The notes beneath the pieces were generated by a model. It was not told the DNA's origin. It saw only the letters and a program-made list of their open reading frames with translations, and ran no database searches. Source: Gemmatimonadota bacterium (GTDB taxonomy: Bacteria > Gemmatimonadota > Gemmatimonadetes > Longimicrobiales > Longimicrobiaceae). Taken from it: a DNA stretch of 10,402 bases. The first letter of the stretch is position 1; each line of letters starts with the position of its first letter. Location: positions 1-10,402 of the forward strand of contig JAHWJJ010000113.1 in NCBI GenBank assembly GCA_019348475.1, read 5' to 3'. A program made the translations under genes and the position numbers. Shown here piece by piece: positions 1-10,402 of the stretch.

Positions 1-633
1 GTGGCGCTGGGCTACCGCACCAGCGCCCGCGGAAACTACTCCATGGCCTTCGGCTACCGCGCCAGCACCAACGGGCACACCGGCGCCAAGGTGTTCGGCG
101 ACGCGTCCACGACGGACTCCATTCTCGCGGTCGCCAACAACGAGTTCGCGGTGCGCGCCTCCGGCGGATACCGCTTTCGCACCAACGCCACGCTCACCAC
201 CGGGTGCAACCTCCCGGCCGGCTCCGGCGTGTTCAGCTGCTCGTCTAGCCGGCTCCTGAAGGAAGGCGTCGAGCCCGTGGACGGCGGTGACGTGCTGGCC
301 CGCATCCGCCGGGTGCCGGTGAACACGTGGAGCTATTCCAGCGAGGCGGGCGGGGTGCGGCACATGGGCCCGTTCGCCGAGGACTTCCACGCCGCGTTCG
401 GTCTGGGGACGGACGACACCAGCATCGGGCACCTGGACATCGCGGGGGTGACCTTCGCCGGGGTGCAGGCGCTGGACGCACGCACGCTGCAACTGGATGC
501 GCGGGTTTCCGGACAGGCGGCGGAGATGGAGCAGCTGCGCGCCGAGAACCGGTCGCTCCGGGCGGGCAACGCGGAGCTGGAAGCCCGGATCGCCCGGATC
601 GAGGCGCTGCTCGCCGCGCAGCCGGCGCCCTGA
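1..633 (+). CDS. YadA-head / peptidase S74 (endosialidase chaperone) surface or tail-fibre-like protein, 5' partial
   Basis: Probably the C-terminal part of a longer trimeric fibre protein, since the reading frame is open at the window edge and the GTG at base 1 may not be its true start. Residues 1-36 carry YadA-type head repeats (ALGYRTSARG, then AFGYRASTNG), which normally build left-handed trimeric beta-rolls. Residues 79-165 resemble the S74 intramolecular chaperone: SSSRLLKEGV at 81-90 matches the family's S-[DS]-x-RLK-x-x-V/I opening with a candidate Ser/Lys catalytic pair, followed by VPVNTWSY (105-112) and HMGPFAEDF (121-129). In this family the chaperone trimerises the fibre and then cleaves itself off. 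Residues 155-205 are rich in Leu, Glu, Arg and Ala with heptad spacing, a likely trimeric coiled coil. Cys69 and Cys80 could pair. The family is known from phage tail spikes and bacterial surface proteins; no other phage genes are visible here, so a cell-surface role is more likely. The fold call is fairly firm, the role uncertain. Confidence 0.82.
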   Translation: MALGYRTSARGNYSMAFGYRASTNGHTGAKVFGDASTTDSILAVANNEFAVRASGGYRFRTNATLTTGCNLPAGSGVFSCSSSRLLKEGVEPVDGGDVLARIRRVPVNTWSYSSEAGGVRHMGPFAEDFHAAFGLGTDDTSIGHLDIAGVTFAGVQALDARTLQLDARVSGQAAEMEQLRAENRSLRAGNAELEARIARIEALLAAQPAP

Positions 634-655
634 TCCCGGCGCAGCGCCGCGCAAC

Positions 656-680
656 TCCGGGCACCCGGTCGGTGCCCGGA
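656..680 (+). terminator. Strong hairpin downstream of the S74 protein
   Basis: A perfect 10-bp inverted repeat (TCCGGGCACC / GGTGCCCGGA) with a 5-nt CGGTC loop lies 22 bp after the stop codon. It is followed only by a short CCCGTTT, so the U-tract is weak. This is probably the transcription end or an mRNA 3' stabiliser for the upstream gene. Confidence 0.5.
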
Positions 681-864
681 CCCGTTTGGGGGAGGCGCGG
701 TTCCGGCGGCGGCAGGCGCGGCCCACCGGTGGCCGCCGACGTCCCGACGGTCGCCCGTTCCGCGCGCCGGCTCCTCTCCCGTGCGCCTCGTTGACCAGAG
801 CAGGCCAGCCAGCCGCCCGCGGCCGTCTGGCCTGTCTCGCGCTCCCGAACCTCGAGATCGCCCG

Positions 865-1224
865 ATGCACCGACCTTCGCTCCTGATCCCCGTCACCGCC
901 GCCGCCCTGGTCGCCGCCTGCGCGCCCGACCGGCCGGCGGACGAACCGTCCGCCGCGGAAGAGGCCGCGTTCGAGGAGGACGCGTACGTTCCGCCCCAGC
1001 TCACCCCCGCCGAGTCGGCGGCGGCGGTGGCCAAGGTGCAGGCCGACGCGGACGCCGCCACGCGCAGGGTAATGGGGCCGGACTACAGGCCCCCCGCGGA
1101 GCCGTTCGTGGATACGCCGGAGAAGCAGTACGCCAGCTGCATGGCCCAGGCGCGCTCGGTCGAGGAGCCGGTGCGCTCCACGATCCTGCAGGCGTGCGAG
1201 CGATTCCGGACGCGGCAGCAGTAG
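865..1224 (+). CDS. Small lipoprotein of unknown function
   Basis: I do not recognise a family. The 119-residue product begins MHRPSLLIP and has a short hydrophobic stretch ending in the lipobox VAAC, which puts the lipidated cysteine at residue 19. The mature protein should therefore be membrane-anchored in the periplasm, probably in the outer membrane (no Asp follows the Cys; residue 20 is Ala). Residues 21-45 are acidic and Pro-rich, a likely flexible tether. Residues 46-119 look helical, with SAAAVAKVQADADAATRR and a C-terminal part holding Cys92 and Cys111, about 19 residues apart, which could form a disulfide. I chose the ATG at 865 over the in-frame GTG at 781 because the 28 extra residues are Arg/Pro-rich and would bury the signal peptide; the upstream GAGA at 854-857 is only a weak ribosome-binding site. 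It is separated from the S74 gene by a hairpin and so is probably transcribed alone. Confidence 0.72.
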   Translation: MHRPSLLIPVTAAALVAACAPDRPADEPSAAEEAAFEEDAYVPPQLTPAESAAAVAKVQADADAATRRVMGPDYRPPAEPFVDTPEKQYASCMAQARSVEEPVRSTILQACERFRTRQQ

Positions 1225-1290
1225 AGCTCCCCACACGGCGGCCGCCGAGGGTGCGCGCGTTCCGCCCCGCCCGCCGCTGATGGCCCTCGA

Positions 1291-1497
1291 CATCCAGCCG
1301 GGGCGGCCTCTTACAGATCGCAATCGGGTGGATGATGTGCCCCGGCGGCCCCCCGCCGCGCCACCTGGATCTCTGCCCATCCAAAAAATGCGGATCCCGC
1401 CCCCTCGCCGGCAGCATCCGCTCTACCCGGGGACGCCGCCATCCTGCCGATTCCATCCGGTCCGCCTTCGGCCGTCGCACCCGCATCCATCCAGCAC
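1291..1497 (-). repeat. Dispersed ~200-bp repeat, copy A (inverted relative to copies B and C)
   Basis: This stretch is closely similar to the reverse complement of 7098-7310 and 7366-7552; by eye most bases match along the whole length. Shared landmarks include CCAGCCGGGGCGG (1294-1306), ATCGGGTGGAT, GCGGATCCCG, CCCTCGCCGGCAGCATCC and CATCCGGTCCGCC. The copies differ by single-base indels (six As at 1383-1388 here, five in copy C), so reading frames are not preserved and I do not consider it coding. CGGCGG and CCGCCG around 1342-1360 could form a small hairpin. It is the main content of the gene-free stretch 1225-1806, together with the low-complexity tract at 1586-1614, a 7-bp inverted repeat GAGCCTC/GAGGCTC (1627-1650), the tandem array at 1684-1746 and a hairpin at 1751-1782. 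Confidence 0.85.
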
Positions 1498-1585
1498 CCC
1501 CCGCCTTCCCCCCGACGCCGGATTGCGCCGCTGGGGCACGACCGGTTCTCCGGCGCGAATTCCAGCACGATCCTCCGCATCCAGT

Positions 1586-1614
1586 ATCACTCCATCATTC
1601 CATCACTCCGTCAC
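1586..1614. repeat. CATCACTCC-type low-complexity tract near repeat copy A
   Basis: A short pyrimidine-rich run built of ATCACTCC/ATCATTCC-like units. The same motif, reverse-complemented, sits at 7321-7365 beside repeat copy C, on the same side of the repeat, which suggests it travels with the repeat family. Confidence 0.55.
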
Positions 1615-1683
1615 GCGATTCCGGACGAGCCTCCATAGAGGACGAGGCTCAAGTCCGCGGGCTCAGGTCCACCTGAACCCGCG

Positions 1684-1746
1684 CACTTGACCTGGGCACT
1701 TGAACCTGGGCACTTGAACCTGGGCACTTGACCCTGGGCACTTGAA
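1684..1746. repeat. Short tandem array of 13/14-bp units
   Basis: Consecutive units CACTTGACCTGGG (1684-1696), CACTTGAACCTGGG (1697-1710), CACTTGAACCTGGG (1711-1724) and CACTTGACCCTGGG (1725-1738) are followed by a partial CACTTGAA (1739-1746). A degenerate half-unit may precede it (ACCTGAACCCGCG from 1671). There are no spacers, so this is a minisatellite and not a CRISPR. It lies just beyond the hairpin that follows the oxidase gene. Confidence 0.9.
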
Positions 1747-1750
1747 GAGG

Positions 1751-1782
1751 CGCCGGCCCGCGGCGGGAGCCACGGGCCGGCG
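1751..1782 (-). terminator. Hairpin after the multicopper oxidase gene, probable terminator
   Basis: A perfect 10-bp inverted repeat (CGCCGGCCCG / CGGGCCGGCG) with a 12-nt loop lies 24 bp beyond the oxidase stop codon. Read on the minus strand it is followed by CCTCTTCAAG, a weak T-containing tail. Position and strength suit a terminator for the oxidase transcript; the poor U-tract lowers confidence. Confidence 0.5.
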
Positions 1783-1806
1783 GTTGATGTGATTGGTTTC
1801 GTCAGG

Positions 1807-4800
1807 CTACGGACAGGTGACCTCGCCCGTCTCCGCGTTGACGGTGCACGAGTCGCTGCTGCTGCTGCTGACCCCGTCGAAGAGGTAGCCCGGCCCCACG
1901 CGGAAGATGCCCCACATCCCGCCGTCGAAGTGGTGCGACGTCTGGTCGCGGAACAGGTAATCGCCCTCGATGCCGAACCGCCCCCCCGCGCTGGGAAGCA
2001 GCACGTCGAAGTGGTTGGTGGGCCCATGGCCGATGGTGGTGCCCTTCCACTCCGAGAGCGGGTTCCATCCCAGGCGCGTGGAGCCGTCCAGGTACGGAAG
2101 CTCCGGCCACACGTGGCCGTGCAGGTTGAACACCGAGTTCCGCGCGTGCCCGCCCGGCGCCACCACCCGGAACCGCACCTGCTCCCCCGCCATGGCGGTG
2201 AACACGGGCGTCTGCGGGTCGCCCCCCACCTGCCCGTTGAGCAGCGACTTGGTGAAGACGAAGCCGCGGGTGGTGCTGAGCGACGTCTCGGGCGAGTACC
2301 CCATCCTGAACCACAGCGGCTCCGTGCGGTAGTTGAAGGCCTTGTTCCCCGAGTCCTCGGCGTCCTCGATCCCCGCCAGGTGCGGCAGCGCCGAGCCGGA
2401 GGCGTAGTAGTGCGCCTCGCCGTGGTCGCCCGGCAGCGTGGCGTCGCTGCCGAAGCGGAGGTTGACGTCCGTCTGGAAGAAGAGCACGTGCTCGCGGAAG
2501 GTTTCCATCACGTGCACGCACGCTTCGTCGGGCGGGCAGTAGGGGGAGTACTGGATGTCGGCCGAGACGCCCGCCAGGTTGTCCCACGTCGCGCCGTCGG
2601 GCTCCACCACCAGCGCCCCGATGGCTCCCTTCGCCGCCTGCTTCAGCGGGTCGGCCGGCATCAGGTTCACCACCCCGAACTCCACCGGGCGCGAGGCGAT
2701 GGTGTCGGCCACCAGCGTGTGCGTGCCGGCGTACCACTGGTACTTGCGCATGCCGCCCGGCCCCACCGTCTGGATGGGGTTGCCGCCCACGTTGGTGCCG
2801 TCCGACCGCGTGACGTCGTACGCCAGCAGCTGCGCGTGCAGCCCCACCTGGTTGCTGACCCGGATGTGGTTGTTGTTGAACTGGTCCACGATCATGGGCA
2901 GGGTGTTGAACCCGGCCAGGTCGGGCATCACGTCCGGAAGGTGGTTGTACAGCACCACCTGGATGCACTCGCCCGCGTTCGCGCGCAGCACCAGCGGCTC
3001 CGGCGGCCGCGCGCCCGACCGCACCGCGTCCATCAGGTCGTTGCGCACGTACAGGATGGCCGTGGGGTCGTGCAGCGGCCCCCCGTTCACCGGGCGCGCG
3101 TTGTACACCAGCGTCCCCGAGGGGAGAAGGTCGCGCGCCAGGATGGCCGTGACGTCGTAGCTGCGCACCGGCGCCGCGCGGGGGCACACGCCGTTGAAGT
3201 CCCCCGTGTTACGGGGGAGGATGTTCCCCCCAAGGTTGTTGGGAAGCTGCAGCAGGTTGGCGTACCCCTTCCCTCGCTGCGACACGCGCAGCAGCCCCCA
3301 CACCCCGTTCCACAGGTCGTCGGTGGCGCTGCCGGCGCGGTACAGGTAGTCCATCTCCGGCCCCACGGCGTTGCGGGGAAGGGGCGGCAGCAGGAACTCG
3401 TAGTGCTCGCTGATCCCCATCATCTGGCTGTTGCGCCAGCCGCTGGCCGCGTCCGCCGGCTCCATGTTCCAGAAGTTGCCGTGGATGCTGAAGTTGTGCC
3501 CCTCCTCGTGCGCGCCCACCAGCACGCGCACCTGCACCTTGTCGCCCTCGTACCCCCACATCAGCGGGGTGTAGGGGTCCTGCAGGTTCACCCCCGGGCG
3601 GCGGACGTGCTCGTCGTACGGCCCCCACTGCATGGTGAAGGGGTTGTCCAGGCCGGTGACGAAGGCGTCGGCCAGGTCCTCGTGCTGGGTGGTGGTCCCG
3701 GCGCCGATGCGCAGCGCCAGGGGCTCGTTGCGATAGTTCACCACCATGGTTCCCACGTCGTCGGCCGAGATCAGCTCCGGGCACGGCGCCGGCGTGCCGT
3801 TGGGGCACGCGCCCGCCACCGGCGGGCGCAGCAGGTCAGGCAGCCCCACCTCGAACTTGCCGGCGGGGTTCACCGCCGCCCCGGGGTTGGGCCCCAGCGC
3901 ACCGATCGGCTGGCCGCGCGTGTAGGCCAGGGTGAAGTCCGCCAGCTGCAGGTTGAACTCGCGGTAGCTGTCCGCGCGGTTGGCGGTCAGGATATCGGCC
4001 TTCCAGCTGGTGGGCCCGCCGTCCGTGCGGGTGCCGAACTGGGCGCCGGTGTGCATGTCGCGCCAGACCGACCCCGCCGGCTCCGTCACCAGCCCCGCGT
4101 ACAGGCCGGCCTGCTGGTGCGTGCTGGGGCCGAAGTGGTCGTGCGTGAAGACGGTGCGCAGGGTGCGGTCGCGGCCGGTGGCGTCGCGGACGTCGTCCAC
4201 GTACCAGCGCTGCACCGTCTCCTGCGCGCCCAGCCAGTCGCCCACGCCGTCCCCGTTGTTGTCGGGCCCGTGGCCGAAGAAGGGGTGCGCCACGGCGTGC
4301 GGGCAGGTGGGGCTGACCGGGTCGGCGGCGGTGCAGCCGTTGTAGACGCGGATGGCGTGGATGCGCTCGCGCACCTCGTCGGGCGAGAGCGAGCCGTCCT
4401 CGTAGTTGAAGCCGTTGGCCGCGCCGTCCGAGGAGGTGACGTCGAACTTGACCAGGTGGATGTGCTGCCCGATCACGTCGGTGGGCGTGCGCACCTGGAA
4501 GTCGTCCATCTGGTACTCGAACGGGATCAGGTTCACCAGGTTGTAGGTGATGCAGTCGTTGGTGTTGGCGCGAAAGTACAGCGGCTCCGGCGCGCGGTCG
4601 CCGCTCAGGAAGGCCCTGACGTCTTCCCACAGCGCGAACATGCGGTGCTGGGGAAAGTGCCATCCGGCCTTGTTGTAGCGCACGTCGGTCTGAAACGCGG
4701 CGCTAAGGTACTGCCGCGCGACGCCCGCCGGGTTCCCGTGGTCGTCCACGCAGGGGTCTGCGAACGGAGCGCCGGCCACCGGCCCCAGCCCGTTGGTGGT

Positions 4801-6759
4801 GAACCCCGCCGCCGAAACGGCGTAGCTCACGGGGTCGAAGCGGTAGGTGGCGTGGGTGCGCTGGGCGTGGAACCGCATCGCCCGCTCCTCGGCCGGCGTT
4901 CCCGTGTGCGGAAGGTTCACCACCCCCAGCCTGACGCTCTCCTTGCTGAAGTCGGTGGTGTTGAGGGCGGGAAAGTGCGCCTCGCCGTCCACCACCACGT
5001 GCCGGGGCAGCCCGCCGTCGTGCACGTGGTCCAGCGGCGGCGGGGGAGCCCGGCGGCCGGCCACGCCGGGGATGTAGAAGGGAAACCCCGCCATCCCCTC
5101 GTCGGGCATGGGCGCCAGTGCGTAGGTGGGAAGCGGCACCACGGCCGGGATCGGCGTGCCCGCCTCGATCTCGCCGTCGGGAAGGGCGCGCGCCCCCGGG
5201 GCGGGGCGCCCGTGCTCGTCCAGCACCGTCCCCGCCTCGAACACGTCGTGCACCCGCCACAGCGCCCACATCCCCTGCCCGAAGTGCGGGTAGAAGTGGC
5301 AGTGGAAGATGGCGTCGCCCGGCGTCTTGTTGCGGTTGCTGCCGCCATCGTAGGTGATCTCGTACGTAAAGCCGCCGCCCGGCCCGATCGCCTGGCTGTC
5401 CAGGTAGGTGGAACTGTCCGAGTCGGGCGAGTGCAGCCACTGGTGGGCGTGCAGGTGGAAGATGTGGTGCTCCTTGGGCCCCGCGTGAAGGTTGCGGATC
5501 TTCACGTGGTCGTTCATGTAGCTGTGGTACACGTTGGACGGGTCGTCCGGGTACAGCGCCAGGGTGGCCTTGCGCCCCGGGTCCGGGCGGCCGTCGCCGT
5601 CGCGGTCGGCGTCGGCGGGAACGTCCACCACCATGGACGGATCGCCCACGGCCCACGAGCTCAGAAAGAACTCCTCGTACTTGCACTCGTCGCAGTCCCA
5701 CATGGGCCCCACGCCCAGGCGGTTGCCGATGACCTCGCTTCCCAGCCCCGCGGTGCCGTAGTTGATGGCGAAGGCGTCGCGCCCGCTGTGCAGGGTGTGC
5801 TCGAACTCCCTGCTCTCGTACAGCGAGTCGAACGCCTGCACCAGCCCCGGCTCGTCGTGAAAGATGACGGTGTACTCGCGGAACGGCTGCGTGCGGTCGC
5901 GGTTCACCACCACGCGGGGAAAGACGCCGTCGCGAAAGTGCCCGCGGCTTTCTCCCGAGATAATGGCGGTGAGGTCCGAGTGCACGATGCGGTTGCCCGC
6001 CGTCATCCGCAGGATGGGACGGCCGGCGAGGGCGTGCCCCGGGGGGTAGACGGCGTCGTAGTCCACCACCGGGTGCCCGGCCGGGGTGTAGAGCGGGTGT
6101 CCCGAGGCGTCCGTGCGGGTGGCCAGGCGCAGGTCCTCGGCCGTCACCTGGCTGCGGTACCACTCGCTGTGGGGCGGCTCCACGTTCACCGCTCCGAACA
6201 GCCCCTTGGACAGGGTGCCGCCGTCGCCGTCGCCGCCGGTGTTCTGGGCGGTGCTGTACAGCAGGTAGGTGCCCTCCTTCTCTGCGTAGATCGTGTAGCT
6301 GGCCTGCCCCACGCCCACCGAGTTGCCCACGTTGGTGCCGTCGTCGCCGATGTGCGCGGCCACCTGCATCCCGGTGACGTGGATGCTCACGTCGCGGGTG
6401 CCGGGCTGGTTGCTGCCCGGAGTGTGCGAAAGGCGGTTCTGCAGGTGGACGCGCAGGCAGTCGCCCTCGCGGACGCGCAGCACCAGCGGGCGCGGGCGCT
6501 TGCCCGGGCGCAGCCGGTAACCGCCTGCGTGCGAGTCGTAGACCACGTCCTCGTCCAGCGCGAACATCATGGCGGCGGGGTCGTGGGCGCCCAGCCGGTT
6601 GTACCAGATCGGCTGGTCGATGGCCGAAACGTAGGCTTCGGTGACGTTGCAGGTCTGCGCGGCGGCCGGTGCGGCGGAGAGCAGGGCTCCCACCAGCAGG
6701 CCCAGGGCGCCGGCGGCGCGGCCGGGCGGGCCGGACCGCCTTCTGGCGTGTGACGGCAT
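1807..6759 (-). CDS. Giant six-domain multicopper oxidase, MofA/MnxG-like (candidate Mn(II) oxidase)
   Basis: A 1650-residue exported oxidase expected to couple substrate oxidation at a type-1 copper to O2 reduction at a trinuclear cluster. Signal peptide: Arg-rich start, hydrophobic 15-30, likely cleavage after Ala34 (AAA|QTC). I read six cupredoxin domains as three pairs: odd domains end in G-x-x-G/A-x-x-x-x-EP (about 186, 885, 1378), even ones in G-[MV]-W-x-[LI]-x-RV (496, 1152, 1614). Copper ligands: motif C H432-x2-H435-x-H437; motif D H486-C487-H488-x3-H492 with axial M497; motif A H766-I-H768; motif B H873-D-H875, then Q/AGL. All ten His plus Cys and Met are present, in order C-D-A-B. 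Domains 1, 4, 5 and 6 have decayed or partial sites. Asp-rich loops at 383-393 and 833-841 resemble EF-hand/dockerin calcium loops; a CDEC lies near 355. Size is close to MofA of Leptothrix (about 1660 aa, from memory) and larger than Bacillus MnxG. Start: ATG with AGGAG 5 nt upstream. The oxidase class is firm; manganese as substrate is inference. Confidence 0.88.
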   Translation of the reverse strand: MPSHARRRSGPPGRAAGALGLLVGALLSAAPAAAQTCNVTEAYVSAIDQPIWYNRLGAHDPAAMMFALDEDVVYDSHAGGYRLRPGKRPRPLVLRVREGDCLRVHLQNRLSHTPGSNQPGTRDVSIHVTGMQVAAHIGDDGTNVGNSVGVGQASYTIYAEKEGTYLLYSTAQNTGGDGDGGTLSKGLFGAVNVEPPHSEWYRSQVTAEDLRLATRTDASGHPLYTPAGHPVVDYDAVYPPGHALAGRPILRMTAGNRIVHSDLTAIISGESRGHFRDGVFPRVVVNRDRTQPFREYTVIFHDEPGLVQAFDSLYESREFEHTLHSGRDAFAINYGTAGLGSEVIGNRLGVGPMWDCDECKYEEFFLSSWAVGDPSMVVDVPADADRDGDGRPDPGRKATLALYPDDPSNVYHSYMNDHVKIRNLHAGPKEHHIFHLHAHQWLHSPDSDSSTYLDSQAIGPGGGFTYEITYDGGSNRNKTPGDAIFHCHFYPHFGQGMWALWRVHDVFEAGTVLDEHGRPAPGARALPDGEIEAGTPIPAVVPLPTYALAPMPDEGMAGFPFYIPGVAGRRAPPPPLDHVHDGGLPRHVVVDGEAHFPALNTTDFSKESVRLGVVNLPHTGTPAEERAMRFHAQRTHATYRFDPVSYAVSAAGFTTNGLGPVAGAPFADPCVDDHGNPAGVARQYLSAAFQTDVRYNKAGWHFPQHRMFALWEDVRAFLSGDRAPEPLYFRANTNDCITYNLVNLIPFEYQMDDFQVRTPTDVIGQHIHLVKFDVTSSDGAANGFNYEDGSLSPDEVRERIHAIRVYNGCTAADPVSPTCPHAVAHPFFGHGPDNNGDGVGDWLGAQETVQRWYVDDVRDATGRDRTLRTVFTHDHFGPSTHQQAGLYAGLVTEPAGSVWRDMHTGAQFGTRTDGGPTSWKADILTANRADSYREFNLQLADFTLAYTRGQPIGALGPNPGAAVNPAGKFEVGLPDLLRPPVAGACPNGTPAPCPELISADDVGTMVVNYRNEPLALRIGAGTTTQHEDLADAFVTGLDNPFTMQWGPYDEHVRRPGVNLQDPYTPLMWGYEGDKVQVRVLVGAHEEGHNFSIHGNFWNMEPADAASGWRNSQMMGISEHYEFLLPPLPRNAVGPEMDYLYRAGSATDDLWNGVWGLLRVSQRGKGYANLLQLPNNLGGNILPRNTGDFNGVCPRAAPVRSYDVTAILARDLLPSGTLVYNARPVNGGPLHDPTAILYVRNDLMDAVRSGARPPEPLVLRANAGECIQVVLYNHLPDVMPDLAGFNTLPMIVDQFNNNHIRVSNQVGLHAQLLAYDVTRSDGTNVGGNPIQTVGPGGMRKYQWYAGTHTLVADTIASRPVEFGVVNLMPADPLKQAAKGAIGALVVEPDGATWDNLAGVSADIQYSPYCPPDEACVHVMETFREHVLFFQTDVNLRFGSDATLPGDHGEAHYYASGSALPHLAGIEDAEDSGNKAFNYRTEPLWFRMGYSPETSLSTTRGFVFTKSLLNGQVGGDPQTPVFTAMAGEQVRFRVVAPGGHARNSVFNLHGHVWPELPYLDGSTRLGWNPLSEWKGTTIGHGPTNHFDVLLPSAGGRFGIEGDYLFRDQTSHHFDGGMWGIFRVGPGYLFDGVSSSSSDSCTVNAETGEVTCP

Positions 6760-6764
6760 TGCGG

Positions 6765-6769
6765 CTCCT
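6765..6769 (-). promoter_or_regulatory. Ribosome-binding site of the multicopper oxidase
   Basis: AGGAG on the minus strand, 5 nt before the ATG at 6759. It fixes the start directly ahead of a good signal peptide. Confidence 0.75.
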
Positions 6770-6952
6770 GGTTCGTGGATGGCACCTCCGCCGCATGGCG
6801 CACGCGACGGCCCCTGGCGCGCCGGGGCGGCGCCGCCGTATCCGCGGGGATGAGGTCGAGCCCAGGTAAGGCATCAGCCGTTCCGCGAGCCGACACGCCA
6901 CTCAACCGCTGCTCCCGCAGCCACTTGGCAGAGAAACATACGAAGGCCCGCA

Positions 6953-7001
6953 TGCACACTTCGTGTGCAAAGCGGCGCCGGCCGTGCACACAACCTGTGT
7001 A
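6953..7001 (-). promoter_or_regulatory. Pair of 17-bp operator-like dyads upstream of the oxidase gene
   Basis: Two related dyad elements lie about 195-240 bp before the oxidase start. Site 1 (6953-6969) is TGCACAC-TTC-GTGTGCA, a perfect 7-bp inverted repeat. Site 2 (6985-7001) is TGCACAC-AAC-CTGTGTA, with the same left arm and an imperfect right arm. Their centres are 32 bp apart, about three helical turns, which would put two bound dimers on one DNA face. This looks like a binding site for a dimeric helix-turn-helix regulator, but no regulator can be named. Alternatively site 1 may form an RNA hairpin in a long leader. I could not identify a convincing -10/-35 pair between here and 6759. 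Confidence 0.5.
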
Positions 7002-7097
7002 TCCGCGAAGCTAAACACTGGCGCATCTTGCCATGCCCGCCGCGTCGCGAACGGCTTTCGCCGCCTGGGCCTGAGCCGAATACAAAAAATGCCGGCA

Positions 7098-7310
7098 GTG
7101 CTGGAGGGATGAGGGTGCGACGGCCGGAGGCGGACCGGATGGGATCGGCAGGATGCCGGCGTCCCCTGGTAAAGAGGATGCTGCCGGCGAGGGGACGGGA
7201 TCCGAATTTTTCGGGATGGGCAGGGATCGAGGTGGCGCGGCGGGGAGCGGCCGGGGCACATGGATCCACCCGATTGCCATCCGTACAAGCCCGCCCCGGC
7301 TGGACGCTGG
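7098..7310 (+). repeat. Dispersed ~200-bp repeat, copy B
   Basis: This is similar along its length to copy C downstream and, inverted, to copy A. It starts in GTGCTGGAGGGATGAGGG and ends in CCGCCCCGGCTGGACGCTGG. The end nearest the oxidase matches copy A further out than copy C does (GGGTGCGACGGCCGGAGG and the bases before it), so copies A and B share a longer boundary. Together with copy C it fills most of the gene-free stretch 6760-7612; the remainder is the oxidase leader with its dyad pair and a short 3' hairpin beyond the sigma-54 activator. No convincing gene is seen in this stretch. Confidence 0.85.
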
Positions 7311-7320
7311 CCGATTGACA

Positions 7321-7365
7321 ATGGAGTGGAGGGAGTGATGGAGTGGTGGAGGGATGGAGTGATGG
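7321..7365. repeat. GGAGTGATGG-type low-complexity tract between repeat copies B and C
   Basis: A purine-rich run of GGAGTGGA/GGAGTGATGG-like units, the reverse complement in character of the tract at 1586-1614. It directly abuts copy C. Confidence 0.65.
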
Positions 7366-7552
7366 CGGCCGGAGGCGGACCGGATGGCATCGGCAGGGTG
7401 CCGGCGTCCCTTGGCAAAGAGGATGCTGCTGGCGAGGGGACGGGATCCGCATTTTTGGAGGGGCAGGGATCGAGGTGTCGCGGCGGAGGGCCGCGGGGGC
7501 ACATCATCCACCCGATCGCGATCCGTAAAAGGCCGCCCCGGCTGGACGCTGG
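7366..7552 (+). repeat. Dispersed ~200-bp repeat, copy C
   Basis: A direct repeat of copy B and inverted to copy A. Identical landmarks with B include GGAGGCGGACCGGATGG at the left and CCGCCCCGGCTGGACGCTGG at the right end (7533-7552). Its centre has a shorter T-run (ATTTTTGG) than the complement of copy A (six Ts), one of several frame-breaking indels. CGCGGCGGAGGGCCGCG (about 7479-7495) gives a GCGGC/GCCGC-type hairpin at the place where copy A has CGGCGG/CCGCCG, a hint of conserved structure. Confidence 0.85.
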
Positions 7553-7574
7553 AATAGACGAAGGGGGACTCCGT

Positions 7575-7607
7575 GGAAGGATTGCAGCTGCAGTCGCCGT
7601 TCCTTCC
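7575..7607 (-). terminator. Stem-loop just after the sigma-54 activator gene
   Basis: GGAAGGA (7575-7581) and TCCTTCC (7601-7607) form a 7-bp stem whose 19-nt loop contains the palindrome TGCAGCTGCA. It starts 5 nt after the stop codon on the minus strand. With no T-run behind it, it may be an inefficient terminator or a 3' stabiliser. Confidence 0.3.
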
Positions 7608-7612
7608 CGAGC

Positions 7613-8623
7613 TCAGCCGATGCGGCGGAGCTTCTGGCGCAGGGTGTTGCGGTGGATGCCCAGGATCTCGGCGGCGTGGCCGAGGTTGCCGTCCGTGAGC
7701 GAGAGCGCGCGGCGGATATGGCGCTCCTCCACCTCGCGCAGGGAAAGGAAGGGGCCGTCCGCGGCGTGGGGGGCGTCGGGGCGCGCGGGCCCGGCGTCGC
7801 CGCGCACCTCGGGCGCCAGGTGTTCGGGAAGCAGGGTGTCGCCGTCCTGCACCAGCAGCGCGCGCTGGATGACGTTGCGCAGCTGGCGGACGTTGCCGGG
7901 CCACGCGTACGCGCGCAGAAACCCGAGCGTGGCATCGGCGATCAGCGGCACGGGGCGCCCCAGCTCGCCCGCGTACTCGCTGGCGAAGTGGCGCGCCAGC
8001 AGCTCCACGTCGTTCCCCCGCTCGCGCAGCGCGGGCAGGTGCACGGTGACCACGGCCAGGCGGTAGTACAGGTCCTCGCGAAACCGCCCCGCCAGCACCT
8101 CCGCCAGCAGGTCGCGGTTGGTGGCGGCCACCACCCGCACGTCCACCTGCACGGGAACGTCGCCGCCCACGCGTTCGATCTCGTTCTCCTGCAGGGCGCG
8201 CAGGATCTTGGCCTGCATGGCGGGGCTCATGTCGCCCACCTCGTCCAGGAAGAGCGTTCCCCCGCTGGCCCGCTCGAAGCGCCCCACCCGCCGCGCCACC
8301 GCGCCGGTAAAGGCGCCGCGCTCGTGCCCGAACAGCTCCGTCTCCAGCAGCGTCTCGGTGATGGCGGCGCAGTTGACGGCGACGAACGGACCCCCGGCGC
8401 GCAGCCCCTGGTCGTGGATGATGCGGGCCAGCAGCTCCTTTCCCGTGCCGCTCTCCCCCTGCACCAGCACGCCGGCCAGGCTGGGCGCCACGCGCCGGGC
8501 CACGGAGAGCGCGCCCATCATCCCCACGCTGCTCCCCACCAGCGGCGTGCGCGCCCGGGCGGGGGCGCCTCGGGACCGCGCGACGGCGGTGTACGTGTGC
8601 GTCTGGCCGGCCGGCTTGAGCAT
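7613..8623 (-). CDS. Sigma-54-dependent transcriptional activator (NtrC family) without receiver domain
   Basis: An enhancer-binding protein that would remodel RNA polymerase-sigma-54 by ATP hydrolysis. Numbered from the ATG at 8623 (336 aa): residues 28-260 are the AAA+ domain, with VGSS at its start, Walker A GESGTGKE (56-63), an intact sigma-54 contact loop GAFTGA (103-108), Walker B TLFLDE (123-128), the arginine-containing FREDLYYRL (181-189) and WPGNVRQL (241-248). Residues 311-336 are a Fis-type helix-turn-helix ([22 protein letters not shown] region). The N-terminal 27 residues hold no receiver, GAF or PAS domain, so it is PspF-like in layout and must be controlled by a partner, by its own amount, or not at all. 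An in-frame GTG at 8629 adds two residues; I prefer the ATG because AGG lies 5 nt before it. It starts about 34 bp after gspK and is probably cotranscribed with it. The family is certain; its target promoters are unknown. Confidence 0.93.
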
Positions 8624-8657
8624 CTGCACCTGTCGTGGTCTGTCGCTGCGGGACCGC

Positions 8658-9578
8658 TTACCGTTCCACCACGTTCACCAGCACGTACTTTCCCGCCCCG
8701 CCCATGGCCGCCACGGCGCGGATGCGCGCCCGCACCGGCGACCCCTCGGGCGCCGCCTCCGCCACCAGCTCCGCCTGCGCGGGGCTGAAGGCCACCGCGG
8801 CCAGGAACGCCGCCATCTCCCCCGCCAGGCGGCTGCGCTCGTGCCGCGGCAGCGCGGCGGAGACCTCGTACGGGCTCAGGAACGGCGCCGTGGCGCGCCG
8901 GCGCGCCACGGCCTCCGCCGCGTCCGGGCCGATCCCGGGCAGGGTGCGCAGCACGGGGACGGGGGCGGAGTTCAGGTTGATGCGCCCGTCGCTGGCCACC
9001 GTGAGGTACGGCGCCGCCCGCGCGTACTCGGCGAACCCGATCCCCGGCACCTCGCGCAGCGCCTGGACCGAGGCGAAGGCGCCGCGCGGAGGCAGGCGCA
9101 GGGTCTGCGCGGAGTCCGCCGCCGCGGGGACGAAGGCCGGCGCGTGCGCCAGCCGCCAGCGGACGATCGCCGCCGCCATCTCCCGCGCCCGCTCCGGCGC
9201 GATCCCCGCCGCGGCGAACACCTCCCGCAGCGCGCCCTCGCCGGCCAGGTTCAGCTGCACCCGGGCGCGGGCGTCGGTGACTCGCGCGGTCACGGCGACC
9301 TCCTCCAGGCGGGCGGCCAGCGCCGGCGCCAGCAGGGTGTCCGCGGCGGGCGCGGCCCCGGTGGCGCTCTGGGCCGCCAGTTTGGCGCGCAGCGCGTCCT
9401 CCGCCCTGGCCAGCCCACCGCGCGCCGCCCACTTCGCCCGGGCCGATGCGCGGGCGTTGGCGGCGGCGCGCTGGTCCGCGCGCACGCCGGCGTGCACCTC
9501 CAGCGCGAGCGCGGAGCCCAGCACGATCACCCAGAGCACCGCCACCAGGACGAAGCCGCGCCGGTCACAGAGGCGCAT
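8658..9578 (-). CDS. gspK: Type II secretion minor pseudopilin GspK
   Basis: This would be part of the pseudopilus-tip complex (GspK with GspI and GspJ) that helps push folded substrates through the outer-membrane secretin. The 306 residues begin with a class III signal, [16 protein letters not shown], with cleavage by the prepilin peptidase after Gly8. The fifth mature residue is Ala, not the usual Glu, which is the known peculiarity of GspK. The hydrophobic helix is followed by a long soluble domain with VQLNLAG (107-113), the GspK-typical [18 protein letters not shown] (200-217) and a helix-hairpin-helix-like repeat also seen at [12 protein letters not shown] (175-186). Length is near the family norm. 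The gene overlaps the 3' end of gspJ by 14 bp and has AAGGA 6 nt before its ATG, which implies translational coupling. The usual gspL/gspM do not follow; a sigma-54 activator does. Confidence 0.9.
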
Positions 9579-10230
9579 CGCCGATCCTTTCCGGGCGCAT
9601 GGGCGCGGGGCGCAGGGGGACGGCGACTGGCAGCCGCAGCGCGTCGGGGAGCCCGTCCCCCGCCGGATCGTTCGCCCGTTCCGGCGCGGGAAGGACGACC
9701 AGCTCCAGCGCTTCGGGAAGCGTCCGCTCCGAGTCCCAGGCGTCCAGCCACGCGTCCTTCCTGCGCACCTTTGCGCGGTAGCGCACGTCCAGCCCCACGG
9801 CGGCGGGGGCCAGGGACAGCGTGTCCGTGCGCTCCCCGTCGCGCCGCTCCGCCGGGGCGATCTCCGCCAGCAGGCCGTGCGGCTGGCGCGTGCGGTCCCG
9901 CTCGATCCACAGCGTCAGCCGGTGGCGTCCGGGGTAGAGCGCCCCGCCGTCGTCCACCGTAAAGCTCAGCTCGTCCACGGAGAGCGGGCCGATGCGGCGG
10001 TCGCGGCCGCGGAAGGGTCCGGAGCCCTCCCACAGGGAGGCGGCGCGCAGCCATCCGTCCAGCGCGCCCCGCACGGCCGGGCCCGGGATGCGCTCCGCGC
10101 GGTCGCGCGCCACCGCCGCGCGCCCGTCCGCGACCCCGGCCAGCACCCCGTATCCCGCCGCCGCCACGACGCCGCCCACCACCAGCGCGACGACGACCTC
10201 GACCAGGGTGAAGCCGGCGCGGCGGATCAT
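9565..10230 (-). CDS. gspJ: Type II secretion minor pseudopilin GspJ
   Basis: This 221-residue pseudopilin is expected to sit at the pseudopilus tip beside GspK and GspI. It has a textbook class III signal, RRAG|FTLVEVVVALVVGG, with Gly at -1, Phe at +1 and Glu at +5, followed by a hydrophobic helix to about residue 31. The soluble domain contains LDVRYRAKV, then a spaced Trp pair (WLDAWDSERTLPEALEL), a pattern seen in GspJ proteins, and a mostly beta-type C-terminus. The ATG at 10230 has GGAG about 10 nt upstream, a rather long spacing. Its stop lies inside gspK. Upstream is a hairpin-repeat stretch rather than an adjoining pseudopilin gene, so this operon part may be separated from gspG/H/I. 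Confidence is high for a pseudopilin, somewhat lower for J rather than I. Confidence 0.85.
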   Translation of the reverse strand: MIRRAGFTLVEVVVALVVGGVVAAAGYGVLAGVADGRAAVARDRAERIPGPAVRGALDGWLRAASLWEGSGPFRGRDRRIGPLSVDELSFTVDDGGALYPGRHRLTLWIERDRTRQPHGLLAEIAPAERRDGERTDTLSLAPAAVGLDVRYRAKVRRKDAWLDAWDSERTLPEALELVVLPAPERANDPAGDGLPDALRLPVAVPLRPAPMRPERIGDAPL

Positions 10231-10250
10231 GCCTGGCCAGCTCCGGGCAG

Positions 10251-10303
10251 GCCCCCTCCGCTCGCTCAGGCTCGCACCTCCCCCGAAACTGCCGGGGGAG
10301 GTT
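10251..10303. repeat. Hairpin-forming interspersed repeat, copy 1
   Basis: Begins GCCCCCTCCGCTCGCTCAGG and ends in a perfect 9-bp stem, ACCTCCCCC (10276-10284) with GGGGGAGGT (10294-10302), around a 9-nt loop. The first 34 bases are identical to the second copy 98 bp downstream. It lies just upstream of gspJ. On the plus strand TTGTTT follows the stem, so it could also stop antisense transcription. It resembles REP/BIME-type intergenic elements. Confidence 0.8.
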
Positions 10304-10348
10304 GTTTCGCGGGCAAAGTTCGAGGCCAGTGGCGGGTGCGGCGCCAGG

Positions 10349-10402
10349 GCCCCCTCCGCTCGCTCAGGCTCGCACCTCCCCCAAAAACCCCTGGGGGAGG
10401 TT
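10349..10402. repeat. Hairpin-forming interspersed repeat, copy 2 (reaches window end)
   Basis: A direct copy of the element at 10251-10303. The stem ACCTCCCCC (10374-10382) / GGGGGAGGT (10393-10401) is conserved while the 10-nt loop (AAAAACCCCT) differs entirely from copy 1. The element runs to the window edge, so its right end may continue. Confidence 0.8.

Follow-up and report, generated by a model that had tools for sequence, protein, structure and literature searches.

A six-domain MnxG-like multicopper oxidase beside type II secretion genes in Longimicrobiaceae

What does a giant copper protein encoded next to type II secretion genes do in a bacterium of the Longimicrobiaceae, a family of the phylum Gemmatimonadota, and by which route would it leave the cell? 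The window, as we call the whole stretch of DNA analyzed, is 10,402 bases long (contig JAHWJJ010000113.1 of assembly GCA_019348475.1). It holds the gene of this protein:

1807..6759, minus strand: giant six-domain multicopper oxidase, MnxG-like, 1650 aa (open reading frame, Pfam, NCBIfam, PDB and protein searches, alignment)

We regard the product as a secreted six-domain oxidase of the MnxG superfamily, exported by a type II secretion system and controlled through sigma-54, with Mn(II) as its most likely electron donor, and give this reading a probability of roughly 0.55. Manganese oxides drive carbon and metal cycles (PMC11930936, in excerpt). The known enzymes that make them come from few cultured bacteria, and the Longimicrobiaceae would join the makers if their proteins oxidise manganese.

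The frame runs from an ATG at 6759 to a stop at 1807, and residues 1 to about 35 look by eye like a signal peptide. A plus-strand frame of 1654 aa is open across the same bases; because the family matches fall on the minus strand, we read it as the antisense shadow cast by the GC-rich oxidase gene. The Pfam and NCBIfam scans took in six ORFs, five of them presumed shadow or spurious frames. Two Pfam families were found in the oxidase at E<=1, both of the Cu-oxidase type: Cu-oxidase_3 passed its cut-off (24.1 vs 21), while Cu-oxidase_2 missed it (16.1 vs 20.4). The chain also resembles itself, since units 36-555, 660-1170 and 1190-1630, each of two domains, align pairwise with best local E values of 4e-12 to 8e-7. 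Unit 1 has retained copper ligands in its second domain (motifs C and D) and unit 2 in its first (A and B); elsewhere they are lost or have left traces such as H1547/H1549. We read the oxidase as three tandem two-domain cupredoxin units with a single active centre retained, as a member of the MnxG superfamily. The motifs lie as follows:

5440..5466, minus strand: motif C region, residues 432-440 (T1 H432, T2 H435, T3 H437), domain 2
5269..5304, minus strand: motif D, residues 486-497 (H486, C487, H488, H492, M497), domain 2
4456..4464, minus strand: motif A, residues 766-768 (H766, H768), domain 3
4135..4143, minus strand: motif B, residues 873-875 (H873, H875), domain 3

Each of the twelve copper ligands that the earlier note had assigned is present exactly where it was placed, HCH occurs a single time, and the order is C-D-A-B with C-D in domain 2 and A-B in domain 3, as had been described. 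The order looks rearranged because the one centre that was retained spans two units, combining the C-terminal half of unit 1 with the N-terminal half of unit 2. The type 1 copper of domain 2 (H432, C487, H492 and axial M497) would accept electrons from an extracellular donor, and the trinuclear centre between domains 2 and 3 (H435, H437, H486 and H488 with H766, H768, H873 and H875) would reduce O2 to water, which makes four predicted coppers.

The ligand pattern is above chance, since all twelve residues are invariant across the aligned family members and the listed matches. They are kept in 93 of 93 aligned members, the window included, a set that is partly selected for these motifs because its 80 named loci were picked by scanning for HCHFYPH or GQHIHLVK. 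They are likewise kept in all 120 of the protein-search matches listed, the window's own included, which were gathered through shared 5-residue words, and in 30/30 rows of alignment A1. The 93 rows comprise the window, eight same-family copies, 82 copies from the 80 loci, one from Priestia and one from an Indioceanicola plasmid. Seven of 97 large frames were excluded, namely window fragments (L003, L004, L007), a window copy (L008), two partial rows (L017, L068_22171) and an antisense one (L083_2890), after which the window, L100 and L101 were added. Frames lacking HCH were removed from the 80-locus set with no named locus lost. A simple pattern overlooked motif A twice and motif C once; in those rows the alignment fills the columns.

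The rearranged order that the earlier note connected with MnxG is borne out in print (PMC3600357 and PMC3618234, both in excerpt). We rejected the order as a novelty, since all 93 members share it and it is published for MnxG in the same excerpts. Another conserved feature is a CxxC pair, C356/C359 (window 5683-5694, residues 356-359), kept in 92/93 members including Priestia MnxG and followed shortly after by E362; it perhaps forms a disulphide or serves in copper handling.

To which family does the protein belong? At least 4375 homologues were found at E<=1e-10 (7994 candidates scored), and the best protein named Longimicrobium is 84% identical. A scan of genome contigs with the single protein as query found no relative, while with alignment A1 it gave at least 542 matches, of which the best 80 of 542 were kept. 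In a FastTree tree rooted on Priestia, with branch supports left aside, the oxidase groups with the copies of its own bacterial family. With every type 1 and trinuclear ligand present in motifs A-D, it falls within the multicopper oxidase superfamily. Homology along the chain, the type 1 site in domain 2 and trinuclear ligands from domains 2 and 3 agree with the six-domain MnxG-like class as defined in PMC3600357 (in excerpt). Alignment and a structural model point the same way: Mn oxidase MnxG of PDB 9bxa was matched along its whole length with the same ligand set and order, and model domains 1-3 share its fold. The NCBIfam MnxG equivalog model NF041487 gave 1352.2 bits against a cut-off of 3100, while the P. 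putida control (L080) scored 3892.8 bits. The oxidase belongs in the MnxG-like six-domain family yet is not the MnxG equivalog, and the earlier interpretation as a whole is partly supported.

The relatives vary in their arrangement. Five of about 2200-2640 aa (P0078, P0080, P0086, P0100, P0115) carry a Tol-type beta-propeller and the oxidase in one chain according to precomputed Pfam matches, echoing the neighbouring propeller gene described below. In L109 (G003:C91:1-20000) the activator is followed by three giant oxidase genes in tandem, Pseudomonas jinjuensis (L068) has three in a row, the last one cut by the locus end, and Methylobacter luteus (L054) has two. In one paralogue (L107 12853-13158, G001:C285) the final ~105 residues are matched in another open frame than the remainder. 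On a Priestia megaterium plasmid (L100 3297-7624) an mnxG-type gene is immediately preceded by two small ORFs, which lie where mnxE/mnxF would be expected.

If the fold is that of a manganese oxidase, then we can ask: Is Mn(II) also the donor? Over aligned positions the oxidase is ~49% identical to an MnxG from Pseudomonas and 40% to that of Priestia, too distant for the substrate to be carried over. Multicopper oxidases have a broad substrate range, and the missed equivalog cut-off would suit a secreted oxidase of six domains that serves a different donor (Fe(II), Cu(I), phenols or humic matter) and takes Mn(II) as a side substrate at best. The multiple copies found in two genomes, at five separate gene places in G001 and as a tandem of three in G003, may reflect different substrates, and genes of the Mn-oxidase type occur in Sphaerotilus, regarded as a genus that does not oxidise Mn (PMC13386937, in excerpt). 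Two results argue the other way, the second more tentatively. MnxG is the one strong PDB match for the oxidase taken as a whole, although its isolated C-terminal half is also similar to two-domain laccases (3.5e-6 and 5e-6), and acidic residues such as E362, D417, D454, D482 and D505, which may have a part in this, are kept in 93/93 members, Priestia MnxG included. We consider another principal donor somewhat unlikely, and Mn(II), which would yield Mn oxide outside the cell, the most likely one.

The genes upstream of the oxidase suggest how it might be produced and exported:

7613..8629, minus strand: sigma-54 activator, AAA+ and Fis-type HTH domains (Pfam), upstream of the oxidase and in the same place in relatives
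8658..9578, minus strand: gspK, type II secretion minor pseudopilin (NF037980, 82.3 bits, below the 130 cut-off)
9565..10230, minus strand: gspJ-like minor pseudopilin (prepilin motif; TIGR01711, 22.2 bits, below the 64.85 cut-off)

No receiver domain is among the Pfam matches of the activator, which would drive production of the oxidase. In P. putida, MnxG is the chief Mn oxidase of the strain, and a sigma-54 promoter has been predicted for it (PMC11930936, in excerpt). Here the sigma-54 consensus was not found upstream of the oxidase on its own strand (3 matches in the window vs 4.4 expected, all on the plus strand), and a second pattern gave no match in the oxidase-activator gap; we claim no sigma-54 promoter, because the matches are not above chance and none is on the gene's strand.

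The gspJ-like gene and gspK overlap by 14 bases, gspK matches a protein named Longimicrobium at 79% identity, and the contig ends beyond the gspJ-like gene. Among relatives the genes run in the order beta-propeller, gspE, gspG, gspF, an ORF, gspD, gspH, gspI, gspJ, gspK, activator, oxidase; L110 together with L109 spans it from propeller through oxidases. The ORF between gspF and gspD, without NCBIfam match, is in the usual place of gspL. NCBI models match gspD, gspE and gspF clearly and gspH, gspI, gspJ and gspK weakly, all below equivalog cut-offs. In the window's own genome a matching propeller followed by gspE lies on another contig. Three more contigs (15645, 9829 and 115640 bases) appear, to judge from equal sizes only, to carry gspK and oxidase.

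Several features lie around these genes. A dispersed intergenic repeat of ~115-245 bases flanks the oxidase on both sides (window 7097-7552 and 1293-1500), with at least 84 matching stretches in the own genome (40 of 230 candidates scored). At 1-633 the end of a plus-strand gene, converging on the oxidase, encodes a Peptidase_S74 chaperone domain with a weak YadA-head match, as in a surface or tail-fibre-like protein; the later part of a small plus-strand frame at 781-1224 is lipoprotein-like by eye.

It is useful to trace these genes across genomes. Among 41 genomes long oxidase matches occur in seven (G000, G001, G003, G006, G008, G014, G018), and G019 has short and distant matches only. Within the genus the oxidase is patchy (5/10 genomes). 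A close propeller (>=619 bits; next best 66) is found in exactly these seven. Gene gspK of the window type (>=189 bits; next best 102) is found in these seven plus G007, which has secretion genes with no activator or oxidase match beside them and no close propeller. For the co-occurrence of oxidase with propeller, Fisher's exact test yields 4e-8 across the 41 genomes and 0.008 within the genus, both uncorrected for relatedness. Beyond the family, 82 loci, viewed with flanks of at most 10 kb and often less, show a propeller nearby in 71 cases, an SCO protein in 63 and a cytochrome-binding-protein fusion (Pseudomonas-derived query) in 54. A His/Met-rich, copper-binding head, striking in L110, was rejected as a general propeller feature: one of 74 propellers reaches at least 10 H+M in 40 residues, and the median is 3.

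Could the type II secretion genes serve other exported proteins, with their adjacency to the oxidase inherited by chance? An 853-base gap with dispersed repeats parts oxidase from activator, G007 retains the secretion genes without an oxidase, and the oxidase copies found in G001 and G018 are all on contigs other than those of the secretion genes. However, the latter contigs (L119, L132) end soon after the activator, and in 5/5 contigs extending well past it (window, L103, L109/L110, L111, L112) the oxidase comes next. Genes of the type II secretion type also lie near the oxidase in 29/82 other loci (21/21 of Pseudomonas, 8/61 of others), counted in flanks of up to 10 kb, often shorter, and with gspE- and gspF-like matches that may equally be pilus genes. 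A chance neighbourhood is, in our judgement, quite unlikely, and export by the adjoining system is preferred: a signal peptide would take the oxidase to the periplasm, and the type II secretion system encoded just upstream would take it out of the cell. In 20 of the 21 Pseudomonas loci (all but L068) propeller, SCO, cytochrome-binding-protein and PPIase neighbours are seen as well. Manganese oxidation in P. putida requires type II secretion.

We tentatively propose, as a possibility, that certain Longimicrobiaceae possess an extracellular metal-oxidation module complete in itself, gained or lost largely as a unit, by which a whole bacterial lineage would make Mn oxide through a dedicated secretion route. 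It would comprise the beta-propeller, the core type II secretion genes, the sigma-54 activator and a run of one to three giant oxidases of the MnxG-like kind. The motif order is known biology; what is new is the secretion-linked locus and its patchy, sometimes tandem copies in this family. In the open-access literature we found no report of a Longimicrobium manganese multicopper oxidase, though the locus may be published elsewhere, none linking type II secretion to mnxG and manganese, and nothing on topic for type II secretion in manganese oxidation by Pseudomonas putida GB-1; the excerpt of PMC10367259 names no mnxG from Gemmatimonadota. The conserved secretion genes provide a genetic marker as well as an export route that can be tested. 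A natural comparison is G007, which kept them while oxidase, adjacent activator and close propeller are missing.

Among known systems, MnxG of Bacillus sp. PL-12 (PDB 9bxa, Mnx H340A complex) has 1227 aa vs 1650 aa here, with a full-length match, the same ligands in C-D-A-B order and the same fold for model domains 1-3; H492 pairs with its mutated position 340. Bacillus MnxG works with MnxE/MnxF (PMC5622069, in excerpt), whereas no match to such small proteins was found here with the two Priestia ORFs as queries against the own genome (76.55% complete), a search without positive control. Pseudomonas MnxG (NF041487; L080, P. putida 700447) shares ligands and order and also lies near genes of the type II secretion type, but it is longer (1977 aa), and its SCO, cytochrome-binding-protein and PPIase neighbours are absent from the window.

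Leptothrix MofA is similar in size (1661 aa; PMC3618234, in excerpt). The same excerpt reports the reversed order in MnxG and the ordinary one (A-B...C-D) in MofA, compared with ours by description alone, and we regard this contrast between MnxG and MofA as doubtful. A theme of secretion is common to MofA/OmpB and the window oxidase (PMC5566968, in excerpt). Against Mn(II) may be set the distance from proven oxidases and, by analogy, the role of Geobacter OmpB, a MofA homologue, in Fe(III) oxide reduction (same excerpt, compared by description). The window protein might be a multicopper protein of the outer surface, one that attaches to metal oxides or hands electrons on to them without consuming O2, and a Geobacter MAG (L042) does have a family member with 0.525 identity on aligned positions. 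We find this improbable, since all eight trinuclear ligands are intact, which suggests oxygen reduction, and the fibronectin III domain given for OmpB in that excerpt was not found in the oxidase by Pfam scan (E<=1). A partner like MofC, a cytochrome c with a periplasmic binding domain (query from L025), was found in 0/21 same-family genomes, with 2 weak matches among the 41, and beside no oxidase in the window or same-family loci. The functions of OmpB and MofA themselves require verification according to the excerpt of PMC5566968.

As an MnxG-like oxidase, the protein finally resembles ceruloplasmin and algal Fox1, blue copper proteins that also have six cupredoxin domains, and in Fox1-type proteins the trinuclear site lies between domains 2 and 3 too (PMC3600357, in excerpt).
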